IMG/VR virus record: IMGVR_UViG_3300032093_000002
Span: 248,001 to 312,000 of that record
Direction: 5' to 3' (one strand)
DNA from: a virus
Length of the DNA stretch: 64,000 bases
Part shown: one piece after another, positions 1 through 64,000 of the stretch
How the letters are laid out: each line of letters opens with the position of its first letter
How positions within the stretch are numbered: the stretch's first letter is position 1
Notes under the pieces: generated by a model
What the model was told of the DNA's origin: nothing
What the model saw: the letters and a program-made list of their open reading frames with translations, nothing else
Databases searched by the model: none
Program-made: the position numbers and the translations under genes

Positions 1-1008
1 GTTCCTCAATGTTTTGATAATGTAAGCCCTTCGGTTGTCGTGAATTCGAATGATGTTTTAGAATGTTTCGATAGTTGTGAGTGTTGTCAGGGACTTTGTC
101 CAACACCATCCCCAACTCCTACAATAAACCCGACCTCAACACCAACACCGACCACGACACCATCTCTAACCCCTACATTGACCTCAACTCCTACATTAAC
201 TCCTACATCGACCTCGACCTCTACACCAACACCAACAACCAGTCCGACAGTCACAGGCACACTTACTCCTACACCAACACAAACGAGACTTGCCGATTGT
301 TATCAAAAAATTTATTTCGATGTAACATTAACTGAAACTTTTTTCAGTTACACAGATTGTTGTAGTGGAGAAGTAAATATCCTGAGCGTTGAAGCTGGTG
401 TTGATTCTTGGGGTGCACCCGAGGGTTGTATAGAATATGGTTCAGTAACTGTTATTTCAGGTGAGTTCAATAATTTGTATTATAATTCACCTTGTGCGTG
501 TCCGACACCCACACCAACATTGACAGCCTCTAATACTCCAACTCCAACAACTACTAACACACCAACATTGACCGCTTCTAATACTCCAACTCCAACAACT
601 ACTAGTACACCAACTAACTCACCAACAACTACCAACTCACCTACACCAACGCTTACACAGACTCCGACGGCCTCTGTAACTCAAACTCCTACACCAACAC
701 AAACAGAACCAACAGTTACACAGTCTGTAACACCATCTCAAACACCTACGCAATCATTTGTATTTTACCCTTATTCAGTTACCTCAGGACAAACTTTTGT
801 ATCGATAGATTGTAATCCTGTTGTTTTAACTCAGACCTTATATGCCGCAGAATCAAGTTGGTATACAATTACCAAATTTTATTCAGATTCAAACCTAACA
901 ACACCATACAATGGTAATGACTTGTATTATACCAACAACACTTTAGGTTCCTCCGATTGGTATAGAATCGCAACGAATGGTTCAATAACTGATAGCTACG
1001 GTTGTTAA
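1..1008 (+). CDS. Thr/Pro-rich modular adhesin, C-terminal part (5' end outside window)
   Basis: The frame is open from base 1, so the gene starts before the window and only its last 335 residues are seen. It alternates low-complexity linkers of Thr, Pro and Ser (TPTPT-like) with small globular modules. One module of about 75 residues contains a YTDCC motif and further Cys residues, and ends in CAC just before the next linker. The last 90 residues are a Tyr/Ser/Thr-rich domain ending in YGC. The same architecture recurs in the genes at 53626-62365, so this is probably another virion-surface or tail-fibre adhesin. Modules and linkers are seen directly; receptor binding is inferred. It is convergent with the ncRNA on the other strand. 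Confidence 0.75.
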   Translation, partial: VPQCFDNVSPSVVVNSNDVLECFDSCECCQGLCPTPSPTPTINPTSTPTPTTTPSLTPTLTSTPTLTPTSTSTSTPTPTTSPTVTGTLTPTPTQTRLADCYQKIYFDVTLTETFFSYTDCCSGEVNILSVEAGVDSWGAPEGCIEYGSVTVISGEFNNLYYNSPCACPTPTPTLTASNTPTPTTTNTPTLTASNTPTPTTTSTPTNSPTTTNSPTPTLTQTPTASVTQTPTPTQTEPTVTQSVTPSQTPTQSFVFYPYSVTSGQTFVSIDCNPVVLTQTLYAAESSWYTITKFYSDSNLTTPYNGNDLYYTNNTLGSSDWYRIATNGSITDSYGC

Positions 1009-2160
1009 AAAAACAAAAAACCCCACCAGTAGAAACTGACGGGGTTGGCAAAAAACTCTGAGAATACAAGTTTTGGTGAGAATCTTTGGAAGGATTATGA
1101 TTTCCCTTCGTTTCCACTTCCTTTTGAGAAGTAATCCTCAGTCACGGTCAATTAGATTAACCAATCCTTAAGTTGTGTACCACTCTCTCGTTACTCATCA
1201 CTCTTCGAGGTTGCCACCCCAATTAATCCTTGCGGGATTAGAGAACTTTCAAGAAAATCCTGTCGGGCTTGGGACCCTTCAAGGCTAAGAACATCTCTTA
1301 ACTATGTAGTGACCTGTCGCACACAACTGACGAGCACTTTTCCTTGTTTAATTTTGAGTTTGTTAAACCTTAATTAACAAAGTTGGTTTACGGATGATGA
1401 AAGTAGCGGCCCGTCTGAAGCCATGCCATCTTTTGGACGACACGATACTAAGCTACTCTCTGAAGTCTCCCGACCTCCATATTTTGAGTCAACTTCATAA
1501 CTAACCTCTTGGTAGAGAGAAAGTTAAGGTTCCATCAGCACCACCTGTTATGAAACTTACCTTGTTCGGTGTTAAGCCAACTCTAATATTGAATCACGCA
1601 ATTACTATGGTGGATGCCATAGTTTCTTACATTAATCCTTCAGGTTATTCTTATTGGTGTTCCCACCTCAATCAAACGACCCGTATCGCTTGATTACCCA
1701 ACCACGTTCCCTACAGTGTCACCCTCAGTACTAAAGGTCAGATAATATCCTGATTGCCTACTCGAGTTCCCTTTCGGAAACCGCAGACCTCCCAAACCAG
1801 GGAGTTCCACTTTATACTATTTTCATAGTTTATTTAATGACCATAGGCGGCCAATATCTTGAACAGAATGTCTCAGAATAAACCCGAAGGTTTCATCATC
1901 AACTAACTGTGAAGATAATATCTTAATTCAAAGAACTTTCAAATTTAAAGGGAAGAAGAATCTTGACGACCATCCGAAGTTGGAACACTTACAACTCCTC
2001 CCCTTCAATTGTTTCACAAAGTTAAGACACGTTTTTGGAACTGTCAAATCTTTTTGAAACTTTTTTTGACTTTTTCTGATTCGATTCTAATACCCCCCAC
2101 TCTTAATGGGACAGGTTCAAATTCAGTCTTTGTCAAAGAACATACGACTCTCATCGTGTG
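1009..2160 (-). ncRNA. candidate giant structured ncRNA (about 1.15 kb; GOLLD/ROOL-like or novel)
   Basis: There is no credible ORF on either strand, in a genome that otherwise leaves almost no gaps. On the minus strand the region is bounded by a perfect host-type promoter (2166-2197) and an intrinsic terminator (1019-1046). It is full of strong local hairpins. These include a 10-bp stem at 1672-1697, a 7-bp stem at 1608-1628, a C(UUCG)G tetraloop stem at 1880-1894, a GNRA-capped stem near 1765-1780, a stem at 1225-1242 and one at 2094-2112. Large ornate phage RNAs such as GOLLD and ROOL are known to lie next to phage tRNA genes, and a tRNA-like gene lies just upstream here. I cannot match a family consensus by eye, so family membership is inference. 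Confidence 0.7.
1019..1046 (-). terminator. intrinsic terminator of the large ncRNA
   Basis: On the minus strand AACCCC pairs with GGGGTT, with an inner AGT/ACT pairing and a 4-nt loop. A T-rich tract follows (the A-run at 1007-1020 on the plus strand). The plus-strand side has no U-tract, so the terminator serves minus-strand transcription arriving from the gene-free region. Confidence 0.8.
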
Positions 2161-2165
2161 TTTTA

Positions 2166-2197
2166 CAAAGATAAGAAGGTTTTTTTAAACTCTCAAA
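2166..2197 (-). promoter_or_regulatory. Bacteroidota-type promoter of the ncRNA
   Basis: On the minus strand TTTG (2197-2194), a 20-nt spacer and TATCTTTG (2173-2166) match the Bacteroidota housekeeping consensus TTTG / TAnnTTTG. The predicted transcript start is near 2160. It lies between the tRNA and the ncRNA, so the RNA has its own promoter. Confidence 0.75.
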
Positions 2198-2209
2198 TCT
2201 TTTTTTTGT

Positions 2210-2280
2210 TGCGTCGCCTTGGAATCGAACCAAGCTAAGTGGGCTTATGAGACCCATGGAACACCTTGCCCCCCGCCCGC
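2210..2280 (-). tRNA. tRNA-Met-like (anticodon CAT) with poor acceptor pairing
   Basis: On the minus strand the anticodon arm is TGGGT-CTCATAA-GCCCA, with CAT at the anticodon position. A 5-nt variable loop and a perfect T-arm, CTTGG-TTCGATT-CCAAG, follow. A D-arm can be drawn with G-T pairs around a loop containing GG. The 3' acceptor strand GCGACGC has no good 5' partner: the upstream GCGGGCG pairs only at its first three positions, and TTGCG with CGCAA gives at best 5 bp. No CCA is encoded. It may be a degenerate tRNA, or a tRNA-like element that is part of the ncRNA locus. A CAT anticodon could also serve Ile if modified. Confidence 0.5.
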
Positions 2281-2292
2281 AATATAATGATT

Positions 2293-2353
2293 AACTCCTA
2301 CTTACCCCTCGGTCACCTATCCACGTCATGCGCTGGTTGAACCAGCAGGAGTC
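2293..2353 (-). other. 61-nt structured element upstream of the tRNA
   Basis: Its ends form a 9-bp stem with G-T wobbles (GACTCCTGC with GTAGGAGTT), and inside it is a perfect small hairpin TGGT-TCA-ACCA. It lies in the leader of the transcript that should start near 2396. The size and closing stem suggest a tRNA-like or processing element, but no canonical anticodon or T-arm can be placed on either strand. Confidence 0.4.
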
Positions 2354-2402
2354 ATCATTTCAATATTTTTAAGAACTATGTTGTTTTGAAAAAGAAGTCC
2401 CA

Positions 2403-2434
2403 CAAATATACGGAGATTTTCTCAAATAACCAAA
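2403..2434 (-). promoter_or_regulatory. Bacteroidota-type promoter of the tRNA locus
   Basis: On the minus strand TTTG (2434-2431), a 20-nt spacer and TATATTTG (2410-2403) match TTTG / TAnnTTTG. The predicted start is near 2396. Flanking repeats (GTCCCAC / GTGGGAC) surround the element and could fold across it. Confidence 0.65.
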
Positions 2435-2564
2435 TTCGTGGGACTATTATTTCGAGATTACTCTTTTATTCATCTCGAGTGTTTGGGGTGTTCGTCCTCT
2501 CGGACATGAACATATAAATATTCCGAAAAGTTCAAAAAGTAACCCTAAGAAAAAATATTTTTTT

Positions 2565-2669
2565 TTAGTGGTCCAAATCGTCAACCATTCTTCTGAGTTG
2601 TCTCATCATATCGAACCATCCTATGATTCCTATAACGATGACAAACATAATTAAACCTAATACAATCAT
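2565..2669 (-). CDS. 34-aa single-span membrane peptide
   Basis: The ATG at 2669 overlaps the TGA of the upstream Nudix gene as ATGA, a classic translational coupling arrangement that supports this very short gene. The peptide starts with about 20 hydrophobic residues (MIVLGLIMFVIVIGIIGWF) and ends in a charged tail (RQLRRMVDDLDH). One membrane helix with a cytoplasmic tail is likely. No function is recognised. Confidence 0.6.
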   Translation of the reverse strand: MIVLGLIMFVIVIGIIGWFDMMRQLRRMVDDLDH

Positions 2670-3085
2670 TGTAAAATAATTTCAGCTAATTTATACATAT
2701 AGTCACCTGTGTTTTCAGCACGGATTTCATCGAAACTGAAATACTTCCAATCAGTATGTTCTTCTCCGTCAATGGCTTTCTCGAAATCTGGTTCAATACA
2801 TTCTTCAACAATTAACAAATACACATACATCAACCCTTTAACTTTTTTACCGTCACGAGTGTGTCTTGGAATGAGTCCAATAAAAGTAATTTCTTGGTCA
2901 TCGATACTAACCGCTGTTTCTTCGAAAAATTCGCGTTTGGCACCTTCTTGTGTTGTTTCATTTTCTTCGAGTTTTCCACCTGGAATCGACCACATACCTG
3001 GGAAAGAACCGAGATTGTTTCTTTTACATAGTAAAACTTTATCCTTACATTTTACCATAATTCCTACATAGCTTTGTTGTTTCAT
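2666..3085 (-). CDS. Nudix hydrolase (MutT/ADP-ribose-type)
   Basis: This 139-residue protein has the usual length of a single Nudix domain. A complete Nudix box is visible around residues 36-58: GGKLEENE, then REFFEET, following G-x5-E-x7-REUxEExGU, which binds the divalent metal. Such enzymes hydrolyse nucleoside diphosphates linked to another moiety, for example oxidised dNTPs, ADP-ribose or NADH; the exact substrate cannot be read. Nudix enzymes are common in large T4-like phages. It starts 14 nt from the divergent DUF192 gene and is coupled to the 34-aa membrane peptide downstream. Confidence 0.85.
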   Translation of the reverse strand: MKQQSYVGIMVKCKDKVLLCKRNNLGSFPGMWSIPGGKLEENETTQEGAKREFFEETAVSIDDQEITFIGLIPRHTRDGKKVKGLMYVYLLIVEECIEPDFEKAIDGEEHTDWKYFSFDEIRAENTGDYMYKLAEIILQ

Positions 3086-3087
3086 TG

Positions 3088-3094
3088 TATTTAT
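3088..3094 (+). promoter_or_regulatory. TATTTAT late-type box, 5 nt before the DUF192 ATG
   Basis: TATTTAT followed by 5 nt and the start codon. No TTTG -33 element is seen. This spacing fits a T4-late-like promoter giving a leaderless mRNA. Confidence 0.45.
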
Positions 3095-3099
3095 TAAAT

Positions 3100-3447
3100 A
3101 TGATTGTTGAAATTAATGAAAATTATTTTAATGTTAAAACATTGGTTGACCCAAAATCCCAAGCTATTGGGATGATGAGAAGAAAATTCGATGATTCATT
3201 CAATGGTTTATTATTTTTAATGGGTGGTAAAAAACAATGTTTTTGGATGAAAAATTGTATCATCCCACTTGATATAATAATGATAAAAAATAATGTTATT
3301 GTCAATATACATCACGACTGTCCTCCTTGTTTAGAGGAACCTTGTCCGAGTTATTGTGGAAATGGAAATATCGTATTAGAACTCGAGGGTGGGACCTGTG
3401 AAATGTTAGGGATTGAAGCTGGAGATACGGTAGAATATATCTTCTAA
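3100..3447 (+). CDS. DUF192 family protein
   Basis: The 115 residues match the DUF192 pattern: an early GMMRR segment, a central GLLFLM and FWMKNCIIPLDIIM segment, then a Cys-rich stretch (CPPCLEEPC) and a C-terminal GTCEMLGIEAGDTVE. The family is widespread in bacteria and archaea, folds as a small beta-barrel and has no firmly known function. The upstream TTG at 3085 is rejected as the start because a TATTTAT box ends exactly 5 nt before this ATG, the spacing seen at three other genes here. The last 4 nt overlap the convergent gene at 3444. Confidence 0.8.
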   Translation: MIVEINENYFNVKTLVDPKSQAIGMMRRKFDDSFNGLLFLMGGKKQCFWMKNCIIPLDIIMIKNNVIVNIHHDCPPCLEEPCPSYCGNGNIVLELEGGTCEMLGIEAGDTVEYIF

Positions 3448-5600
3448 ACTGTGAAATCTCTCACAAAAAATTTACTTGACCTCATTCTCAAAAATATTGT
3501 TTTTGGTTTCTCAGGCACTGTTCCAAAAAATGGTATTGTGGTTGAACCTATACTAATATCTGAAATACCACCTGCTTTAGCAACATCTACTGCAAAGGTT
3601 GCACAATTCGAATCACCACCCTCTGTCAAATCTATGAATGAGTAACTTCTTGGTTTACTAGCCTCGTTCACAGAGTCTGTGAAATTAGGTAATCTCATAA
3701 CATTTGTCCACATTGTTAGATTTGGACCGTCTTTGAAAGTTTTGGCTTTACAAGTTCTTGCAACATCACCAGCATTTGTGAAGTTTCCTTGTGAATCTAT
3801 AGTCGCAATTTTCCCCATTTCAGTTTTCAAAACCTTTCCGTTTCCATCGTTATCGTAAGGTCCAAACTCATATAATTTTACAATACCTGTATGGTCAACT
3901 AAAATACAACCTCCATGTCCAGTGGCATATATTTTGATTTCTCTCTTTCCAACTTGTTCATTCAAACCTAAATAATCCTCTACCCACTCCAATGCTCTTC
4001 CGTGGAATGCTAATATGCGAGCAATCCAAGAATCTGTCATTGAAGGTCTATATTTCGGAAAAACAAAGAACATAAAAAAACCTGATTGATTTTTGTCTAT
4101 GGGTTGAAGTGACTTAAAAACAAAATCATCCTTCTGTCTTGCAATTGATAAACTTGGTACTCTAATGTCCCCCGAAGAGGGATTGTACTGTTCCTCCAAT
4201 TTTGACTCAGATTGAGAAATTTTTTCCTTTAACTTTCTGAAGAAATCTGAAGCCAACATTTTTGTAAATTTTACATATGGTGCATCTTCTCTTTCAGGGT
4301 CATATCTATATTGACCTTCGGGTGGTCTTTTGGACCTACCAAGATAGTTCAATCCACTTATATTCGTGATACACTTGTGACCTCCAGAGTTTGCGTTGAT
4401 TAATTCCCAAGCACTTACATTAATATTATCTAAGATACTTTTTTCTTCATCTGTTAATGATGTAAATGGTTTTGACATCATTTCTTTAAGTCTATTCAAA
4501 GCCTCTTCTCCTCTTTCTTGTTCTGCAAATTTTTCACCATAAACCGCATTAAAATCCTCGAATGTAAACCCAACACTTTCAGGGTTAACACCTGTTTCAC
4601 TAATCCATTTTATCGTTGATAACGGGACTTTTCTTTCCTTGAGTTGAGCTTCATACTTTGCAATGACCTCTTTAGCAATCTCTCCGAGATTAACACCTTT
4701 GAGCTTCCTTTCCTTTTTAAAAGGATTGCATGATACTTGAAGTAATCCCATCGGCCATGCCATGATGAGAAAGTCTGCTTCAGGGTTATTTCTAAATGGG
4801 GTATACCTGTCATAAGAGCCAGGCTTAACCATACTACCTCCACCATATTGGTAAATGATATTATCTTCAACATGGGGAAATCCTTTCATTTGTTTTGCAT
4901 AATCTTGTGCGTGTTTTTGTAGTTCTTCTGGTTTTGGTGCATTTGTATCTTTCATCCATGTTTTGATGTTACTAAGTATATTCATCAAAGATGGTTCTGA
5001 ATTCATTACAAGTCGCTCCAAAAATCCTTTCTTGTTTTTGAATGCTAAAATGAGTTTGTTTATAACGAAACCCAATAACATTTTGTTTCTTTGTAACGGC
5101 TTTTCTTTATCTAATCTAAAAAGATAATTGACTACCTCCTCGGGACTTATATCTTGTCTAGCGAAATCTGCGGAGTCAACAGTGTTAATCAATAAAACGT
5201 CAGATGAGGGAAATAAATCTTTGGGTGAAATTATTTGTGAGATTGTTTCCACGTTTGAACGTGCTTGTCTAAATGATTTCGAAGCACCTTTTTCCGCACC
5301 TATTTGTTTGTCATGATGGTCCGTGTGGATAACGAACATTGGTTTACCATGAGCAAAGTCAACCAAAACAGGCATGGTATCACCCTTAGCGTCATTCTTC
5401 TTAACCGCAAATTCTTTTTCCCCATATTGTATTACGTGAACATCTACCACATCAATACCATTGTTCTCAAGGTATTTTTTCATCGCAATAGCAGTAGTTA
5501 CACCATCTAAATCTTGGTGGAAATATATTTCAGCCTTCGGGTATCTTTTTCTTAATGCGGAAATATCTCTTAAACCTGTCTCAGTTATTAGGTTCTTCAT
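3444..5600 (-). CDS. DHH phosphoesterase fused to a papain-like (NlpC/P60-type) C-terminal domain
   Basis: A 718-residue protein. Residues about 20-130 carry DHH-superfamily motifs: FHQDLDGVTTA (motif I, DxDG) and, further on, VLVDFAHGKPMF and HTDHHD (motif III, DHH). Known DHH enzymes include RecJ, nano-RNases and cyclic-dinucleotide phosphodiesterases. The last 150 residues contain GHGGCILVDHTG, an EFGPYD segment and SNCATFAVDVAKAGG, the His-then-Cys order of permuted papain-like amidases. The N-terminus MKNLITE resembles a capsid-targeting leader with an (I/L)-x-E cut site. It is the last gene of the operon starting at 7201, which has a late-type box. The motifs are seen; an injected effector role is inferred. 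Confidence 0.65.
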   Translation of the reverse strand: MKNLITETGLRDISALRKRYPKAEIYFHQDLDGVTTAIAMKKYLENNGIDVVDVHVIQYGEKEFAVKKNDAKGDTMPVLVDFAHGKPMFVIHTDHHDKQIGAEKGASKSFRQARSNVETISQIISPKDLFPSSDVLLINTVDSADFARQDISPEEVVNYLFRLDKEKPLQRNKMLLGFVINKLILAFKNKKGFLERLVMNSEPSLMNILSNIKTWMKDTNAPKPEELQKHAQDYAKQMKGFPHVEDNIIYQYGGGSMVKPGSYDRYTPFRNNPEADFLIMAWPMGLLQVSCNPFKKERKLKGVNLGEIAKEVIAKYEAQLKERKVPLSTIKWISETGVNPESVGFTFEDFNAVYGEKFAEQERGEEALNRLKEMMSKPFTSLTDEEKSILDNINVSAWELINANSGGHKCITNISGLNYLGRSKRPPEGQYRYDPEREDAPYVKFTKMLASDFFRKLKEKISQSESKLEEQYNPSSGDIRVPSLSIARQKDDFVFKSLQPIDKNQSGFFMFFVFPKYRPSMTDSWIARILAFHGRALEWVEDYLGLNEQVGKREIKIYATGHGGCILVDHTGIVKLYEFGPYDNDGNGKVLKTEMGKIATIDSQGNFTNAGDVARTCKAKTFKDGPNLTMWTNVMRLPNFTDSVNEASKPRSYSFIDLTEGGDSNCATFAVDVAKAGGISDISIGSTTIPFFGTVPEKPKTIFLRMRSSKFFVRDFTV

Positions 5601-5971
5601 TAATATTTCAGAGTCAACAAGTATTTCGATTTATTAATCAAACCTAACATTTCATCTCTTAGATTCAATAAATCTGTATCATATCTCGAGTCCAATTGGT
5701 CAGAGATTCCAACTAAAAATTCTGTGATTCCGTCCATGAAATTCTGAATACTTAACTTACTGATGTCTTGAAACATCAATCCAAACTCAGGTTCAAATTC
5801 AGGTCTACCATACTTTCCCATCATGGTTTCAGTGAACTCATCAATGAGACCATCTAATCCCTCATAAATTGCACCGTAGGTTTTATGTTTTGCATCACCA
5901 AACGTCTGCCAGTGTAAAAATCTCCATTGAATTTGGATTTGGACTAATTTTTTTATCAATTCTTCTTTCAT
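5600..5971 (-). CDS. DUF5856-like ferritin/Dps-like helical protein
   Basis: The 123-residue protein is all-helical in appearance. Its start, QIQIQWRFLHWQTFGDAKHKTYG, has the spacing of the first helix of Dps/ferritin-like phage proteins annotated as DUF5856. A second helix with LIDEFTETMMGKYG follows. Conserved His and Glu/Asp residues could bind metal, but catalysis is not shown. It overlaps the start of the 718-residue gene by one base and lies between it and the virion-like protein at 5987, so all three are probably co-expressed. Confidence 0.6.
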   Translation of the reverse strand: MKEELIKKLVQIQIQWRFLHWQTFGDAKHKTYGAIYEGLDGLIDEFTETMMGKYGRPEFEPEFGLMFQDISKLSIQNFMDGITEFLVGISDQLDSRYDTDLLNLRDEMLGLINKSKYLLTLKY

Positions 5972-5986
5972 ATAATTTAAATATTA

Positions 5987-7201
5987 CTAAGGTAAAGGAT
6001 TTAACGAACCCGAAAACATATTACTAAACATGTTTTGAACTGGATTATTTTCTTTCGGTTTTTCAGATGAACTTTGAGGTTTGTAAGCACCAGAACCAAA
6101 AAGAGGTTGAATTTGCCCATACCCTACTTTACCTGAACCACCATCTTGACCTGCATCAGCGTTTATTGCTTGGTTAAAGTCCGACTCAAAATTATTTTGA
6201 GCTTCTTCTGTTTTATTATAGTTTTCCATATTTTTCAGAAGTTCGTCTTCACCAATTTTAGCCGCCAATTCATCGGGTCCGACAAAATTTGCAATATTCA
6301 TATAATCTAATAATCCCATCCACCATTTTGTTTGTCTCATTAAACTTCTTACGGATGCATTTCTATTCAATAGTTGAGGCATTCCTCTGAAAACACTTTT
6401 CCAAGACAAAATTCCTTTGGTTGTTCTATAACCTGAAAATAAACCTGGTGCTTCTTTAGCTAGTTTGGTAAGTTCTTCGAGTGCCGCTAGTTGTTTAGCT
6501 TTTGACCATACTCCAACAGATGTAGTTGCAGTTTTCAATCCTGTCATACCCCTCACTATTTCTTGACCTGTTTTTCTCAAAGGTGCTGTTGCTTTATTAT
6601 AATTAGCGAATAAATCAAACCATTGTAAAACAGTTTTCTTTAACCCTCCCATCAATGGCATCGGAACTCTTTCGATATATCCTCTTAACTTACCAGCGAT
6701 TTTACTGAAAGCTGAAACAAATCTTCCTGTCACACCACCCATCGCGGTTATATTATCAAGCATTTTAGCCGCTTCGGCTGTTTTTCCTGCTTCAACCAAG
6801 GCGGTAACTTTTCTCAAATTCTTCACGCCAGGACCACCAATTTTGAGGGCTGCCATCATAGGTTTGGCAACGATGTCTCCAGCATATGGTAAAGCTGAAA
6901 TGATTGATAATAATCCGAATAATTTATCTCCTTGTTTCAAATAAGAGATACCGTTTACTAAATCAACTACCCCTGTTGGGTCAAAAATTCCAACGATATC
7001 ACCAAGGGTGTTATACCACTTTGCTTCGTTTACTAATTTACCCTTTGATGGATATAGAACACACAGTGTTTCGACGATTTGTTTTTTTTCCTCTTTGGAA
7101 AACTTTGACCAACTTTCTTCGGCAAGCCTATAATTGTCTTGCTTGAGAATTTCTAAATTCAAAAGTTGGAGTTGTTTTTCAGAAATTATAAATTCTGCCA
7201 T
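5987..7201 (-). CDS. probable virion protein with pre-toxin-like hydrophobic region
   Basis: 404 residues. The leader MAEFIISEKQ has the hydrophobic-x-E pattern of T4 capsid-targeting sequences. Residues about 65-130 contain GIFDPTGVVDLVNG followed by a long hydrophobic stretch (LLSIISALPYAGDI), reminiscent of the pre-toxin region found ahead of polymorphic toxin domains. The middle is basic and helical, and the C-terminus is Gly/Pro/Ser-rich and disordered. It is the first gene after a terminator and has a late-type box 14 nt upstream. A structural or injected, membrane-active role is inferred; no named family is recognised. Confidence 0.5.
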   Translation of the reverse strand: MAEFIISEKQLQLLNLEILKQDNYRLAEESWSKFSKEEKKQIVETLCVLYPSKGKLVNEAKWYNTLGDIVGIFDPTGVVDLVNGISYLKQGDKLFGLLSIISALPYAGDIVAKPMMAALKIGGPGVKNLRKVTALVEAGKTAEAAKMLDNITAMGGVTGRFVSAFSKIAGKLRGYIERVPMPLMGGLKKTVLQWFDLFANYNKATAPLRKTGQEIVRGMTGLKTATTSVGVWSKAKQLAALEELTKLAKEAPGLFSGYRTTKGILSWKSVFRGMPQLLNRNASVRSLMRQTKWWMGLLDYMNIANFVGPDELAAKIGEDELLKNMENYNKTEEAQNNFESDFNQAINADAGQDGGSGKVGYGQIQPLFGSGAYKPQSSSEKPKENNPVQNMFSNMFSGSLNPLP

Positions 7202-7215
7202 GGATACTTTTTCTT

Positions 7216-7222
7216 ATAAATA
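7216..7222 (-). promoter_or_regulatory. TATTTAT late-type box upstream of the 5987-7201 gene
   Basis: On the minus strand TATTTAT lies 14 nt before the ATG, directly after a terminator, which isolates this operon (7201 down to 3444). No -33 TTTG is seen. Confidence 0.5.
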
Positions 7223-7237
7223 TCCCTCGGATATAAA

Positions 7238-7260
7238 AAAAGGAGGTTAGACCTCCTTTT
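7238..7260 (-). terminator. intrinsic terminator after the methyltransferase operon
   Basis: AAAAGGAGGT-TAG-ACCTCCTTTT is a perfect 10-bp inverted repeat with a T-run on the minus strand. The stop codon of the methyltransferase (7247-7249) lies inside the hairpin. Confidence 0.85.
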
Positions 7261-8110
7261 CAAAATCAAGTTCTGGTTGATTTTTTTTATCTATAAAATG
7301 TTGAACTCTTTTTCGAGCGACTTCCGCATAATTAGGACTGAGTTCAATCCCTATCCACCTTCTATCTAATATCTCTGCCGCACATGCACTTGTTCCACTT
7401 CCCATGAATGGGTCAAGAACCAAATCGTTCTTATAGGTTAATATTTTTATGGCTTTCGCTGGAATATCCATTGAGAAGGTTGCCTTGGTAAGTTGTTTTG
7501 TATCAGCGAAATAGTCCCATTGACCATATACTAAATCCATAAACTCACGTTTTTGCTCCTCAGTATACATTGTCTTATTTCTTTTTTTTCCATCCTCACT
7601 CTCGATTTCCTCAACAACTCCAACCCATTGCGGCTCCCCCTTAATCTTTTTGATTCTATCTTTTTTATATGCTAAAATCACACATTCTTTCGGATTGTAG
7701 ATATAAGGAGAGGACGGTGACATCCATGAGCCCCAAGCAGTGGTCTTACTTCTATGTGGTGAGTTTTCATTCAGGTCAACCAGTCCGTAAAACTTATAAC
7801 CAATTTTTTGCATGATTGACCATAATTCCGAAACCATGAAAATTCTCCCACCTTTATCTTGTCTATTGATTTCATAAGGTATGTTCAGGGCAATTCTTCC
7901 GTCGTCTTTCAAAAGTCTGAAAGCTTGGGTCAACCATTTTTTTGAAAATTCCTTGTAATCTTCAAATTGAACGTCGTCGTCATGAACATCGTATTCGATT
8001 CCAACACCATACGGTGGTGATGTTACAATTAAATCAATTGATTTCTCAGGTAGGGTCTTCATGACTTCAACACAATCTCCTTGAGTTATTTTTCTTATAT
8101 AATTTTCCAT
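7247..8110 (-). CDS. site-specific DNA methyltransferase (N4/N6, beta-class order)
   Basis: 287 residues. The catalytic motif IV, DLIVTSPPYGV, is at about residues 27-37, and the SAM-binding motif I, LDPFMGSGTSACAA, lies near the C-terminus (about 235-250), followed by WIGIELSPNYAEVA. This order is that of beta-class amino-methyltransferases, which modify adenine N6 or cytosine N4. It is the last gene of the early-type operon and overlaps its upstream neighbour as TAATG. No partner nuclease is visible nearby, so self-protection of phage DNA against host restriction, or regulation, is the simplest role. Confidence 0.9.
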   Translation of the reverse strand: MENYIRKITQGDCVEVMKTLPEKSIDLIVTSPPYGVGIEYDVHDDDVQFEDYKEFSKKWLTQAFRLLKDDGRIALNIPYEINRQDKGGRIFMVSELWSIMQKIGYKFYGLVDLNENSPHRSKTTAWGSWMSPSSPYIYNPKECVILAYKKDRIKKIKGEPQWVGVVEEIESEDGKKRNKTMYTEEQKREFMDLVYGQWDYFADTKQLTKATFSMDIPAKAIKILTYKNDLVLDPFMGSGTSACAAEILDRRWIGIELSPNYAEVARKRVQHFIDKKNQPELDFEKEV

Positions 8111-8511
8111 TACAACTTTCCCTCTTGTTTCATTTGTTCTCTAATCTTTGTTGCAGAGATATCATGAATGTCCTGAGGTGGAACATGTTCAATAATATCA
8201 TAACCTACTCCTCTTCCAAAATTGACAGATTCAATATCGGGTATGACAATTACTTTTACCGTTTGGTCACTGAGCAATTGCCATAATTCTTTTTTTATGT
8301 TCGCCTCAACTTCTTGAGCGGAAAAAGGATTTTTTTCATCAGGGGCAATATCCCTAATACAAATCAAAACATTTTTACCTTCGTTGAGTCTTTGGTCAAT
8401 CAACCATCTGTGTCCAGCATGCCACGGTTGCCATCTTCCGATAAACATGGAATACTGTTTTGCCCCCGTGTTTTTTAACTTAGGGTCACCCTCTACGTGA
8501 ATTTTTTGCAT
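8110..8511 (-). CDS. HIGH-type nucleotidyltransferase
   Basis: 133 residues. The N-terminal region has FIGRWQPWHAGHRWLI with the HxGH nucleotide-binding motif, and the end has ISATKIREQM, the ISxTxIR motif of cytidylyltransferase-like enzymes. NMN adenylyltransferase, phosphopantetheine adenylyltransferase and glycerol-3-phosphate cytidylyltransferase share this fold; the substrate cannot be decided. It overlaps the APS-kinase-like gene by 26 nt, so the two are tightly linked and may act on the same small molecule. Confidence 0.8.
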   Translation of the reverse strand: MQKIHVEGDPKLKNTGAKQYSMFIGRWQPWHAGHRWLIDQRLNEGKNVLICIRDIAPDEKNPFSAQEVEANIKKELWQLLSDQTVKVIVIPDIESVNFGRGVGYDIIEHVPPQDIHDISATKIREQMKQEGKL

Positions 8512-8935
8512 AGTCTAAAACTTTTTTTGCAGATACCTCAACACTTTCATTTGTGGTGTCGATACTAAGATATCTTTCGGTAGGTGCCTCATATTCTTTA
8601 ACAAAGAAACTTTCTCTTCCTCTTACCTCTGTTGTATGAATATAAACCTCAACCATATTATCCCCCATCTTCTGTTTGAACTTGTCTCGTTGGTCTTTGT
8701 AAGGGGAAACCAACGATACTAATACATCTTTACCTTTGTTGTGAAGGTATTGAGCGATTTGTTGTGCGAGTTCTATGTTCTTTCTTCTCCCTGTTTCAGA
8801 ATAATCTTTATTATCGAATAAATCTCTTAGGTCATCACCGTCGATATGAAATATTCTATGGTCTCTAATGTCCAAGATTTCGTTACAGATTGTTGTTTTG
8901 CCAGCACCAGGCTGTCCTGTTAACCAGTATATCAT
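8486..8935 (-). CDS. adenylylsulfate-kinase-like P-loop kinase (CysC fold)
   Basis: 149 residues. It begins with YWLTGQPGAGKTTIC, a perfect Walker A motif at about residues 3-17, followed by FHIDGDDLRDLF and later GRRKNIELAQ, both typical of APS kinases. The C-terminal EVYIHTTEVRGRESFFVKEYEAP corresponds to the lid region. It may phosphorylate adenylylsulfate, or a related adenylylated substrate made by the adjacent nucleotidyltransferase. Phage versions are known from several large T4-like phages. It is coupled as ATGA to the upstream small membrane protein. Confidence 0.8.
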   Translation of the reverse strand: MIYWLTGQPGAGKTTICNEILDIRDHRIFHIDGDDLRDLFDNKDYSETGRRKNIELAQQIAQYLHNKGKDVLVSLVSPYKDQRDKFKQKMGDNMVEVYIHTTEVRGRESFFVKEYEAPTERYLSIDTTNESVEVSAKKVLDYAKNSRRG

Positions 8936-9114
8936 TTTTTGTCCTCCAATTGTTTTATTCTCAATTCATTAACGAATGATGAACCCATCCAAAGAAGTGT
9001 AATGAACTGCCAAGTAAAGTCTTTACCATCAATAAAAGAAAGTATTATCGAACCTATCACACCAATAAAACCTAACAAGAAACAGGTCTTTGCTAGTAAA
9101 CTCAATTTATTCAT
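8932..9114 (-). CDS. 60-aa two-span membrane protein
   Basis: It has two hydrophobic segments (residues about 7-27 and 34-48) and a charged tail ending NELRIKQLEDKK. It overlaps the DUF3310 gene by 8 nt upstream and the kinase as ATGA downstream, which supports real translation. A plus-strand ORF at nearly the same coordinates is a shadow. No function is recognised. Confidence 0.6.
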   Translation of the reverse strand: MNKLSLLAKTCFLLGFIGVIGSIILSFIDGKDFTWQFITLLWMGSSFVNELRIKQLEDKK

Positions 9115-9334
9115 TTTCTAAATTTTGTATTTTTCGGTTTAAGTAAAATGAAGCCTTTTTGAGGTCTTCTAATTCTTTTGAAGAATCTTTTTTACCGGCT
9201 CTTGCAACGTATTTGACTACATTGAAGAGATATGCATCTTTGTGTAACTCCCAAGCCTCACAAACTTTAATCACCTCGTAAGGATTTTCTTCTCCACCAT
9301 AATGATTCGGGTGGTTTACCATTTCTTTACTCAT
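9107..9334 (-). CDS. DUF3310 family protein
   Basis: 75 residues. The start MVNHPNHYGG, the middle YEVIKVCEAWELHKDAYLF and FNVVKYVARAGKKD followed by ELEDLKKASFYLNRKI are the conserved elements of DUF3310, a small phage family sometimes labelled nucleotide kinase-like. The biochemical activity is not established. It sits inside the operon of small early-type genes and overlaps its neighbours on both sides. Confidence 0.85.
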   Translation of the reverse strand: MSKEMVNHPNHYGGEENPYEVIKVCEAWELHKDAYLFNVVKYVARAGKKDSSKELEDLKKASFYLNRKIQNLENE

Positions 9335-9522
9335 TATCTAGCATTTAAAGTTGAATCTGAGATTTGACTGTGATTTGTGGGATATGAATCCAATTCTTTT
9401 TTTATGAACTCTTCTTGGATGTGATTTTGATTTTCATAGTTAACCAAATAAATTATAATTGTTACCCAAGAAGCTAACAAAATAGACAAGTATATTTTAA
9501 GTCCATCATCTAATTTGTTCAT
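9334..9522 (-). CDS. 62-aa single-span membrane protein
   Basis: The start MNKLDDGLKIY at 9522 is preferred over the ATG at 9537 because it forms an ATGA overlap with the preceding small gene. A single membrane helix occupies about residues 9-28 (IYLSILLASWVTIIIYLV), followed by a polar, charged tail. Its stop overlaps the start of the DUF3310 gene. No function is recognised. Confidence 0.55.
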   Translation of the reverse strand: MNKLDDGLKIYLSILLASWVTIIIYLVNYENQNHIQEEFIKKELDSYPTNHSQISDSTLNAR

Positions 9523-9644
9523 TTTTTTGAGCCCCATTTGTTTTCCATGTATTCAATATATCTATGAGTCTTATTTCCATTATACAACATCCATACAATG
9601 TAATAGTCAAACCACCAATCTATTTTTTTTAATATTTTTTTCAA
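9519..9644 (-). CDS. 41-aa aromatic/basic small protein, TTG start
   Basis: The frame runs from TTG at 9644 to TGA at 9519, with no in-frame ATG near the start. It lies 5 nt after the preceding gene and overlaps the next one as ATGA, filling the only gap in the operon. The sequence is rich in Lys, Trp and Tyr (KKIDWWFDYYIVWMLYNG) and ends in KWGSKK. No family is recognised. Confidence 0.5.
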   Translation of the reverse strand: MKKILKKIDWWFDYYIVWMLYNGNKTHRYIEYMENKWGSKK

Positions 9645-9649
9645 TGTAA

Positions 9650-9838
9650 TTAAATTTCTTCTACGTTTTGAACGTGAAAGTCTTCACCTCCTGATGTTTC
9701 TTTTTGCCAATGGTCGTCATTGTCATCAATCTCACCACTCTCAACCATTTCGATTGCCTCATCTTCAGTCTCGGCTTCAACGGTGTAGGTGACATATTCA
9801 TCAATAGTTCTCACACCTACGATTGTGAATCTTTTCAT
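9650..9838 (-). CDS. 62-aa acidic small protein
   Basis: It contains YTVEAETEDEAIEMVESG, a beta-alpha pattern seen in many small phage proteins with a V-E-A-x-(S/T)-x-x-E-A repeat. The C-terminus is acidic with a Trp (DDHWQKE). No catalytic motif is visible. It is within the tightly spaced operon (1-nt gap to the upstream gene). Confidence 0.6.
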   Translation of the reverse strand: MKRFTIVGVRTIDEYVTYTVEAETEDEAIEMVESGEIDDNDDHWQKETSGGEDFHVQNVEEI

Positions 9839-9839
9839 A

Positions 9840-10055
9840 TTATAAAAAGTATTTTTGTAATGTTTCTAATTTATCATCGGCATCCACCAACATTTGGAGT
9901 GCTTCTTCAGCATTTTTATAGAAATCTCCTGTAGAGTGGTCTCCAATTCCTGATGCATGATTTGATAACAATTCCAAAGTAAGTAATGCTTTGGCTTTTT
10001 GTGCTTCAGCTTCTAAACGAAGCATTTCGATTAAATGATTCTTAACGTTTCCCAT
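9840..10055 (-). CDS. 71-aa helical small protein
   Basis: Almost entirely predicted helix, with an Ala/Glu/Leu-rich stretch (MLRLEAEAQKAKALLTLELL) and a C-terminal amphipathic helix. A coiled-coil or oligomeric helical protein is likely. It shares one base (TAATG) with the upstream gene. No family is recognised. Confidence 0.55.
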   Translation of the reverse strand: MGNVKNHLIEMLRLEAEAQKAKALLTLELLSNHASGIGDHSTGDFYKNAEEALQMLVDADDKLETLQKYFL

Positions 10056-10288
10056 TATTGTTTGTTTTTATGTTTTTCAGATTTTTGACCCTTCTTGTAG
10101 GGTTTCTTTTCTACTTGTTCGGTTACTTGCTCTGTAGTTTTAGTTTTACGGTTTACAAGTTTCCATTCTGATTTGGGAATATATGCCCACATACTCCCAA
10201 CCATGTTGTAAGCGGTTTTGTCATCAACTCTTTTGATGTCACCGACCTCAACGTCTTTCGATGCTTTTAAAGCTTTAATACACTTCAT
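10055..10288 (-). CDS. 77-aa small beta protein with basic tail
   Basis: The first 45 residues look like a small beta-barrel (VGDIKRVDDKTAYNMV, then WAYIPKSEWKL), a pattern frequent in phage proteins. The tail is strongly basic (KKPYKKGQKSEKHKNKQ), which suggests nucleic-acid contact. It overlaps the upstream gene by 14 nt. Function unknown. Confidence 0.6.
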   Translation of the reverse strand: MKCIKALKASKDVEVGDIKRVDDKTAYNMVGSMWAYIPKSEWKLVNRKTKTTEQVTEQVEKKPYKKGQKSEKHKNKQ

Positions 10289-10487
10289 TGGTTTTTTCCT
10301 CCATGTTTTTTATAGTTAATAGAATTTCTTTTTCGTTTTTTCCACTTTTGTAATATTCATAAACTTTTGAACTCAGTTCATCTTCAAAAATTAACATATC
10401 ACTTTTTCCATAATAATCTTTAAGACTATTGTTTTCAAGTGCTTTCAATGTGTATTCAGCTGAAATAATTCTTTTGTTGAATCCCAT
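10275..10487 (-). CDS. 70-aa small protein, first gene of a transcript
   Basis: It starts MGFNKRIISAEYTLKALENN and continues as a mixed helical protein; no family is recognised. A clean host-type promoter (10492-10523) ends just 4 nt before its ATG, so the mRNA should be nearly leaderless and this gene should head the transcript that runs down to the terminator at 7238. Confidence 0.6.
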   Translation of the reverse strand: MGFNKRIISAEYTLKALENNSLKDYYGKSDMLIFEDELSSKVYEYYKSGKNEKEILLTIKNMEEKTNEVY

Positions 10488-10491
10488 AAAA

Positions 10492-10523
10492 CAAAAATAA
10501 TAATTTTATAGTTCAGAGTCAAA
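10492..10523 (-). promoter_or_regulatory. Bacteroidota-type promoter of the 10487-7247 operon
   Basis: On the minus strand TTTG (10523-10520), a 20-nt spacer and TATTTTTG (10499-10492) match TTTG / TAnnTTTG. It overlaps the end of the upstream gene. Confidence 0.6.
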
Positions 10524-11285
10524 ATTATTTATTTTTTCTAAATTAACAATCTGAAAAACGTATGCCATTATTTTTCTTTTCATTATGGGTAAGAAAGTTT
10601 CCTCCATTGGGAAATCATTCGTGGACTTCAATTCAAAAATAGGTAAATCTTTAAAATGTTCTTCTTCATTCCAAGTTGAGAAGGTTTCTATAATTGAGTT
10701 CAACGTTACATCACTTGGTAATGTGTTGTATATGAGGTTTAAATAAATTTTACTATTGAAATTCTCGTTCTCGGGTTTTTTTATTTCATATTCCCAAATG
10801 AAAATTTCATTCAAGGATTTTTTGAAATAGTAAACATACCCCTTCCCCGCGGCTAAATTATTTTTATTTCTTTTGAGACTGAGGTCCATGTGGTCGTAAG
10901 CCATGTTCCAAATTGACTTAGCCATATTGAAGGCGTCAAATAATTTGTTACCAGAATATTTGATTGTCTTGTCAAGTTCATTGGATTCAGAATCACTTAA
11001 TTGTCTTGGTTTTTTTTGAACCAATTCTTTAAGAAGAATCTCATCATCACATGACTCGAATGTCTTATTTGTAAGTAGTAACCTATTTTCTTTGACAAGT
11101 GATTGTATGTTAGCCAAATGAAGTGAAAGTTCTACAAAGTCAGGATAAATTTGTAGATTGTTGAAATTGTTTTCGCACTTCTGAAGGTAATCCAATAAAG
11201 TATATTTGTTGTATTCGAAGTCAACAGGTTTTTTCAACATCCAATCGGGCTTCAATCTGAACGGTTGTTTCTTTTGTCTAGCCAT
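10506..11285 (-). CDS. hypothetical protein, 259 aa
   Basis: A helical, Lys/Asn-rich protein beginning MARQKKQPFRLKPDWMLKKPVDFEYN and containing YTLLDYLQKCENNFN. No catalytic motif, signal peptide or membrane helix is seen. The opening pattern, a basic stretch followed by P-D-W-x-L-x-x-P, is seen in hypothetical proteins of large phages, but I cannot name a family. It lies between the WCT-domain gene and the small-gene operon. Confidence 0.55.
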   Translation of the reverse strand: MARQKKQPFRLKPDWMLKKPVDFEYNKYTLLDYLQKCENNFNNLQIYPDFVELSLHLANIQSLVKENRLLLTNKTFESCDDEILLKELVQKKPRQLSDSESNELDKTIKYSGNKLFDAFNMAKSIWNMAYDHMDLSLKRNKNNLAAGKGYVYYFKKSLNEIFIWEYEIKKPENENFNSKIYLNLIYNTLPSDVTLNSIIETFSTWNEEEHFKDLPIFELKSTNDFPMEETFLPIMKRKIMAYVFQIVNLEKINNFDSEL

Positions 11286-11311
11286 AACAAAAAGATAATT
11301 TATTATAACTA

Positions 11312-13075
11312 TTAATCAATTCTCATTACGTAAAACCATTGGTCTTGAATTTTCACCTCATCAGCATTCCCATCGTAAGAATTAAGTGTTTGCCCAAATC
11401 CATCAGCATCTATCACCCCTTGTATAAATTCATCTTTGTCTATAAATTGTTCCCAGTCAATCCCATGCTCATTTAAAAAACCTTCGGGGTCTCTCATAAC
11501 ATCATCAACTAATTCATCAACTTTTTCTTCAACCAAATCATCAGGGAATTCTCCATCAGGGTCGTTCTCAATATCATCGATTTCATCCTGATATTCTACT
11601 ATCAATTCACTTAGTTCATCTATTTTATCTTGAATCGAATCATCATCTCCCCCGTCCCCAATTAGTTCCTCAAATCTCTCAATTTCTACTTCGGTTCTTT
11701 TTATTCTCATTTTGAGAATTTCGATTTCTTCTTTTTGTTTGGAAGATAATTGTCTCTCACTTTCATCCAAATAAACCTCAGGATTTTGATATACATCGTC
11801 CCCTAAGTAGTCTCTTGCATAGTCCGCGACTTGTTCATCGTCAATGAAACCTCTCGCAAACCCACTACTGAAACCGCCATAACCAATATCGTCAATTAAT
11901 GAATCCACCCTTTCCTCACAACTTGATTGCATTTCACCCTCCGTTCCCACCGCATATTTTCTATCACTCAAACCTGCATCTATTACCTCAAATTCCGTGC
12001 AATCATAATACTCTCCTGTGGGTATTATGTTGTATACATCAATTTTTTCCTCTAATTCATTCAACTCATCCTCTAAGTCACTGATTTCGTCTAAAATGTC
12101 TGTTTCTACTTCCTCACTATTATCGTATTGGTTTTTAAGTCTCTCGATTTCATCTTTAAGTCTCTGAATTTCTATTCTGTCCTCATTTGTCAACGCTGAA
12201 ACGTCACTTGTGTCAACCAACCAATCTAAAAGGGCGTGGGCTTTCAAACCCTCTTCAGGACAATCGGGACCAAGAGCCCATTCATTTTCCATCCTTCTCT
12301 CCTCAGCATCGTCTCTCATTTGCCTTAATATTCTTGCTTGTCTTAGTGCTTCTTGTCTCTCTTTTTCTTTTTTCGCGGCTTCTTTGTCATTAAAAATCTT
12401 TATTTGTTCAGAATACTCTGAGTTCATGTATTCAGTTATCTGATTAATTATCTCATTGTATTTAGCGGTGCCCACATGAGCAGGATATATATTTGTTTGT
12501 TGGTCTGTGGCCGTGAAAAAACTTTTGTTACCGTCAAATTTGTTGAGCAAGGCTACTTTGTAGAATGGGTCAGATGAATCAGCACTTCTATCTAAAATAT
12601 AAAACAATTTACCCTCTGTGTTATAATAATTGAATTGGTGGTCTGAACTTGCCACGGTGCACCACTTTGTTCCTTTACCGTAATAGCATGAAGCCTGATG
12701 TGTTTGAGGATTCACAACAAAAAATCTTCCATCATCGAAAACAACTTTACCACCCTCAACTTGTTTATAATCTCTTCTTGGTCTGTTCGCATATTTTTGT
12801 AATTCATCACTGAGTTCGGAAACACTTTTATATGAATTAATATCAGTTTTAGGTAGGTTTGATGAAATCTTATCAAATTCTCTAAGTTTTCTGACTAAGT
12901 CTTGAAAGTTAGATTCAAAGTTCATCACCTCAAAGTTTTTGGCAACCCAATCCCAAAATTTTTGAGGAACGTTATCAATGATTTTTTTCAATTGCTCCTC
13001 AGAAAATTTCGTTCCATACTTAGCTTTGAGTTCTTCTGATTTGTTTTCTAATATTAATTCTAAAATTTTCATCAA
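11312..13075 (-). CDS. WCT-domain protein with coiled coils and acidic tail
   Basis: 587 residues. The leader MMKILELILENKSEE resembles a capsid-targeting sequence with an (I/L)-x-E site. Residues about 125-200 form a module with YGKGTKWCTVAS, then FNYYNTEGKLFYILD, which recurs in the gene at 27952. A long coiled coil follows (KKEKERQEALRQARILRQMR and IQRLKDEIERLKNQ), then a very acidic C-terminal half. A late-type box is 10 nt upstream. The size, charge and leader suggest a packaged or virion-associated protein; the activity of the WCT module is unknown. Confidence 0.55.
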   Translation of the reverse strand: MMKILELILENKSEELKAKYGTKFSEEQLKKIIDNVPQKFWDWVAKNFEVMNFESNFQDLVRKLREFDKISSNLPKTDINSYKSVSELSDELQKYANRPRRDYKQVEGGKVVFDDGRFFVVNPQTHQASCYYGKGTKWCTVASSDHQFNYYNTEGKLFYILDRSADSSDPFYKVALLNKFDGNKSFFTATDQQTNIYPAHVGTAKYNEIINQITEYMNSEYSEQIKIFNDKEAAKKEKERQEALRQARILRQMRDDAEERRMENEWALGPDCPEEGLKAHALLDWLVDTSDVSALTNEDRIEIQRLKDEIERLKNQYDNSEEVETDILDEISDLEDELNELEEKIDVYNIIPTGEYYDCTEFEVIDAGLSDRKYAVGTEGEMQSSCEERVDSLIDDIGYGGFSSGFARGFIDDEQVADYARDYLGDDVYQNPEVYLDESERQLSSKQKEEIEILKMRIKRTEVEIERFEELIGDGGDDDSIQDKIDELSELIVEYQDEIDDIENDPDGEFPDDLVEEKVDELVDDVMRDPEGFLNEHGIDWEQFIDKDEFIQGVIDADGFGQTLNSYDGNADEVKIQDQWFYVMRID

Positions 13076-13085
13076 GTTTTCTTTA

Positions 13086-13092
13086 ATAAATA
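13086..13092 (-). promoter_or_regulatory. TATTTAT late-type box upstream of the 11312-13075 gene
   Basis: On the minus strand TATTTAT ends 10 nt before the ATG at 13075. No -33 element is seen. Confidence 0.45.
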
Positions 13093-13123
13093 TCTTTTTT
13101 TAATTATAATTGGTTGGAAGTAA

Positions 13124-13130
13124 TATTTAT
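13124..13130 (+). promoter_or_regulatory. TATTTAT box in the divergent spacer
   Basis: TATTTATATAAATA is nearly palindromic and lies 29 nt before the small gene at 13160, within the spacer shared with the minus-strand gene starting at 13075. Confidence 0.35.
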
Positions 13131-13159
13131 ATAAATAAAAACTAAAAAATCTTTTTACC

Positions 13160-13339
13160 ATGGGATGCGGATGTAAAAACAAACAGAATACCTCGCCTGA
13201 AGCTCAAAAGCTAGCTCAAGAGGCAGTTCAAAAAACAATTATGACCAAAAATCAAGAATTGAAAGAAACAGTTAAAAAAACTGTTGAAAAATATTATAAC
13301 ACCAACAAAGGACAAACTAACGGATACATTAGGGACTAA
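13160..13339 (+). CDS. 59-aa protein with N-terminal MGCGCK motif
   Basis: It starts MGCGCKNKQNTSPEAQ, with two Cys separated by one Gly, followed by a charged amphipathic helix (LKETVKKTVEKYY). It has its own intrinsic terminator just downstream and a TATTTAT box upstream, so it appears to be a separate transcription unit. Short phage proteins with an N-terminal Cys-rich motif may bind metal or be lipidated; neither is shown here. A second small protein of this style is at 30382. Confidence 0.6.
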   Translation: MGCGCKNKQNTSPEAQKLAQEAVQKTIMTKNQELKETVKKTVEKYYNTNKGQTNGYIRD

Positions 13340-13366
13340 TATGTCCACTTCACAAAAAAATAATTC

Positions 13367-13392
13367 AAGGGACAAAATTTGTCCCTTTTTTT
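13367..13392 (+). terminator. intrinsic terminator after the 59-aa gene
   Basis: AAGGGAC pairs with GTCCCTT across a 7-nt loop and is followed by a run of seven or more T. The next box (TATTTAT at 13394) begins immediately after it. Confidence 0.85.
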
Positions 13393-13393
13393 G

Positions 13394-13400
13394 TATTTAT
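13394..13400 (+). promoter_or_regulatory. TATTTAT late-type box, 5 nt before the 13406 ATG
   Basis: TATTTAT + 5 nt + ATG, placed between a terminator and a three-gene operon ending in two metallopeptidases. Confidence 0.5.
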
Positions 13401-13405
13401 ATGAT

Positions 13406-14416
13406 ATGGAAAATGAATATTCTATACGTGGTTTCTTGGAATCATTCAATAATAATGACTTGGATGTAAAAAAATATTTTGGTGATTATGAAACATGGTT
13501 CAATGTGTTGAAGAAAAGAGGTTTGATGGGTGAAATCGACCCGAAGAATGCTGCGGGTTCCGAAGATTGGCAAAATGAATATCTTTTGTGGTTATACGAT
13601 AATGATAGAGAAAAATATTACAAATGGATGAATGAGATTTTATCTGATGTTGTAATAGAAGGTAAAGATGTTTATTGGCAAGGTGACAGAGTTGATTTAG
13701 CAATTTTATTTTGTGATGATAGAAGAGACGGTCCGAGTAGAGATACAATTGAAAGTATTTTAGTTGGTGAGGATGTTTTCGAACCTTATTGGGACACAAC
13801 CGATGATGTTTACAGAGATGTCATTGAAGAACTAACCAAAGAGAATTTAGAAATTTTTAAAGAAAGGATTGTTAAAGAATTATCAGGTCAACAGTTGAGT
13901 CCTGATACGGAAGAAATGGAGTTAATAGCCACTGAGCAAGGACATGAAAATTATTGGACTATAGATTCAGAAAATGTGACGAGAATAATCGACGATGAGG
14001 AGTCCATGAATAGTTTACTAAAAGATGAGCTTGCCGATGTAAAATCTGATTTATACTCTGTTCATTCTAATTCATATAATTCTGCTTACGAAAGTGAGGT
14101 ATATAATAGCATTTTCAATAAATTGGATGAATATTTCAACACCGAAAAAAAACAATGGATAAATGTTCCCCACCCATACAAAAAAGAAACTGTGGTTGAA
14201 AAATTCAAAATACCAATATATGATTTCGAAGGTATCGTGAATGATTTTTTACATTCTAACAAAGGTTATGGAAATTCAGGAACACTTGATTACCATGGAA
14301 GTTTTATAGAAATAATTAGGGAAGAAAAGGATTGTCTCAGATTGTGGTTTCCTGATTACCCTGACTCAAGATTGCTTGACAAAAACATAAATGAAATATT
14401 TTCTGATTATTTTTAA
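13406..14416 (+). CDS. hypothetical protein, 336 aa, first gene of the metallopeptidase operon
   Basis: The ATG at 13406 is preferred to the upstream TTG because of the 5-nt spacing to the TATTTAT box. The N-terminus MENEYSIRGFLESFNNND could be a cleavable leader (FLE-S). The rest is acidic and helical with many Trp and Tyr residues; no known motif is recognised. It overlaps the next gene as TAATG, so it is translationally coupled to the zinc protease. A virion-associated role is inferred only from context. Confidence 0.6.
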   Translation: MENEYSIRGFLESFNNNDLDVKKYFGDYETWFNVLKKRGLMGEIDPKNAAGSEDWQNEYLLWLYDNDREKYYKWMNEILSDVVIEGKDVYWQGDRVDLAILFCDDRRDGPSRDTIESILVGEDVFEPYWDTTDDVYRDVIEELTKENLEIFKERIVKELSGQQLSPDTEEMELIATEQGHENYWTIDSENVTRIIDDEESMNSLLKDELADVKSDLYSVHSNSYNSAYESEVYNSIFNKLDEYFNTEKKQWINVPHPYKKETVVEKFKIPIYDFEGIVNDFLHSNKGYGNSGTLDYHGSFIEIIREEKDCLRLWFPDYPDSRLLDKNINEIFSDYF

Positions 14417-15198
14417 TGGCTTACGTAAAATACATATTAGTTGAACAAAGAGGCTTTACTCCAAGAAAAACTCCTCCACCAAACATCAAAAATATTTTAT
14501 CCCAAATAGAACTTTTCGAGATGTATCCAAAGATTTTTGCTCTTGTCATCAAAGACGACAAATTAAGAGCAAGAGTTTTTATGAGGTATCAGGAGTTTTA
14601 TGAGTCAGATTCCGAGACATTTAGAGGAAAAGGTTTCAAATGGTATGACTACGTGAAACATTACAAGAAAAAGACCAAGAAAGATTATTTCTCTTATCAT
14701 GAAGATTGGGCAGGTTATAATATCCCTTGTAACTCAATTGAATCTTGTATGAAAGTTATTCCAGACGTAAATTTTTATGATTTGATAATGTTTAGTGTAA
14801 TAGATACGATTAGAACGTTAGTAGGTGGAGAGGATTTCTATTTAATTGGTATTGACCAAAGTAATGGTGAAGACCCTTCACTTATTTTTCACGAAGTAGC
14901 ACATGGTCTTTGGTTTTCATCTCCAATTTATAAGAACAAACAAATGAAAAACATAGAAAGACTCGAGCCAAATGTAAGAGAATCGGTAGCAAGAAAAATA
15001 ACTGGTATGGGATATGGAGAAAATGTGGTAGATGATGAGATTCAAGCCTATTTATCTACAGGGATAGGAGATAACATGACAAGAATCAAAAACATCAAAC
15101 AAGCTCAATTACCTTTCAAACAAGTATTTGATTCTTATACAGGTAAAATCAAACCTAATAAAATAAACATAGATTGGAGGACTGATTTGAATGCCTAA
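14416..15198 (+). CDS. zinc metallopeptidase (HExxH), probable packaged effector
   Basis: 260 residues. The zinc motif FHEVAHGLW (HEVAH) is at about residue 158, and about 46 residues later VDDEIQAYLSTG supplies a candidate third ligand Glu, as in gluzincins. The leader MAYVKYILVEQRGF has the hydrophobic-x-E pattern. Substrate unknown: peptidoglycan peptides, host proteins or phage structural proteins are all possible. It is the middle gene of three and overlaps the next by 8 nt. Confidence 0.7.
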   Translation: MAYVKYILVEQRGFTPRKTPPPNIKNILSQIELFEMYPKIFALVIKDDKLRARVFMRYQEFYESDSETFRGKGFKWYDYVKHYKKKTKKDYFSYHEDWAGYNIPCNSIESCMKVIPDVNFYDLIMFSVIDTIRTLVGGEDFYLIGIDQSNGEDPSLIFHEVAHGLWFSSPIYKNKQMKNIERLEPNVRESVARKITGMGYGENVVDDEIQAYLSTGIGDNMTRIKNIKQAQLPFKQVFDSYTGKIKPNKINIDWRTDLNA

Positions 15199-16042
15199 AT
15201 TCATCAACATATTATCCGATATTTTATCTGAAGCTAAAAGATATAAATTCACACCTGAATTACTACAAAAAATTAATTCGGTCGTAGAAAACCTTTGGAA
15301 TGACCGAAACAAAAATTACGGTAATAAGAAAGAGGTTGTTGATGTTATCCCCTTCAAAACTGCAAATGGTGTTGACGGTTTGGTAAAAGTGATTGTTAAT
15401 CCAAGATTGAAATACTTGGGATTTATGGGAACTAAACCGAGTAAATCTTATGACCCCGCAGACATTTATATCGAGGTAAATCCAAAATATTACGAATCTA
15501 AGAAAAATCTTTATCTTACAATCTATCATGAGATGATACACGCCAGTGACCCAACTCAAAGTAGTTCTTGGTCTCCAAAATATATGTTGAGCTATGATGA
15601 AAAGTCTGATGAAAAGTATTGGGGTCATCCAATAGAATTCTTTGCGATATCAAATGAGTTCTTGGAAGGTCTTGTAAGAGAATTTGAAAGAAGAGCAAAA
15701 AGATTAAGAAAAATTGAAAACAAAGAGATTTTGGATAAGTCTTTGAAAAATATTCTCAACTATTTTGCCAAGGGTGAGCCATTAAATAAGCTCAGTCAAG
15801 ACATTCTTTTCAGAATCAATGACGAACACGTAGGACAAGATTCATTCAAAGTTCTTAAGAATCTGACCGCAGATATGCCCCATTTGGCGGACTTACTTCC
15901 TGAAAGAGGTGAGGAACCATATTATTTACACTATGTCGAATTGATTAAGAAATTTAATCCTGAAATATGGAAAAAGTTCCTAAGTATGTTCTACAATACA
16001 ACTTTCGAGATTAGAGACATTATCAACAAAAACTATAAATAA
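15191..16042 (+). CDS. second zinc metallopeptidase (HExxH), probable packaged effector
   Basis: 283 residues. The zinc motif is IYHEMIHASDP (HEMIH) at about residue 115, and GHPIEFFAISNEF about 35 residues later offers further ligands. The leader MPKFINILSDILSEAKRY contains LSE-A, a textbook match to the T4 prohead protease site (I/L)-x-E-(A/S/G). It is paired with the HEVAH protease just upstream, but the two share little sequence beyond the motif. Substrate unknown. Confidence 0.7.
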   Translation: MPKFINILSDILSEAKRYKFTPELLQKINSVVENLWNDRNKNYGNKKEVVDVIPFKTANGVDGLVKVIVNPRLKYLGFMGTKPSKSYDPADIYIEVNPKYYESKKNLYLTIYHEMIHASDPTQSSSWSPKYMLSYDEKSDEKYWGHPIEFFAISNEFLEGLVREFERRAKRLRKIENKEILDKSLKNILNYFAKGEPLNKLSQDILFRINDEHVGQDSFKVLKNLTADMPHLADLLPERGEEPYYLHYVELIKKFNPEIWKKFLSMFYNTTFEIRDIINKNYK

Positions 16043-16071
16043 AAAAAAGGGATTTTTAAATCCCTTTTTTT
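16041..16071. terminator. bidirectional intrinsic terminator
   Basis: A run of A, then AAGGGATTT pairing with AAATCCCTT, then a run of T. It serves the plus-strand protease operon and the minus-strand fibre operon. The fibre gene's stop codon lies within it. Confidence 0.85.
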
Positions 16072-18398
16072 CCGCTTGCTAACATTTCCAATTTTTCTAA
16101 TTTCCTTTCATGGAAATCTAAAAGGGTGGATTGTTCTTTGATTGCCTCTAAACAAGCTGATATAATCGTTTCAAATCTTATTGATAACATTGTGGTTTCT
16201 GGGTCTTCATAAACGAGTTCAGGAAATACCAACTGCAACTCTTGTGCAATAAAACCTATCTGAAGTAACTCGGGTCTTTCATCATCTTTTATTAGATGGT
16301 AGGAAACACCTCTAGTCTTTAATATTTTGTCCAAACTATCTGTAATTGGTCTGATATTAGTTTTGAACCTTAAATCCGATGGTCCAGGTGCACCTGATGC
16401 ACCTTGTGCCCCTGTTGGTCCTGTGCCACCTTGTGGACCAGTTCCACCACCTCCACCTTGAGCACCTTGTGGACCTGTTCCTCCTGTTCCACCACCAGTC
16501 CCTTGAGCACCTTGATTACCCGTAGGACCGGTTGGTCCTCCAGGACCTTGAGCACCTTGTGCACCTTGGTTTCCATTACCTTGTGATGGACCTTGGGCTC
16601 CTTGAGAACCAGTTCCACCTCCTCCACCAGGAGGTCCTGTGTGACCTTGAGCTCCCTGTGGACCTCGGTTACCCGTTGGTCCGCCAGGACCCTGAGCACC
16701 TTGTGCTCCGCCAGGACCCTGAGCACCTTGTCCACCTTGAGAACCTTGAGCTCCTTGAGCTCCTGTTGCACCACCACCACCTTGAGAACCTTGTCCTCCC
16801 TGTGAACCTTGGGCTCCTTGGTTTCCACCACTGCCTTGAGCTCCTTGCGCACCTTGTCCTCCTGCCGGTCCTTGTGCTCCTTGGTTACCTTTACCACCTT
16901 GAGCTCCTTGCGCACCTTGTCCTCCTGCCGGTCCTTGTGCTCCTTGGGCTCCTCCTGGGCCTTGAGCTCCTTGCGCACCTTGTCCTCCTGTTGGTCCCTG
17001 AGCTCCTTGGTTACCTTTACCACCTTGTGCTCCTTGAGCACCTTGTCCTCCTTGAGAACCTTGTGAACCTGTGGCACCTACAGGCCCCTGTGCTCCTTGT
17101 GCTCCCTGTCCACCTTGTGAACCTTGACCACCTTTGGCACCTTGTGAACCTTGTCCTCCTTGAGCTCCTTGTCCACCTGTTGGTCCTTGTGCTCCTTGAT
17201 TACCACCCGAACCTTGCGCTCCTTGAGCTCCTTGTCCACCTGTTGGTCCTGTAGCACCCTTACCACCTTGAGAACCTTGTCCTCCTTGAGCTCCTTGTCC
17301 ACCTGTTGGTCCTTGAGCTCCTTGATTACCACCCGAACCTTGCGCTCCTTGAGCTCCTTGTCCACCCTGTGAGCCTTGGGAACCTGTGGCACCCGCAGAA
17401 CCTACTGGACCTTGTGCTCCTTGGCCTCCCTGCGAACCTTGTGAGCCCGTGGCCCCTTGTGCACCTACTGGCCCTTGAGCTCCCTGTCCACCTTGTGAAC
17501 CTTGGGAACCTGTGGCTCCTGCTGAACCAACGGGACCCTGAGCTCCCTGTCCACCTTGTGAACCTTGTGAACCTATGGCACCTTGTGAACCTTGTCCACC
17601 TTGAGCTCCTTGTCCTCCCTGTGAACCTTGGGAACCTGTAGCTCCTTGTGACCCAACTGGTCCTTGTGCTCCTTGACCTCCTTGTGACCCTTGGGAACCA
17701 ACCGCTCCCTGAGAACCTGTGGCACCTTGAGCACCTTGACCTCCTTGTGAACCCTGAGAACCTGTAGCACCTTGTGACCCTACCGGCCCTTGAGCACCTT
17801 GTCCACCTTGTGAACCCTGAGAACCGACCGCTCCCTGTGAACCTGTGGCACCTTGAGCACCTTGACCTCCTTGTGAACCCTGAGAACCAGTATCGCCTTG
17901 TGCACCTATTGCACCCTGAGCACCTTGACCACCTTGTGCGCCTTGTGGACCTACAGCACCTTGGGAACCTTGTGAGCCAGTAATACCTTGAGCCCCTGTT
18001 GGACCTTGTGCTCCTTGACCCCCTTGTGAACCTTGAGCACCTTGACCACCTGTCACTCCCTGGGAACCTTGATTTCCTTGAGCACCTTGTCCCCCTTGAA
18101 AACCAATACTACCTTGAGCACCAGTTGGTTCTCTATTACCAACCCATCCTGTAGAGTTGATAAGTGTTCCTGCTGAATTTTTTAAACTAGTTGTTATCTT
18201 GAGGTTACTATTGTAAGTTACAAATGAAGGTTTATCACTTCTCCAAGCAAGATAAACAATATTACTATTATCTGTCCAATGCAAATGTAGTAGTGGTGAA
18301 TCGTCTTCAAGCTTCAAATATGTTGAGGTTGAGCCAGAATCAACGAATTCGACCGTGGGAAACGCATAATCAGGATATATTATTATATTTTCAGACAC
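16056..18398 (-). CDS. collagen-like tail fibre 1 with S74 chaperone domain
   Basis: 780 residues. The first about 95 form a beta-rich anchoring head. About 580 residues of Gly-x-y repeats follow, dominated by GAQ and GSQ triplets with few prolines. The last about 107 residues are a Peptidase_S74 intramolecular chaperone starting SDLRFKTNI, with [14 protein letters not shown] in the core. In S74 fibres the chaperone trimerises the shaft and then cuts itself off at the Ser. It overlaps fibre 2 by 8 nt. Long plus-strand and alternative-frame ORFs over the repeats are shadows of the repeat. Confidence 0.9.
16400..18110 (-). repeat. 9-bp-period minisatellite of fibre 1
   Basis: Tandem Gly-Ala-Gln-type codon triplets form a 9-bp repeat with many exact longer copies, a likely site of recombination and length change within and between the three fibre genes. 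Confidence 0.85.
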
Positions 18399-20820
18399 TT
18401 AAATTATCTTTTAAAATTTTTATTCTCTCCATTATTGAGATTATTCTTTTCTGTTGTTCTTGAAGTGCACCAATACCCAAACTTACCATAAGACCATATT
18501 CAACTGATTTAAAGCCCTCCTCGTCTGTCCAAACAACTTCTGGGACGATATCTTCAATTTGCTGTGCAATAAAACCTATTGTTTCACCAGTAAATGCACT
18601 TGGAAGAGATATTGCACGGTTCATTGATATTTTAGGATGGTCAACCCATTCGAATCTAACACCCTCAATACCTTTAACTTTTTCTAATACATTTGTTAAG
18701 GATTGAATATTATCTTTAAGTCTTTGGTCTGAAGGTGGACCCTGAGCTCCTTGAGCTCCTTGACCTCCTGTTGGACCAGTTCCACCCTGAGGACCTGTAG
18801 GTCCTACGTTACCTTGAGCACCTTGACCACCTTGGCCCCCACCTGAACCTGTAGCACCTTGGGCACCTTGACCCCCTTGACCACCACCCGAGCCTTGAGC
18901 CCCTTGGGCTCCCGTAGCTCCTGGTCCTCCACCAGGCCCCACTGCTCCTTGGGCACCTTGTCCTCCTGTTCCTCCTGTAGGTCCTGTTGGTCCCTGTGCT
19001 CCTTGGAATCCTGTTGCACCTCCCCCTCCTGTTCCACCTTGAGCCCCAACAGGACCCTGAGCGCCTTGAGCTCCCTGAGCACCACCCTGTGCTCCTTGAG
19101 CACCTGTGGAACCACCTCCACCTTGGCTTCCTTGAGCACCTGTAGTTCCACCTTGAGCTCCTTGAGCACCTGTTGGTCCTTGAGCACCTTGGTTACCTTG
19201 TGCACCTTGGTTACCACCTTGAGCTCCTTGGGCTCCTTGTGAACCTTGGACACCAGGAGCACCTTGTGCACCCGTATTTCCTCCTTGGGCTCCTTGAGCT
19301 CCTTGTGAACCTTGGACACCAGGAGCACCTTGTGCACCTGTTGAAGCTCCTTGAGCTCCCTGAGCCCCTTGAGAGCCCTGAACACCAGGAGCTCCCTGTG
19401 CTCCCGTTGAACCACCTTGAGCTCCTTGGGCTCCTTGGGCACCCTGATTACCTGTCGCACCTTGGGCACCTGTTGAACCACCTTGAGCACCCTGTGAACC
19501 TTGTGCCCCTTGTGCTCCAGTATTACCTTGAGCTCCTGTATTGGCTCCTTGTGCTCCTTGAGCACCTTGTGGTCCTTGTGCACCTTGGTTTCCTTGTGCA
19601 CCTGTATTGGCTCCTTGTGCTCCTTGAGAGCCTTGAGCTCCTTGAGCACCTGTATTACCTTGAGCTCCTGTATTGGCTCCTTGTGCACCTTGAGCACCTT
19701 GTGGTCCTTGTGCACCTTGGTTTCCTTGTGCACCTGTTGAAGCACCCTGTGCACCTTGCGCTCCCTGTCCTCCTTGTGAGCCTTGACCACCTTGAGCACC
19801 TGTTGTTCCTCCTTGGGCTCCTTGTGCTCCTGTTCCACCTTGAGCTCCTTGACCTCCTTGTGCCCCCGTGGTTCCCCCTTGGGCTCCTTGAGCACCCTGT
19901 CCTCCTTGTGAACCTTGAGCTCCTTGGGCTCCTGTTGTTCCTCCTTGTGCTCCTTGAGAACCTTGTGCACCTTGTGCTCCAGTTGAACCCTGAGCACCTG
20001 TTGTTCCTCCTTGAGCTCCTTGAGCTCCTTGTCCTCCTTGTGCCCCCTGTGCACCCTGAGCACCTGTTGTTCCTCCTTGGGCTCCTTGTGCACCTTGTCC
20101 TCCTTGGGCTCCTTGTGCACCCTGAGCACCTGTATTAGCTCCCTGAGCTCCTTGTGAACCCTGTCCTCCTTGTGCTCCTTGAGCTCCTTGAGCACCAATT
20201 GTTCCACCTTGAGCACCTTGAGCACCTTGTCCTCCTTGTGCACCTTGTGAACCCTGAGCACCTGTGTTAGCTCCTTGAGCACCTTGAGCTCCTTGACCAC
20301 CTTGAGCTCCTTGACCACCTTGAGCTCCCGTATCCGCTCCTTGAGCTCCCTGTGCTCCCTGTCCACCCGTAGCACCTTGAGCTCCTTGAGGTCCTATCGA
20401 ACCTTGTGAACCTTGAGCACCTACATTTCCTATTGCTCCCTTAGCACCTTGAGAACCTTGCGCTCCTTGAGCACCTATTGACCCCTGAGAGCCTGTAGTT
20501 CCTGAAGCACCTTGTGCTCCTTGAGCACCGGTAAATCCAGATATACCCTCAGCAGGTCCTACCCATTCGCCAACTTCATTAATCATTTCTATACCACCCA
20601 CATACAATCCATATATTCCTCCGGTGACCTTTGCACCATCAACGAGTAATTCAGCTCCGATAGTTGCTATGTTACTTTTTGTTGTTGATGAAACTTGGAT
20701 ATTTCCAGAACCATTAACAGATAATTGTATTTTGTCCGCGGATGAAATCCCTTCAAATTCCATATGAGGGTTAGGGTTTCCACCACTTTTACCATTGGGA
20801 TATATTATAACGTCAGACAT
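18391..20820 (-). CDS. collagen-like tail fibre 2 with S74 chaperone domain
   Basis: 809 residues: an N-terminal head of about 110 residues, then about 580 residues of Gly-x-y repeats in which GAQGAQG and GANTGAQ or GGTTGAQ blocks recur with a longer period of about 18 residues, then a C-terminal S74 domain beginning SDQRLKDNI with [16 protein letters not shown]. The extra residue in GxTGAQ breaks the strict triplet at regular intervals, which in collagen would create flexible hinges. It is the middle gene of the three-fibre operon and overlaps its neighbours. Confidence 0.9.
18740..20560 (-). repeat. 9-bp-period minisatellite of fibre 2
   Basis: The same kind of tandem repeat, with superimposed blocks of about 50-60 bp repeated almost exactly (for example around 19225-19330 and 19530-19740). 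Confidence 0.85.
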
Positions 20821-23444
20821 TAATTAAGAAGGTTTTCAAGTTCATTTATTTGTTTTTCGATATCTGATATAAATACTTGTTGCTCTTTAATACCTTCAAT
20901 CAAAACGGCGTTCATTCTATTATATTCAACAGTATAAAAACCATCAGAACCGATTTTAACTACTGTCGGGAAAAATTCTTTAACATTTTGAGCTATCAGA
21001 CCAATCGAGTGAAGCTTGTTATTGTTTAATCTTTTAATGTAATCGCTTTTCGTCAACTTTTCATTCCAATCGTATTCTACGACTCTAAGTTCAAGAATTT
21101 TTTCAAGTGTATTATCAAGTGATTTAACATTATATTTGACTCTTCTATCAGAGCAGCTGCCCCCGTATGTAAAATAACCATTGAAGTTAGTAGAACCATA
21201 ATACAAATATGTAACACCAATCGTAATTGAACCATAGGTCCACTGAAATGTTGAGTTTTGACAAGTTGTAACATCTGAAGCGAGTTGGATGCTAAAATTT
21301 GCTTGCCAGTTAATATCTTGGGAATAAACTGTTCTGTTTTGACATGCCCCCGCGTTTACACAAATGGCGTAATAAGAATCACCACATAGATTCTGAACAA
21401 AACAAGAGGTGAACGAGCCAGGTCCTGTTGCACCTTGTGCACCTTGGGCTCCTTGTCCTCCCGTAGGACCCGTAGGACCCGTAGGACCACCCGACCCTTG
21501 TGCACCTTGGTTACCCGTAGGACCAGTAGGACCACCTGGTCCTTGTGCACCTTGGTTACCTTGAGGTCCTGTTACACCTGGTGCACCTTGAGCACCTTGA
21601 CCTCCGTTTGGACCTTTCGGTCCAGCAGCTCCTTGCGCCCCTTGGCTACCCGTAGCACCCCCACCACCTTGAGGACCTTGAGCACCTTGAGCACCCTGAC
21701 CTCCTGTTCCACCTTGTGGTCCTGGAGCACCTTGAGCACCTTGATTTCCTGTTGCTCCTTGTGCACCTGGATGACCTGTAGCACCCTTACCACCCTGTGA
21801 ACCCTGAGCACCTGTTGCTCCCTGAGGACCAATTGCACCTGTATTACCCCCTGCACCTTGTGCACCTTGTGGTCCTGTGGCACCTTGTGCTCCTGGATGT
21901 CCTGTTCCTCCACCAGAACCTGTTGGACCTTGTGGTCCTGTGGCTCCCTGTGCTCCTGGATGTCCTGTTCCTCCACCTGAACCTTGAGGACCTTGTGGTC
22001 CTGTGGCTCCTTGTGCTCCTGGATGTCCTGTTCCTCCACCCGAACCTGTTGGACCTTGTGGTCCTGTGGCTCCTTGTGCTCCTGTATGACCAACGGCACC
22101 TTGAGCACCTTGAGGTCCTGTTGGTCCTGTTGCTCCTTGAGCTCCTGGATGTCCTGTGGCTCCTTGAGCACCCGTCGAACCTGCATTACCTGTAGCACCT
22201 TGAGCACCAGGGTGACCTGTGTTTCCTGTTGGCCCCTGTGCACCTTGTGGTCCTGTAGCACCTTGAGCACCCGCATGACCCGTCGCACCTTGTGCCCCAG
22301 TAGAACCAGCATTCCCCGTAGCACCTTGTGCACCTGGATGACCTGTATTTCCTGTTGGTCCCTGTGCTCCTTGTGGTCCTGTAGCACCCTGAGCACCAGC
22401 ATGACCCGTCGCACCTTGTGGTCCTTGAGCCCCTTGAGGACCTGTAGCACCTTGAGGTCCTACTGCACCTGTAGAACCTGTAGGTCCTTGTGCACCTGTA
22501 TTACCTGTGGCTCCTTGTGGGCCAACATTTCCTTGTGCTCCTGTATTACCTTGTGCTCCTGTGTTACCTGTGGCTCCTTGTGGTCCTACGTTACCTGTAG
22601 CCCCGGTAGCTCCCTGAGCCCCTGTGTTACCTGTGGCCCCTTGTGGTCCAACATTTCCTTGTGCTCCTGTATTACCTTGTGCTCCTGTATTACCTGTGGC
22701 CCCTTGTGGACCAACATTTCCTTGTGCTCCTGTATTACCTTGTGCTCCTGTGTTACCTGTAGCTCCTTGAGCACCTGTATGACCCTGTGCACCTGTATTT
22801 CCTTGTGCTCCTGTATTACCTGTGGCCCCTTGTGGTCCAACATTTCCTTGAGCTCCCGTGTTACCTTGCGCTCCTGTGTTACCTGTGGCTCCTTGTGCAC
22901 CTGTATTACCCTGTGCACCTGTATTTCCTTGTGCACCGGTATTTCCCGTGGCTCCTTGTGCACCTGTATTACCCTGTGCACCCTGGGTTGTGCCTTTAGC
23001 ACCCTGTGCCCCTTGGGGTCCAACCTGACCTTGTGCACCTGTATCACCTTGTGCACCTTGTATTCCTTGTAACCCTTGTGCACCCAAATTTCCCTGTGCA
23101 CCCGTATCACCCTGTGCACCTGTATTGCCCTGCGCACCTTGGTGACCCTGAGCCCCTTGAGCTCCTGCAATACCTGTGGTTGGTCCAATCCAATCCAAAG
23201 TTCCATCAATTACTTGAACTGAGTCAATAGCAAAATAATCAGAAACATTAAGCGTTACAACACCAATTGTTTGGCTAGAACGGTCAATAACTAATTGATT
23301 AGTAACTGATGCTGAGCTAAGATTAATCTTACCCGTTGGCACAACTCTCCAAACACTTGTTCCACTGTTAACCCAATTTATATAAGGGACTCTGTCTGGT
23401 GTTCTAGAAATGGAATTACTCGGAACTATTAAAATATCACCCAT
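20820..23444 (-). CDS. collagen-like tail fibre 3 with extra beta domain and S74 chaperone
   Basis: 874 residues: an N-terminal head of about 95 residues, then about 580 residues of Gly-x-y repeats ([13 protein letters not shown] type). A Cys-rich beta domain of about 90 residues follows (starting near [14 protein letters not shown] and ending GGSC), absent from fibres 1 and 2. The S74 chaperone begins SDRRVKYNV with [14 protein letters not shown]. The extra domain sits at the shaft tip and is the best candidate receptor-binding domain. It is the first gene of the fibre operon, with a late-type box 20 nt upstream. Confidence 0.9.
21420..23170 (-). repeat. 9-bp-period minisatellite of fibre 3
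   Basis: A tandem Gly-x-y coding repeat with longer near-exact blocks, such as the repeated [13 protein letters not shown] unit near 21890-22090. Confidence 0.85.
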
Positions 23445-23464
23445 GAATGTTTTTTTCTATTTAT

Positions 23465-23471
23465 ATAAATA
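23465..23471 (-). promoter_or_regulatory. TATTTAT late-type box of the fibre operon
   Basis: On the minus strand GTATTTATATAAATAG, partly palindromic, lies 20 nt before the ATG of fibre 3. No -33 TTTG is at the right distance. Confidence 0.5.
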
Positions 23472-23544
23472 CAAGTTGAATAGAATTTGTATTCATTTTT
23501 ATTTTGGAAAATTTTATAATTGACACTATTATAATTATTAATTT

Positions 23545-24258
23545 ATGACATTAAAAAAAATAGGTAGCAAATCTTACGTTGTAAACTTACTTTCAGACTA
23601 CATTCTTTCTGAGATATCAACTGAAGAGAACTCAATAATAAAAGTAATCGACTGTGGTAATTTTTTTGTTATCAAAGGAAAAACCACTTCAAAAGAAGTT
23701 TTATTTTTACCAAACATAATTTCTAAATTTAATGAGAGATTCGAAATACCCTCTAAACTCACCCATACAATTGACTTAATTGAATATGATTCTGATTTAC
23801 CTGATGTAAAGTCAATTTCCCACACATACCACAGTAATACCTCCAACTGTTCATATAATCAAACCGAAATCGAAAAAAATGAGATTTCCGAAGAAACTGA
23901 TGAATTAGTATACGTTTCTTCATTTCCCCACGGTTATTCCCTAACTCAGGGTAGATTACTTTATTATTATGGGAAAAAAATATTCTACAACATTCCATCC
24001 AATTACCTTGTCACGAGTTTGGAATTTCATCTAACAAATGAGAGAAATGATGAAAATGAATTTGGATTCAGCGTTTACGATGGATTTTACAAAACAAAGG
24101 ATGAAGTGCTTCGTTCTGCGGTCTTAGATATATTTGATTTCAATATGGAGCCAATCGCCAAAGAAATAAAAAAAGTGGATTGGAGTATCGAACTCACAGA
24201 CCCACTTTACGAATATGATTTTTTGAAAGAAAAGGTTGAGGGATTTATTATTATATAA
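23545..24258 (+). CDS. hypothetical protein, weak S-adenosylmethionine-synthetase-like N-terminus
   Basis: 237 residues. The first about 70 residues (LLSDYILSEI, then VIDCGNFFVIKGKTTSKEV and FLPNII) follow the order of the MetK N-terminal domain (SDAILD, then a beta strand and GE-T-T). The catalytic HPDK and later MetK domains are not seen, so a full SAM synthetase is excluded. The remainder is acidic with no motif. This could be a remote derivative of the fold or a chance resemblance. Its end overlaps the convergent glutaredoxin gene by 8 nt. Confidence 0.5.
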   Translation: MTLKKIGSKSYVVNLLSDYILSEISTEENSIIKVIDCGNFFVIKGKTTSKEVLFLPNIISKFNERFEIPSKLTHTIDLIEYDSDLPDVKSISHTYHSNTSNCSYNQTEIEKNEISEETDELVYVSSFPHGYSLTQGRLLYYYGKKIFYNIPSNYLVTSLEFHLTNERNDENEFGFSVYDGFYKTKDEVLRSAVLDIFDFNMEPIAKEIKKVDWSIELTDPLYEYDFLKEKVEGFIII

Positions 24259-24550
24259 TACCTAATTTTTTTCTGTGTCCTTGTATAATTTGAATTGCCT
24301 CAGTTAATTCATTATAATTTCTTTCTGGAGCATATAAATGAGGTTCATAATCTTTATCGTCACCTTCGATAATCATCAAAGCTGGAACCATGTCATTTTC
24401 CGTCACTTCAGAATACATATTATATTCTTTGGAATACTCATCGATGTCTCGTTCAAAGAAGTCTATGTTTTCGGTTCTCAACATTTTTTTGAATTCATCA
24501 CAATGAGGACATCCTTTCATTGTGTATACTATAACGTTTAAATTTTTCAT
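24251..24550 (-). CDS. glutaredoxin-like protein
   Basis: 99 residues with the redox motif CPHC at residues 14-17 (YTMKGCPHCDEFKKML) and the cis-Pro region NDMVPALMI at about residue 56. This is the compact glutaredoxin/thioredoxin fold, as in T4 NrdC-type proteins that reduce ribonucleotide reductase or host targets. No ribonucleotide reductase is in the window. It is spaced 1 nt from the thioredoxin gene, so the two are co-expressed. Confidence 0.85.
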   Translation of the reverse strand: MKNLNVIVYTMKGCPHCDEFKKMLRTENIDFFERDIDEYSKEYNMYSEVTENDMVPALMIIEGDDKDYEPHLYAPERNYNELTEAIQIIQGHRKKLGII

Positions 24551-24551
24551 T

Positions 24552-24875
24552 TTAATCTAAAAGATTTAATACTTCGGGTGCAGTCATGACACCAGGTTTA
24601 GAAAACACCTCTTTACCTTCTTTAAATATTTTAATTGTTGGAACACTTCTGATTTGAAGTTCGTTTACGACATACTCTCTATCGGAATCAATATCCAACT
24701 TATAGATTGAATACTTGGGTGAACTTGTTGACTCACTAATCAGGGATTCGTTCACCTTTTCGAGATTGTATAACATTATTTTACAAGGTCCGCACCATGT
24801 TGCAAACAAATCCAATACAAAATTTTCTCCGTTGTTAATTTTTTGTTTAAGTTGTTCCGTTGTTATCTGTTCCAT
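24552..24875 (-). CDS. thioredoxin
   Basis: 107 residues, the normal thioredoxin length. The active site WCGPC is at about residues 27-31 (LFATWCGPCKIM) and the cis-Pro loop SVPTIKIF at about 79. It donates electrons to ribonucleotide reductase and other targets. Its start overlaps the preceding hypothetical gene by 29 nt, and it precedes the glutaredoxin, forming a redox pair. Confidence 0.95.
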   Translation of the reverse strand: MEQITTEQLKQKINNGENFVLDLFATWCGPCKIMLYNLEKVNESLISESTSSPKYSIYKLDIDSDREYVVNELQIRSVPTIKIFKEGKEVFSKPGVMTAPEVLNLLD

Positions 24876-25206
24876 CTTTGAAGGGTTTTAAAAGTTGAGT
24901 TGTTAAAAAAACAAGTTCTTTAAATTGTTCAGGTTTATAATAAATAGTGAGTCCAAACTCATCTTCTCCATTTACGTTTATTGTATTAACTTGAAGATAG
25001 AACTTTTGAGCTGTTTCGTAAATGACTTCCTCCCATTTAGCTTTGCCTCGGTTGGAAACTACTCCTCTCTCATAAACTCTCTTAAGTTTTTTTTCATCCA
25101 AATACTTGATTAAATCATCTGGATATCTGTGAAAATCCAAAAGGGAAAAAATACCTTCTTTTTTTTCTAATTGATTAATAAAATCTGGTTTACCTAAAAA
25201 TCCCAT
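24847..25206 (-). CDS. hypothetical protein, 119 aa
   Basis: A mixed alpha/beta protein starting MGFLGKPDFINQLEKKEG, with an internal FYLQVNTINVNGEDEFGLTIYY beta region. No catalytic motif is seen. It lies between the PcfJ-like gene (13-nt overlap) and the thioredoxin (29-nt overlap), so it is part of one co-translated unit. Not recognised. Confidence 0.55.
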   Translation of the reverse strand: MGFLGKPDFINQLEKKEGIFSLLDFHRYPDDLIKYLDEKKLKRVYERGVVSNRGKAKWEEVIYETAQKFYLQVNTINVNGEDEFGLTIYYKPEQFKELVFLTTQLLKPFKDGTDNNGTT

Positions 25207-26807
25207 GTGTAATAATTGTTTGTTGTTTTTCTCTCAGTCCAAATCAAGTTTCCATCATCATCAAAATGAGAACCTGAGGAAAGTTTGATTCCGTTGTTAC
25301 AAACTTTTTCTATCGAGACTGTTTCGAATTTTTTATCCTCAAAGCAAGATAAGACAACTTCATCTAATTTCAATAGAACCTTACTCCAAGATGAATCAAG
25401 TTTTTGATTGAATTTTCCTAAAGTTTGAACTCTATCCACATGTATTTTGTCTATATTTTTCAGAAAAACAATTCTATATTCAATCGTTGCTCTTTCTGTG
25501 GAATCAATTGAATTTTTTCTAAGTGAAATTATCATGGAACCCGCTTTACCAATATATCCTTTTACACAGTTGGATTGATTAAAACTTTCATGATTATATT
25601 CTTCACTAGTTTTCAATAAGACAGGAAAAAAATCATCTAAAGGTTTTTCGATTCTGTCATAAAAATACTCAGGATAAAGTCTTATGTAAGACCCTTTACG
25701 ATAATGGTCCAATTTATCAGTCCAATCCAAGTGTTCTGCTTGGAATTTATTGTAATCATTACCATCAGTCGTCCACCTTGTTTCAGTCTCACCGAATTCT
25801 TTTAAGGAAGTGTAGGTTCTTACATGGTCATTAAATGTCCAATTGTTCATTGTGTCATTGAGAATCATTCCTTTAAAAACAGAATAAACTTTTTTCAATT
25901 CTTCGTTGGAAAGATAATTTTTGAAATTATCAGGTATTGATATGGATTTCCCTTGAGAACTTAGAATTTCTTTGATGATATCACCATCTTGATTTAACCA
26001 ATCCTCTCCGAATAATTTCTTAGCACAAGTATAAAGTTCAACATTGAGAAAATTTACTTCATGTAGATATTTTTTAAGTTTTTTTCCTTTAAAACTCCAA
26101 ACTTGCATAAATGTATCAACAATTTTCTTGTCATTTTTTTTCAAGATTTTTCTGTAATCCTTACCCCACATGAAATTCACATAAATCCAAAAATTATTTG
26201 GATACTTGAAACCCTTTTTGTCCAAATAGAATTTCATTAATTTTTCATCATTATCCAATTTATCCAAATTTAAATCTATTCTTTCGAAGAATTTATTAGC
26301 AACTTCGAAAATAACCTCAGATGAGTTGTCACAAAAATTGGAGAGATGATTTTTGATACTTGACAGTATAGAGGAAAAAGGGTTATTAGGAAAATAATTT
26401 CTTCGTATGGATTTAGTGAATTTTTTTTTCTTTTGGTAATTGTGCAAATATCCTCTATAAAAATCGCCCGTCTTTTTGTTTACGGTTAGAAATTCAACAT
26501 TTTTAGAGACTTTGAACCATGGCTTCCCAACCCCTCTGGCCTTTCCACCATAGAAAAATTTCAAGGATAATTTATCATCTTTTTCTTCAATTACAATCAT
26601 ACTGTAATACCTGTTTACAGCATAGATGGGGTTGGCAAAATTCTTTACGAATGTTTCCTCATCGTGAAATTTGTTTTCAATTACGAATAAAGGATGTCTC
26701 AAGTCCTCTGTTTCTCCAAAAACTATATTCCTCTCATTCAAAGATGAGTGGTCTCTATATTTTTCAGAAATGAATTTTGTAAAATTTACTTTATAGATTT
26801 CAGTCAT
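25194..26807 (-). CDS. PcfJ-like protein
   Basis: 537 residues. The C-terminal about 150 residues carry the PcfJ-like pattern: FNQSNCVKGYIGKAGSMIIS (NCVxGY), then RATIEYRI, then VQTLGKFNQKL. PcfJ-like proteins occur on conjugative plasmids and phages, and their function is not established. The N-terminal 350 residues are basic, Lys/Phe-rich and unassigned. It follows a weak -7-like TATATTTG and the terminator of the DUF932 unit, and it heads the redox gene cluster. Confidence 0.6.
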   Translation of the reverse strand: MTEIYKVNFTKFISEKYRDHSSLNERNIVFGETEDLRHPLFVIENKFHDEETFVKNFANPIYAVNRYYSMIVIEEKDDKLSLKFFYGGKARGVGKPWFKVSKNVEFLTVNKKTGDFYRGYLHNYQKKKKFTKSIRRNYFPNNPFSSILSSIKNHLSNFCDNSSEVIFEVANKFFERIDLNLDKLDNDEKLMKFYLDKKGFKYPNNFWIYVNFMWGKDYRKILKKNDKKIVDTFMQVWSFKGKKLKKYLHEVNFLNVELYTCAKKLFGEDWLNQDGDIIKEILSSQGKSISIPDNFKNYLSNEELKKVYSVFKGMILNDTMNNWTFNDHVRTYTSLKEFGETETRWTTDGNDYNKFQAEHLDWTDKLDHYRKGSYIRLYPEYFYDRIEKPLDDFFPVLLKTSEEYNHESFNQSNCVKGYIGKAGSMIISLRKNSIDSTERATIEYRIVFLKNIDKIHVDRVQTLGKFNQKLDSSWSKVLLKLDEVVLSCFEDKKFETVSIEKVCNNGIKLSSGSHFDDDGNLIWTERKTTNNYYTWDF

Positions 26808-26814
26808 TAGTATA

Positions 26815-26822
26815 CAAATATA
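26815..26822 (-). promoter_or_regulatory. possible -7 element (TATATTTG) of the PcfJ-like operon
   Basis: TATATTTG lies 7 nt before the ATG at 26807, but no TTTG is at 17-20 nt spacing. It would be a weak or activator-dependent promoter. Confidence 0.3.
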
Positions 26823-26823
26823 A

Positions 26824-26851
26824 TAAAAAAAGAAGGGAGAAAACTCCCTTC
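26824..26851 (-). terminator. intrinsic terminator after the DUF932 gene
   Basis: GAAGGGAG-TTTT-CTCCCTTC followed by seven T on the minus strand. Confidence 0.9.
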
Positions 26852-26856
26852 AAAAA

Positions 26857-27612
26857 TTAACCACAATATGATTCAGCCAATTCCCAAAGACCGGTGTTGA
26901 TTTTATTAATGGTTTGGAAGTTTTTCAATTCCTTCATTGTAACCAAACGACCTCTCTTGGATTGATATTTAGTTCCACCACGGACAAATTTTTCTTGAAT
27001 CACATTAAAGACTTTCCAAACAGAATTACCGCTATCAGCATCTCTCTCGGGACGAAGTAATTCTTCAACGTTTATTGAGGTAGGAACTGAACCTTTTTCC
27101 CAACGAAGGAGGGATGCCTTATTCATCATATCAATTGTTCTTTCTTCGTTGAGTTCTGTCGTTTCCATACGACCTACAGCTCTTTGGATAAGTGGGAGAC
27201 GGTCAGCGAACTCATCAGTGATTTGACGAACAACCCCCATGTCAACACGCATATGTTTAACAGAAATACTGTCAGCAACTGATGTTGGAACAGTAAGACC
27301 ATTTGAGCAAACCAAACGGAAAAGACCGGCGCTCACTGAAAAGGTGCTCATGCCATTGTGTGAATTTCGAATCACTGCCTCAACCAATGAATCTCCGACT
27401 TGAGGTAATTCTCCATTTCTTAAACGTAGTTCGTGACTCGAAAAACGACCTTGACCTATTTGTTTTGCGGAATAGAGTCTCCAACCTTCACGGTCAAAAT
27501 TTTCCAAAATTTCCATGGTTGGAACGAAGGTATACTTCTCAGACATTTTAGGGTCTGCACTTGTAGAGAAAACGGCGGGAACTGTGTTACGAATAGAATC
27601 GAGTGTAATCAT
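26857..27612 (-). CDS. DUF932 family phage/plasmid protein
   Basis: 251 residues. It contains the conserved central region of DUF932: GDSLVEAVIRNSHNG, then FRLVCSNGLTVP, then IKHM-type residues and TDEFADRL. DUF932 proteins are common on phages and plasmids, often near replication or recombination genes, and have no proven activity. It is an isolated single-gene unit with a very good host-type promoter 18 nt upstream and a strong terminator downstream, so early, high expression is likely. Confidence 0.85.
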   Translation of the reverse strand: MITLDSIRNTVPAVFSTSADPKMSEKYTFVPTMEILENFDREGWRLYSAKQIGQGRFSSHELRLRNGELPQVGDSLVEAVIRNSHNGMSTFSVSAGLFRLVCSNGLTVPTSVADSISVKHMRVDMGVVRQITDEFADRLPLIQRAVGRMETTELNEERTIDMMNKASLLRWEKGSVPTSINVEELLRPERDADSGNSVWKVFNVIQEKFVRGGTKYQSKRGRLVTMKELKNFQTINKINTGLWELAESYCG

Positions 27613-27630
27613 GTTTATTAATTTAGATTA

Positions 27631-27660
27631 CAAAGATACAGTATTAATTTGAATTACAAA
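27631..27660 (-). promoter_or_regulatory. Bacteroidota-type promoter of the DUF932 gene
   Basis: On the minus strand TTTG (27660-27657), an 18-nt spacer and TATCTTTG (27638-27631). The predicted leader is only about 12 nt and has no Shine-Dalgarno sequence. Confidence 0.75.
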
Positions 27661-27662
27661 AA

Positions 27663-27941
27663 TTAATTTAAACAAACTAGACCAAATTTAGTCTTGAAGA
27701 AAGGTGCAAATAATTCTTTAGTTTCGATTGGTTTCTGATTAAGCTCTCTACACACGTCAATGAGTTGTTTCTGAGTTAAACTAACCTCTTTACCATTTTC
27801 GATATTATCAAAGGCTACCTCACGAATCTTTACATAAAATTCTTCTTCCTTGTCTTTTGGAATAAGATTAAATAAGTCTTTTGGATTTTCCTTGAAAAAC
27901 TTGACGATGTTATTCATATATATGTCAACATCTACGCTCAT
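27663..27941 (-). CDS. hypothetical protein, 92 aa
   Basis: The start MSVDVDIYMNNIVKFF at 27941 is preferred over upstream in-frame starts, which lie inside the LRR gene. A helical protein with ENPKDLFNLIPKDKEEEFY and SLTQKQLIDVCRELN, a typical phage hypothetical; no catalytic motif. It lies 10 nt after the LRR/WCT gene and may be co-transcribed with it. Confidence 0.6.
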   Translation of the reverse strand: MSVDVDIYMNNIVKFFKENPKDLFNLIPKDKEEEFYVKIREVAFDNIENGKEVSLTQKQLIDVCRELNQKPIETKELFAPFFKTKFGLVCLN

Positions 27942-27951
27942 AGTGAAATGA

Positions 27952-29274
27952 TTATTCCTCACCTTCCAAATCCCACATATTGTTACCCATGTCACTACCT
28001 TTTCTTTTGATACATTCAGGAACTTGACAATTGTCACTTCCTTTCAGATTAATAAAGAAAAGACTCGGCATGTTACACACACATTCAGGGATAGAAGTAA
28101 GTTGTTTGTTATTAATAAGTGCTAAGAACTTCAACTTTGGTAATTCACAAATTGAATCGGGCACAGTTTCAACACAATTATCAAGTAATATCATTCTCAA
28201 GTCTTTGAATCTAGAAATCGATTCAGGAATGTTAATAATAATATTATTTTTGTCTCTATTTTGGATTTGAAATTCAGTCAAGGTAGATGGTAAGTTATCT
28301 ATCAAATCGTCTAAACCATAAAGGGCAATGAATTTTCCAATTGCACCATGAGAAAAACTATCAATAACAAGTTTTTCACCTCCAACAGTCAAACCTTTTG
28401 CAAATTCTGGTTTGAATAACGGTTTCAATTCAGACATTCTTCCATTGAGTAGCCCAACTAAATCTTGTTGACGGTCATCCTTGTCCATAAATTGATTGGA
28501 TGGGAAATGGAATTGAAATCTTTCAACAGGTAAACCTGTTTCAGAGGCTTTGTTAGGGTCATTTGGATTGAACACAACATATAATGGACCGTCCTTAATA
28601 TATCTATCAAACCAAGACAATCCAGGTGCAGAAGTGCACCATCTAGTCTCTCTATTATTTCCACCGTAAAAACATGCGGCTTCTTTTCCTGATAAACCCT
28701 TGTCTTCAATCTTAATCACTCTCCAATCTTCACCGTCATACATGAGTTCAGCACCAGGGTGAACTTCGGCAGTTTTTCTTTCTGCTTTAGTTGTTGTTGC
28801 CATCGTAAGGTCGAAGTCTTTAACTTCGTCATACAATTGGTCAGGAGTCAACTTCATTATATCCCTTTTTTCCAAAGGAATACGTTTGTAAAATCTTCCG
28901 AATTTCTTCAAATCATCTGTAACCTTATACAGGTCTTCCAAGAATGTTTCCTTTACTTGAGCAAGTTCTCTTTCATAACCCGTATCACCAGGTTGTCTTT
29001 CAGTCTTAACGTTCAAGAAACTTTTGATGAGCCAGTTAACATACTTACCTGCCTTTATTTTTTCAAGTTCTTTGGAGTCTGCACTCTCAGGGTCAACGTT
29101 ATTTAATTTAGTGGTAGGGTCTGCCTGCACCAATTTTAAAAATTCAGCCACGGTCATCTTGGGCTTTTGTTTTTTTCCCTTCTTGTCTTCAGTAGGTTTT
29201 GTTAAAGCATTTCTCAAAATCTCAAATCTTGATTGCTCCAACAAAATATCTTTAAGTAATGATGTAAATTTCAT
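27952..29274 (-). CDS. LRR protein with WCT domain, probable packaged effector
   Basis: 440 residues. The leader MKFTSLLKDILLEQSRF resembles a capsid-targeting sequence. Residues about 165-250 hold the WCT module (YDGEDWRVIKIED, RETRWCTSAPG, then KDGPLYVVFNP and FQFHFP), shared with the gene at 11312. The C-terminal about 110 residues are leucine-rich repeats (IPESISRFKDLRMILLDN, CELPKLKFLALINN, CNMPSLFFINLKG), a host-protein-binding scaffold common in bacterial effectors. A late-type box lies upstream. The combination suggests an injected protein that targets a host factor; this is inference. Confidence 0.65.
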   Translation of the reverse strand: MKFTSLLKDILLEQSRFEILRNALTKPTEDKKGKKQKPKMTVAEFLKLVQADPTTKLNNVDPESADSKELEKIKAGKYVNWLIKSFLNVKTERQPGDTGYERELAQVKETFLEDLYKVTDDLKKFGRFYKRIPLEKRDIMKLTPDQLYDEVKDFDLTMATTTKAERKTAEVHPGAELMYDGEDWRVIKIEDKGLSGKEAACFYGGNNRETRWCTSAPGLSWFDRYIKDGPLYVVFNPNDPNKASETGLPVERFQFHFPSNQFMDKDDRQQDLVGLLNGRMSELKPLFKPEFAKGLTVGGEKLVIDSFSHGAIGKFIALYGLDDLIDNLPSTLTEFQIQNRDKNNIIINIPESISRFKDLRMILLDNCVETVPDSICELPKLKFLALINNKQLTSIPECVCNMPSLFFINLKGSDNCQVPECIKRKGSDMGNNMWDLEGEE

Positions 29275-29291
29275 CTACCACGAATTTATTA

Positions 29292-29298
29292 ATAAATA
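29292..29298 (-). promoter_or_regulatory. TATTTAT late-type box upstream of the LRR/WCT gene
   Basis: On the minus strand ATATATTTATTAAT lies 17 nt before the ATG. No -33 element is seen. Confidence 0.45.
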
Positions 29299-29318
29299 TA
29301 TTGATTACACAAAAATAA

Positions 29319-30158
29319 CTAATAATTCAATATCAAGAGCTCTTCACCCATATTTTGTTTCGTCCCTTTTTTCGCAGCAGCTGCTTTAGCAAACTTCTTC
29401 TTTTCCCATCTGAATCTATCTGTTGAATACCATTGACTTAAAAGGTCAAAATCGTAGTAAGATAAACTAAACTTACTTTGGACTGAATTCAACACATTTG
29501 CCAATCTTTCGTGGTCTGCTCTGTCGAAATCATGGTTGGAATAGTAATTTTCAGTTTTCCAATATGGTGGGTCCAAGTAAATATAAGTTGACGGGGAGTC
29601 GTATTTCTCTATAACCTTTTGGAAATCCATATTTTCAACATGAGTAATCTTATTAAAGTGTTCGACCCATTTTGGATTAGATAGTTTGTCTCTGAAAGAC
29701 AAATATTTTGAACGATACTTTCCCTTCAAATCTATAAAGTTAGAAGTTTCAGGTTTACTTCCACTGAACACTTGAGTGACAATGTAAACGTATTTTGCAG
29801 CAACTTCGTAGTCAGGGTAATTTATAGTAAATCCCGATGAAAATAATTCAGTTTGATACTCTCTGAATCTATCCTTGTAACTTATGTCTGTAACTAATTT
29901 ACCAAACTCTTGAACCGGTATGGTGTCCAAAACTCTTTGGAGTTCAGCAGGATTCTGAACACATTGAAATAGATTGTAGTTTAGTGGGTTGAAGTCATTG
30001 TAGACCACTCGTTTGAGGTTTGTGAATTTTTCTAAATTCATGTTGAAATAACACCAAAACATTCCCCCGAATGTTTCGACATATGTTTCCATATCCTCAG
30101 GATAGTATTCGACTATCCATTTTCCAATTTTTGATTTTCCTCCGATATAACTTAACAT
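29319..30158 (-). CDS. DNA adenine methylase (Dam/D12 class)
   Basis: 279 residues. The N-terminus MLSYIGGKSKIGKWI is the SAM-binding region with target-recognition start typical of D12 (alpha-class) enzymes. VVYNDFNPL is the motif that contacts SAM, and the catalytic motif is YLDPPYWKTENYY (DPPY). It methylates adenine N6. T4-like phages carry Dam for protection or gene control. The C-terminus (KKFAKAAAAKKGTKQNMGE) is basic. It stands alone, 44 nt from the LRR gene. Confidence 0.9.
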   Translation of the reverse strand: MLSYIGGKSKIGKWIVEYYPEDMETYVETFGGMFWCYFNMNLEKFTNLKRVVYNDFNPLNYNLFQCVQNPAELQRVLDTIPVQEFGKLVTDISYKDRFREYQTELFSSGFTINYPDYEVAAKYVYIVTQVFSGSKPETSNFIDLKGKYRSKYLSFRDKLSNPKWVEHFNKITHVENMDFQKVIEKYDSPSTYIYLDPPYWKTENYYSNHDFDRADHERLANVLNSVQSKFSLSYYDFDLLSQWYSTDRFRWEKKKFAKAAAAKKGTKQNMGEELLILNY

Positions 30159-30194
30159 ATAAGAAATATAATAAAAAAAATCAAAAAAGCAAAT

Positions 30195-30371
30195 TTAGTT
30201 ATAACAATTTTTGTAAGGTCTACATGAAGCTTTCTGAGTAAATCCCATATCTGAGCATGATGTAGATTTACAATATGATTTACTATATTTCCTTGGTTTC
30301 TTAAATTTCTTTTGTTCTTTCTCGTCCAAATATTGGTAAAGAACTCTTTTAATAATTTGTTCCAAAATCAT
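30195..30371 (-). CDS. 58-aa basic Cys-containing protein
   Basis: ATG at 30371 to TAA at 30195. After a helical start (MILEQIIKRVLYQYL) it has a Lys-rich stretch and then a conserved-looking C-terminus, YCKSTSCSDMGFTQKASC, followed by CYN: four Cys that could bind zinc. I believe this GFTQKASC tail recurs in other marine and freshwater phage proteins, from memory only. A TATTTAT box lies 4 nt before the ATG. Confidence 0.65.
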   Translation of the reverse strand: MILEQIIKRVLYQYLDEKEQKKFKKPRKYSKSYCKSTSCSDMGFTQKASCRPYKNCYN

Positions 30372-30375
30372 AATT

Positions 30376-30382
30376 ATAAATA
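30376..30382 (-). promoter_or_regulatory. TATTTAT late-type box before the 58-aa gene
   Basis: On the minus strand TATTTAT + 4 nt + ATG. It overlaps the first base of the divergent small ORF at 30382. Confidence 0.4.
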
Positions 30383-30522
30383 TGGCATGTAGTAGTTGTA
30401 AATCAAATCGTCCAATAAATAGAGTTAAATGGGGCGTGTTAATTTTAGGAAGTTATATTGTTTTCTCATCTGTTTACGGAACAATCGAAATATTCAAAAT
30501 TATAATAGAATTTTTTAAATAG
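30382..30522 (+). CDS. 46-aa small membrane protein with CSSCK motif
   Basis: It starts MACSSCKSNRPINRVK, a CxxC motif, followed by one membrane helix (WGVLILGSYIVFSSVYG) and a short hydrophobic tail ending EFFK. It is divergent from the 58-aa gene and convergent with dnaJ (8-nt overlap). The start codon overlaps the other strand's TATTTAT box, so its own expression signal is unclear. Confidence 0.5.
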   Translation: MACSSCKSNRPINRVKWGVLILGSYIVFSSVYGTIEIFKIIIEFFK

Positions 30523-31435
30523 GTCTCTCGAATTTCAAATTGAGTTTAACATAAAAATCACCACCTTTATATCCTTTTCCTCTTAATCTTAAAGGTTTAG
30601 ATGTGTCTATTATTTTTGGTGCTTGTAAATTTAAATCACCATCTGGATGTGGAATTAAAAATTTATCATTTTGTATTTGTTCCAAATTCAGTGTCAAATT
30701 ATAAACCAAATCTGAATTAATCTTTTCAAACCCATCTTTCGGGACCATTTCCACTTGAATTACCAAATCCCCCATACCTCCGTTTTTGAAATCACCCAAG
30801 TTTGGTAGTTTGAGAAACTGTCCACTATCAATACCTTGTGGGACTTTGACCCTAATGCTATGAATGGTCTGACTTGTTCCTTTTCCACCACACAAATAAC
30901 ACCTTTCAACTAAAATGGTTCCTTGACCATTGCAGTTCCCGCAAATTGTCCTTATTTGTTGAACCATGAATCCTGTCCCAAATGTTTTGATAAAGAAACC
31001 TTGACCACCGCAAGACCCACAGGTTTGATGCTGGCCCCCGTTACCTTGACAAGAATTACACGGAATATCTCTACTATATTGAATTTCCTTTTCCCCACCC
31101 AAATAGGATTCAATTGGTGAAACTTGAAGTCTCACAACTTTGTCTGGTGCATGCCTCGGTCTTTGTCCTTGGAAATGAGGATTGCGACCAAACATGTTAT
31201 CAAAGAAACTCTCAAAATTGGTTCCTTGATATGGGTTGGACTTTTGATTATTATACTGAGCTCTTTTTTCTCTGTCTCCCAAAACTTCGTAAGCTTCGTT
31301 TATCTCTTTAAATTTTTCAGCACCATCGGGATTGATGTCAGGATGAAATCTTTTTGAGAGGTTTCTGTAACTCTTTTTGATTTCATCTTCTGAGGCATTC
31401 TCTTCAACTTCTAGAATTTTGTAGTAATTTTTCAT
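30515..31435 (-). CDS. dnaJ: DnaJ-type co-chaperone with zinc domain
   Basis: 306 residues. The J domain is at residues 1-65 with the HPD motif (RFHPDINPDG) needed to stimulate DnaK ATPase. A Gly/Phe-rich linker (NPYQGTNFESFF) and a zinc domain of CxxCxGxG repeats (CNSCQGNGG, CGSCGGQG, CGNCNGQG, CYLCGGKG) follow, then the beta-rich C-terminal substrate-binding domain. It is shorter than host DnaJ (about 370-390) and probably lacks the dimerisation tail. A phage DnaJ would redirect the host DnaK machine towards phage proteins. Its start lies only 2 nt from the divergent gene at 31438. Confidence 0.95.
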   Translation of the reverse strand: MKNYYKILEVEENASEDEIKKSYRNLSKRFHPDINPDGAEKFKEINEAYEVLGDREKRAQYNNQKSNPYQGTNFESFFDNMFGRNPHFQGQRPRHAPDKVVRLQVSPIESYLGGEKEIQYSRDIPCNSCQGNGGQHQTCGSCGGQGFFIKTFGTGFMVQQIRTICGNCNGQGTILVERCYLCGGKGTSQTIHSIRVKVPQGIDSGQFLKLPNLGDFKNGGMGDLVIQVEMVPKDGFEKINSDLVYNLTLNLEQIQNDKFLIPHPDGDLNLQAPKIIDTSKPLRLRGKGYKGGDFYVKLNLKFERPI

Positions 31436-31437
31436 AT

Positions 31438-32082
31438 ATGGCTAATTACCTCGTGGTATTATTCAAGGATAAAAAAAAGAAAAGAATAATAAATAAGTTT
31501 ATCACCCCTTCCAAGGCTAAGGATTTTTTCAACAAAAAAATGAAAGAATCCAGTGACGTAATTTTTGATGTAAAATATGAATCAGGAAAGGAAGTCGACT
31601 ATGAAATGGGTATAATACATATGAGTTCAAAACAAGAAGTGCCAATCTATCTAACCGACGATTTGGGTAGAAATTTGAGAGTAAAACTTGATGAACCTGG
31701 TATGACATTGATTTTAATATCTCCATACAAAAAGGAGGAAAAGGTTTTCGACATTCAAACGAAAAAGAAGATAGAAGTCCAAAGGTTGATAAAAACTTAT
31801 TTGAAGGGCGAAGGTGTAAAAATGATATCAATGTTGAATAATAAGGTTATCATTCAAGATGAGGAAAAAGTCTTTTTGTTCACTTTGAAAAATGAATCAG
31901 AAGCATCACGTTTTATTGATTGTCTATCAAATTACTTTTGGAAAATCAAAAGGGGTGATTGTCTGTTTGTTAAGGACTTTTCTAAACCACAGAAAAAATA
32001 CTTATATCAATTGTTGGAAAATAAAGGATTTGATAAGTCCATCTTATACAGAAGATTTACTTCTCTTCCTCATCAAGAATAA
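31438..32082 (+). CDS. hypothetical protein, 214 aa
   Basis: It begins MANYLVVLFKDKKKKRIINKFITPSKAKDFF, a beta-strand plus basic helix, and continues as mixed alpha/beta with many Lys. A central DLGRNLRVKLDEPGMTLI segment looks beta-rich. No family is recognised. The divergent arrangement with dnaJ leaves no room for promoters between them, so its promoter must lie inside dnaJ. It overlaps the convergent 32057 gene by 26 nt. Confidence 0.6.
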   Translation: MANYLVVLFKDKKKKRIINKFITPSKAKDFFNKKMKESSDVIFDVKYESGKEVDYEMGIIHMSSKQEVPIYLTDDLGRNLRVKLDEPGMTLILISPYKKEEKVFDIQTKKKIEVQRLIKTYLKGEGVKMISMLNNKVIIQDEEKVFLFTLKNESEASRFIDCLSNYFWKIKRGDCLFVKDFSKPQKKYLYQLLENKGFDKSILYRRFTSLPHQE

Positions 32083-32287
32083 AGTGAAATTCAGTTCCTG
32101 AGATGTCTATTGAAAATTGTTTGTGATGTCTTTCAATCTCTCTGAAATGATTAATGACTTTGGTATATTCTTCCTTTTTCAGCTCGAATATCATTGTTGC
32201 TTTTCCGACAAAAACGTTTTGACAAGCGTCGGCAATCAAAGCTAACTTTTCTAATTCCCCAAAATCAGTATTTTTATTTTCTGCCAT
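32057..32287 (-). CDS. hypothetical protein, 76 aa
   Basis: A small alpha/beta protein: a helix (FGELEKLALIADACQNVFVG), a strand (KATMIFEL), a helix (YTKVINHFREIERHH) and a strand pair (FSIDISGTEFHFIL). This fold pattern is common in small phage proteins; no function is recognised. It overlaps the upstream small gene by 37 nt and the convergent gene by 26 nt. Confidence 0.6.
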   Translation of the reverse strand: MAENKNTDFGELEKLALIADACQNVFVGKATMIFELKKEEYTKVINHFREIERHHKQFSIDISGTEFHFILDEEEK

Positions 32288-32439
32288 AAGGTTAGTTTTT
32301 TTGGTTTGGGAAATATGTCTTCTTTATTCAACTTTTTTATTTGACGTATGAAGCTTTCTTTTTCCCTTTCCAATTCTTTTTTATCCTTCGCTTTCTCGCT
32401 GTTCAGCCATTGTAATATCTTCTCCTGTCTCTGACTCAT
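32251..32439 (-). CDS. 62-aa charged helical protein
   Basis: Highly charged and helical (KAKDKKELEREKESFIRQ), ending in a short hydrophobic and basic segment (LTLWQKIKILILGN) that could bind membrane. It overlaps the preceding gene by 59 nt and the following by 37 nt. Such overlaps are longer than elsewhere in the genome, so its reality is moderately supported. Confidence 0.45.
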   Translation of the reverse strand: MSQRQEKILQWLNSEKAKDKKELEREKESFIRQIKKLNKEDIFPKPKKLTLWQKIKILILGN

Positions 32440-32830
32440 CGTTAATTTCTAATTCAGTTTGTTCTAATTCGAAATCGAAATATAATGTTTTAAGTTTATC
32501 TAAATCAGTCTTTTCGAAAGTTTCTTTCAACTGTTCTATTGTATGTTTGAAAAGTTTTTCTTTGATTTCTTTTTCTTTATTCAATTTAATTATTTTTGAA
32601 ATCTTAGACAAGGTAGAAGAGGTGTTGGCCTCATCCAAGGGTGTAACGAACGAAATCCCTTTTTTATTGGAATCCTCTGTTTCGAAAGAAACTACTTGTC
32701 CTTCCTCAACCATACTCTTTGGAATTACCCATTTAGAAGGAAACTCTATGTCGAAACTCAAATAGGTTTTGAGCTTCCTGATTGAACGTATGTATTCAAT
32801 GAACGGGGCTATTTCTTTGTAAAAACTCAT
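32381..32830 (-). CDS. hypothetical protein, 149 aa
   Basis: It begins MSFYKEIAPFIEYIRSIRKLKTYLSFDIEFPSKW; the first 70 residues look alpha/beta, followed by a Lys/Glu-rich helix (KLNKEKEIKEKLFKHTIEQL) and an acidic C-terminus. The start overlaps the upstream membrane gene as ATGA. No motif is recognised. Confidence 0.6.
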   Translation of the reverse strand: MSFYKEIAPFIEYIRSIRKLKTYLSFDIEFPSKWVIPKSMVEEGQVVSFETEDSNKKGISFVTPLDEANTSSTLSKISKIIKLNKEKEIKEKLFKHTIEQLKETFEKTDLDKLKTLYFDFELEQTELEINDESETGEDITMAEQRESEG

Positions 32831-33015
32831 TTCGTAATAAGATATGTTATTATGTAACTCAACGATAAACCTAAGAAGATAAGTTCCCTGTTACTATAAA
32901 CCATTGGTTTTGGTTCTTTTTGTAACAGGGCGCTTAAAAATTTTGTGACATTTTTTAATGTTACTAATATTGTGAAAACAAATATAAAAATATATATCGT
33001 TTCAATATTATGCAT
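32827..33015 (-). CDS. 62-aa two-span membrane protein
   Basis: The start MHNIETIYIFIFVF at 33015 is preferred to 33048 because it overlaps the histone-like gene only at its last codons. Two membrane helices (IYIFIFVFTILVTL and LIFLGLSLSYIITYLI) are separated by a basic loop. No function is recognised. Confidence 0.6.
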   Translation of the reverse strand: MHNIETIYIFIFVFTILVTLKNVTKFLSALLQKEPKPMVYSNRELIFLGLSLSYIITYLITK

Positions 33016-33190
33016 TATCCTCTGTCTTTTTGTGTTCAAGAATTTCACCTCTGAGTTTCTGTAAAAGAGCTTTCAATTCTTGTGCAGATTTTCTTGCTCT
33101 TGTTCCCGCACTCTTATTTCCTTTGAAAAACTTTGTTGTGTCAACTGAAAGTAGTTCGGTCAATTCTTTGATTTTTTCTAATGTTTCCAT
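33008..33190 (-). CDS. histone H1-like (Hc1-type) DNA-binding protein
   Basis: 60 residues: METLEKIKELTELLSVD, then KFFKGNKSAGTRARKSAQEL and KALLQKLRGEILEHK. The order short helix - KFFKGNKSAGTRxRKxxQELK - helix matches the small Hc1-like histones that are widespread in Bacteroidota and related to chlamydial Hc1. The basic GNKSAGTRARK core is the expected DNA contact. A phage copy could compact or mark phage DNA or compete with the host histone. It supports a Bacteroidota host. The following membrane gene overlaps its stop. Confidence 0.75.
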   Translation of the reverse strand: METLEKIKELTELLSVDTTKFFKGNKSAGTRARKSAQELKALLQKLRGEILEHKKTEDNA

Positions 33191-33270
33191 TTTTCTATGG
33201 TTATAGTTGTTTATTAATAGTTATAATATTAACTTTTTTACGTCTGGTGTAAATAGAATCAAGATTTTTT

Positions 33271-33738
33271 TCAAATCATATTTTTTTCCATTAACTTATA
33301 TAGCTCGGTCAGTATGTCCAAGTCAGACTTACTAAAATCTTTTTCGACATCAAAAACATCATTGAGGAATTTGGGTATTGACATTTTTACGTTATCTTGT
33401 TGTTGATTATAAAAACTGTCTGAAAAAAATTCTTTGAAATACTCTTTGTGGTCCCCTTCTCTGTTTATTTTAATATTTTCCGCTAGAAAATTCTCTAATA
33501 ATTTATTCCAACACCACTCGAAATGTTTTTCTTTATCTTCTTGCGAAAGGTAAATCTTAGTTTCACCCTCGGTGTCTCCCATATAAGTGTTGATAATAAT
33601 ATGGTTTAAACTTTTGAATAGGTCACCATATAGCTCAATCTTTTCATAACTCATGTTATGAGTATTGAACCAAATCAAAACTTCATCTTTAGGTATTGTC
33701 TTGGACATCCAATTAAAAAAATTCTCCATAGAGTTCAT
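33271..33738 (-). CDS. hypothetical protein, 155 aa, start codon inside a terminator-like hairpin
   Basis: An acidic helical protein beginning MNSMENFFNWMSKTIPKDEVLIWFN. It has no catalytic motif, and its Trp/Tyr-rich pattern resembles other phage hypotheticals. Its start codon lies in the loop of a 12-bp perfect hairpin followed by six T (33715-33749), so transcription or translation of this gene may be limited unless the hairpin is opened. The 80 nt downstream to the histone-like gene holds no obvious signal. Confidence 0.55.
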   Translation of the reverse strand: MNSMENFFNWMSKTIPKDEVLIWFNTHNMSYEKIELYGDLFKSLNHIIINTYMGDTEGETKIYLSQEDKEKHFEWCWNKLLENFLAENIKINREGDHKEYFKEFFSDSFYNQQQDNVKMSIPKFLNDVFDVEKDFSKSDLDILTELYKLMEKNMI

Positions 33739-33749
33739 CTATGGAGAAT
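33715..33749 (-). terminator. intrinsic terminator or attenuator covering a start codon
   Basis: ATTCTCCATAGA - 5-nt loop - TCTATGGAGAAT is a perfect 12-bp stem, followed by six T on the minus strand. It would end the transcript of the 595-residue gene and at the same time sequester the ATG at 33738. Confidence 0.75.
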
Positions 33750-33777
33750 ATAATAAATTAAATTTCAATGTGAATTT

Positions 33778-35565
33778 TTACTGAGTCTTTCTGTCGTAAC
33801 TAATAAGATTTTTCATCTTTTCCATTTCTTCAGAAATTATTTTTGATTTCTTGTCCTCAGTTGATTCTAATTGGTTGAATATTTTTGCAGATTTTTCAGT
33901 TGATGATTTTATTTTTTTGAGACTTCCAGTTGACTTGGTCTCACCTGCAACGTCTACAGGTTGAGGTTGTCTTTTATAAGATGCGTTTTGTTGTTCTGCA
34001 CCGTATAGGTTGTCCTTATAATTTTTCATGAACTTTTCACCTACCTCACTCGGGACCACGTTACCTAACGCTTTACCATCTTTGTCCTTGACAGCATTAC
34101 CTGTTTTTGAATTTCCTTTCAAATACATTTCGATTTTTTCATCTTCAGGTTTGATTTCATCATAAACAAGATTTGTCATACCAGGGTATGCGAATGCATC
34201 AATATATTCATCGACTGCTTCAGACGGATGATACTTTTTTGTTTTTTCTTTCATACCTGAAAGGTCATAATTACTCTCTGGAAACGCCTCAGGGTTTTCA
34301 CTAAATTCACCATTCGAACCTGATTTGAGATAATCCTTCATTTTTTTCACAACACTCTTAGCATAATCTTCATTTTCTTTTTTCGACGCGTTAAGAGCTT
34401 TCATTGTTTTTTTCAAACCTTCGGGTTCTTTCTTTGAGATGTTTGATTTTTCCTTTTTTTCTTTTTGCTCGATGACAATATTTTCAATCAAATCTATAAG
34501 TTCATTTTCAGTGAAAACGATTTTATTTTCATTTTCCTTTATTCCTTTGAGGGTCAGAACTAAATTAACTTGTTTCAAAGTTTTTAAGTCCGAAGAAGAC
34601 AATTTTTTATCCCCTTCAGCTTTCTTCATTAATTCTTTTTTCAATGATTTCAATTTTGATTGAGGAATTTTCTCATCATCTGGGACATTCAATTTCTTGT
34701 GAAGTGCACCTTTTTTAATATCAGTTTTTTGAATCCATTTTTTTTCAGATTCTTTAGTTTCTTTTTTGTGATTACATTTACAATTCATCATACCACACTT
34801 CGCACACTTCTTACCTTTAGATTCTTTAACATGATATTTTTTTCCATCTACTTCAAAAGAATCTCTTCCGTCTTTTTTAGCATCCGCTAAAGCCCCTGTA
34901 AAAGCATTTCCTTCTTCAGTCTCAGCTTCTTCTTCTAAACCTTTCATGATTCTAATTTTCATTGGACCATATTTGTCCTTATACATGTCGAAAAATTTCT
35001 TACCTTCTTCACCAGGTGCAAACCAATTAGTTTTTTCACCAAATTTTTGGAACATAGGTTCGAACTCATCGTATTCTTCTTCATCAAAATCGAAATCAAA
35101 ATCTCCTATATGAGCTCTATCTTTTTCATCAAACCAACCATGTTCATCGCTAAATGAACCAAATATTTTGTTTTTGAGGTTAGCTTTCATTTTATTGTCT
35201 TCCAATCCTTTACCAACGTAAGTTGGTTCATTCTGAGACAATTCTTCTGCATCCTCTTCAGCCTCTTCATCACCTTCGTAATCACCATGTGTTGATTTAT
35301 CTTTATCATAAAAAAACCATTCATCCATTTCTTCGGTTTCTTTAGTCTCTTTCTTTTTACTTCTTAATTTTTTGAAGTCTGCAGCATCTAATTTACCCTT
35401 TGGCTCTGCAACATCTAATTTCTTTTGACCTCCTTTGAGTCCTTCCTCAACTTCAATTTCCTGCCATTCACCTTTTTCTTCGGTAATTTGTTTAACCTTG
35501 CTCTCGATTTCCTCATTGAGGATTTTAGAAATAAGATTGTCAATATGTTTTTGAAACTTGTCCAT
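33778..35565 (-). CDS. large highly charged internal-type virion protein with WIQK motif and zinc knuckle
   Basis: 595 residues, very rich in Lys, Glu and Asp, mostly disordered or coiled. The N-terminus MDKFQKHIDNLISKILNEE has the hydrophobic-x-E leader. Near residue 260 KCAKCGMMNCKCNHK is a Cys-rich knuckle, followed by KKWIQKTDIKKGALHKKLNV, a motif I know from hypothetical proteins of many environmental phages. Charged proteins of this kind in T4-like phages can be prohead core or packaged proteins. It has a late-type box 16 nt upstream and ends before the hairpin at 33715. Confidence 0.55.
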   Translation of the reverse strand: MDKFQKHIDNLISKILNEEIESKVKQITEEKGEWQEIEVEEGLKGGQKKLDVAEPKGKLDAADFKKLRSKKKETKETEEMDEWFFYDKDKSTHGDYEGDEEAEEDAEELSQNEPTYVGKGLEDNKMKANLKNKIFGSFSDEHGWFDEKDRAHIGDFDFDFDEEEYDEFEPMFQKFGEKTNWFAPGEEGKKFFDMYKDKYGPMKIRIMKGLEEEAETEEGNAFTGALADAKKDGRDSFEVDGKKYHVKESKGKKCAKCGMMNCKCNHKKETKESEKKWIQKTDIKKGALHKKLNVPDDEKIPQSKLKSLKKELMKKAEGDKKLSSSDLKTLKQVNLVLTLKGIKENENKIVFTENELIDLIENIVIEQKEKKEKSNISKKEPEGLKKTMKALNASKKENEDYAKSVVKKMKDYLKSGSNGEFSENPEAFPESNYDLSGMKEKTKKYHPSEAVDEYIDAFAYPGMTNLVYDEIKPEDEKIEMYLKGNSKTGNAVKDKDGKALGNVVPSEVGEKFMKNYKDNLYGAEQQNASYKRQPQPVDVAGETKSTGSLKKIKSSTEKSAKIFNQLESTEDKKSKIISEEMEKMKNLISYDRKTQ

Positions 35566-35581
35566 TATGTGTGTTTTTAAT

Positions 35582-35588
35582 ATAAATA
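35582..35588 (-). promoter_or_regulatory. TATTTAT late-type box upstream of the 595-aa gene
   Basis: On the minus strand GATATTTATATT lies 16 nt before the ATG at 35565; no -33 element is seen. Confidence 0.5.
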
Positions 35589-35591
35589 TCT

Positions 35592-36797
35592 TTATTTTGG
35601 TCTTTTATTAATTTTCTCAAACTCGTGCTCCAATATTGTGATAATAACATTTTCACTGATTTTGAATTTTTTGGAAATTGATTTTATTGCTTCTTTTACA
35701 GACTCATTTTTCGTAATTTTCAAAGCATTTATGTCACCCTGATTACAATATGGGAATTTCGTGCATTTCTTTTTTACTTTTACAAATGAACCACCAGGGA
35801 CTTGGGTTTTCCTACTTGGCCCCCAATCTTTTTTCTTTGTGGATTTAGCCCACATTGCAGGTGTTTCATAACCACCAACTGAACCCGAACCTGTCGCTTC
35901 TTTTGTTTCAGCCTTTTCAATACCATTGAGGCCCATTGCATTTACTGCAATACCCTCTTTAAGTTTTGGAGTTTCAGCAAAACTCTTTCTTAGAAAATCA
36001 CTGTCTTTAAATGCAATAGGACCCGCAAATGCCCCTGATGAACCTGACCCTGTCGCCTCCTTATTTTCAATTTTTTTTCCCAACCCACACTTTTGAAAAA
36101 AGTCATCGTAATCAAACTTTACACCTTCTTTCTTAAATTTTTGAACCATGTTTTTAGCAACCTTCATCTTATTTCCTTTATCATTAATTTGATTCAGAAT
36201 TTCAATGATTCCGTCCACCATATCTTTATCATTACCTTTCAACTCCTTATCTACTTTTTCATTCGTTTTCTCTTTGCCAGGTCTACCCCACTTTCTTTTC
36301 TTGATGTAAGGGTCATCTTTCGTTACATTGGGTAAACCGAAGTTAAACTCCTTATATCCTTGTTTGTATTTCGCTCTCTTCTTAAAATCGATATAGTCTT
36401 TATCGGCTTGTAAATCTGTCGCAAATTGTCTTTTTGCGGTAACTTTATCGTCCTCCTTAGTTTCTATTTTACTCAACTTAGAATAATATTTTGGGTCTTC
36501 ATATAAGTGGTCCATAGCGATTTCTTTGGCCATGTTCTTATCCTTGGTGTGTTCAGTCTCAATTTTGACTCCTTTAAGAAATTCATGTGTAAGTTTTTTG
36601 ACATCAACCTTGTGTTTGTGAGCAATGTCACCCAAACTCATTTTATCTGCCTTACCACCCTCTAGTTTCTCTTCTTTAAATGATTGTTTCAATCTAGTTG
36701 CATCTTTCATAGTTGAGGAATTCAACTTTACATTTGGTTGTGTTGTGAAAGCCTTGTCTATGGCTTTTTTGAATTGTTCTGCAGCATTAAATCCCAT
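35592..36797 (-). CDS. DUF5661-containing charged protein
   Basis: 401 residues. The region at about residues 50-110 (LGDIAHKHKVDVKKL, KGVKIETEHTKDKNMAKEIA, MDHLYEDPKYYSKL) matches DUF5661, in which a helical unit is followed by EHT and DHLxEDPxYY. The rest is Lys-rich and low-complexity, with two similar segments containing ATGSGS (near residues 250 and 305), and a CTKFPYCNQGD motif near the end. Structure or function is not established; the context next to the 595-residue protein suggests a virion or capsid-core role. Confidence 0.65.
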   Translation of the reverse strand: MGFNAAEQFKKAIDKAFTTQPNVKLNSSTMKDATRLKQSFKEEKLEGGKADKMSLGDIAHKHKVDVKKLTHEFLKGVKIETEHTKDKNMAKEIAMDHLYEDPKYYSKLSKIETKEDDKVTAKRQFATDLQADKDYIDFKKRAKYKQGYKEFNFGLPNVTKDDPYIKKRKWGRPGKEKTNEKVDKELKGNDKDMVDGIIEILNQINDKGNKMKVAKNMVQKFKKEGVKFDYDDFFQKCGLGKKIENKEATGSGSSGAFAGPIAFKDSDFLRKSFAETPKLKEGIAVNAMGLNGIEKAETKEATGSGSVGGYETPAMWAKSTKKKDWGPSRKTQVPGGSFVKVKKKCTKFPYCNQGDINALKITKNESVKEAIKSISKKFKISENVIITILEHEFEKINKRPK

Positions 36798-36798
36798 G

Positions 36799-37044
36799 TT
36801 AAGCGTTTTTCAATCTAGGTTCCCAATAACCTCTGTTGGTCCACATGAACTGGTAAAATTCACGGAACATCCTAAGAGTTATATCTTTTATATCACCTTC
36901 GAGTTTTCCTTTTTTGATTTCTTTTCTTATTGTATCAAGAAGTTTATCCTCGAATTGTTTGACAGTATTATTCTGCATAAAGTTTCTAACCTCCTTGCGG
37001 ACTAATGTTTCAATTTCTTTTATTTCTGAATTTGTAAATGCCAT
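36799..37044 (-). CDS. 81-aa helical protein
   Basis: A helical protein (IKEIETLVRKEVRNFMQNN, then FEDKLLDTIRKEIKKGKLEG) ending with FYQFMWTNRGYWEPRLKNA. Short proteins with this C-terminal W-x-x-R pattern sit next to structural genes in several T4-like phages. It is 1 nt from the DUF5661 gene and shares one base with the spanin-like gene. Function unknown. Confidence 0.55.
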   Translation of the reverse strand: MAFTNSEIKEIETLVRKEVRNFMQNNTVKQFEDKLLDTIRKEIKKGKLEGDIKDITLRMFREFYQFMWTNRGYWEPRLKNA

Positions 37045-37454
37045 TATTTGGTTATTAAAAAGAACGTTAATACAGCAATCAGACCTGTGCCAAGGATAGA
37101 ATTGAATTTACTTTTTACTTTCTCTTTCTTCAAATCAAATTCTAATTTTTTTGAATATCTTTCCATGATATCAAACTTTTGTTTCTCAGAATCAATTATT
37201 GTGAGATAATTCGTTTCTTTTGCTCTAAGAATTGTAATAACGCTGTCCTTGAGTCCTACTTTTTTCTCGGTTTCAATAAGTTGGAATTCAGTGAGTTTCA
37301 ATTGTGCCTTTGCAGAATCTCCACTTATTAAGTCTTTCATTATTTGCTTAACCACAGGTAAGGGAAAACACTTTTCAGTCTTACTTGTATCTATCTGTGA
37401 AAAAGCTATCGACTTCACGAGAAGTAAGCTTATCAATATTGCTAATTTTTTCAT
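37044..37454 (-). CDS. secreted coiled-coil protein with C-terminal membrane helix (spanin-like partner)
   Basis: The start MKKLAILISLLLVKSIAFSQ at 37454 gives a perfect signal peptide with a cut before Gln (AFS-Q), typical of Bacteroidota. The mature part has a coiled coil (QLIETEKKVGLKDSVITILR, then KKLEFDLKKEKVK) and a C-terminal hydrophobic segment (GTGLIAVLTFFLITK). It overlaps the preceding coiled-coil membrane gene by 74 nt in another frame, as spanin pairs often do. A role in bridging the inner and outer membranes during lysis is inferred. Confidence 0.5.
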   Translation of the reverse strand: MKKLAILISLLLVKSIAFSQIDTSKTEKCFPLPVVKQIMKDLISGDSAKAQLKLTEFQLIETEKKVGLKDSVITILRAKETNYLTIIDSEKQKFDIMERYSKKLEFDLKKEKVKSKFNSILGTGLIAVLTFFLITK

Positions 37455-37743
37455 GATAAATTTCTTTGACAATTGTTTTTTGATTTTTTATTTTGCCGAT
37501 AGTTTGGTCTACTTTTTCAATTTCATTGTTGAAATCAGAAATCTTGTTTTCCAATTTCAAATTATCTTCGTGAAGTTGCTTAATAACAACATTGAGTGAA
37601 TCAAGTTGTTGTTTTTGGTCGGCAGCCATTTGGACCCTTGGTGTCAGGAAAAATATTAAATAATAAAGGATGAACAATCCGAAAATAACTTTAAGGATTG
37701 TTATGTAATGTTTCTTTAAGAAATTTAGAATTTTACTAATCAT
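37381..37743 (-). CDS. i-spanin-like protein (N-terminal membrane helix plus coiled coil)
   Basis: 120 residues. One N-terminal membrane helix (ITILKVIFGLFILYYLIFFL) is followed by a long periplasmic coiled coil (QKQQLDSLNVVIKQLHEDNL onward) and a basic end. This matches inner-membrane spanins (Rz-like). The overlapping signal-peptide gene and the nearby amidase gene support a lysis module. No sequence family can be named. Confidence 0.55.
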   Translation of the reverse strand: MISKILNFLKKHYITILKVIFGLFILYYLIFFLTPRVQMAADQKQQLDSLNVVIKQLHEDNLKLENKISDFNNEIEKVDQTIGKIKNQKTIVKEIYHEKISNIDKLTSREVDSFFTDRYK

Positions 37744-37744
37744 A

Positions 37745-38326
37745 TTAAATTGGTGATTCTTTTGTTTTCTTTCTACTCGCCAAAACTTTACCCCATTTGG
37801 ATTTGAATTTTTGGTAGAATTGTTGAAGTTTATTAATTAAATCCAGAAATTCTTGGTCAACCTTAACCATTTGTCCATTGATATAAATTCCACTATCTTC
37901 CCCAATTGTGAAGATAAATTCCAAGTCTTCATCAATTAATTTCCCAGACCATTCAACATTATTTTGATAAACATTCAAGACATTGAAATCTACAAGGTCA
38001 GAAACCTCTTCTACGAATTCATCCATGGTTTCTTGGAATGCAACTTTATCGTCTGTTGTAATATCCAATTCACTTCTGTCCTTACCATGAAGGGCTAAGA
38101 TTCCACCTGAAATTCTATATTTCTGAGTTTTGTCTTCAGGTGTTGGTTTTTCACCTTTCTCTTCATCAGAAACCGCAGTATCATATTGATTGTCTCTTTC
38201 AATCCTTTTTTCAAGGTCTTTGGCGACATTGATTTGTGTCTCTTGTTCGAATATCAGTCTCGATTTTTTCAAAAGAGATTTGATTTCATCGTATCTTTCT
38301 TCGTTAAGCATATTGTTCATTTTCAA
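37745..38326 (-). CDS. hypothetical protein, 193 aa, leader-bearing
   Basis: It begins MKMNNMLNEERYDEIKSLLK, again a short hydrophobic leader ending in L-x-E. A helical N-terminal half is followed by a beta-rich half (YRISGGILALHGKDR, FIFTIGEDSGIYINGQMV). A packaged or prohead protein is possible by the leader, but it sits inside the lysis region. It overlaps the amidase gene by 23 nt. No family is recognised. Confidence 0.5.
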   Translation of the reverse strand: MKMNNMLNEERYDEIKSLLKKSRLIFEQETQINVAKDLEKRIERDNQYDTAVSDEEKGEKPTPEDKTQKYRISGGILALHGKDRSELDITTDDKVAFQETMDEFVEEVSDLVDFNVLNVYQNNVEWSGKLIDEDLEFIFTIGEDSGIYINGQMVKVDQEFLDLINKLQQFYQKFKSKWGKVLASRKKTKESPI

Positions 38327-38909
38327 AATATTTTTGTAAGGTCTCGAATTGAAATGAAGGATTTAGGTCCGTATACATTGTGTCGATATTACTCCTTGAA
38401 ATTATTCCCTCCCAATCAGTAATCCCATCGATTTTTGTGTTATGACCTATTGACCTCAGTTTTATGTTAAGCGACTCTCCTAGCATTTTACACAGTTCAG
38501 CTGTTGATTCCATTTGAATGTCAGTGTAAGGTTGCCAAAAAAAGTAGTCTCTCCATTTTTTTTCATAAACCTTGTCATTATAAATACTTCCAATCCAGTT
38601 AATATAATGATTGGTTAATGGTTTCTTTTCCAACCATCCAAGGTTCTCAAGACATATTATGACTGAGTTCTTATTGATTTGTTCCTTAGGAAATATGTTC
38701 GAATGACCTAACTCTGGTAGAAGTTGTAAAACCTCACCCTTTCTTGTTACAACGTAGTTTGGGATTTTATCATATTGTCCATTATATCTAAATTTAAGGG
38801 AGACCAGGAATTCCCCGACCTCCCTTGAAGTATGACATAATATTATTTGATTTTTTTTCTTTTGTTTCCCAATCGGTTTGAAGTTTCCGTATTTTTGGAT
38901 TTTAAGCAT
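38304..38909 (-). CDS. N-acetylmuramoyl-L-alanine amidase-like endolysin
   Basis: 201 residues. The pattern of Amidase_2/PGRP enzymes is visible: IILCHTSREVG (first zinc His), then a strand pair with YVVTRKGEVLQLL, then SVIICLENLGW (Glu), and finally IRSIGHNTKIDGITDWEGI with a second zinc His. These enzymes cut the amide between MurNAc and L-Ala. No signal peptide is present, so release needs a holin. Neighbours are membrane and spanin-like genes, which fits a lysis cassette. Confidence 0.75.
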   Translation of the reverse strand: MLKIQKYGNFKPIGKQKKKNQIILCHTSREVGEFLVSLKFRYNGQYDKIPNYVVTRKGEVLQLLPELGHSNIFPKEQINKNSVIICLENLGWLEKKPLTNHYINWIGSIYNDKVYEKKWRDYFFWQPYTDIQMESTAELCKMLGESLNIKLRSIGHNTKIDGITDWEGIISRSNIDTMYTDLNPSFQFETLQKYFENEQYA

Positions 38910-39621
38910 CTCTTCTCAAATAACTCAATACCTTTTTATTATTAGTTTCTTTAACTGAGGGTGTTTCATCATAAACAATTGGTTCTTGTAGGTTTCCAAA
39001 CTTTTGTTCATTTAGTTTCCTCAGTTCTTCTTCAAGTTTTTTTAATTCATCTTCAGTTGGAGTGAATTTTTCTTTTTCGATTTCGGCCTCTTTCAGTCCA
39101 GCTTGTTTACTCAATTCTTCTATATCCAAGTCGAAATTATTGACCGGTAGTTTTCTTTTTTCTTCCTCTTCGAATTTCACAAGCATGTGTAGGAACGATA
39201 AGGATATCAATGGTAACATACCACCTGCGAACAAAGCCAAGAATCTTTTGTGTCCAACGAGGTCACCAGATTCTACACCTAAAAATGAAACGATGGGGTC
39301 AACCATATCAACCCAATCTTTGAAAGATTCGCTGTTTATATCAATATATTGATATGCAAAAAATATGTTTCCAATGAATTGTATCAACGTAACAATGATG
39401 AATGGGAAATATACTTTTTTACCCATTTGAGCCGCAATTGCGGCTAACGCTGATAAAGCAGCGATTTCAATCCCTATTGAAAGATATATCGACCAACTCA
39501 ATGGATTAGAAATACCATACCAAGTTGTTACGTGAGAAATGGAAACAATAGCAACCGTAATAATCGGAACCAAGAAGGCAACGTATATTAGGGTTTTAAA
39601 GTTTTTTTGTATCCAGTTCAT
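38902..39621 (-). CDS. four-span membrane protein with charged tail (holin candidate)
   Basis: 239 residues with about four membrane helices in the first 150 residues (LIYVAFLVPIITVAIVSI, WSIYLSIGIEIAALSALAAI, FPFIIVTLIQFIGNIFFAYQ, FLALFAGGMLPLISLSFLHM) and a cytoplasmic coiled, acidic tail. Placed between the amidase and a small membrane protein, it may act as holin, but it is larger than most holins, so another membrane role is possible. Confidence 0.5.
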   Translation of the reverse strand: MNWIQKNFKTLIYVAFLVPIITVAIVSISHVTTWYGISNPLSWSIYLSIGIEIAALSALAAIAAQMGKKVYFPFIIVTLIQFIGNIFFAYQYIDINSESFKDWVDMVDPIVSFLGVESGDLVGHKRFLALFAGGMLPLISLSFLHMLVKFEEEEKRKLPVNNFDLDIEELSKQAGLKEAEIEKEKFTPTEDELKKLEEELRKLNEQKFGNLQEPIVYDETPSVKETNNKKVLSYLRRDA

Positions 39622-39902
39622 TATTTTTTATTTAATTTTTTTATTTCTTCTTCGATTTCAGTTTGTCTTCTTACATCAAGAAGTTTTCTATCTGTCGCTT
39701 GAATCATTCTTTTTTCAGCCTCAAGACCTGAAATCTTAAGTTCCTTATTCAACTCGGTTTTAGTATAAGTTGAATCTTTTATTGCTCTTATTTCTGATTT
39801 AATCCTACTTAAATCTCTTGAATCTCCACATCCCTTAAAAAAGGTTAATACCGCAATTACCAATACGATAACTGTGAAATTGTTTTGAATAAATTTTTTC
39901 AT
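39621..39902 (-). CDS. 93-aa membrane-anchored coiled-coil protein
   Basis: One N-terminal hydrophobic helix (NFTVIVLVIAVLTFFKGC), then a Cys and a coiled coil (RIKSEIRAIKDSTYTKTELN onward). The FKGC end resembles a lipobox imperfectly, so it may be a lipoprotein or an i-spanin-like protein. It overlaps the next gene as TAATG and is the first gene of the lysis region after the terminator at 39961. Confidence 0.5.
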   Translation of the reverse strand: MKKFIQNNFTVIVLVIAVLTFFKGCGDSRDLSRIKSEIRAIKDSTYTKTELNKELKISGLEAEKRMIQATDRKLLDVRRQTEIEEEIKKLNKK

Positions 39903-39960
39903 AATTTTATAATTTTAATACAACTTAGATTTATAATTTTAATATCATAAAAATATAAAA

Positions 39961-39981
39961 GGTGTATCTAATAAATACACC
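39961..39981 (-). terminator. intrinsic terminator after the sigma factor gene
   Basis: On the minus strand GGTGTAT - 7-nt loop - ATACACC, followed by TTTTATATTTTT. It separates the sigma/replication block from the lysis genes. Confidence 0.75.
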
Positions 39982-39993
39982 CTTTACCTTTAA

Positions 39994-40791
39994 TTACATG
40001 TAGTCGAACAAACTACCCGTTTCATTCCTAAGTTTTCTGAGGGCTTTTTCTTTGATTTGTCTAACCCTTTCCTTAGTTAAATCAAAGTCATTACCAATAT
40101 CTTCTAATGTTCTTGTTGAGCCAGATAACCCGAAATAATCTTGGATGATTACCTTTTCTCTTTCATCGAGAACATCGAGAAGTGAAAGTAATTTATCTTT
40201 AAGTGTTTGCTCTGAAGAAAGTCCTGAGTCCGCACTTTCAGCATTTGGATTTGGAACAACATCCAAAAGCGTATCTCCCTCTTCGTTAAGTGGGCTATCC
40301 AAGTTCACAATAGATGGTAGGTTGAGAAACTTCTCAGGAAGTTCAGTCCCCACCTTGTCAAGTTCTTTTTTCGCCTTATGTAGTTCTTGAACCACATTTA
40401 CTGGTAGTCGAATTGTTCTAGCATTTTCATTCAAGGATTGAAGTATGGATTGTCTAATCCACCACACAGCGTATGATATGAATCTAAGATTTTTTGACCA
40501 ATCAAAATTCTCAATCGCTTTCATAAGACCATAATTACCTTCAGCGATAAGGTCAGGTAAATCTAACCCTTGGTTTTGATATTGTTTGGAAACAGTAATC
40601 ACAAACCTTAAGTTACCCTCGAGAATTTCTTTTTTTATTTCTTCCTTCTCTTGGATTGAGATTCTACCTGATAACATTTTTCTAGAAAGTTCTCTTTCTC
40701 TCTCTACCGTCATTACCTTAAGTTTTCTTACTTCTTTAAGGTAGGCGTTAATTTCTTCCTGATTAATTGGGATTACACTTTTTTCCTTCAT
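39994..40791 (-). CDS. RpoD-like sigma-70 factor of phage origin
   Basis: 265 residues. Sigma region 2 is clear: NLRFVITVSKQYQNQGLDLP, then DLIAEGNYGLMKAIENF and FISYAVWWIRQSILQ. Region 4 is clear: LDEREKVIIQDYFGL and TLEDIGNDFDLTKERVRQIK, a helix-turn-helix. It is very close in pattern to the short housekeeping RpoD of Bacteroidota, but region 3 between them is shortened and divergent (VQELHKAKKELDKVGTELP). T4 uses the highly diverged gp55 for late genes; a phage-encoded housekeeping-like sigma is unusual. It may direct RNA polymerase to the TATTTAT promoters, or sustain transcription from host-type promoters. Confidence 0.95.
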   Translation of the reverse strand: MKEKSVIPINQEEINAYLKEVRKLKVMTVERERELSRKMLSGRISIQEKEEIKKEILEGNLRFVITVSKQYQNQGLDLPDLIAEGNYGLMKAIENFDWSKNLRFISYAVWWIRQSILQSLNENARTIRLPVNVVQELHKAKKELDKVGTELPEKFLNLPSIVNLDSPLNEEGDTLLDVVPNPNAESADSGLSSEQTLKDKLLSLLDVLDEREKVIIQDYFGLSGSTRTLEDIGNDFDLTKERVRQIKEKALRKLRNETGSLFDYM

Positions 40792-40794
40792 AGA

Positions 40795-41313
40795 TTAATT
40801 TTTACTATAACTCTTTAATATATCTTTTTCGAACTCTGTAAGATTTTCAAACCCTTTGTCAATCATCTTGTCCAAAATTTGGTCTAAGGATGGTTTAGGA
40901 AACAGGTTATTCTTTTCACCCAAAAGTAATGCCACAAAATCGTCATCTTCCTCTTCGTCCATGAAATCTAAATTCCTTTTAATTCTATTAAGGTCGATAT
41001 TCATCTCAACGTCATCACTTGAATTTTCTAAGTCTAAAAGATGACTTTCTATTTCTTTCGGCATAGACAATGTCATATTGTCATGTAATTCTGTCAGAAT
41101 AAATGCTTCGGTTATACCATAGAGAATTCCACGGATGTATTCAAATATTTCACTTTTTTCAACCTCAGAGGCAAAATGGAATATCAAAATACCGTTTGTG
41201 TGTTGGAATTTCATGTGAGGTGAGTCAACAATAGGGGTTAATGATAGTGCTAACTCTTGACACATCTTCTCGTTTTCGAATTTACCAATTACTGATAAAA
41301 TGTATTTTTTCAT
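40795..41313 (-). CDS. hypothetical protein, 172 aa
   Basis: The N-terminal about 90 residues look alpha/beta (SVIGKFENEKMCQELALSL). A very acidic linker (MDEEEDDDFVALLLG) follows, then a C-terminal helical unit, PSLDQILDKMIDKGFENLTE, similar to the ID-x-ILDKI-x-x-G-x-x-SLT segment seen at the end of several Bacteroidota proteins. It lies 3 nt before the sigma gene, probably in one transcript from the promoter at 41318. Confidence 0.55.
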   Translation of the reverse strand: MKKYILSVIGKFENEKMCQELALSLTPIVDSPHMKFQHTNGILIFHFASEVEKSEIFEYIRGILYGITEAFILTELHDNMTLSMPKEIESHLLDLENSSDDVEMNIDLNRIKRNLDFMDEEEDDDFVALLLGEKNNLFPKPSLDQILDKMIDKGFENLTEFEKDILKSYSKN

Positions 41314-41317
41314 AAAG

Positions 41318-41350
41318 CAAATATAGGTTAAACTCTCTTGGATAATCCAA
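41318..41350 (-). promoter_or_regulatory. probable Bacteroidota-type promoter of the sigma operon
   Basis: On the minus strand TATATTTG (41325-41318) with TTG 22 nt upstream. The -7 element is perfect and the -33 is weak. It ends 4 nt before the ATG at 41313. Confidence 0.45.
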
Positions 41351-41867
41351 CTATTTGATAAAAATCTTTTTTTCCTTCACAATACTCTTTTACCAAAGTA
41401 AGTAGCCCGCGAAACATAAAAGCATCATCTGATTGTTTTTCACACTTTGAAAAAAGTTCAACAAATGCTGTAATTGTTTCAACTGTATAATACCCATGAC
41501 CCCTAAGTTGAGAGTGTTTATTACCCATAACTTGTGGGTGTTTCAAATCGTATGTATTTCTTTCTTGAATAGATGAGAACTTTTCGGACTCATCGTAGAT
41601 TTTTATGAGGTCATTAACAAAACTATATAGATAGTTCATTTTGAAAACTGAACTATGAGACCCTTTAACCAATAAGTCAACTATCCAATGTGTGTGAGAT
41701 GGGGTTCTCAACCTTTTTCCCTCTTCTTTATACTTAACCACAAAATCAAGCTCGGGGTTTTGACCTCGTTCGCCTTGATAAATAGCAACTTCTGTAACTA
41801 AGTCAGTTTTCCAAACTTTGATTGGGTGATGTTCAACCCCTATTTTCTTGAATGTTAAATGTTTCAT
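41328..41867 (-). CDS. hypothetical protein, 179 aa
   Basis: It begins MKHLTFKKIGVEHHPIKVWK and contains RTPSHTHWIVDLLVK and RGHGYYTVETITAFVELF. Several His residues (HTHW, GHGYY) are conspicuous, but no known catalytic signature can be assigned. It overlaps the neighbouring glycosylase-like gene by 4 nt as ATGA. Confidence 0.55.
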   Translation of the reverse strand: MKHLTFKKIGVEHHPIKVWKTDLVTEVAIYQGERGQNPELDFVVKYKEEGKRLRTPSHTHWIVDLLVKGSHSSVFKMNYLYSFVNDLIKIYDESEKFSSIQERNTYDLKHPQVMGNKHSQLRGHGYYTVETITAFVELFSKCEKQSDDAFMFRGLLTLVKEYCEGKKDFYQIVGLSKRV

Positions 41868-42340
41868 AGATATACTCTTCCTTTTTTTCCTGAATGTTGT
41901 TCATACCATTTACCTTCATTATCCAACCATACGTAAGGGTCTGAAGGGTCTTCGGACCACCCATATTTTTGATAAAATTCAGGTTCTTTTTTCAAAAGAT
42001 TGGCACGGTGAGATGAATGAAATCTTTCGTTTCCAATGAATGGTGGTATAATAACATCATTCTCAATGTATTGTTCAAAACTCATCGTATTCTTGAATCC
42101 TCGACAAATCCATTCTGCAATTGAATAATTCATATACAATTTCAACGCAGGGACATAGTCTCTCCACATAACCGTGCAAGGATGGTTTAACCAACCTTTG
42201 TATGGTGTTCCATCTAACTTAGGCCTACGGGTGATTGCTGATATTATTTGATAAGTTTCAACTCTTTGTTTACCGAGACGTTTGTTGTCGAGGGATTTAA
42301 GAGATTTTCTCATATCGGAATATGGTAAGAAAATTTGCAT
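41864..42340 (-). CDS. pyrimidine-dimer DNA glycosylase family protein (Pyr_excise-like)
   Basis: The start MQIFLPYSDMRKSLKSLDNK at 42340 is preferred because it matches the conserved N-terminus of this family; the longer upstream frame overlaps the methylase end. The conserved elements are DNKRLGKQRVETYQI, GWLNHPCTVMWRDY and FHSSHRANLLKKEPEFYQK. The family is annotated as pyrimidine-dimer glycosylase/endonuclease by distant relation to T4 DenV, although many members are untested. It could repair UV damage or act on modified DNA; it is beside a methylase/nuclease pair. Confidence 0.75.
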   Translation of the reverse strand: MQIFLPYSDMRKSLKSLDNKRLGKQRVETYQIISAITRRPKLDGTPYKGWLNHPCTVMWRDYVPALKLYMNYSIAEWICRGFKNTMSFEQYIENDVIIPPFIGNERFHSSHRANLLKKEPEFYQKYGWSEDPSDPYVWLDNEGKWYEQHSGKKGRVYL

Positions 42341-42368
42341 GCTGCAATGATACTGAATATTTTTACAA

Positions 42369-43139
42369 TTACAAAATTTGGTCCAACTTAATAATAAGTT
42401 CATTTTTGGGTATACTTCTTGGACCTGTAGTATCACCTGAACTAAATTGAATTTGTGATATTAAACGTTGAGCTGTTTGAGGGTCTTCGACTCTAAGAAA
42501 ATAATGTGAAGTAATTGATACATCTGTATCAGTGAAAACATCTCCAGCATTGATACCAACTCTTCTGATTGCTAAATTCGCATGTTGTTTTGTGGTGAAA
42601 GTAAATTTTGTGGGAGAAAGTTTTATTTCTTTCTCTCTAAGAACTTCGGTTTTTTTCAAGATAACCCAAACACATGGGACCATGAAATCTTTTCCTTCGA
42701 ACGTAAAAATATCCTCAGTTAAATCCTGAATTAATGAAACCTCAAAGTTGAGAGGAATCTTGTCAATCATTGACCTTTTTTTGAAACCTTTGGGTAATAT
42801 GAATGCGATTGTGTCTGCGTGAAGACAACACTTTTTTATAAATTTTAATGCAAGACTTGAATTTCTCCCAAATGGAGGATTACCAAAGAAAAGCACTTTA
42901 CGATTCCCCAAGAAACTTAAATCCTTAGTCAAAAAATTACATTGTTCTATATCATCAGACTTAGGTTCAATGTCGTAGGCTATTTTGTCTTGGTGTTCCG
43001 CCAAATGAAAAAAAACACCCTCTCCTGCCGATGGCTCTATGATTGTATCATAATCAGTTAGATTCAGAGTCTCTAAACACCTTCGAGCGACCTCAGATTT
43101 TGTATAAAATTGGTCTAAACCATACTTACTTTTTGACAT
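42369..43139 (-). CDS. N6-adenine DNA methyltransferase-like protein
   Basis: 256 residues. The N-terminal DQFYTKSEVARRCLE and IIEPSAGEGVFFH (motif I, SAM) are followed by FFGNPPFGRNSSLALKFI with the catalytic NPPF, then IAFILPKGF. This is the pattern of adenine-specific methyltransferases of the Eco57I/TaqI-like group. The C-terminal half has a beta-rich region that could recognise DNA. Its start overlaps the nuclease-like gene by 14 nt, as expected of a restriction-modification pair. Confidence 0.8.
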   Translation of the reverse strand: MSKSKYGLDQFYTKSEVARRCLETLNLTDYDTIIEPSAGEGVFFHLAEHQDKIAYDIEPKSDDIEQCNFLTKDLSFLGNRKVLFFGNPPFGRNSSLALKFIKKCCLHADTIAFILPKGFKKRSMIDKIPLNFEVSLIQDLTEDIFTFEGKDFMVPCVWVILKKTEVLREKEIKLSPTKFTFTTKQHANLAIRRVGINAGDVFTDTDVSITSHYFLRVEDPQTAQRLISQIQFSSGDTTGPRSIPKNELIIKLDQIL

Positions 43140-43644
43140 AATCTAAAAAAGTTTCCAAGTTTTTGTAAGAAACCGCAGATTGTATTCTACGTTGGGTTTT
43201 ATGGTCTCTTTTGAATCTAGGTTGAACGATTCTTTCTTCACCCCACTTTTCTTTCCACTCTTTTACTTCAGACTTCCAAGTGGTATCGTAGTCATAACTA
43301 TTGGAAACAACATTTTTAATCCAATGTTTAAGTTCTTCGAAGTGTTCCCAAGTGAATAACTCTTTCCATTTTTCAACGTCTACTAATATAACTTTTTCTT
43401 CAACAATGTTTGATTTTTTACCTTTCCAAACACCATACATTAAATAGAAGTCTTTATCTCTCGATACATTATTGAATATATCGGCCAAGGGAATTTCCGA
43501 ATTTTGTTTGAAGGTTTTAACTACACATGGGGTTCCATCTTGACGATAGGCATCCCAAATACCCGTGTAGTTATCATCTGAAGATAGGTTATATCTTTCA
43601 CAGAGTTGTCTTTGGTAATCAAAACCGTGACCTTGTCTTTCCAT
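43126..43644 (-). CDS. restriction-endonuclease-like protein (PD-(D/E)xK candidate)
   Basis: 172 residues. It begins MERQGHGFDYQRQLCERYNL, a pattern of type II-like nucleases in which a RxGxxFE-like start precedes the catalytic core. The core is YTGIWDAYRQDGTPCVVKTF followed by K: Asp, then a hydrophobic strand ending K-T-F-K, the D...xxK geometry of PD-(D/E)xK enzymes. The usual acidic residue before the first Lys is Val here, so the assignment is tentative. It directly precedes and overlaps a methylase gene. Confidence 0.5.
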   Translation of the reverse strand: MERQGHGFDYQRQLCERYNLSSDDNYTGIWDAYRQDGTPCVVKTFKQNSEIPLADIFNNVSRDKDFYLMYGVWKGKKSNIVEEKVILVDVEKWKELFTWEHFEELKHWIKNVVSNSYDYDTTWKSEVKEWKEKWGEERIVQPRFKRDHKTQRRIQSAVSYKNLETFLDYVKK

Positions 43645-43662
43645 ATCGCAAATGTATGGCTT

Positions 43663-46041
43663 TTATTGAGAAACTTTAGAAATATTTTCCGTTTTTGAAA
43701 TTCTAACCACATTATTAGCCCAATTGTTTACCAAAGGATTGTGCGTGATAACAAAAATCTTCTCGAAGTATTCTCTCATCTTAGAAAAAAACTCCCCTAC
43801 CATTTCTAAGTTTTCGTTTGAAATCTTACCAAAAACTTCGTCCCATACAATAATGTTTGGTTTTGGTAATGAACACACTTTTGACAACACGGCTCTTAGT
43901 GCCATAGCAGCTATCGTTCTTTCATAACCAGACCCTGATGTCATTGGTTTTTCGATTCCAGTTGAATTATCAATCATCATGAATTCTACCTCATTTTTAT
44001 CGTTAATTCTTATTTCAAGATTGAAATAACAAGAATCCATGAGGAGTCTTTGAAGTTCTTGATTGATTAACGGCATCATCGTCTTCATTATAATTTTCGA
44101 GATACCATTTTTACCAAATACCTCCAAATATATCTTATATATTTTTTCCCTTTCAAACTCCTCGGTAATTGTTTGAATCATTTCGAGATTCTTATCGATT
44201 TGTTGTTTGAGGTTTTTTATTTGAAGTTGGTTAGATGTTATAGTTCTTTCGTAATCTCTCTTCTCATTAATTAAATCGTCTATCCTCATTCCCGCCTTCA
44301 CTAACTGAGCATCAATATCATTGTTCTTTTTAATCTTATCTTGAACTTCTTCATATCTTGTCAGTTTGTCTTGAGCTTGCTCGAGTTTAAGTTTCGTAGA
44401 CTCCAAAGACAATTCATACTTTTCTTTTATGAGTTTGTTTCTTTCATACTCATCAAAGTCTTTTTTCAGTTGGGTGAAAGACTGTTCTTTTTTTTCTAAA
44501 TCTCCGATTTCTTTTCTGAATTCCCTGACAAGTTTTTTATATCCTTCTAACTGTTCTATTTTTTTCTTTGTTAGGGATGCCTCCATTAATTTGATTCCGC
44601 AGTGCTCGCACTGGATTCCATCCCCATACTTTTCTATCAATTCTTGTATTTCTTCAACTTTATTTTCTGCTAACACCAACTCACCATTTCTCGATTTGAT
44701 TACATCTTTCACCGCGTCGTGTTGGTCTTCATGATAGAACTCTTTGGGCTCAATAATCTTAACTTCGTTTATTTGAGTTTGAATCGACTTAGATGAATTT
44801 TTGAAGTTTTCTATTTCTGTCTTGAGAGTATTTGGATTTAGTCTAACAAGTTCTTGGTCTATGTCGTTATGCTTGGATTTAAGAAGATTTTCTTTATAAT
44901 CTTGACCCTTTTGAAGCCTGTTATCAACATCTTTCATTTTTTCCTGAGAATCGATAATTTGACTGTCGAGAACTTTTATTTCTTCATTTGACTCTGAATT
45001 GTTTTGCTTCAAAGTTTCAGTATTATATACATTGGACAACATACCTTTAGAAAAGTCAGAATAAATTTCTTTACCTGTTTCTTCTTTTTTCTTCAGGAAT
45101 TCGAGCCCCAAAAATCTACTCAACACTTGTCCACGTGCTGTTGGCTTTGCCTCCAATAAATCCTCTAAATTCGAAGCGGTAGTCACAATGGTCATCAAAA
45201 AGTCATCGATATTACCTATCGATTTTTTGATGAAGTCCTCAGTCTCTCTCCTTTGTTCACCAGTGAAGTTTTGAAGTTGTCCATCAGCGAGTTTTTTGAA
45301 AAACTCCAATTCAGTTTTAACATTCCATTCTCCTGACTTAGCCTTTTTTCTTTCAATTTGTCTTGCAATAACATATTCCTCACCATCAATAACAATTTCA
45401 CCTCTAACGGTTACTTTGTTTTTGTCAGAAAAACGGTTAAAGATTTCCTCTGCTTTCTGTGTTTTGGTTGTTGAGTTAAAGAATAAGAACAATAATAAAT
45501 CTACCGTCAATACAGTTTTTCCTCCAAAGTTTGGTGGGTCAGATTCAACTACTGTGATACCATTACACTTGTCAAAATCAATTACTTGATTTTCCCCGTA
45601 AGAAAGAAAGTTACTAAACTCTATCTTTTTGATATACCATCTCTTGAAGGGGGTTACTTCGACCTCATTTATCAACATTCTATTTTCAACCGCTAAGTCG
45701 ATATTCATGACTTGGTCAAAATACTGATGTTGGTTTTTAGATTCCAAGAAATTTCTGACCAACTCTCTGAGATAGTTTTGGTCCATGATATTCATGGTAA
45801 CATCTATAGTTTGCTGGGTATCGTCTGTTGTTTTTACTTTGGTAATTACATTTACGTTTGTTGAGGCATACTTCTTCATGAAGTATTGCTTAACAGACTT
45901 GATTCTTTCTTGTGTAAAATTTTCAGAAGAGTCTTCCCAAATCACTTGAATGTAAGGGTTATCCAAAGCTGAAGTATCGAGTTTGTGTGACATCTCTTTG
46001 TAGTTAAATTCTGGTTTTGGATTGAACAAATCCCATTTCAT
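43663..46041 (-). CDS. 46: SbcC/gp46-like recombination endonuclease ATPase subunit
   Basis: 792 residues, longer than T4 gp46 (560). The ATPase part starts near residue 135 (FKRWYIKKIEFSNFLSYG) with Walker A PPNFGGKTVL, in which the first Gly of the consensus is replaced. A long coiled coil carries a zinc hook, CEHCGIKL. The C-lobe has the signature TSGSGYERTIAAMALRA, Walker B PNIIVWDEVFGK and the His switch FVITHNPLV. The first about 130 residues are an extra N-terminal domain. With gp47 it forms the Mre11-Rad50-type complex that processes DNA ends for recombination-dependent replication. gp47 lies in the same operon. Confidence 0.92.
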   Translation of the reverse strand: MKWDLFNPKPEFNYKEMSHKLDTSALDNPYIQVIWEDSSENFTQERIKSVKQYFMKKYASTNVNVITKVKTTDDTQQTIDVTMNIMDQNYLRELVRNFLESKNQHQYFDQVMNIDLAVENRMLINEVEVTPFKRWYIKKIEFSNFLSYGENQVIDFDKCNGITVVESDPPNFGGKTVLTVDLLLFLFFNSTTKTQKAEEIFNRFSDKNKVTVRGEIVIDGEEYVIARQIERKKAKSGEWNVKTELEFFKKLADGQLQNFTGEQRRETEDFIKKSIGNIDDFLMTIVTTASNLEDLLEAKPTARGQVLSRFLGLEFLKKKEETGKEIYSDFSKGMLSNVYNTETLKQNNSESNEEIKVLDSQIIDSQEKMKDVDNRLQKGQDYKENLLKSKHNDIDQELVRLNPNTLKTEIENFKNSSKSIQTQINEVKIIEPKEFYHEDQHDAVKDVIKSRNGELVLAENKVEEIQELIEKYGDGIQCEHCGIKLMEASLTKKKIEQLEGYKKLVREFRKEIGDLEKKEQSFTQLKKDFDEYERNKLIKEKYELSLESTKLKLEQAQDKLTRYEEVQDKIKKNNDIDAQLVKAGMRIDDLINEKRDYERTITSNQLQIKNLKQQIDKNLEMIQTITEEFEREKIYKIYLEVFGKNGISKIIMKTMMPLINQELQRLLMDSCYFNLEIRINDKNEVEFMMIDNSTGIEKPMTSGSGYERTIAAMALRAVLSKVCSLPKPNIIVWDEVFGKISNENLEMVGEFFSKMREYFEKIFVITHNPLVNNWANNVVRISKTENISKVSQ

Positions 46042-46043
46042 TA

Positions 46044-46229
46044 TTATTGAGGTGTTGTTGTTAGACCTGATGTTTGAGCATCTTTCTTCTTCATTTCCTC
46101 TATCTGTAGTTTCATTTGTTCCTCAAACAATTTTTGCATAACATTTTTTTGTGCATTGATTTGAGTGTTTCTTGATTGAACTCTTTTTCTGTGAGCCTTT
46201 GCTCCACCTCTTTTTTTTGACGTTCCCAT
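46044..46229 (-). CDS. 61-aa basic helical protein
   Basis: A very basic N-terminus (MGTSKKRGGAKAHRKRVQSR), then an amphipathic helix (MQKLFEEQMKLQIEEMKKKD). It may bind nucleic acid or be a small partner of gp46. Short proteins with this GGAKAHRKRV start lie beside gp46/47 in other T4-like phages, from memory. It is 2 nt from the gp46 start. Confidence 0.6.
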   Translation of the reverse strand: MGTSKKRGGAKAHRKRVQSRNTQINAQKNVMQKLFEEQMKLQIEEMKKKDAQTSGLTTTPQ

Positions 46230-46232
46230 TTT

Positions 46233-46586
46233 TTAATTGTTTTGTTGTGGTCTATTTTGTTCAAACCACTCGATTATTGAATTAATTGCCCATACAGAAC
46301 CAGAAGCCAACATCCCATCAAAAAACCACGATACAAATGGTGATACTTCAAGTATAGTATGAACTGGTGAATATAAGAAAATTCCGAAGAAAAATCCAAC
46401 CCAAGTTGGTGTGCACATCATACATTTCAACATATCGGATAAGAAAACCCAAAATCCATTGAATAGTGTATGCTCGCTTGCCGCCAATTTGTTTATTTTA
46501 TTTCTCGGTCCGTTGAAAATGCTCCCATAAACCAAGATGTTGCTTATTCCATAAGTCATTATCATCCATAAAATTAATTGTGTCAT
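46233..46586 (-). CDS. DUF1360-like membrane protein
   Basis: 117 residues with about three membrane helices. The central LKCMMCTPTWVGFFFG, a CxxC followed by W-V-G, is the hallmark of DUF1360-like proteins. Other hydrophobic stretches are at the N-terminus (LILWMIMTYGISNILVYG) and near FFDGMLASGSVWAIN. Function unknown. It lies between the gp46/47 genes in the same orientation. Confidence 0.6.
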   Translation of the reverse strand: MTQLILWMIMTYGISNILVYGSIFNGPRNKINKLAASEHTLFNGFWVFLSDMLKCMMCTPTWVGFFFGIFLYSPVHTILEVSPFVSWFFDGMLASGSVWAINSIIEWFEQNRPQQNN

Positions 46587-46592
46587 AAAATA

Positions 46593-47408
46593 TTATTTAT
46601 AAAGATTATCATCAAGATTCGAGCCCCTCAAGAACATTGCTTTTTTATCTTCTTGGAACTTTTGAATATCTTGAATTGTTTTTTCGTATTCTTTTATTTT
46701 TTTGTCTTTTTCTATGTTGTCTTGTTTTAGTTTCTGAACTGTATTCTGTAAAGCATCCAGTTTAGGTTGTAAATCCCCTCCTGTGACTTTTTCAATCACC
46801 ACTTCTTTGATGACCTCAATTGGAATTTCTTTAGTAACCTCCACTATTTTTTCCTGTATCACAACTTTGTCAACAGGGATTTCTTTTACAACTTCAACAA
46901 TCTTTGGTGGTTGATTTTCCAACTGTTGTATTTTGAACAACAACTCATTTATTTGAGTATCGTCTGAAACTTTTACGATTTTTTCAATCACTTTTTCAAC
47001 AGGCACCTCTTTTACTATTTCTTTGACCACAACTTTTTCAACAGGGATTTCTTTGATTACCTCGACCACATTTTCAACTACCTTTTCAATTGGAATTTCT
47101 TTTATGACCTCAACAATTTTTTCTACAATAACCTCTTTGATAACTTCGACTGGTTTTTCAATCTCCACATATTCAATTTTGACAACTTCTTTTTCAATTT
47201 CCACCGGTATCTCAACTCTCTTTACAACTTCTTTGATGACTTCTTTTTCGGTCACTTTTGGTCCAGCATTTAACAAACCATATCTTTCAATGTTGAATCC
47301 AGTTGTAAAGGATTCCTTGACAACTGAGCTTATAAGTAAATCGTTGAGATTACAATAAGAAACCAATTCTTTAAGTTCATCTTTGGAAAGATTAAGTTTA
47401 ACTTCCAT
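46593..47408 (-). CDS. repetitive VEKVV / KEIPVEK protein, probable fibrous beta or coiled structure
   Basis: 271 residues. Residues about 55-210 are near-regular repeats of the type EVIKEIPVEKVV, alternating charged and aliphatic residues, followed by a coiled coil (NTVQKLKQDNIEKDKKIKEY) and a basic end. The N-terminus is a short helical domain (LSKDELKELVSYCNL). Repeats of this kind are seen in linker or scaffold proteins. The position between gp46 and gp47 suggests a link to recombination or the membrane; nothing is proven. Confidence 0.6.
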   Translation of the reverse strand: MEVKLNLSKDELKELVSYCNLNDLLISSVVKESFTTGFNIERYGLLNAGPKVTEKEVIKEVVKRVEIPVEIEKEVVKIEYVEIEKPVEVIKEVIVEKIVEVIKEIPIEKVVENVVEVIKEIPVEKVVVKEIVKEVPVEKVIEKIVKVSDDTQINELLFKIQQLENQPPKIVEVVKEIPVDKVVIQEKIVEVTKEIPIEVIKEVVIEKVTGGDLQPKLDALQNTVQKLKQDNIEKDKKIKEYEKTIQDIQKFQEDKKAMFLRGSNLDDNLYK

Positions 47409-47409
47409 C

Positions 47410-48189
47410 TTAATAATTAACTAACTTTTCAGTTCCCTTCTCTAAATTATCAATTGAATTAATATAGAATGAAAGGAAAGGTTTAGGGTTAGGTAAATCA
47501 ATGAAAGTGTATTCGTCTTTTTCGATTTCGTATACTCCGTATCCGTGTTTCCTTACTGTTTCACCAAAGTTTTGTTGTATAGTGGAACCAATCATATAAG
47601 CTTTCTTACCACCAGGTATGTCAAATATCTGCCTTTTGTGAATATCGCCACATAGAACTAAATCACACCCTTTGAATTTGTTCGAATCGAAACCATCCTC
47701 AAACTTATAACCAATATCAGTGTATAATCCTTGAACGGGTCCATGAAATAAACCTATATTAATTCTTTCTGACTTTTTTATTTCAGGTGGAATGTTATGC
47801 TCCATGAGAGAGAACACACACCAATTAATATTATCATCCTCATAAACACCTCTGTTTTTGAAATAAGAAATGTTTTCGTTTTTGAGTGAGTCTATTATCG
47901 GTGTCAATGCATCGAGACGAGTGTTGTTGTTTTCCAAAAAATCATGATTACCGATAATTACAATTGTTTTTGTTATTTCAGCACATTGAGCCAAAACCCA
48001 AGCAACAAATTCAACCAATTCAGGTGTCATTTGATTTTTGGAGTGAACCAAGTCACCTGTGAATACAATTCTATCAGGCGCAAGAGCTTTCCACTCGCTA
48101 AGTGCTTGCATCAAAATCCCACGATAAAGTTCGTGGTCTTTGAACAACCTAATATGAAGGTCAGAAAAATGGACTAATTTTTTAATCAT
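47410..48189 (-). CDS. 47: SbcD/gp47-like recombination endonuclease, nuclease subunit
   Basis: 259 residues. Metallophosphoesterase motifs are complete: HFSDLHIR (motif I, DxH), RIVFTGDLVHSK (GD), IIGNHDF (GNHD), GLFHGPVQG (H) and LVLCGDIHKRQ (GDxH). This is the two-metal Mre11/SbcD-type nuclease and partners the gp46 homologue encoded 1.4 kb downstream. It overlaps the zinc-ribbon gene upstream by 8 nt. Confidence 0.93.
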   Translation of the reverse strand: MIKKLVHFSDLHIRLFKDHELYRGILMQALSEWKALAPDRIVFTGDLVHSKNQMTPELVEFVAWVLAQCAEITKTIVIIGNHDFLENNNTRLDALTPIIDSLKNENISYFKNRGVYEDDNINWCVFSLMEHNIPPEIKKSERINIGLFHGPVQGLYTDIGYKFEDGFDSNKFKGCDLVLCGDIHKRQIFDIPGGKKAYMIGSTIQQNFGETVRKHGYGVYEIEKDEYTFIDLPNPKPFLSFYINSIDNLEKGTEKLVNY

Positions 48190-48418
48190 TAATTAATGAT
48201 TTTGTTTCTTCTTCAAATGGATTAAATCCTTTATTAACATGTCCACAACTATCACACTTTGTTACTGAGAAGGGAACATTTGTGTCTTCTCGGGAACCTG
48301 TCATCAGTGCAGGAACTCTTTTTAGAAGTAATACTTCACGGAAAAAAATCCCACCACAGTTCTCACACTTGACGTTGTCACATTGTCTCAAATCAATTTT
48401 TGGGGTTAAATCTTGCAT
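48182..48418 (-). CDS. zinc-ribbon small protein
   Basis: 78 residues with two Cys pairs: CDNVKCENCGG and, about 30 residues later, CDSCGHV, a zinc ribbon. Small zinc-ribbon genes commonly accompany gp47 in T4-like phages. It may contact DNA or the replication machinery. It overlaps gp47 by 8 nt. Confidence 0.7.
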   Translation of the reverse strand: MQDLTPKIDLRQCDNVKCENCGGIFFREVLLLKRVPALMTGSREDTNVPFSVTKCDSCGHVNKGFNPFEEETKSLIND

Positions 48419-48449
48419 ACAGTTTTTATTTAAAATATAGTAAAAATTA

Positions 48450-49292
48450 TTATTTATTCAAATATTTTTTGATGTCCATACCCATCACAGTTTCGATTAC
48501 TTTTTTTGGAACTCTGAACTCTTCAAATTGTGTATCTTCTCTGAGATGTGCAATAATACAACCATAAACTTTGATATTTTCATATTTGGAACCCTTTAAC
48601 ATTTTCAATAAGAGTTTTCCATAAAGAGGTAATTGAACAAAATAATGTCCCAAGGCATTATTCGGTAATTCCTCGAAAGGTTCATACATTCTTTCTGTGT
48701 AATCATTTTCAAGGAAGTTTTTTGGTTTATTTGTTTTCCAATCTGTAATTAACAATCCGAAGTCATTTTTATTAACATTATGGGTTAACCATACTTTATC
48801 AGGTTGACCCGTATAACCAAGTTCAGGGTCTCCGAGAACCATCTCGGTATCTAACAATACAACTTCTCTTTGTTCCAATAAATCCAAATATCTTTTACCC
48901 GCAACTATCATTTTATCACTTTTCATGAGTTGGGTTAAATCGCATTCGAAAACAGGTTTTCTAACCTCTTTATAGGAACCATATCTCTTAATGGCTTCTT
49001 CTTCCAAAACGAAGTGCACTCTACTTCCCAAATTCGTGGAATAAGAACCAGCTGCCGCCCATTCCTCGATAAGTTGTTGTTGTTTTTCAGGGTCACCACC
49101 AGCTTTATTATACGCAGCTTCCTCGGTGGGAAATGGCTTATAAAAATGTTTCAAGACTTTCGAAACTGATGGCCAACTTGTCTTACCATCCATTGTGTAT
49201 ATATGTTTTTCTTCTTGGAAAGTAAGACCTAATTCGTCTTGTCTTCGGGAAATTATTTCCCTTAATTCATTGGCTACGTTACTTAATTTCAT
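48450..49292 (-). CDS. PD-(D/E)xK exonuclease (RecB/Cas4-like)
   Basis: 280 residues. The core follows the RecB-like order: an N-terminal HFVLEEEAIKRYG (catalytic His), then LGDPELGYTGQPDKVWL (GxxD), then LLITDWKTNKPKN (D-W-K-T, the D/ExK centre), and YFVQLPLYGKLL (QxxxY). This resembles phage exonucleases of PDDEXK_1. It probably works in recombination or DNA packaging and overlaps the primase gene by 14 nt. Confidence 0.88.
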   Translation of the reverse strand: MKLSNVANELREIISRRQDELGLTFQEEKHIYTMDGKTSWPSVSKVLKHFYKPFPTEEAAYNKAGGDPEKQQQLIEEWAAAGSYSTNLGSRVHFVLEEEAIKRYGSYKEVRKPVFECDLTQLMKSDKMIVAGKRYLDLLEQREVVLLDTEMVLGDPELGYTGQPDKVWLTHNVNKNDFGLLITDWKTNKPKNFLENDYTERMYEPFEELPNNALGHYFVQLPLYGKLLLKMLKGSKYENIKVYGCIIAHLREDTQFEEFRVPKKVIETVMGMDIKKYLNK

Positions 49293-50196
49293 AATAGAAT
49301 TCTTCGATGTTACCTTTCAAATCACAAACGTCTTTGTCTTTAGGTAATTTAACAATTTTTATTTTATTATACAAACGACCTCCATTCAGTTCGTGATACA
49401 TTTTGAGACCGTCATCCCAAGCATCACCATCGACACATATTGTAATATTTCCATTTGCCCTTGTATAAAGGGTTTCGAAAATGAGTTTACTCATTTTTTT
49501 ACCAAGCATCACTAACGGGTTTGGAAGAAAGAATGAGTCAAAGGCACCTTCTACGAGGTATATTTCCTTATCCCAATCAATTAGTTTTTCATTGAATATG
49601 ATTTCGTCTTTAGGGACTGAAGCAGGATTTTTGTATTTCATCTTTTTATTAACCCATGCTCTACCAACAAAATAATTCAAGACACCTTCTTTGTCAAAAG
49701 ACGGTATAATTACTCTATATGCAAAATCTCCTTGAACCGTATATCCAATCTTATATTTTTCAATCATTTCATCTGATATACCACGAGATTGAAGGTATTT
49801 GTAAGCTTCAATATGAGGAATGAATCTAGGATTTGAATCTTTAAATAAAGTGAACCCTTCAGGTAGTCTTAATCTGAGTCTTTTTTTATCCTCCTGTTTG
49901 AACTCTTCGGGTTTGATAAGATTGTAAACTTTCTTTTGTTGTTTTGTTGCATGTCCATCGAAAAGTTTACCCAAGGGTCCGTGTGTTCCGTGAGTTTCAC
50001 CACAAGCCCAACATTTGTAAACGTGTCGGATATAGTTAATCTCAAGGTTTCCTTTACCGTCTCCTTTATCCAAACCTTTTTCATCCGCACAGACAGGGCA
50101 GTCAAAAGATATTTGCCCCTTTGATTCATAGTGCTGATTAGGTTCACCTAAAAAATCACTAAGGAGTTCAACTAAAACCTCTATTTCATCACTCAT
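49279..50196 (-). CDS. DnaG-type DNA primase (phage)
   Basis: 305 residues. The N-terminal zinc domain has CPVCADEKG and, 30 residues later, YKCWACGETHG (four Cys). The TOPRIM catalytic domain is seen in EIYLVEGAFDSFFL and ITICVDGDAWDDG with the conserved Glu and DxD. It is a short primase with no helicase domain; T4 gp61 has the same role but another sequence. It makes RNA primers on the lagging strand. It is coupled as ATGA to the small membrane gene upstream. Confidence 0.88.
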   Translation of the reverse strand: MSDEIEVLVELLSDFLGEPNQHYESKGQISFDCPVCADEKGLDKGDGKGNLEINYIRHVYKCWACGETHGTHGPLGKLFDGHATKQQKKVYNLIKPEEFKQEDKKRLRLRLPEGFTLFKDSNPRFIPHIEAYKYLQSRGISDEMIEKYKIGYTVQGDFAYRVIIPSFDKEGVLNYFVGRAWVNKKMKYKNPASVPKDEIIFNEKLIDWDKEIYLVEGAFDSFFLPNPLVMLGKKMSKLIFETLYTRANGNITICVDGDAWDDGLKMYHELNGGRLYNKIKIVKLPKDKDVCDLKGNIEEFYYEIK

Positions 50197-50354
50197 ATGT
50201 CGATATCTTTAGGTGCTTCTGCCACAACGTGTTTTCTCCACCATTTTTTTACCGGATGATTTTCATCAAAATTTTTTTCTATGAAACCAGCAAAAATGAA
50301 GAAAACGACCGTTATAATAAGAAGCGTGACCCAAATGTAAAAAAATATTATCAT
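50193..50354 (-). CDS. 53-aa single-span membrane protein
   Basis: ATG at 50354 to TGA at 50193. It overlaps the stop of the upstream gene and the start of the primase, both as ATGA, which strongly supports translation. One membrane helix (WVTLLIITVVFFIFAGF) is followed by a basic, aromatic tail (VKKWWRKHVVAEAP). Function unknown. Confidence 0.65.
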   Translation of the reverse strand: MIIFFYIWVTLLIITVVFFIFAGFIEKNFDENHPVKKWWRKHVVAEAPKDIDI

Positions 50355-50719
50355 TTCCAAATAATTTTCTTAATCAAATCATAATAGGGTATTTCAATAT
50401 CGAAATACTTTAAGTAAGTTTTAACATCAAAAAAAATGTTTCGTCTTATGAATCGATTGACTTTAATTTTTGAAACTCTTCCCCCATTTGGAAAAACGTC
50501 AGTCATGACTGAAGAACTATACCAATCTTTTTTCCTATTATAGTGAACGAAAATTTGCCCTTCGAATATTATATCTACTTCTTCGAGGTGAGAGTATGAA
50601 CGGTAGTTTTTGATTGTAAAAGTTCCTTTGAGTTGTGAGTTGGATATGGGTATCTTGTTACCAAATTTTTTTACAACTTTGGAAATTGACTTTGTGTGTG
50701 GTGTTCTCAACATGTGCAT
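50351..50719 (-). CDS. hypothetical protein, 122 aa (start 50719 or 50713), nearly leaderless
   Basis: A basic beta-rich protein with FTIKNYRSYSHLEEVDIIF and MTDVFPNGGRVSKIKVNRF. No family is recognised. The host-type promoter (50724-50755) puts the transcript start at or next to the ATG at 50719, so either that ATG is used without a leader, or the second Met (50713) with a few nt of leader. It is coupled as ATGA to the next gene. Confidence 0.6.
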   Translation of the reverse strand: MHMLRTPHTKSISKVVKKFGNKIPISNSQLKGTFTIKNYRSYSHLEEVDIIFEGQIFVHYNRKKDWYSSSVMTDVFPNGGRVSKIKVNRFIRRNIFFDVKTYLKYFDIEIPYYDLIKKIIWK

Positions 50720-50723
50720 ACCA

Positions 50724-50755
50724 CAAAGATATGCTTTGTTCTTTAAATCACCAAA
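50724..50755 (-). promoter_or_regulatory. Bacteroidota-type promoter of the primase-exonuclease operon
   Basis: On the minus strand TTTG (50755-50752), a 20-nt spacer and TATCTTTG (50731-50724). It overlaps the end of the RuvC-like gene and probably drives genes down to gp46. Confidence 0.7.
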
Positions 50756-51350
50756 TTTCTTTCATCTTCATGTAACCTAGTGCTGCACAGTAAGCGTCTG
50801 TTTGGTCGAAGTTTTCTTTTTTAAGGGTGTTGTTTTTTGTGTATAACCAAGTAATTTGTGGTTCTCTTTTCGCAATCAACTCCCATATGATAACTTTTTT
50901 ATCTATGTCTTTAGGAAAACCCCCGAACAATACAAATTTACCTTTATCATTTTTCTGAACTAAGTGTGGGAATGCAAATTTTCTTGAGTTGTAAGTAGAC
51001 ATAAATTCAGGAACTACTCCTAAGATATCATACACTTCTTTACAAATCAAAGTGTTGAACCTCATAAGAGTTCCAACCGTATACACGTTGTTTGAATTAA
51101 GTAGTGGTTCCTCGATAATGACATTTTGGATTCCTAATCCTACATATTCAGAAAGTTTGTTCCTAAAAATGCCCGATTTGAGAATGAGTTCCTCGATTTT
51201 ATTTTCACTTTTTGGTTTTGGGACCGGTGAAATATGTGTAAGTTCTAATAAATTTTTTGATTCAATATCAAACAAAGCCCATCCAATAGTTTTGGTGGAC
51301 ACATCCAATCCTAAAATCTTAGGGGAGTCTTTAACAATATTTTTAGCCAT
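50748..51350 (-). CDS. RuvC-like Holliday junction resolvase
   Basis: 200 residues in the RNase-H fold. Acidic catalytic positions are seen in KILGLDVSTKTIGWALF (Asp), NVIIEEPLLN (Glu) and DQTDAYCAALGYMKM (Asp near the C-terminus). Phage RuvC-like proteins resolve branched DNA before packaging, replacing T4 gp49 (endonuclease VII). It sits upstream of the replication operon, 1 nt after the structural gene at 51352. Confidence 0.85.
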   Translation of the reverse strand: MAKNIVKDSPKILGLDVSTKTIGWALFDIESKNLLELTHISPVPKPKSENKIEELILKSGIFRNKLSEYVGLGIQNVIIEEPLLNSNNVYTVGTLMRFNTLICKEVYDILGVVPEFMSTYNSRKFAFPHLVQKNDKGKFVLFGGFPKDIDKKVIIWELIAKREPQITWLYTKNNTLKKENFDQTDAYCAALGYMKMKEIW

Positions 51351-51351
51351 A

Positions 51352-53595
51352 TTAAAAATCTAATTTCACTACGTATTGTTGAATACCTTGTCTCAATTCG
51401 GGAGACTGTAGCTTAGATATAACAATAAGGTCTTTATTGGAATCGTAAAGACCAATTTCGGTAACATATGAAGTAGTTCCACTTGTCCATGTTGGGTTAG
51501 AAGTGTTAGTGAATTGATTTCTTCCCAAATTTATCAAGTATCTCATCTCATATATTGTTGCCGAAATATCTGTTGTGAAATTACCATAGAAGTAATACTC
51601 ATCACCAAAATTCAAATAATCTGTTTGATTGTTTGTTGGAATGTCTATGTAAGAGGCGAGGTTATATATATCACTGTTTGTAACTGCACTTTGATACGTT
51701 GCCAAATCTATTTGGAATGTTGTGCCTGTCAATCCTGACATTGTAATATATCCATTAACCGATGAACCAGATATTTGGTCTGTAACATCAATGTATTTCC
51801 AATCAGTTGGACTTGGTCTAGTGTCACCTGAAACCATTTGACAAAGAATCATCAATGAGTTTGCACAATATCCTGTCAGATTAATAGCCGTAGAAGAAGG
51901 TGAAGGTTGATTCAAAAATTGAAACTCTGGTCCGAATCTGACAGCAACATTTTGACTTGTGTCTGTGCAACCTGTTGAAGGTCCAACAATTTTCGAATAA
52001 TAATTACAGTGTAATGAATCAGTAAATCCTGTATTGTTGAATCTATAGGTTACCCAAAGTGTTTGTGTATCAGCAGTAAGTAAACCTGTGGCGGTTGAGT
52101 TGTTCGTGAAACAAGTATTAGGTGCCAAATAAGAAAGTTTAGGTGCTGATAGAGTCCAGTTTCTATTAGCCTTATAAGACATAGCCGCTATTACCTCCTC
52201 ATCGTCAATTACAATGGTCTGTGAATCAGGGAAAACCTTGCCAATTCTATTCAAATTACCATTACTATCAGGATTTGTATCCCAAAGATGATAATAACGA
52301 ATACCAGGGTCGTTCATATCAATGTTTTTGGTTGATTTGATATAGTATGGTTTACATAAATCATAACCTGGTGGGTCGATAAAGAATGTTTGACCAATTG
52401 TGTTTCCTGTCGACTTATGCCACATCAAAGTAGGTATTGTAACCTTAAGGTGTCTCGCTAAACCTGTTTGATTCGAAGGGTTCTGTGGGTCATAAGGAAT
52501 AGTTGAAAACTTCTCGCCATAAACATGGTCAATATCTTGATTAGTGTAGTGTATGATTGCAATTGCTTTTTGGTCTTGGGGTCTAACAACTACTTTCTCA
52601 TCAAACGAATTGTAATAAAAAACTTGACTTGTATCGGTTTGACCTGAAGGCTCTTGATATCCCAAATATTCTTTAGTCCCGATGTAAGTTACTGAACCGT
52701 ATTTTGTATAATCTTCATAAGCGTTACTGAAAAGACCAGCAGGACTTTCTGACCAAGGAATATTCATGTTCCAAATTAAAGTATTTTCACGGTTTGAAAC
52801 ATCACATGGTGATTCAAAATTAATAGTGTCAGTCTGCCAATAAGGTGCTGGTGTTATGAAATCATAAAGAACAGTCATACCTGAAGGATATATCAGAACT
52901 CTTGCATATTCTCCTGATAATGAAAAAGAACTTAAATCTGGAACACTTCTATCTAAGGTAAGTGTCCATGGAGTTGTTCCAGAGGTTCCTGTTGAAGGGC
53001 TTATGTTTTGAATTTTATATGTGAAAACAGGATAGTTACCTACAAAACCTGTAAGTCCTACTCCGAGTATTAATGTAACAAAATCACCTATTGAGGGTGT
53101 TCCTGATGATGGCTCGAGTGTAAGTGGGTTTGTATCTAATTCGATGTCTATCGTTGTTTGACCTGTGAGCGTATCTTGTGCAACCCAATAGTTAGAAGTT
53201 ATTGTATATGCAGATGAAGTTTGTGCCGTCCAACTACCTTGAGTTCCTCCCGTCATGAAAAATCCTTTTTCACCAGCAGAATTATAAACTTCTTGAAATG
53301 TAGAATCCATGTAAGGTATTCCGTATGTGTTACCGATACCACCCTGAACATAGTAAGGATATTTCACATTTTCTTTGTTGGACTGAGGGGAACCTGTGTC
53401 ATTTTGAGCATTGAAATCAGGCATCAAAATGTTATTATTAGTTTGATTATAGTTAGGAACGGCCTGATAATTAACTTCACTATCCCCTATTTGGAAATAA
53501 GAAATGTTGAAATTCCCTTGTGATATCTTTCTACGACCAACGTCAGTTAATCTTGTGTTAATTAGACCCGAAGTATTTTTAATTATATAAGCCAT
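51352..53595 (-). CDS. large structural protein, tail fibre or baseplate type
   Basis: 747 residues. The N-terminus MAYIIKNTSGLINTRLTDVG then RRKISQGNFNISYFQIGDSE is an opening I associate with tail structural proteins of environmental T4-like phages (T-x-x-G-R-x-x-x-x-x-G, then F-x-x-G-D). The rest is beta-rich, Tyr, Thr, Ser and Gly-dominated, with repeated segments of the kind seen in baseplate or fibre proteins. A late-type box lies exactly 5 nt before the ATG. It follows the adhesin cluster and is probably part of the virion. Exact location unknown. Confidence 0.6.
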   Translation of the reverse strand: MAYIIKNTSGLINTRLTDVGRRKISQGNFNISYFQIGDSEVNYQAVPNYNQTNNNILMPDFNAQNDTGSPQSNKENVKYPYYVQGGIGNTYGIPYMDSTFQEVYNSAGEKGFFMTGGTQGSWTAQTSSAYTITSNYWVAQDTLTGQTTIDIELDTNPLTLEPSSGTPSIGDFVTLILGVGLTGFVGNYPVFTYKIQNISPSTGTSGTTPWTLTLDRSVPDLSSFSLSGEYARVLIYPSGMTVLYDFITPAPYWQTDTINFESPCDVSNRENTLIWNMNIPWSESPAGLFSNAYEDYTKYGSVTYIGTKEYLGYQEPSGQTDTSQVFYYNSFDEKVVVRPQDQKAIAIIHYTNQDIDHVYGEKFSTIPYDPQNPSNQTGLARHLKVTIPTLMWHKSTGNTIGQTFFIDPPGYDLCKPYYIKSTKNIDMNDPGIRYYHLWDTNPDSNGNLNRIGKVFPDSQTIVIDDEEVIAAMSYKANRNWTLSAPKLSYLAPNTCFTNNSTATGLLTADTQTLWVTYRFNNTGFTDSLHCNYYSKIVGPSTGCTDTSQNVAVRFGPEFQFLNQPSPSSTAINLTGYCANSLMILCQMVSGDTRPSPTDWKYIDVTDQISGSSVNGYITMSGLTGTTFQIDLATYQSAVTNSDIYNLASYIDIPTNNQTDYLNFGDEYYFYGNFTTDISATIYEMRYLINLGRNQFTNTSNPTWTSGTTSYVTEIGLYDSNKDLIVISKLQSPELRQGIQQYVVKLDF

Positions 53596-53600
53596 TACGA

Positions 53601-53607
53601 ATAAATA
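53601..53607 (-). promoter_or_regulatory. TATTTAT late-type box, 5 nt before the 53595 ATG
   Basis: On the minus strand TATTTAT + 5 nt + ATG, the same spacing as at 3100, 13406 and 62475. Confidence 0.5.
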
Positions 53608-53625
53608 TTTGTCATCCTTTTTTTA

Positions 53626-56475
53626 TTAATCCTGTGCACATTTACAGCTCGCGTTTGAACATTGTTTTGATGAACAAGAGATAAGAGAATTATCTACGCT
53701 GTCAATACAATAAGCAACTATTGTTGGGTCAGGTCCTGGACTTCCTGAAACGTTGTCTATCATATTACCCGAAGAATTTCCACTTGTTATTGTTACGGTT
53801 TTATAAAATACCCCATAGTTACTCGTCTCAATCTGAATCGAAAAACTAGTATCAATTGTCACAATGTTTTGCGTAGTAATTACTATGTCCACTGCGGGTT
53901 CACCCAAATTAGTAGTTGGTGTCACAATCAAACTTGTCACAGGATTACAAACAATACTTCCACCATCACTATTATAAACCATCTTGAACACATCACCTGC
54001 AACAAGATTAATCGGGTTATACATAACAACACTAACACTTTCATTTATTCCCGCAGAACAGAATCCGTTGAAAATACCCGAGCCAACTTCAACGTCATTC
54101 AGCATTGCTTTAACCTCAACATAATAATTGTCGCTTGTTGGTGTTTGGAAGTTTGCCTGCATGTATTGAACATTATTATTTGGGGATATACCACACGGAT
54201 ATGTGGATAGTCCTGAATCAATTGTAAGAACACCACCAGTAGGGCTATATCTGAAATTTTGGAAACAACCCACCTTATTTGGTCCTGAACAAATTAATCC
54301 TCCAACTAATTGATTCATGTTGAGATAAATGTTACCACTTTGAATAACACCTTGACATGTTACACATTCAGGTGTATCAACCTGACCTTGATAGGTGATT
54401 GAGTTGTTATTCACCTGTGTTTTTTCTGTATCACCTACCGCTGAACAACAAGTGCATCCTTTGATGACTACATCAGAAACTTGAAAAGAAATTGTCTGTT
54501 GTAGATTAGTTGTGCAGTTGGACTGAGCTCCAACTTGACCATCGGTTATTGTTAATATCGAAGTAGTAGAACCTGAAACAGTGCTAAAATTTGAGAGTTC
54601 CAACGAATATTGGTCAGTCTCAGTATCAATTCTTTGTGTCTCGGGATTACAGTTTGGTCTACTTCCAATAACAGTATCTATGTCTGTGGAGAAAGGTGTC
54701 TTTGTTGAACCATTTTGTAGAATAGTAAAGTTGTCTACACAAGTTCCTGTTCCTGGTCCATTGAATGTCTTGATAGATGATGTTGTCAAATTGAAATTAA
54801 CCACAACTCCATTAGGTATAGGCGGAACCGAAGTAACATAAAAATATGTTGTTTTCGTTGAAATATTATTTGAAGATACCTCAGTGTTTAATTGTGGTTG
54901 TGTTATAATATTAATTTGATATGTTTGTGGACTTCCCACTGAACTTATTTGAACCGATTGATTAACTATATTATTCGCGGCATCTATAACTCTAATATTG
55001 TATGTGTTCGGGCAAAGATTTGTAAAAATATTTGAGGTTTGATATGATACCCCGTTATTAATCGAATATTGATATGGTGCTAATCCAAATCTCGCACTAA
55101 CCGTTATTGAACCATCACAGTTCGTTTGGTTGTTGCAAGACGCATCTTGTTTTGTTGTTGTCACTTGAAGTGGTATTATTGTAGGACAAGAACCTAAAGT
55201 TACATTTATAGTATAAGTTTGTGTTCCACCAAGTAAACTCCAACCACCTAAAGGTGGTAATGAAGTGGTTGAGGACGCAAAAATACCTCCCCCCACAGGG
55301 TTTATTGGTGTTATCAAATCTGAACCAACAAGTTCCCATCTTGTTCCTTTCCACACAATGTTCTGTGAATTACTACTTGTCCATCTTGGTTTACCATTAG
55401 ACGTTCCATTTTGACTGAACGTTGTTGGTCCTACAACGTTAGAATTGTTGTATGCCAAGAAACAAATGTTGGCGTAAACTGGTGGAGGTGTTGTGGATGG
55501 CGTTACAGTTGGGGATGGAGTTGGACTTGCTGTCGGTAAAAGTATGGAGCAAACTGTGTTTGCAGTATAGTCACCGTAATAATCAACAACGGTAACAGGA
55601 TAATAACCAGGTCCTATGTTAGTTAAAGTTCTTGTTCTTTGACCATTTGCCCAATAAATTGAATACGGACTTGTTCCTCCTGTGATGTTCAAAGTGAGAA
55701 TCCCATCATATGATTCTGAGTTTGAAGGCATTTTGAGAAGATTACAATTCACACCCAAATCGAAAAGGGTAAACGGTTCACAATTGTTTTTCGGACGATA
55801 AACTGGTGTTGGGTTAGGTGTTGGTGTTTGACTTGGTGTTACATTTGGTGTCAGACTTGGCGTTTGAGTAGGGGTCGGTGTAGTTGTGAGAGTAGTTGTT
55901 GGTGAGGCTGTTTGTGTTGGTGTTGGGGTCAGGCACGCTGTGGTTGCAGGCTCGTTCAATAAAACTACACCACTATAAACTTGAGTATAATCTAACGAAA
56001 CAAGGACTTCAAAACTTTCACCTTTTTGGAAATTACCACAACAATCTGTATACCAAAATATTCCAGTTGTATAAGCACTTCCACACACTATTGGGGTGGA
56101 TGATGGGGTCTGCGTTGGTGTAGGGGTATTAGTGGGAGTTTTGGTAGGGGTCGGTGTTTGGGTTGGAGTTTTAGTTTGCGTAATAGTTTGTGTTGGTGTT
56201 GGTGGTGGGGTTTGAGATTGGGTTGGCGGGGGGGTTTGAGTCGGTGTTTGTGTAGGGGTTTGGCTCGAAGAAGGAATAGGGGGCGTGGGACAAGCACCGA
56301 GAACTGTGAGTATTATGAACTCACCTGGAGCTTGACCTGGCACAGTATAGGAACAAACAGTTATTGTGCCGCTCGGTGGAATTGTAGGAATAGGATTCAA
56401 TTCACAGTCAAACCCTATAGGAGTTGCAGGTAAAATTGCGGACCCATTTGTTATTTGATAGTTAATACAAGCCAT
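53626..56475 (-). CDS. Thr/Pro-linker adhesin with SprB-like repeats
   Basis: 949 residues. Residues 1-200 are a small Cys-containing module, a Pro/Thr/Gln linker, and a module with YTDCCGNFQKGESF. Two SprB-type repeats follow: one near residues 230-310 (GGTSPYSIYWANGQRTRTLT and GPGYYPVTVVD) and one near 440-515 (CNNQTNCDGSITVSARFG, APYQYSINNG). SprB repeats build the gliding adhesins of Flavobacteria. The C-terminal about 400 residues are beta-rich with Cys pairs, ending CKCAQD. It is probably a virion surface protein; receptor specificity is inferred. Confidence 0.75.
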   Translation of the reverse strand: MACINYQITNGSAILPATPIGFDCELNPIPTIPPSGTITVCSYTVPGQAPGEFIILTVLGACPTPPIPSSSQTPTQTPTQTPPPTQSQTPPPTPTQTITQTKTPTQTPTPTKTPTNTPTPTQTPSSTPIVCGSAYTTGIFWYTDCCGNFQKGESFEVLVSLDYTQVYSGVVLLNEPATTACLTPTPTQTASPTTTLTTTPTPTQTPSLTPNVTPSQTPTPNPTPVYRPKNNCEPFTLFDLGVNCNLLKMPSNSESYDGILTLNITGGTSPYSIYWANGQRTRTLTNIGPGYYPVTVVDYYGDYTANTVCSILLPTASPTPSPTVTPSTTPPPVYANICFLAYNNSNVVGPTTFSQNGTSNGKPRWTSSNSQNIVWKGTRWELVGSDLITPINPVGGGIFASSTTSLPPLGGWSLLGGTQTYTINVTLGSCPTIIPLQVTTTKQDASCNNQTNCDGSITVSARFGLAPYQYSINNGVSYQTSNIFTNLCPNTYNIRVIDAANNIVNQSVQISSVGSPQTYQINIITQPQLNTEVSSNNISTKTTYFYVTSVPPIPNGVVVNFNLTTSSIKTFNGPGTGTCVDNFTILQNGSTKTPFSTDIDTVIGSRPNCNPETQRIDTETDQYSLELSNFSTVSGSTTSILTITDGQVGAQSNCTTNLQQTISFQVSDVVIKGCTCCSAVGDTEKTQVNNNSITYQGQVDTPECVTCQGVIQSGNIYLNMNQLVGGLICSGPNKVGCFQNFRYSPTGGVLTIDSGLSTYPCGISPNNNVQYMQANFQTPTSDNYYVEVKAMLNDVEVGSGIFNGFCSAGINESVSVVMYNPINLVAGDVFKMVYNSDGGSIVCNPVTSLIVTPTTNLGEPAVDIVITTQNIVTIDTSFSIQIETSNYGVFYKTVTITSGNSSGNMIDNVSGSPGPDPTIVAYCIDSVDNSLISCSSKQCSNASCKCAQD

Positions 56476-56506
56476 TAATTTATAATTATCTTTTCCATTT
56501 TTTTAT

Positions 56507-57847
56507 TTATGAACATCCACCACAATCTACGCTATCAGTGCAAATAGTTACACTACTACAAGGTTGAATTGATGTAACCCCACCTGAAAAATCACCCGAC
56601 CCAGCTCGGATGCACCTTTCGACTTTTGAACCTGCAGAAAGTGGTTCACCAACTACTGAACCATCACATAAAGTATATTGTATTGTTGAACCCACAACAT
56701 CTTGATTTTCAAAGTAATAACACAAACATGGACAAACATAAGTTCCACAAGAGCTTATATCATCGAAATTAGTTATTGCCACTACAACACCATTTAAGAT
56801 TTCCATAACATAAAGTGGTGGTGACGATATATCAGGATTTGCTGGATACGTAGATGGTCCGTATACATATTTTCCTGTAAGAGTTGTGTTTACAAAAAAT
56901 ATTCCAAAAAGATTATAATATAATTGACTGCCAGGTCCTAAAGTAGTTGAAGAATTGTAATAATACCCTGCGTTTCCATCTACCTCAACTAATGGGTCGA
57001 AAGCTTCTATAAAATCACATTTCACTTCTTCTTTTGTTTTTGATGTCCAATTTATTTCTGACCCACATATAGTTGCCCCATATGATAAAAGAAACTCAAC
57101 AAATGAAGGTGTAACCGTTGGCGTTTGTGAAGGGGTTTCTGTTTGGGTAGGAGTTTGAGGAGGTGTTTCAGATTGGGTAGGAGTTTGGGTTTGGGATGGA
57201 GTTTGAGTTTGTGTTGGTGTCGATGGAACACAAAGTGAAAAAGATACTATTTTACCTTGGGAATCAATTACCACTTGATATAATGTTCCTCCGAAAGAAA
57301 TGATATATGTGTTCCCACCCCCATTCAAAGGGTTATATAATACCCCGTTTAGAAGTGTTTGGTAAATTGTGGCACCTACAACAGGGACTAAATTTGCCTC
57401 TGAAATGTATGTATAATAACCTGTTAGATTGAGTGGTGATGAACAACTATCAGCTGTCGGGTGAAAAACAACAAGAGGTGTTGCGGTTGGTGTTGATGAT
57501 ATAGTTGCTGTATTCGAGGTAGTGGGTGAATTTGTTGGTGTCATGGATGGCGTTTGGGTTGGTGACAAGGTAGGTGAATACGACGGGGTTGGTGTCATGG
57601 TTGGGGTTTTAGTGACATTTGGTGTTGGTGTGGGAGTTATATCTATAGGAATCTCATCAATACAACCTTGGGTATCTTCAATTTTAATAACAATTGTTGA
57701 TTCACTATATGGTGATGGGACATAGAATGAGAATGGAAATGTTGCAACCGACGCAACAAATTGACAGTCGCCACCACCCGAGTTACAATAATATATGTCA
57801 ACTGGTGTATTTGCAGTTACAGATTGGATAGTTACAAATTGACTCAT
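56507..57847 (-). CDS. Thr/Pro-linker adhesin
   Basis: The start MSQFVTIQSVTANTPVDIYY at 57847 overlaps the upstream gene as ATGA. After an N-terminal beta domain of about 95 residues comes a Thr/Pro linker, a module (STADSCSSPLNLTGYYTYIS-like), another linker and a 160-residue Cys-rich C-terminal domain (ATICGSEINWTSKTKEE, CPCLCYYFENQD). The N-terminal domain closely resembles the next gene (57844-58062): both have PxDIYxC and an SP-Y segment. It belongs to the adhesin operon. Confidence 0.7.
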   Translation of the reverse strand: MSQFVTIQSVTANTPVDIYYCNSGGGDCQFVASVATFPFSFYVPSPYSESTIVIKIEDTQGCIDEIPIDITPTPTPNVTKTPTMTPTPSYSPTLSPTQTPSMTPTNSPTTSNTATISSTPTATPLVVFHPTADSCSSPLNLTGYYTYISEANLVPVVGATIYQTLLNGVLYNPLNGGGNTYIISFGGTLYQVVIDSQGKIVSFSLCVPSTPTQTQTPSQTQTPTQSETPPQTPTQTETPSQTPTVTPSFVEFLLSYGATICGSEINWTSKTKEEVKCDFIEAFDPLVEVDGNAGYYYNSSTTLGPGSQLYYNLFGIFFVNTTLTGKYVYGPSTYPANPDISSPPLYVMEILNGVVVAITNFDDISSCGTYVCPCLCYYFENQDVVGSTIQYTLCDGSVVGEPLSAGSKVERCIRAGSGDFSGGVTSIQPCSSVTICTDSVDCGGCS

Positions 57848-58062
57848 GCTACATAAGTTACTCCTGAGATTATGCAATTCTGCGAATCAATTACTTTCAA
57901 CATGTAAGCCAGTCCAGTATCATATGGTTGTGGTATATCAAAATCATATGGAAGAGTTGTTATAGTATTAATATAAAAGCAACCACTACCGTTTGGTTGA
58001 CAGATATAAATGTCAAATGGTGATTGTCCTGTTATACCATTTATTGTAACTTGAACTGCCAT
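57844..58062 (-). CDS. 72-aa stand-alone adhesin N-terminal domain
   Basis: MAVQVTINGITGQSPFDIYI, then CQPNGSGCFYINTI and CIISGVTYVA. It is a free-standing copy of the domain at the start of the gene at 56507, which suggests a small structural subunit or a duplication. It lies 1 nt after the 1433-residue gene and overlaps the next as ATGA. Confidence 0.65.
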   Translation of the reverse strand: MAVQVTINGITGQSPFDIYICQPNGSGCFYINTITTLPYDFDIPQPYDTGLAYMLKVIDSQNCIISGVTYVA

Positions 58063-58063
58063 C

Positions 58064-61000
58064 TTATGTTGTTCGTTTTATAAAAATTTTATACAAAGTT
58101 CCTGTCACTGATGGGAAAACAATTGTGTAACATCCTACAAGAGGTTTGTAATTGAATGGTGGATTTGTAAGTTGAACTGAATTCAACACGAAACCGCCAT
58201 ACTTGTTACATTCAACAACTTTTGTTGTTTGTGAGTTACCTGAAAGGAGATACCAAGTTCCACTGACATCAACAAACCCACATTGTGCACCGTAACGAAT
58301 GTATTGTCCGAATTCATTACCAATATCAAACGGAAGGGTGGTTAGGTTAATTTCATCAGGTGTGCTAGATAAGACGAAGTTCATATTATAAGTTCCGTCT
58401 CCATTATTTTCCAAACTTACATTCAAATAAACCTCAACTTCATCAACACTACTCAAACACGTATCACAACTCAAATAGGTTTTATCAGGTGCTGAAGCAA
58501 AGTAATCTCCATCGAATCTTTGTGAGGTTGCAATTTTGATAGGTGCAAAATAATTACAATCAAATTCACCCTCATAGGTCCAACAATTTCCATCAGCATC
58601 TTTAAATTGTCTTCCAACTGTAGTCTGTATTGGTGATTGTTGTGTTTGAATCATATATGTTCTGACTGTATTTGGACTAATTGGAATACAACTTGAATAA
58701 ACATATACCAAACAAGGGGTTTCACTTGGCGTTGGGGTCATCGTTGAAGTAGGACTATAAGACGGTGTTTGTGATGGAGTCTGAGTTTGGGTTGGCGTTG
58801 ATGAATAACTTGGCCTTGGTGTTGCTGTTGGTGTAAGACCAGGAGTTGTTGTCTGTGTTGGAGTTGGCGTGAATGTAGGAGTCGAGGACGAAGTTTGTGT
58901 CGGCGTAATTGTCATCGTTGGTGTTGATGTAGGTGTTGATGTTATCGTCGTTGAAGGTGATGGTGAAGGGACTGTTGAACATTTCGAACAATCGTTTCCA
59001 AAAATATCAATTATCGAGTCTACGTTCGTGTTAGATGATAAGTTTGAATCATCCCTCAAATACTTCAAGCAAAGAATTGTTTCATTAATAACCGCCGAGA
59101 ATACCATCTCAGTTTGGATTGGAATTTCCTCAAACACAAGTGGGTCAGAAGTGTAGAAATAATTTTCAGTTCCACATTGATTCAATACCTTAACCGAAAC
59201 ACAACTGAATGTTTCTTCAAATATATTGAAGGTAACTTGTCCATCCGCAGGAACTGTTCTTGTCAGTGTTATCGTTGGTGTGTTTGAAGGGGTTGGGGTT
59301 GAATCAGGAACATAATTAATCTCAAAGTCGACACTTTTCCCAAGACATATCAATCCTGTTGGTGATGGAGTTGGCGTTACACCTATGGAAGTGAAAATGA
59401 AATTCACATCGTCACAAGGAACTGACGGACTTGGTGTTGGGACTGGTTCCCAATCACAGTCAAAGTATGCATTGAAATCGAAGGTGTCACAATTTATTGG
59501 CGTTGGAGTTGGAGTTGGACAAACTCCTGGTTCAAAAGAACCGAAAGATATATCAGGACACGCAGAGTAACATGGAGACGAGCCCTTCAATAAACAAGTC
59601 CCACCGAGAGAGGTGCTCAGACACCAATAACTCTCAGTAACTGATGTAAAATAATAAATGTAACCCAAGCTGACGCTTCCACCAGAATAGGAGATTCTAC
59701 CATTATAAGTTGCACCTGAAACGTAAAGTCCATTGTAATTCAACAAAGAAGGTAGGGTTGTAGTAAAGCAAAATTCACCCGAATCACAAGCCGCTGGTGT
59801 CGAAGATACTGTCGGAGTGTTTGTTGGTGTTGAATACGGGGTTGGCGTTGGTGTGTTCAATAGACAAGCTCTACAACTACCCCAATCAGGTGCACCCAAA
59901 TCAGGTCCACCAGGACCTGAAAACTCTTCGAATCTATAACATCTATTGTTATATTCATAAACCGCTCCTTGATAAGCGGTATCTTCATCAACATTGGCAT
60001 AAAATATTTCTTCAGTGGAACAGTCAATCAATAATGCAGCAACACTCGCAACTCTTGGACAAAGTGTAGAACCGCAACCTGTTACATTTGTAAATGTAAC
60101 CGATGTTCCATCATATATTGGACCACTTCCCGAATCAACAACTGTCGCACATCCTTCATATTCTGTAGAACCTGTGATAAGATAGACATCGTCAACCACA
60201 ACTGCAACTGGTAAATCCTCAAATCTGAATAAAGTCCCTGAAACACAATCACGGAACCCTATTAGGTTTTGTGTCGGTGTTTGAGTGTTAGTTGGGGTAT
60301 TAGATGGCGTTTGAGTTGGGTCTGGAGTTACAGAAGGTGTCTGTGTCGGAGTTTCGGTTTGAGTTTGGGTTGGTGTTACATCAGGGGTTGGTGATAGAGT
60401 CTGTGAAGGCGTCTGAGTTGGAGTTTCTGAAGGTGTTTGTGTAGGAGTCTCAGTTGCTGTAGGGGATGAACCAATAGTTGATGTAGGGGTCTGAGTTGGG
60501 GTTTCGGATGGTGTTTGTGTAGGAGTTTCTGAAGGCGTTTGAGTAATAGTCTCAGTTGGTGTTTGTGTGGGAGTTTCGGTTATTGTAGGAGTCTGAGTTG
60601 GGGTTTCAGAAGGTGTTTGAGTAGGGGTTTCAGATGGTGTTTGTGTAGGTGTTTCTGTTGCTGTAGGTGACGAACCTATAGTTGCGGTTGTTGTTGGTGT
60701 AGGCGTTTCGGTTGGAGTTTCAGTTGGAGTTTCAGTTGTTGTCGGTGTAGGTGTTGGAGTACCACAACAATCTACAAATGTATCCGTAGCATAAGACGAT
60801 ACTGGAAAGTAAGCGACATTGTTTTTATAATAATAAGTCGACTGAACGTAATTTGCACAAAATGAATCGTCGAAAGTTCCTGCGTCAGCAAAACTTGCCG
60901 TGGTCAGTATATTATAACAATTGTAATAGTCTACGAATATAGTGTTGTTTAGTGACGAAGGTGTATTACCCGTGGCATCATCCAAGTCAGGTTGTGCAAT

Positions 61001-62365
61001 TGTAACATCAAAATATGTACAATTACAAGGAGTTGAAGGGGTTGGAGTTTGTGTTTGAGTTGGCGTAGGAGAAGGGACTACACCACAATCTCCATCAACC
61101 ACACAAGTTCCTCCCAAAGATGTCCAAGTATATAAAGGCTCAGGTCCTCCTGCACAGGTAGTTCCCGATGAAACAAGTTTTAATCCTTGTGTTCCACCCG
61201 ATATACAAATATATCTACTTGATGTCACATCAACTTGAACACATTCCTCATTTCCATTACACGCGTAGTATCTGATTGAAATATCTACAATATCATTGTT
61301 AGTGATTTCCCAACATTCGCAATCACCAGGTGGTGTTAGGGTAGGTGTTGGGGTAGGTGTTGTAGTTGGCGTCTCAGTAAGAGTTGGTGTCGGTGTTTGT
61401 GATGGGCTTACAAAACAAGGACCAACAACGGTCAAAATTGCAGATGGACCGCTTATAACGGTTCCAGCCAGTGCACAAAAAACATCAGTATTACCGTTGG
61501 TTATTGTGGCGTTTTGGGGTACAGAATCACAATCAGTGTAAGAATAAGGTTCTGAAATAGGCCCTGAAAAACCTAAATATAATGAATATTGAACACAACC
61601 TGTCTGTGGTGTTGGGGTAGGTGTTTGTGTTTGTGTTTGCGAGATTGCTGGAGCTGGAGGGTCTGGGTCCGTTGGAGTAGGGGTTGGAGTTTCTGTTGGC
61701 GTTTCTGTTACAGTTGGAGTTGGTGTAGGGGTAGGAGTTTCGGTCGGAGTTTCTGTTGGAGTTGAAGAAACTACAGGCCCTACTGAACAAAGTTCTTGAT
61801 TGTTTAGAATCCCATTACTTCCACTTATTTCCCAAGAATAGATTCCGTTAGAATAATATCCGTCAGGCGCAAATGTTGTAAGACCTGAGTCAGAATATAA
61901 AGTACTACCACTCCAAAGTCCTTCTACTGATGAGGTGTAATAACCTGTACCACCTGTAGATGCAAAATCAGAACAAGCAGACGGACCACTTATGACTGAG
62001 TATGAAACCAAAAAGGTGTTTGCACCTAATGGACCACAAAAATTGTCGTATATTGATATTCCTATTTCAGTAATCCCGTCGTAAATTACGTTGGGAAAAG
62101 ATTGAGTTGCCGAGCCGCCAGCACCCGCATCAAAATTTTGTTTTCTACCAGTACTATCTGTAACCTCGATACAACCATTCAACAACCCATTACTCCAATA
62201 TACAGTAAGAGTGTACTCACCAACTTGTGTAGTGGTGAATGCACAAGTACTCGAACTTGGCGTACAAGGACATCCCACATCACAAGTTGCTGTAACACCG
62301 TTAAAGTCAATTTGACTTATAGTAATTGTGGGTGGTGACTGATTATAAACAAATATGTTAGACAT
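58064..62365 (-). CDS. giant Thr/Pro-linker modular adhesin (1433 aa)
   Basis: Seven or more Cys-containing globular modules of about 60-150 residues are joined by PTPT, TETPT and TQTPT linkers, including one linker of about 150 residues. Module starts include CVQYSLYLGFSGPISE, CECWEITNNDIVDISI, CNCTYFDVTIAQPDLD and CDSGEFCFTTTLPSLL; several share a YTDC or TDC element and a Gly-Gly-T-C segment (SLGGTC). The C-terminal about 180 residues contain CLVYVYSSCIPISPNTVRTY and end in a beta domain (FPSVTGTLYKIFIKRT). The linkers are ideal O-glycosylation stretches. It is likely the main long adhesin of the virion. A late-type box lies 18 nt upstream. Confidence 0.75.
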   Translation of the reverse strand: MSNIFVYNQSPPTITISQIDFNGVTATCDVGCPCTPSSSTCAFTTTQVGEYTLTVYWSNGLLNGCIEVTDSTGRKQNFDAGAGGSATQSFPNVIYDGITEIGISIYDNFCGPLGANTFLVSYSVISGPSACSDFASTGGTGYYTSSVEGLWSGSTLYSDSGLTTFAPDGYYSNGIYSWEISGSNGILNNQELCSVGPVVSSTPTETPTETPTPTPTPTVTETPTETPTPTPTDPDPPAPAISQTQTQTPTPTPQTGCVQYSLYLGFSGPISEPYSYTDCDSVPQNATITNGNTDVFCALAGTVISGPSAILTVVGPCFVSPSQTPTPTLTETPTTTPTPTPTLTPPGDCECWEITNNDIVDISIRYYACNGNEECVQVDVTSSRYICISGGTQGLKLVSSGTTCAGGPEPLYTWTSLGGTCVVDGDCGVVPSPTPTQTQTPTPSTPCNCTYFDVTIAQPDLDDATGNTPSSLNNTIFVDYYNCYNILTTASFADAGTFDDSFCANYVQSTYYYKNNVAYFPVSSYATDTFVDCCGTPTPTPTTTETPTETPTETPTPTTTATIGSSPTATETPTQTPSETPTQTPSETPTQTPTITETPTQTPTETITQTPSETPTQTPSETPTQTPTSTIGSSPTATETPTQTPSETPTQTPSQTLSPTPDVTPTQTQTETPTQTPSVTPDPTQTPSNTPTNTQTPTQNLIGFRDCVSGTLFRFEDLPVAVVVDDVYLITGSTEYEGCATVVDSGSGPIYDGTSVTFTNVTGCGSTLCPRVASVAALLIDCSTEEIFYANVDEDTAYQGAVYEYNNRCYRFEEFSGPGGPDLGAPDWGSCRACLLNTPTPTPYSTPTNTPTVSSTPAACDSGEFCFTTTLPSLLNYNGLYVSGATYNGRISYSGGSVSLGYIYYFTSVTESYWCLSTSLGGTCLLKGSSPCYSACPDISFGSFEPGVCPTPTPTPINCDTFDFNAYFDCDWEPVPTPSPSVPCDDVNFIFTSIGVTPTPSPTGLICLGKSVDFEINYVPDSTPTPSNTPTITLTRTVPADGQVTFNIFEETFSCVSVKVLNQCGTENYFYTSDPLVFEEIPIQTEMVFSAVINETILCLKYLRDDSNLSSNTNVDSIIDIFGNDCSKCSTVPSPSPSTTITSTPTSTPTMTITPTQTSSSTPTFTPTPTQTTTPGLTPTATPRPSYSSTPTQTQTPSQTPSYSPTSTMTPTPSETPCLVYVYSSCIPISPNTVRTYMIQTQQSPIQTTVGRQFKDADGNCWTYEGEFDCNYFAPIKIATSQRFDGDYFASAPDKTYLSCDTCLSSVDEVEVYLNVSLENNGDGTYNMNFVLSSTPDEINLTTLPFDIGNEFGQYIRYGAQCGFVDVSGTWYLLSGNSQTTKVVECNKYGGFVLNSVQLTNPPFNYKPLVGCYTIVFPSVTGTLYKIFIKRTT

Positions 62366-62383
62366 GAATTACTTACTTACCTT

Positions 62384-62390
62384 ATAAATA
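62384..62390 (-). promoter_or_regulatory. TATTTAT late-type box of the adhesin operon
   Basis: On the minus strand TATTTAT lies 18 nt before the ATG at 62365; no -33 element is seen. Confidence 0.5.
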
Positions 62391-62462
62391 ACTTGAACTT
62401 TATTTTTTTCACATTCAAAATATAGTTTGACTAAAAACAATATAAAGGCACGCTCAGCCTAT

Positions 62463-62469
62463 ATTTATG
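62463..62469 (+). promoter_or_regulatory. TATTTAT late-type box, 5 nt before the 62475 ATG
   Basis: TATTTAT + 5 nt + ATG, divergent from the adhesin box at 62384. Confidence 0.45.
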
Positions 62470-62474
62470 ATTAT

Positions 62475-62657
62475 ATGAAACTTCTTAAAACGATAAAGAA
62501 GATTATTCAAGAGGCTGAAGAACAGTATAATACTGCAAGTGAGACTAACACACCACTTGAAGAATTAGATAGACTCGAAAAACACTATCAAGACTCTCTG
62601 AAATTGTTACGCTTATACAATTCCAAACAGGAAAAACTAAAATCCAAGAAAAAATAA
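62475..62657 (+). CDS. 60-aa helical hairpin protein
   Basis: The start MKLLKTIKKIIQEAEEQYNT at 62475 is chosen over the TTG at 62427 because of the 5-nt spacing to the TATTTAT box. Two charged helices (KTIKKIIQEAEEQY and LEELDRLEKHYQDSLKLL) are separated by a short turn, and the tail is basic. A helical hairpin of this size may be a small virion or regulatory protein. No family is recognised. Confidence 0.6.
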   Translation: MKLLKTIKKIIQEAEEQYNTASETNTPLEELDRLEKHYQDSLKLLRLYNSKQEKLKSKKK

Positions 62658-62709
62658 TTACATCTTAAGTCAATAGATTTTCTTAAAGTTCTTTCTTATA
62701 TTTCATCAC

Positions 62710-63648
62710 ATGAAAGAACCTCTATTAGACTTACATCTGAGTCATGGATTAGGTGACACTATTTGTGCAACACCTTCTTTAAGGAAACTATATTTTGCTT
62801 ATGGAAAAAAAATATCAGTATTAACTGACCATCCACTAATATTCAAACATAACAAATATGTTGATAAAATCTTTGATACCAAGAACACAAATAGAGATGA
62901 TTTAGAATCTCAATACGAATTACTCGTAAGTTTTGCACCAAATTTAGAAAACCGATACGGTTTAGGATTACGTCATAATGTTATGGACATAAGACAATTC
63001 CATGCGGCGGGGTTGGGTTTCCAATTATTACCCGAGGAATGTGATATGGATTACGTTCCTGATGAGTGGGAGCCAATTGATGGTTTACCTGAAAAGTTTG
63101 TTTTGATACATCCCGTAACCTCTTGGGCTTCGAGAACTTGGCCCGCAGAGAAATGGCAGTTATTAACACGAATGTTAAACGATTACGGTATTCCTGTTGT
63201 TTCGATGGGGAAGGCATCGAGTGAGGTAGGTTTTCACATGGTAGACAAACCTGTTTTCGATTTCCCTATCAAACTTGGTTTGAATTTAATGAATAAAGCA
63301 AATGTCCCCCAAACTTGGTGGTTAATGCAAAAAAGTATTTGCACGGTCACCATGGACTCAGGTATGTTACACTTAGCAGGAACCACAGATGCAAACATCA
63401 TTCAATTAGGTAGTTCTGTTCATTGGAAGTTAAGAGCCCCTTTTCGAAACGGTTCTCAAGAATATAAATTTCATTATATTGATGGGGATTGTAAGATAGC
63501 ATGTGCATCTGACATGAGATATGGTGTCAAAGAATGGGGTTCAATAAGAGGAATCCCACCTTTAGTTGGATGTTTAGAAGGAAAATCCGAATTTGTTTGT
63601 CATCCTAGCGTTCTACAAATTTTCAATAAAATATTAACCCTATTATGA
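62710..63648 (+). CDS. glycosyltransferase family 9 (heptosyltransferase-like)
   Basis: 312 residues. The N-terminus MKEPLLDLHLSHGLGDTICA has the GLGD motif of GT9 (GxGD). ATPSLRKLYFAYGKKISVLT and later FVLIHPVTSWASRTWPAEKW and TMDSGMLHLAGTTDANIIQL (D-S-G-x-x-H-L-A) are the conserved nucleotide-sugar-binding regions. GT9 enzymes transfer heptose or similar sugars to LPS; in phages they can modify host LPS or decorate phage proteins. The neighbours are a giant Thr-rich adhesin and an FkbM-like methyltransferase. It is coupled as ATGA to the methyltransferase. Confidence 0.85.
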   Translation: MKEPLLDLHLSHGLGDTICATPSLRKLYFAYGKKISVLTDHPLIFKHNKYVDKIFDTKNTNRDDLESQYELLVSFAPNLENRYGLGLRHNVMDIRQFHAAGLGFQLLPEECDMDYVPDEWEPIDGLPEKFVLIHPVTSWASRTWPAEKWQLLTRMLNDYGIPVVSMGKASSEVGFHMVDKPVFDFPIKLGLNLMNKANVPQTWWLMQKSICTVTMDSGMLHLAGTTDANIIQLGSSVHWKLRAPFRNGSQEYKFHYIDGDCKIACASDMRYGVKEWGSIRGIPPLVGCLEGKSEFVCHPSVLQIFNKILTLL

Positions 63649-64000
63649 GTATAAGATACAACTTTATAGAGGTCGGAACATCAGACTTCATGACTCTAAT
63701 TCAATCTGCTGATGACCAAACTGTCGGACTCAGTATCGAACCCATTTCAGAATATCTCGATAGATTACCTAATAAACCCAAAGTTCAAAAAGTCAATGCG
63801 GCTCTTTCTGATACAGACGATACTATTGAAATATATCATATAGAATCTAAAGATTTAGAAAAATACAATCTTCCCTATTGGATTAGAGGATGTAACTCTG
63901 TTAATGGTCCTCATGAATTTACAAAGAAAAAAATTGGTGATGAAACATATAACAAGTTGGTAAAAATTGATAAAGTCCCAACTATATCTTGGAAAACTTT
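63645..64000 (+). CDS. FkbM-like SAM-dependent methyltransferase (3' end outside window)
   Basis: The first 118 residues are seen, and the frame is open at the window end. MSIRYNFIEVGTSDFMTLIQ is a motif I-like start, followed by GLSIEPISEYLDRLP (motif II acidic residue) and VNAALSDTDDTIEIYHI. The LSD-x-D step and the later CNSVNGPHEF resemble FkbM-family sugar O-methyltransferases. It overlaps the GT9 gene as ATGA, so both probably act on the same glycan. Confidence 0.75.
   Translation, partial: MSIRYNFIEVGTSDFMTLIQSADDQTVGLSIEPISEYLDRLPNKPKVQKVNAALSDTDDTIEIYHIESKDLEKYNLPYWIRGCNSVNGPHEFTKKKIGDETYNKLVKIDKVPTISWKT

Follow-up and report, generated by a model that had tools for sequence, protein, structure and literature searches.

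This study provided evidence that the GOLLD gene of a jumbo phage, whose host is probably a member of the Bacteroidota, appears to be organised like a small rRNA operon, and we put the probability of this reading at about 0.8. The identity of the RNA as GOLLD, its domain structure, the conserved order of boxA and GOLLD, and the occurrence of a promoter motif in many relatives were established here.

GOLLD identity and domain structure

The region is a GOLLD RNA by the match of a covariance model and by a homologous, covarying 5' domain. The features are as follows.

2398-2443, minus: promoter-like P1 motif (2434-2403) within a terminator-like hairpin, then TTCTTTTT (motif scan and fold)
2366-2376, minus: boxA1-like GTTCTTAAAAA, downstream of P1; a weaker match than boxA2 and boxA3
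2286-2359, minus: conserved hairpin element, perhaps a small structured RNA or tRNA leader (viral pattern; fold z -3.3)
2209-2282, minus: tRNA-Met(CAU)-like cloverleaf whose acceptor stem contains an internal loop (fold and related sequences)
2166-2197, minus: promoter motif P2, TTTG-N20-TATCTTTG (motif scan)
2131-2141, minus: boxA2, GTTCTTTGACA, downstream of P2 (motif)
2017-2048, minus: promoter motif P3, TTTG-N20-TAACTTTG, nearest GOLLD (motif scan)
1926-1936, minus: boxA3, GTTCTTTGAAT, 76 nt before the 5' domain (motif and host-trained matrix)
1461-1859, minus: GOLLD 5' domain, the cap domain by position (iterated nhmmer profile and covariation)
1055-1460, minus: GOLLD 3' domain, which forms the ring in the published cage (322.1 bits with Rfam RF02032, model positions 1-416 of 416)
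1013-1046, minus: intrinsic terminator, with a T run after a 12-bp hairpin at 1046-1019 (pattern scan; fold -16.4 kcal/mol, z -3.2)

The covariance model RF02032 scored 322.1 bits at 1460-1055 against a gathering score of 150, and this was the sole Rfam match over its own cut-off in the 64-kb window (the whole stretch of DNA that was analysed); the 317,210-base virus record holds one GOLLD copy only. The first-pass annotation had proposed either a member of GOLLD or ROOL or a new class, to be decided by covariance-model search; the search matched GOLLD over the whole model, so that the GOLLD assignment stood and the new class did not. The Rfam ROOL model matched nothing, whether the window was scanned at the gathering score or 900-2700 with E values up to 1 allowed, which separates this RNA from ROOL, likewise a large phage-linked RNA that forms cages (PMC12286853). 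A 740-nt stretch upstream of the 3' domain is 100% identical in seven other IMG/VR contigs; a single error of assembly therefore does not explain the GOLLD region.

From 1009 to about 2565 the DNA lacks a convincing gene and contains short frames only, the longest overlapping one being of 82 aa, and the stretch is bounded by a plus-strand frame ending at 1008 and by small minus-strand frames from 2565. The gene-free stretch noted earlier was thus confirmed, and the hairpins with GNRA and UUCG caps described with it can be read in the sequence as GCAA and TTCG caps. By contrast, the earlier length of about 1.15 kb, longer than typical, was not upheld: boundaries drawn from homologues place the GOLLD core at 1859-1055 on the minus strand (about 805 nt), and the extra 300 nt are a leader with promoter motifs and boxA-like sites. 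Across 50 loci the core spans 776-829 nt when measured up to one fixed position close to the 3' end, and the core here is, by comparison of sequences, of ordinary length for GOLLD.

For comparison, a 3'-domain pattern retrieved 99 viral stretches, which together with other loci and the window made 109 entries and 65 distinct GOLLD sequences, 55 of them supported by the common 5' domain; Rfam was run on part of this set. A second pattern found eight further viral stretches, of which five were GOLLD by Rfam (L236, L238, L241, L242, L243) and three were not and were excluded (L237, L239, L240), and it matched none of 398 genomes in the class of G002. A third pattern had no matches. GOLLD in bacterial genomes was also considered and rejected: the four pattern matches were not GOLLD by Rfam and are probably due to chance, and a family search in these four genomes found nothing in a first look that scored 75 candidates per genome.

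The 5' domain was found in 55 of the 65 distinct sequences with an iterated nhmmer profile built from 1875-1461 of the window; full-length matches were mostly of about 396 nt, a nearly constant length. Among sequences with at least 350 nt upstream it was missing only in L002, a real but divergent GOLLD (212 bits) without boxA. Covariation among homologues, the other check proposed at the outset, was found: in an alignment of 41 sequences, RNAalifold predicted 108 pairs, 81 of which change on both sides against 57.7 in column shuffles (0 of 500 shuffles reached 81) and 18-38 when partners were slid by 1-3 columns. With the same structure and sequences, 95.9% of cells could pair against 78.2% in shuffles, and the covariation score was 0.571 against 0.224 in shuffles and 0.07-0.14 in slid alignments. 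These controls favour the predicted structure to a limited extent, since it was derived from this alignment itself and from related sequences.

These domains agree with GOLLD env-38, which forms a 14-subunit RNA cage and whose residues 1-420 make up a 5' region and residues 421-833 a 3' region (PMC12286853). Both RNAs have a core of about 800 nt with a separate 5' domain and both are phage-borne, env-38 downstream of a Met-tRNA and GOLLD here with a tRNA-like gene 350 nt upstream; by position, the 5' domain here would correspond to that of env-38. The main text of that report does not mention a leader of promoter and boxA and uses the word 'promoter' once, for T7; env-38 may carry the same leader.

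Concerning the neighbouring protein genes, a low-complexity Thr/Pro-rich protein without a Pfam match is encoded on the plus strand at 40-1008, just downstream of the GOLLD terminator and on the opposite strand. On the minus strand, 3444-5600 encodes a 718-aa protein with a weak N-terminal DHH match below the Pfam cut-off and a TseH-like domain at residues 513-674. Since many of its relatives match residues 1 to about 469 only, the C-terminal part looks added in this phage. GOLLD as a fixture beside this gene was rejected, since it was present in two of eight scanned stretches (from 56 related loci).

Promoter motifs and boxA in the GOLLD leader

The two perfect TTTG-N20-TAnnTTTG motifs reported earlier at 2434-2403 and 2197-2166 on the minus strand are present, and a third at 2048-2017 had been missed. 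In the window, TTTG-N19-21-TAnnTTTG occurs six times against 2.35 expected, and two of 100 shuffles reach six; this count by itself is only slightly out of the ordinary and gives little meaning to single motifs; the weight is carried by the clustering of three of the six within 420 bp on the same strand and by the recurrence of similar clusters in relatives. The role of P1 is uncertain because it sits inside the terminator-like hairpin 2443-2398, and it may not be a promoter. Among 50 loci, a perfect promoter motif lies within 250 nt before the 5' domain in 31 and is absent in 19. At the other end, the terminator indicated earlier at 1019 corresponds to the hairpin 1046-1019 and its T run, the sole terminator-like site of a pattern scan over 1000-2600 (shuffles give 1.2 sites).

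Each of the three promoter motifs is followed by a boxA-like site (starts 2376, 2141 and 1936). The boxA consensus is GYTCTTTAANA (PMC5725501). In 46 of 50 loci, GTTCTTTRA was present in the 250 nt preceding the 5' domain, whereas 200 shuffles averaged 0.55 such loci and never exceeded 4; as GOLLD loci are related to one another, these are not independent cases. Fifteen of the 65 sequences were left out of this count for lack of the 5' domain start or of 250 nt of upstream DNA, and L056 was retained despite a displaced domain match. Of the remaining four loci, two (L059 and L066) show GTTCTTTG at the border of the stretch and one (L071) shows GTTCTTTGT; in L053 neither motif nor matrix gives a good box in the 250 nt upstream. 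All five loci from the second pattern (L236, L238, L241, L242, L243) have such a box, reading GTTCTTTGA or GTTCTTTAA, 14-79 nt upstream of the 5' domain match, and the box region of L236 resembles that of L243. In 33 leaders less than 85% identical to one another and selected for holding GTTCTTTR, the unselected positions 9 and 10 are A in 94% and 85%, and the flanks are poorly conserved, with a majority identity of 0.48 over the 30 nt before the box and 0.48 over nt 15-40 from the box start.

The box also goes with the promoter motifs. GTTCTTTRA lies within 120 nt after 52 of 70 promoter motifs found within 300 nt of GOLLD, compared with 21 of 207 control motifs near neither GOLLD nor an ARAGORN tRNA, among which at least L086 and L150 belong to GOLLD leaders more than 300 nt away, and with 309 of 29,929 (1%) 120-nt windows in general. 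The box is not confined to GOLLD, as it also follows 15 of 50 promoter motifs that are close to a tRNA and without GOLLD. On the transcribed strand of this phage's island of 23 tRNAs, a single strict boxA site was found. Judged from sequence, the order of boxA and GOLLD is conserved among relatives, many of which have the promoter motif.

To look beyond these relatives, a BLAST search with part of the Rfam consensus gave 11 phage records, and GOLLD was Rfam-confirmed in all five that were examined. In these out-groups boxA adjoins GOLLD in one, lies far upstream in one and is absent from three. LR745206 (635 kb) has a homologous 5' domain, preceded at about 68 nt by the boxA GTTCTTTGAAATATTGA; a tRNA-Met lies upstream. 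In DSS3_MAL1, which lacks a homologous 5' domain, GCTCTTTGACAATTTGG heads a tRNA array about 1.5 kb before the GOLLD 3' domain. In the stretches examined, LR756502 has the 5' domain and no box, Acinetobacter phage Herod has part of the 5' domain and no box, and Streptococcus phage Javan636 has neither. The out-groups thus rule out boxA as a universal GOLLD feature, and it holds for one lineage.

The leader was then compared with those of host rRNA operons. The host set comprised 149 genomes in the class of a Chitinophagaceae MAG, which we take to be Bacteroidia; a 16S start pattern was present in 75, and 30 loci were taken, 27 of them with at least 150 nt upstream. TTTG-N18-21-TAnnTTTG occurs one or more times within 500 nt upstream in 18 of the 27 leaders (shuffle mean 0.51) and a GTTCTTTGAAAATA-type boxA, scored as GTTCTTTR, in the last 200 nt of 22 (shuffle mean 0.21), in both cases before an untranslated structured RNA. 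The product in the phage differs, being GOLLD and a tRNA-like RNA rather than 16S/23S in a unit without rRNA genes. The host boxA consensus is AAGTTCTTTGAAAATA and the window boxA3 is AAGTTCTTTGAATTAA; host and phage boxes match over 16 positions. A matrix built from the 22 host sites placed 45 of 50 phage leaders over the 99% shuffle threshold, after the scan region had been extended by 8 nt to take in boxes within 13 nt of the domain start (34 of 50 before), and, at a slightly lower threshold, none of 29 upstream regions of window protein genes.

By sequence, therefore, the GOLLD leader resembles rRNA operon leaders of a Bacteroidota class, which fits the earlier proposal of a host-type promoter and terminator. 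The promoter type, the rRNA-like leader and a SprB-repeat protein point to a host that is probably a member of the Bacteroidota, without being decisive. The terminase has 2,387 matches among phage records, all below 60% identity and mostly from other hosts; Flavobacterium phages at 25% identity are among the best matches listed.

Several other explanations of this leader have to be weighed. It is unlikely that GTTCTTTGAA is a structural element at the 5' end of this GOLLD lineage rather than a transcription signal, with its likeness to boxA due to convergence or accident. Such an element would account for the 12 of 33 non-redundant leaders in which the box lies 8-16 nt before the 5' domain and is followed by similar sequence (such as AATTAAAGATATTGG); however, the distance to the domain ranges from 8 to 113 nt across the 33 leaders, the box as GTTCTTTAA also occurs after promoter motifs further upstream, before the tRNA or hairpin element (for example in L007, L010, L037, L039 and L081), and the match to host rRNA leaders spans 16 positions.

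It is quite unlikely that the mature RNA extends from P2 (about 2160) to the terminator and so measures at least about 1.15 kb. P2 is perfect, relatives have motifs at similar distances, and a pattern scan detects no terminator between P2 and GOLLD, but P3 and boxA3 lie closer to GOLLD, and the surroundings of the box are poorly conserved while the conserved structured core begins at 1859.

We regard it as very improbable that this is a plain GOLLD with ordinary promoters and a meaningless boxA match. TTCTTT-like words are common in AT-rich DNA, and GTTCTTTRA occurs four other times in the window, all on the other strand; against chance stand the excess over shuffles (46 of 50), the matches to the host-trained matrix (45 of 50) and the promoter controls. 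A new giant RNA class unrelated to GOLLD has a negligible probability, being refuted by the 322-bit match over the whole Rfam GOLLD model.

tRNA linkage and the conserved hairpin element

The tRNA-Met-like gene noted by the first-pass annotation was upheld in part. The minimum-energy fold of 2282-2209 is a cloverleaf, but this fold is no more stable than those of shuffled sequences (z -0.37), and the sequence is reported neither by ARAGORN nor by the Rfam tRNA model at E values up to 1. It has relatives in L008, L050, L164, L167, L168, L175, L189, L191, L236 and Aeromonas phage 1233, the closest being L164, L167, L168, L175, L189 and L191 (94.7% over 75 nt), with L236 at 84%. The window copy belongs to a second CAU type with an apparent U-A pair at 1:72. 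The recognised tRNAs of the record comprise an island of 23, at a distance of 113-119 kb, and a single one at 157.7 kb.

The hairpin element (2286-2359) immediately precedes the tRNA-like gene; its core (CAGCGCATGACGTGGATAGGTGACCG) is almost invariant and its pattern occurs in 48 viral stretches. ARAGORN reported a tRNA-Met at a fixed distance after it in 18 of 24 distinct contexts, and any tRNA found was Met. In 15 sequences, changes are confined to a few closing-stem pairs and the core never varies. No Rfam family matches the element. In some contigs, L191 among them, the 1.5 kb that follow it contain no GOLLD 5' domain.

Linkage was assessed in the 45 loci for which the DNA reached 1600 nt upstream of the GOLLD motif and no less than 272 nt beyond it. 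A CTCATAA anticodon loop with a T-loop signature is found beside GOLLD in 25 of them and is absent by signature from 20; some of these tRNAs precede GOLLD, and others follow its 3' end at about 12-20 nt, at the place taken in the window by the terminator. Lack of a Watson-Crick pair at 1:72 is the classic mark of initiator tRNAs, and 18 of the 25 lack it, one is of elongator type (L055) and six are of the second CAU type, with uncertain ends or acceptor (window, L012, L013, L024, L040, L050). A putative initiator-type tRNA thus stands beside GOLLD in 18 of the 45 fully flanked loci. ARAGORN, run over the 65 GOLLD sequences, gave 33 tRNAs, of which 27 were Met(CAU) and 22 of these had the 1:72 mismatch. 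Fifteen of the 22 have A at position 11 by direct indexing; the other seven have one more base before the D-stem and, as we read them, would agree at position 11 after a shift.

Met-tRNA as a universal partner was ruled out by the out-groups, in which a tRNA-Asp follows GOLLD in Herod and unclassified tRNAs follow it in LR756502 and Javan636. In all three phages the tRNA starts 10-11 nt past the 3' end of GOLLD, an arrangement suggesting that this end can be formed by RNase P.

Other arrangements were also seen. On the minus strand of L241 (271-5445), a tmRNA, a tRNA-Met, GOLLD and then 22 tRNAs lie on one strand. In phage DSS3_MAL1 (L252:2591-3025), a GOLLD is followed after some 60-80 nt by a tmRNA gene that fits the alphaproteobacterial tmRNA model as well as the permuted one. 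In L007, roughly 820-750 nt before the GOLLD motif, a tRNA-like sequence replaces the Met tRNA; its anticodon loop seems to be ATTATAA instead of CTCATAA, perhaps a changed anticodon. A pseudo-tRNA lies within a mycobacterial GOLLD (PMC6582537).

Proposed transcription and role of the GOLLD unit

For the organisation like a small rRNA operon, we infer promoter activity, Nus loading, antitermination, cage assembly and cage function as follows. Host RNA polymerase would start at the tandem TTTG-N20-TAnnTTTG promoters, the nearest being P3 with an RNA start near 2010 on the minus strand. An rRNA-type boxA loads NusB/S10 and makes polymerase resistant to Rho; exposed in the nascent RNA, the box would act in the same way here, and the Rho-resistant polymerase could complete an untranslated RNA of about 1 kb and stop at the hairpin 1046-1019. 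Transcription from P1, if P1 is a promoter, would also give the CAU tRNA-like RNA together with the conserved hairpin ahead of it. GOLLD itself (1859-1055) would fold into its 5' and 3' domains and then, by homology with env-38, assemble into a 14-subunit cage.

A boxA before a transcript other than rRNA is known from CRISPR arrays and suhB (PMC7862264, PMC5725501), of which the CRISPR transcript is untranslated like GOLLD, and GTTCTTTAAAA gave about tenfold higher transcription of a synthetic CRISPR array (PMC7862264). Those cases concern host genes or synthetic arrays with another RNA product and a measured function, whereas the phage GOLLD box is known from sequence alone. The rRNA-type boxA ahead of GOLLD appears to be a new observation; no link between GOLLD and boxA was found in the literature searched, which lacked most subscription papers and the original GOLLD description, so that absence from print is not established.

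Concerning function, GOLLD of Lactobacillus brevis accumulates in lytic infection and is dispensable for phage production (PMC7567579), and the Discussion of PMC12286853 considers that GOLLD cages might hold phage tRNAs and cites a ribosome pull-down. The most likely single role of the cage might be the handling of translation components, either the linked tRNA or ribosomal particles, a proposal that we regard as doubtful. Only tentatively, GOLLD in this phage lineage, probably of Bacteroidota, could be seen as an rRNA mimic made from rRNA-style promoters and a boxA, often with an initiator-type tRNA, and its cage could belong to a translation programme, perhaps storing or releasing initiator tRNA or binding ribosomal parts.

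The assembly that GOLLD forms is among the largest known that consist of RNA alone. Transcription like that of rRNA, under host Nus control, together with a frequent link to an initiator-type tRNA, would, if true, point to translation or ribosome biology. The use of boxA would then extend from rRNA, suhB and CRISPR arrays to a giant phage RNA, and the boxA or the linked tRNA would offer a direct handle on GOLLD output and phage growth.
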